This document shows, in pieces, positions 1 through 5,408 of a stretch of DNA of 5,408 nt. Made by a program: the position numbers and the translations under genes. The stretch comes from SAR202 cluster bacterium (GTDB taxonomy: Bacteria > Chloroflexota > Dehalococcoidia > UBA3495). The stretch spans positions 1 through 5,408 of the forward strand of contig VFHG01000269.1 of the NCBI GenBank assembly GCA_009392075.1, in the 5' to 3' direction. The notes below the pieces were generated by a model. That model did not search any database and had not been told where the DNA came from. It saw only the letters and a list, made by a program, of their open reading frames with translations. Position 1 is the first letter of the stretch. Each line of letters opens with the position of its first letter.

Positions 1-21
1 TGTCAGCTGTCAGCTGTCAGC
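1..21. repeat. Tandem heptad repeat, three copies of TGTCAGC
   Basis: Three perfect head-to-tail copies of the 7-bp unit TGTCAGC (1-7, 8-14, 15-21) are read directly. The last base overlaps the stop codon of the minus-strand gene ending at 21, so the array starts at that gene's 3' end and may continue beyond the window edge. A degenerate version of the same unit lies at 1145-1175, at the other end of this gene. No T-run accompanies it, so it is not called a terminator. Whether it is a dispersed genomic repeat family is inference. Confidence 0.8.
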
Positions 22-1121
22 TAATTGTGACAACCTCGGGCTGTGATGTCCCAGACCACTTCCACTTTGCCTTTGCGTAGGCCGATGAATCGGTCCCAGC
101 GGCTGACCATGGCGTCTTGTTGGGCCGGTATTAGCAGAACTTGGTCGCCAACTTTCAGGCTGGTTCCGGATTCAAGCTTGAATACGGCGTGGTCACTGTC
201 CAGAGCCGCCACGGTGACACCGGGCCGTTCAAACACGGTGGGCATGCCGGATAGGCTGCTCACGGCGCGTACACCGGCATCGCCAATGGCAATTCCAGGC
301 CTGGGTGTGCTGATGATAGTGGTTAGAATCTTCCCCGCGTAATGGAACTCGGTCATGTAGCTGTAGTGGGTCTCCATCATCAGGTAGCTGCCGCCCTGAA
401 TCTCGGTGACGCCGGGAATCTCCGCGGCCACATCATAGCTCCAGGTTTCCCCCGTAGATACGATATCCATGGGGATACCCTGCCCCTCAATGGCATCCTT
501 GAGGTCGATCACACCCTTGATGGCGCGGTTGGCCTCCACAGCCCGGTCTTCCCTGTCGGGCATGTCGGGAATCGTCTGGTGGCTCATCACCCCTCGGAAG
601 CGCAACCCGGGCAGTGATGCGATCTCCTTGGCCAGGGCCACTCCTTGGTCGATCTCCCGCACTCCACAACGGCGCAGACCGGTCTCCAGTTCGATGATCA
701 CCCCAATTTCCACCCCCCGGGCCGTTGCCGCCTTGGAGATATCTCTGGCGTTGGCTGCTTGTTCGCAGGCCACCAGCAACTCGGCCTGGTCGGCCAGGGA
801 GCAGAGTCTGTCGATCTTCATCAGTTCCACTATCTCCGAGGTGATGAACACGCTGGCAATTCCACCGTGGACCATGACCTCGGCCTCGGACACCTTGGCA
901 GCACAGACCCCGCCCACGGTCCCGCCCCGGCGTATCTGCCGGTGGGCGATGGCCGGGGTCTTGTGGTTCTTGGCATGGCCCCGGAGCTTGGCGGTGGTGC
1001 CGGCATACGTGCTGGCAATGACGTCAATATTGTTGTCCAGATCGTCCATGTCAATAATCAGACAAGGAGTGTCCAAGTCTTCAATGGGCGTTCCAGGAGT
1101 GGGCCGGTAATGTTCGTTCAT
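21..1121 (-). CDS. D-threonine aldolase / D-serine dehydratase (DSD1) family PLP protein, active-lysine copy
   Basis: This is a 366-residue protein of fold-type III (alanine racemase-like N-terminal TIM barrel, about residues 15-260, then a D-serine dehydratase-like C-terminal domain, about 265-360). Length is normal for the family. The N-terminal TPCLIIDMDDLDNNI matches the usual entry strand. R47-G-H-A-K51-N-H-K matches the PLP-lysine signature RPHxKTHK, so K51 should form the internal aldimine. RRCGV (150-154), the SxGxTxxY-like stretch at 222-229 and DAG (281-283) also fit. Members cleave or dehydrate beta-hydroxy amino acids such as D-threonine, D-serine or 3-hydroxyaspartate. The metal-site motif PxHxD/C reads PAQQD (332-336): the histidine is glutamine (Q334), although D336 is kept. 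A classical metal-dependent reaction is therefore uncertain, and no substrate is assigned. The ATG start is preceded by GGAG with 8-nt spacing. It is probably cotranscribed with the paralog 57 bp upstream. Confidence 0.88.
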   Translation of the reverse strand: MNEHYRPTPGTPIEDLDTPCLIIDMDDLDNNIDVIASTYAGTTAKLRGHAKNHKTPAIAHRQIRRGGTVGGVCAAKVSEAEVMVHGGIASVFITSEIVELMKIDRLCSLADQAELLVACEQAANARDISKAATARGVEIGVIIELETGLRRCGVREIDQGVALAKEIASLPGLRFRGVMSHQTIPDMPDREDRAVEANRAIKGVIDLKDAIEGQGIPMDIVSTGETWSYDVAAEIPGVTEIQGGSYLMMETHYSYMTEFHYAGKILTTIISTPRPGIAIGDAGVRAVSSLSGMPTVFERPGVTVAALDSDHAVFKLESGTSLKVGDQVLLIPAQQDAMVSRWDRFIGLRKGKVEVVWDITARGCHN

Positions 1122-1144
1122 TTAATAATCTCCGATTTTAGGCG

Positions 1145-1175
1145 TCAGCAATCAGGAAGCCGAAAGCTGATTGCT
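1145..1175. repeat. Inverted heptad-type repeat between the two DSD1-like genes
   Basis: AGCAATCAG (1147-1155) and CTGATTGCT (1167-1175) are perfect 9-bp inverted copies around an 11-nt spacer. The left half reads as heptads TCAGCAA (1145-1151) and TCAGGAA (1152-1158). The right half reads GCCGAAA, GCTGATT, GCT in the opposite orientation. These resemble the TGTCAGC heptads at 1-21. On the minus strand the hairpin begins 4 nt after the stop codon of the upstream gene and is not followed by a U-run, so it is a poor intrinsic terminator. It may be an mRNA-stabilising or processing hairpin, or a REP-like dispersed repeat. Confidence 0.7.
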
Positions 1176-1178
1176 CGT

Positions 1179-2291
1179 CTACGCCAGTCTTCCTCGGGCC
1201 GAGATGGGCCAGAAGCCTTCCAGTTTGCCGTTCTTGGCAGCGCGGAAGTAATCGTACTGATTGACGCTGACGCCCAGTTCGTAGGGCACTAGCCAGGCTT
1301 TGTCGCCGGGGTTCAGTTTGCTCTGGGCGTCGCCTTCCAATTCGACGATGCCGTGCTCGGCGCTGAACCGGGTGGCTTCCGCGCCGTCGATCCCCTCCAG
1401 AACGGGCCTGCCTTGGTCAGGGGCCGTTGCCTTATGGCCCGCGTCTAAGACGGCCATTCCATCTATTGGGTGGGAGATCACCGACGCCAATATCTTGGCC
1501 GCAGGGTTAAGATCGGGGAGGAAGGACTTCAGCCGGTGGTCCATCAGCGGATACCGTCCGGCGCGGACCTCGGTTACTCCGGCCATTTGAATGGCTTGGG
1601 CATAGCAGTGGGCGCCGCCGACGCTGACCACTTCGATGGACAATCCGCCCTGTTCCATCGCCTCTTTGCTATCCAGAATCACTTGAAGGTTGGCTTTGGT
1701 CTGGGATTCATGTTCTGATGGATCGTCGCCACCCTTGGGGCCTGGTACCGAACCCATGATGCCGACCAGCTTCAACCCTGGCAGTCCGTCGACTCTCTGG
1801 GTTAGCTTCAATGCCTCGACACCTGGGGATATCCCGCAACGGCCCATGCCGGCGTCGATCTCAACCAAGACCTGCAACTCCACTCCGGCCGCCACGGCCC
1901 CAGATGATAGTTGCTGAGCGTTGTCCAGGTTGTCGACGGCGATACCGATGCTTGCCTGGGCGGCCAGGGCGCAGAGCCGCCGAATCTTGGAGACGGTCAC
2001 CACCTGGTTGGCCAGTAGAATGTCGTCGAACCCCGAGTTAGCAAAAACCTCGGCCTCACCCAGAGTGGTCACGGCGATGCCGCCCACAGTGCCGCCGGCG
2101 TCCAGTTGCCGATGGGCTATCTGGGGGCACAGGTGGCTGGTAACCACAGGCCTGGCTTTGGCCGTCCTTGCCGCGAAATAGCCCTGGAATGTCTGAATGT
2201 TCTTGTCCATGACATCCAGGTCCAGGACCAACGCCGGTGTATCCAGTTCTTCTACCGGAGTGCCCACCGGCTGAAAAATGGGACGTTCCAT
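1179..2291 (-). CDS. DSD1 / D-threonine aldolase-like paralog lacking the PLP lysine (probable pseudoenzyme subunit)
   Basis: This 370-residue protein is homologous to the one at 21-1121 and aligns with it without gaps for about the first 150 residues (shared GTPxExLDTP, IAHRQ, GGTVGG, RRLC, RCG). It has the same alanine-racemase-like barrel plus D-serine dehydratase-like C-terminal domain (about 268-365; DAGHK at 283-287, AEHG at 311-314). The PLP signature is destroyed: R47-P-V-V-T51-S-H-L replaces RPHxKTHK, so threonine (ACC codon) sits where the paralog has K51. The metal motif is also gone, with PYELG (336-340) in place of PxHxD. The reading frame is intact, so it looks like a conserved protein that is not a standard PLP enzyme. 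It may be a structural or regulatory partner, or may bind another ligand. The ATG at 2291 is chosen over a GTG at 2315 because GGAG lies 9 nt upstream and because the N-terminus then aligns residue for residue with the paralog. It is first in the minus-strand operon. Confidence 0.85.
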   Translation of the reverse strand: MERPIFQPVGTPVEELDTPALVLDLDVMDKNIQTFQGYFAARTAKARPVVTSHLCPQIAHRQLDAGGTVGGIAVTTLGEAEVFANSGFDDILLANQVVTVSKIRRLCALAAQASIGIAVDNLDNAQQLSSGAVAAGVELQVLVEIDAGMGRCGISPGVEALKLTQRVDGLPGLKLVGIMGSVPGPKGGDDPSEHESQTKANLQVILDSKEAMEQGGLSIEVVSVGGAHCYAQAIQMAGVTEVRAGRYPLMDHRLKSFLPDLNPAAKILASVISHPIDGMAVLDAGHKATAPDQGRPVLEGIDGAEATRFSAEHGIVELEGDAQSKLNPGDKAWLVPYELGVSVNQYDYFRAAKNGKLEGFWPISARGRLA

Positions 2292-2300
2292 ATCGGTTGT

Positions 2301-2304
2301 CTCC
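2301..2304 (-). promoter_or_regulatory. Ribosome binding site fixing the start at 2291
   Basis: GGAG on the minus strand lies 9 nt upstream of the ATG at 2291. It supports that start over the GTG at 2315, which would add eight residues not shared with the paralog and would lie in the loop of the adjacent hairpin. Confidence 0.7.
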
Positions 2305-2305
2305 A

Positions 2306-2322
2306 GCGGCCTCACGGGCCGC
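2306..2322 (-). promoter_or_regulatory. GC-rich leader hairpin next to a Shine-Dalgarno site
   Basis: GCGGCC (2306-2311) and GGCCGC (2317-2322) form a perfect 6-bp GC-only stem with a 5-nt loop. In the minus-strand transcript the stem ends one nucleotide before the GGAG of the DSD1-like gene starting at 2291. No U-run follows, so it is not a terminator. An effect on translation initiation is possible but is inference. Confidence 0.45.
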
Positions 2323-2331
2323 CTATTATGA

Positions 2332-2357
2332 AATTAGGGACGCCGGGAATTTAGGGA
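2332..2357. repeat. Short direct repeat TTAGGGA
   Basis: AATTAGGGA (2332-2340) and AATTTAGGGA (2348-2357) are near-identical, with the TTAGGGA cores 17 bp apart. They lie in the middle of the divergent region, where regulator sites would be expected. No known operator is recognised, and two short copies can occur by chance. Confidence 0.35.
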
Positions 2358-2446
2358 AGCAGGCTGGATGGGCAGAAGAATACCATAATCCAAGACAGGG
2401 CACAGGCGTGGTTGCAATTCCCTACTGCCGGTGCAACAATTTCAGC

Positions 2447-2471
2447 GGCTGCCGAGGCAGCCATATTTTTT
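2447..2471 (+). terminator. Terminator-like hairpin in the CoA-transferase leader (possible attenuator)
   Basis: GGCTGCC (2447-2453) and GGCAGCC (2456-2462) are perfect inverted copies. They fold as a 6-bp stem with a CGAG tetraloop and are followed by ATA and six T residues (2466-2471). This has the form of an intrinsic terminator, yet it lies just before the Shine-Dalgarno GGAG (2472-2475) of the first CoA-transferase gene. The element CTGCC at 2425-2429 could pair with GGCAG at 2456-2460 and so compete with the hairpin. No long gene reads into it from the left on the plus strand, so it would act in the leader of the downstream operon if transcription starts upstream of it. The attenuator role is inference. 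Confidence 0.45.
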
Positions 2472-2475
2472 GGAG
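2472..2475 (+). promoter_or_regulatory. Ribosome binding site fixing the start at 2484
   Basis: GGAG lies 8 nt before the ATG at 2484. This start gives the family-typical N-terminus MPGLLEGVKVLDLTH. A TTG-initiated extension from 2412 would add 24 residues with no family resemblance and would run through the hairpin. Confidence 0.75.
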
Positions 2476-2483
2476 ACTTGTGG

Positions 2484-3722
2484 ATGCCAGGACTACTAGA
2501 AGGGGTCAAGGTATTGGACCTTACCCACTATATCGCCGGGCCATATTGCACCAAACTGCTGTCTGGACTTGGCGCGGACGTAATCAAAGTTGAGCGGCTC
2601 GGAGCGGGTGACGGAATGCGGTGGCTGGGGCCGTTTTCTTCTGGAGCGGAGGTCATTACCGGAGATTCTGCTCCGGAAGATGGGGCTTGGTTTCTTTATC
2701 TGAATACCGCCAAGCAGAGTTTGGCGTTAGACCTCAAGTCATCCAGTGGACGGCGGGTGATTCTGGAGCTGGCTGCCAAGGCTGACATCCTGGTGGAGAA
2801 TTTCGCCCCCGGCGGCATGGACAGTTTGGTGCTTTCTTATGACGACCTTAAGAAAGCCAATCCGGCTTTGGTGGTGACGTCTATCTCCAACTTTGGCCAG
2901 ACCGGCCCCTACCGCGACTGGAAAGCGTCGGAGTTGAACCTCTACGCCATCGGCGGATTAATGAATATCACCGGAGAGCCGGAGCAGGAGCCATTGAGAG
3001 AGGGCATGCCTTTGGCCCAGTTGGGCGCGGGACAGAACGCTTTCGCCGCTACCATGGCCGCGCTTATGTACGCCGAGGAGACCGGCGAGGGCCAGCAGAT
3101 CGATGTGTCCATCGCCGAATACGCCACCAACATCTTGGAAAACGCGCTGATGCAGTTCAGCTACTCGGGCCAGGAATATAGCCGTGTGGGCAACCGGGGC
3201 TACGGCCGCGCCGCCTGGGGCATCTACCCCTGCCAGAACGGCCACGTTGGCATCATCGCCGGGCCGGACCAACGGTGGCCGGAGGTAGCCCGGATCATGG
3301 GAAGAGAAGAGCTGTCCGACCCCCGGTTCACTTCCCGGGCCGGGAGACTAGAGCACGCCGACGAAGTGGATGCCTACATGCTGCCCTTCCTCATCGACAA
3401 CGACAAGATAGACATCTTCAAGGCCGGGCAGGAAAGCGGGTTAGGCTTCAGCTTCGTCGCCACCATGGAAGACATCCTTCAGATGGAGCAGCTTCTGGAC
3501 CGGGACTATTTCGTTGAACTGGATCATCCGGTGGCTGGAAAGCTAACCTACCCCGGCGCTCCAATCATGCCCGAAGACAGCGTCGATGCCTGGGTCTTCA
3601 AACGGGCGCCGCTGCTTGGGGAACATACCGCCGAGGCGCTAACGTCCTGGCTGGGCTACTCAAGAGCGCAGGTGTCGGAGTTGGTGGACCAGGGCGTGCT
3701 GGCTCAGAGCGAGGGGGTGTAG
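2484..3722 (+). CDS. CaiB/BaiF (class III) CoA-transferase family protein lacking the catalytic aspartate
   Basis: This 412-residue protein has the normal length and domain order of family III CoA-transferases. The N-terminal Rossmann-like part is marked by GVKVLDLTHYIAGP (7-20) and LGADVIKVER (29-38). A conserved ENFAPG stretch (105-110) and GQTGPY (138-143) follow. GEGQQIDVS (201-209) marks the centre, and LLGEHTAEAL (377-386) with the GV-ending tail marks the C-terminus. The family moves CoA between carboxylic acids through an aspartyl-CoA thioester. The aspartate expected in the P-L-G-D-x-x-A-G motif is glutamine here: PLAQLGAG at 176-183, Q179, codon CAG. Alone it should not use the standard mechanism. 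It is followed after 4 bp by a homolog that keeps the aspartate, which suggests a non-catalytic subunit of a heteromer. Some known transferases of the family, such as BbsE/BbsF and SmtA/SmtB, are made of two different subunits. Confidence 0.9.
   Translation: MPGLLEGVKVLDLTHYIAGPYCTKLLSGLGADVIKVERLGAGDGMRWLGPFSSGAEVITGDSAPEDGAWFLYLNTAKQSLALDLKSSSGRRVILELAAKADILVENFAPGGMDSLVLSYDDLKKANPALVVTSISNFGQTGPYRDWKASELNLYAIGGLMNITGEPEQEPLREGMPLAQLGAGQNAFAATMAALMYAEETGEGQQIDVSIAEYATNILENALMQFSYSGQEYSRVGNRGYGRAAWGIYPCQNGHVGIIAGPDQRWPEVARIMGREELSDPRFTSRAGRLEHADEVDAYMLPFLIDNDKIDIFKAGQESGLGFSFVATMEDILQMEQLLDRDYFVELDHPVAGKLTYPGAPIMPEDSVDAWVFKRAPLLGEHTAEALTSWLGYSRAQVSELVDQGVLAQSEGV
3712..3717 (+). promoter_or_regulatory. 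Ribosome binding site inside the end of the preceding gene
   Basis: AGGGGG lies 9 nt before the ATG at 3727, within the last codons of the upstream CoA-transferase gene. It supports that ATG over the in-frame ATG at 3748, where GAGAG is too close. The arrangement suggests translational coupling of the pair. Confidence 0.6.
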
Positions 3723-3726
3723 CGGC

Positions 3727-5010
3727 ATGCAGAAACCTCCCGAGAGAATGCCACTCAAGAATTATCGCGTATTGGACCTATCCCGCATCTGGGCGGGGCC
3801 TTATTGCACGAAACTGTTCGCCGACATGGGCGCTGAGATCATCAAGATGGAGTCCCTTAGCGTCTACGACTCCCACCGGGGTCCAATCAACCCGGCCAAA
3901 GGCATCGCCGCATACCCCGACGGGGAACCCGGAGATGAGCCCTGGAACCGAAACGGCTGGTTCAATTGCCTGCATATGTCCAAGTACGGCGTGACGCTGG
4001 AACTGAAAAAGGCCGAAGGCCGAAGGGTCTTCGAGCGGTTGGTGTCTATCAGCGATATCGTCATCGAGAATTTCCGGCAGGGAAGCCTGGAAAGGCTGGG
4101 CTATACCTACGAGGAATTGCGGAAACATAGGCCCGACCTGATCTATGTCTCCATGCCGGCCTTCGGCAACACCGGTCCCTGGAAAGGTTATCTTGGCTAC
4201 GGCATCGGCCAGGAGCAGCTATCCGGCATGGCCCACATGACCGGCTACCGGGGCGAGGGGCCCATGAAGTCAGGAATCAACCACGGAGACCCCATCACCG
4301 GCTCCCACGCCGCTGGGGTCCTGATGGCGGCCCTGCGCCACCGCCGCCGCACCGGCAAGGGCATGTACATCGATGTCTCACAGCAGGAGTCCTCGGTTGC
4401 ATTGATGGGGCCGGAGGTGCTGGCCTATCAGATGACCGGGCAGGAACCGGAACGCCGGGGCAACCGCTCGGGTTGGTACGCTCCGGCCAACAGCTACCCC
4501 TGCGCCGGAGAAGACCGTTGGGTGACCATCGCGGCCACCAACCAAGACCAGTGGCGGAGCCTGGCTCAGGCCATGGATGCCGCCGGACTGGTCGACGACC
4601 CTCGGTTCGCCACCAACGAAGCCCGTCGTGAAAACCACGACGACCTGGACCAGATCATCTCGGAGTGGACCATCGGTCTAGAGGCCTATGATTTGTCCAG
4701 CAAACTGCAACGGTTGGGCGTCCCCGCCGGACCCGTACTCCGTGGCCCAGATCTGTTACAAGACGCCCACTATAAAGACCGGGGTACTTTCGTCACAGTT
4801 GACCACCCACAGGTGGGGCCCAAGCAGTATCCGGGGATACCGTGGAAGATGTCAGCAACCCCCGGAGTAGTCCGCTGGCCGTCGCCAACACTGGGACAGC
4901 ACAACCGTGAGGTCTACGGCGAACTGTTAGGACTGACCGGGCTGGAGATCGACCAACTGGACCAGACCGGGATCATCGGGACCAAGCCCACCGGCTCGCG
5001 AATCATCTAG
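3727..5010 (+). CDS. CaiB/BaiF (class III) CoA-transferase, catalytic copy
   Basis: This 427-residue family III CoA-transferase has the expected order of motifs: YRVLDLSRIWAGP (13-25), MGAEIIKMES (34-43), IENFRQG (113-119), NTGPW (148-152), TGKGMYIDVS (209-218), GVPAGPV (331-337) and a C-terminal LGQHNREVYGELLGL (389-403). The catalytic aspartate is present: D188 in HGDPITG (187-192 region), so an aspartyl-CoA intermediate is possible. It carries a longer loop at about 45-80 (YPDGEPGDEPWNRNG near 63-77) than the neighbour, which is seen in one subgroup of the family. The acid substrate and CoA donor cannot be read from sequence. The gene starts 4 bp after its paralog, whose matching residue is glutamine, so the two probably form one enzyme. 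A cytoplasmic location is expected because no signal peptide or membrane segment is visible. An MFS transporter gene follows closely. Confidence 0.92.
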   Translation: MQKPPERMPLKNYRVLDLSRIWAGPYCTKLFADMGAEIIKMESLSVYDSHRGPINPAKGIAAYPDGEPGDEPWNRNGWFNCLHMSKYGVTLELKKAEGRRVFERLVSISDIVIENFRQGSLERLGYTYEELRKHRPDLIYVSMPAFGNTGPWKGYLGYGIGQEQLSGMAHMTGYRGEGPMKSGINHGDPITGSHAAGVLMAALRHRRRTGKGMYIDVSQQESSVALMGPEVLAYQMTGQEPERRGNRSGWYAPANSYPCAGEDRWVTIAATNQDQWRSLAQAMDAAGLVDDPRFATNEARRENHDDLDQIISEWTIGLEAYDLSSKLQRLGVPAGPVLRGPDLLQDAHYKDRGTFVTVDHPQVGPKQYPGIPWKMSATPGVVRWPSPTLGQHNREVYGELLGLTGLEIDQLDQTGIIGTKPTGSRII

Positions 5011-5050
5011 TTTGCATTCCGCCGGCGATTTCTCTCCTCCCGATAGGGGT

Positions 5051-5408
5051 TTGATCCGCTCCAACGGGATTTTCTATGGCTGGGTGATCGTCGCAGTCAT
5101 GTGGCTGGTCAACTTCTCCACCATGGCCACGGGAAACCTTAGTTTCGGACTGTTCGTGATTTCCATGGGCGATGCCTTGGGAATGAGGCGCAGCCAGTTG
5201 GGTTGGGCTATAACCGCCCGGCGGATCGCCACTGGGGTCTCCAGCTTCTTCGTTCGGCGTCTCATCGACCGATACGGGCCCAGGGTACTCATACCCGCCT
5301 CCGCGGCAATCATCGGCGCGGCCCTAATCGGATTTAACCGGGCCAATGCGCCTTGGCAGATCGTTGCCCTGTTCGGCCTTGCCGGTATGACCGGGTTGGC
5401 TGCCCCCA
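5051..5408 (+). CDS. MFS transporter, N-terminal part, cut by the window end
   Basis: The frame from 5051 to the window edge gives about 119 residues without a stop and runs off the end. IFYGWVIVAVMWLVNF (from residue 7) is the typical first membrane helix of a large MFS subgroup (FYGW at its start). A second helix covers about 57-75, and RRLIDRYGPR (about 75-84) is the loop 2-3 motif A with its D-R-x-G core. Two more hydrophobic segments follow (PASAAIIGAALIGF and IVALFGLAGMTGLAA). This is an inner-membrane secondary carrier, probably for an organic acid or related compound used by the upstream genes. No ATG or GTG lies before the first helix. TTG at 5051 gives a sensible N-terminus, but AGGGG (5045-5049) is too close for a good ribosome site. 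TTG at 5012 is the alternative. The second helix has arginines (TARRIATG) and R replaces the usual glycine before LIDRYG, which is unusual. Confidence 0.8.
   Translation, partial: MIRSNGIFYGWVIVAVMWLVNFSTMATGNLSFGLFVISMGDALGMRRSQLGWAITARRIATGVSSFFVRRLIDRYGPRVLIPASAAIIGAALIGFNRANAPWQIVALFGLAGMTGLAAP

What the first reader, a model, noticed from the sequence alone, without database searches (positions are those of the whole stretch)
1179..2291. DSD1-like paralog with threonine in place of the PLP lysine
With the ATG start at 2291 the two DSD1-like proteins align without gaps through their N-terminal half, and residue 51 is lysine in one and threonine in the other. The flanking histidine and lysine of RPHxKTHK are also changed (V49, L54), and the C-terminal metal motif is lost (PYELG). 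The frame is intact and the rest of the fold is well conserved. This points to a maintained non-PLP member, either a pseudoenzyme partner or a protein with a new ligand.
Basis: partly seen in the sequence, partly recalled or inferred. Interest (0 to 1): 0.7.

Follow-up and report, generated by a model that had tools for sequence, protein, structure and literature searches.

The report
Half-dead enzyme partner sharing active site
Two neighbouring bacterial genes encode a matched pair of related proteins, one keeping the lysine that holds the vitamin B6 cofactor and the other without it, which most likely supplies the missing side of the same active site.

Summary
In detail: protein B (1179-2291, minus strand) has threonine where its neighbour A (21-1121) and the solved relatives it was aligned with have the PLP lysine. 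It is not a decaying gene. In one Chloroflexota order (SAR202-type genomes) B and A belong together: 99 of 100 genomes with A also have B. A keeps the lysine in 106 of 106 sequences; B has it in 3 of 101. Losses are complementary. In the solved D-threonine aldolase the second subunit's beta-domain sends two loops into each active site; these are the DxGxK and SxEH motifs. Every B sequence readable there keeps both, even at 20-44% identity to the window's B, while A has let them decay. Best explanation: an A:B heterodimer with one working site, A's barrel plus B's loops; the reciprocal site is dead. In the window's clade B's former PLP pocket is frozen as T51/R243/R246/L254, so it may hold something new. 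Heterodimer formation and the reaction are inferred, not shown. The closest functional analogue is serine palmitoyltransferase LCB1/LCB2.

The parts
1179..2291 (-). Gene B: DSD1/D-threonine-aldolase-like protein, 370 aa, Lys-less subunit (stop codon included; alternative GTG start at 2315)
2139..2141 (-). Codon of T51 in B, at the position of the PLP lysine (AxDTA Lys59)
1563..1565 (-). R243 of B, replaces AxDTA Gln249 (PLP ring N contact); R in 120 of 120 close homologues
1554..1556 (-). R246 of B, replaces AxDTA Ser252 (PLP phosphate contact); R in 119 of 120 close homologues
1431..1433 (-). K287 of B in DAGHKA, = AxDTA Lys297 in loop 295-298, which enters the partner's active site
1353..1364 (-). 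S310-H313 of B (SAEH), = AxDTA 320-323 in loop 319-323, which enters the partner's active site
21..1121 (-). Gene A: paralogue with the PLP lysine, 366 aa, directly downstream of B (57-bp gap)
969..971 (-). Codon of K51 in A (PLP lysine)
267..269 (-). R285 of A where AxDTA has loop Lys297 (lost)
189..200 (-). D308-H311 of A (DSDH) where AxDTA has 320-323; SxEH motif lost
114..122 (-). Q334-D336 of A at the metal-ligand positions (AxDTA His347, Asp349): His to Gln, Asp kept

Best explanation
B and A are the two subunits of an obligate heterodimeric fold-type III PLP enzyme. Shown by computation: A and B are two clades split by an old duplication; they are inherited together across an order of Chloroflexota; A keeps the PLP-binding barrel and has lost the two beta-domain loops, while B keeps those two loops without a readable exception and has lost the PLP lysine and most PLP contacts. 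Established for the solved relative AxDTA: each active site is the barrel of one subunit plus those two loops of the other. Inferred: A and B pair head-to-tail, so that A's barrel (K51, R151, H181, T226, Q242, G244, S245, Y253) with B's loops (G285-A288 and F309-H313) makes the one working site, while B's barrel with A's loops is the dead site. Once the second site was dispensable, its two halves decayed. The reaction is inferred only loosely: PLP chemistry on an amino acid, probably not the classical metal-assisted aldol cleavage or dehydration, since the metal His and the AxDTA base His193 are missing in A.
For: Co-occurrence: 99 of 100 genomes with A have B; the exception, G311, has A starting at base 1 of its contig and no B elsewhere. 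Of 102 genomes with B, two lack A (G002, G317; B at a contig end) and a third, G437, has an A fragment running off the contig. In 77 adjacent pairs the upstream gene is B and the downstream gene A. Residues: A K59 77 of 77, R157 77 of 77; B K59 3 of 75, but K297 and S320-A321-E322-H323 75 of 75, the two rows without letters there having both motifs when read directly. Out of sample: 21 further B genes found only because they sit upstream of A, 20-44% identical to the window's B, have K in 0 of 19 readable and keep D.G.K in 21 of 21 and S.EH in 20 of 21, the last reading X-AEH at a masked residue. Fewest changes on the tree: loop positions 297 and 320-323 0 each in B, 12-25 in A; PLP lysine 0 in A, 20 in B. 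Random-set tests: P=0.012 (barrel set), 7e-5 (loop set), joint 0 of 100,000. These loops are the cross-subunit ones in AxDTA (PMC4401734 section 13). The 3 pairs in which B keeps K also keep K297, E322 and H323 in A, against 2 of 70 others.
Against: No physical evidence of a heterodimer: no multimer prediction was available and model coordinates could not be read. The cross-subunit geometry rests on one relative, 32-33% identical in the structural alignments. A whole-domain test of canonical-residue retention was not significant (P=0.12). In the window's own clade B's former PLP pocket is more conserved than its barrel (P=0.0095), which plain decay does not predict. The Fisher test ignores kinship, and its three K-bearing rows stand for two places in the tree. 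A and B are not neighbours in G272, G279, G458 (about 4 kb apart, convergent) or G295 (different contigs), and G493-G496 carry an extra A copy with no adjacent B found.
Confidence: 0.8

Rival explanations
1. B is a separate protein with its own new ligand: the old PLP pocket (T51, R243, R246, L254, H228, C229) now binds an anion or metal, and the link to A is only operonic.
For: In the 120 close homologues the nine former PLP-contact positions are more conserved than the barrel (entropy 0.296 vs 0.875, P=0.0095); H228, C229 and R243 are invariant there.
Against: Across the order the same positions change freely (20 changes at the lysine position, 28 at Tyr187), while the loop positions that serve a partner's site do not change. 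A has lost the loops it would need as a homodimer of the AxDTA kind. The genes stay in the same genome even where they are not neighbours.
Confidence: 0.12
2. B is an allosteric or stabilising pseudoenzyme of A that does not lend residues to A's active site (as suggested for activation of trypanosomatid deoxyhypusine synthase).
For: Constant pairing and purifying selection fit any obligate partner.
Against: It does not predict that B keeps exactly the two loops that in AxDTA reach the neighbouring active site, nor that A has lost them.
Confidence: 0.06
3. B is a decaying duplicate on its way out.
For: Lysine and metal motif lost; the barrel evolves faster in B than in A (18.4 vs 10.9 changes per column).
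Against: Present in 99 of 100 A genomes, dN/dS 0.08-0.21, loop motifs kept at 20-44% identity.
Confidence: 0.02

Closest known systems
D-threonine aldolase / beta-hydroxyaspartate aldolase BhcC / D-serine dehydratase DSD1 family (PF01168 + PF14031, fold type III)
   Same: Fold and domain order; both proteins match it; composite active site in AxDTA.
   Different: AxDTA has lysine, metal pair and loops in one chain and forms a dimer of two like chains; here lysine and loops are split over two paralogues, and the metal His is missing in both.
Serine palmitoyltransferase LCB1/LCB2 (fold type I; fold type recalled)
   Same: Heterodimer of homologues; only LCB2 has the PLP lysine; LCB1 lacks it but has other residues predicted to act in catalysis; a heterodimer with a single active site is the working hypothesis (PMC3794620, passages).
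   Different: Eukaryotic, membrane-bound, different fold and reaction.
Trypanosomatid deoxyhypusine synthase with a catalytically dead paralogue
   Same: Complex of a catalytically impaired and an inactive subunit (PMC3663545, search listing with the start of the abstract only).
   Different: Not a PLP enzyme (recalled); the text shown speaks of activation, not of a lent half-site.
Antizyme inhibitor (ornithine decarboxylase-like, fold type III; recalled, no call)
   Same: A fold-type III protein without PLP function.
   Different: A regulator that binds antizyme, recalled as keeping the lysine; not a lent half-site.

Membership tests
DTA/DSD1 family (PF01168 + PF14031) | Alanine-racemase-like barrel plus D-ser_dehydrat domain | tested here: met
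DTA/DSD1 family (PF01168 + PF14031) | PLP Schiff-base lysine | tested here: not met
   B has T51, so B is not filed as a PLP-binding member; A has K51 and meets it
DTA/DSD1 family (PF01168 + PF14031) | Metal ligands His and Asp/Cys near the C-terminus | tested here: not met
   B E338/G340, A Q334/D336; order-wide His in 1 of 75 B and 4 of 75 A
DTA/DSD1 family (PF01168 + PF14031) | Loops 295-298 and 319-323 reaching the other subunit's site | tested here: met
   Sequence motifs only: B keeps both wherever readable; A does not meet it
3-hydroxy-D-aspartate aldolase BhcC (NF045642) | NCBIfam equivalog cut-off 690 bits | tested here: not met
   A 259.5 bits, B 220.4 bits
Composite-site heterodimer with a dead subunit (SPT-like kind) | Two homologous subunits always encoded together | tested here: met
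   99 of 100 A genomes have B; the exception has A at a contig start
Composite-site heterodimer with a dead subunit (SPT-like kind) | Complementary retention of one composite site | tested here: met
Composite-site heterodimer with a dead subunit (SPT-like kind) | Physical heterodimer with one PLP per dimer | not testable with these tools
   No multimer prediction; needs purification

The most novel reading that the evidence does not exclude
A bacterial fold-type III PLP enzyme has evolved into an obligate asymmetric heterodimer: one catalytic site, plus, in the window's clade, a second former PLP pocket turned into a conserved anion- or effector-binding site (T51, R243, R246, H228, C229) that controls the first.
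Probability: 0.25. Interest if true: 0.85.

Novelty: new variant of a known kind. Interest (0 to 1): 0.72.

Why it matters
Complementary decay of the two halves of a shared active site is sequence evidence for how symmetric homodimers become asymmetric heterodimers, and this case can be followed across about 100 genomes, including three pairs that still look two-sited. If true, the labels that databases carry for such genes (alanine racemase, D-serine deaminase-like, 3-hydroxy-D-aspartate aldolase) mislead for B and are incomplete for A in a group of marine bacteria, and A expressed alone would probably be inactive.

Tried and rejected
Decaying gene: rejected by dN/dS, pairing and kept loops. 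Threonine as a functional residue in its own right: not favoured, because T is fixed only in the window's clade; elsewhere the residue is S, G, E, H, D, N, A, Q or K, with T again in L024, L025 and L028. Replacement lysine: no barrel lysine conserved in B that A and canonical relatives lack. Operon partners as a clue to the reaction: neighbours differ between clades (48 loci with flanks), so the pair itself is the unit; the CoA-transferase genes sit beside it in 7 of these 48 loci. Whole-domain retention test: not significant, P=0.12. Phylum-wide look with one narrow query: 1 of 251 genomes at E <= 1e-100. Class-wide with the A profile: 8 of 393 genomes better than 1e-130, the other genomes' matches at 1e-110 or weaker (rounded up, the best of them is 8.4e-110). 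Plasmid search: 121 records, all below 60% identity; of the 20 rows shown 19 are labelled BhcC or DSD1 family and one record has no annotation. dN/dS used stop-to-stop frames, so a few upstream codons are included; YN00 failed for 16 of 20 comparisons and NG86 was used; the comparisons share sequences. Rows dropped: L007-L015 as duplicates of L001-L005; L093 left out of the pair counts because both its genes are canonical; three fragmentary rows left out of the tree (164 of 167 used). A first reading that B of G458 is split was wrong: it is one open frame of 409 codons with both motifs.

Full report
What is in the window. Two minus-strand genes, B (1179-2291) then A (21-1121), 57 bp apart, encode DSD1/D-threonine-aldolase-like proteins (PF01168 + PF14031 for both). 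They are 35% identical. On the other strand lie two family III CoA-transferase genes and the start of an MFS transporter gene. No whole genome is held for the window. The closest of six loci found in named genomes is a SAR202 MAG (L001, 98% identity for B).

The observation. T51 of B aligns with a lysine in the three solved chains shown and corresponds to Lys59, the PLP lysine of Alcaligenes xylosoxidans D-threonine aldolase, AxDTA. In the 120 best of 1751 database homologues at E <= 1e-20 the residue is T in 118 and S in 1; one does not cover it. The 120 best homologues of A have K in 120 of 120. The metal motif is changed in A as well, so that part of the finding does not set B apart.

How widespread. 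A profile of close B proteins matched 120 of 250 genomes of the order of G003 (a MAG labelled Dehalococcoidia) at E <= 1e-80, some of these matches being canonical relatives. DNA was read in 30 loci given and 60 stretches fetched around further matches. In the loci, 78 adjacent same-strand pairs were found; one (L093) is two canonical paralogues and is left out below. In the other 77, rows were named B or A by position (upstream or downstream), and the tree then put the two names in two separate clades (two B rows and one A row, fragmentary, were not in the tree). The PLP position is K in 77 of 77 A; in B it is S 25, T 16, G 12, E 10, H 4, K 3, D 3, A 1, Q 1, with 2 truncated.

Complementary motifs. 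[quoted passage not shown] The 4v15 sequence has GLKS (in DAGLKS) at 295-298 and INDEH at 319-323, that is, the DxGxK and SxEH motifs; the letters at the other positions named in the paper agree. Of B, 75 of 75 readable rows keep K297 and 75 of 75 keep S320, A321, E322 and H323; the two rows without letters there (L077, L087) have both motifs when read directly. Of seven B genes outside the pairs, seven have DxGxK and six SxEH, the seventh being cut by the contig end. A has K297 in 14 of 75, E322 in 20 of 75 and H323 in 44 of 75. For the barrel it is the reverse: A has R157 in 77 of 77, T or S233 in 76 of 76, Q or E249 in 76 of 76 and G251 in 76 of 76, while B has R157 in 36 of 76 and Q249 in 24 of 76. 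AxDTA Tyr187, which stacks on PLP, is His in 76 of 76 A. Not every contact is so clear: A keeps S or T252 in 71 of 76 and Y260 in 56 of 75, and B keeps T233 in 59 of 76.

Tests. On a quick tree built without the trait columns, A (100), B (99) and the canonical rows (98) are each one side of a branch by SH-aLRT; the program warns of long branches. Fewest changes: PLP position 0 in A, 20 in B; loop positions 297 and 320-323 0 each in B and 14, 20, 25, 12 and 13 in A. Against random column sets of the same domain, the nine PLP contacts named in the paper favour A with P=0.012, the nine loop positions favour B with P=7e-5, and none of 100,000 draws reached both. B's barrel evolves faster than A's (18.4 vs 10.9 changes per column) while the beta-domains hardly differ (13.4 vs 13.0). 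A cruder test of canonical-residue retention by whole domain was not significant (P=0.12). The three K-bearing B genes (L051, L053, L056) retain R157, Y187, T233, Q249, S252 and Y260 too, and their A partners retain K297, E322 and H323: 3 of 3 against 2 of 70 others (Fisher P=1.6e-4, not corrected for kinship). They branch near the base of B in two places, on forks of modest support, so K against other letters needs two changes.

Prediction met out of sample. Searching the order with the A profile gave 100 of 247 genomes at E <= 1e-112. Twenty-one of these had no B in my earlier set. Reading the DNA around A in 20 of them (L156-L175) showed a diverged B directly upstream in all 20; the 21st is G311, below. 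A further truncated B lies upstream of A in L182, from the class search. These 21 B proteins are 20-44% identical to the window's B. The PLP position is K in none of 19 readable; D.G.K is present in 21 of 21 and S.EH in 20 of 21, the last reading X-AEH at a masked residue; the 29 A rows, told apart by nearest relative, all have K. In total K stands in 3 of 101 B (75 in pairs, 7 single, 19 new) and in 106 of 106 A (77 + 29).

Genomes without a partner. A without B: 1 of 100 (G311; A starts at base 1 of its contig, and no B was found elsewhere). B without A: of 102 genomes with B, G002 and G317 have none, each with B at a contig end; G437 has the first 134 residues of A running off the contig. 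Not neighbours but both present: G272 and G279, G458 and G295. G493-G496 have an extra A copy with no adjacent B found, one of them at a contig start.

A complication in the window's clade. In 120 B and 120 A proteins, entropy at the nine PLP-contact positions is 0.296 in B against 0.875 for its barrel (P=0.0095), with R243 120 of 120, R246 119 of 120 and L254 120 of 120; B's loops 0.094 against 0.698 for the part of the chain after the barrel (P=0.0009); A's PLP positions 0.044 against 0.438 (P=0.0034); A's loops are not constrained beyond the background (P=0.48). So in this clade B's old pocket is frozen in a non-PLP form rich in Arg and His. It may be structural or may hold a new ligand.

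Mechanism proposed. An A:B head-to-tail dimer would have one working site, A's barrel plus B's loops. Steps shown: homology, co-inheritance, complementary retention; from the literature, the cross-subunit role of the loops in AxDTA. Steps inferred: heterodimer formation, PLP on A only, requirement of B for activity, and the reaction.

Literature. Full-text searches of open-licence papers brought up no report of such a pair: one search gave two trypanosomatid papers, none, two SAR202 papers. The latter, seen through term searches of the main text only, have no occurrence of 'alanine racemase' or 'pyridoxal' (PMC6946804; PMC10444878). Subscription papers are mostly not held, so a report elsewhere is possible. 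Serine palmitoyltransferase LCB1/LCB2 is the closest functional analogue (PMC3794620, passages). PMC4401734 was seen as abstract, passages and section 13; PMC6411801 and PMC10818641 as passages; the chicken D-serine dehydratase paper was not held.

Noticed in passing
window 2484-3722 and 3727-5010 (+): The two adjacent family III CoA-transferase genes show the same enzyme/pseudoenzyme look: one keeps GDPITG with the Asp that I recall as catalytic in this family, the other has AQLG[AT]G (Gln in place of Asp), in 7 of 7 loci that hold the pair. They may also be a heteromer with one dead subunit.
   Followed up: partly
L051, L053, L056: Pairs in which B still has the lysine and A still has K297/E322/H323: probable living relics of a two-site ancestor.
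   Followed up: partly
L176, L177, L178, L181: Extra A copies without an adjacent B in genomes G493-G496 that also carry a normal pair; in L176 the upstream side is cut by the contig start.
   Followed up: no
L058:5619-8288: B lies in an open frame of 889 codons, so it may be fused to an N-terminal domain or simply have a long open upstream frame.
   Followed up: no
L098 (G458): B (one open frame of 409 codons) and A lie about 4 kb apart and converge, instead of forming a tandem pair.
   Followed up: partly
window 1-21: Three head-to-tail copies of tgtcagc at the left end of the window, just past the end of gene A (seen by eye).
   Followed up: no
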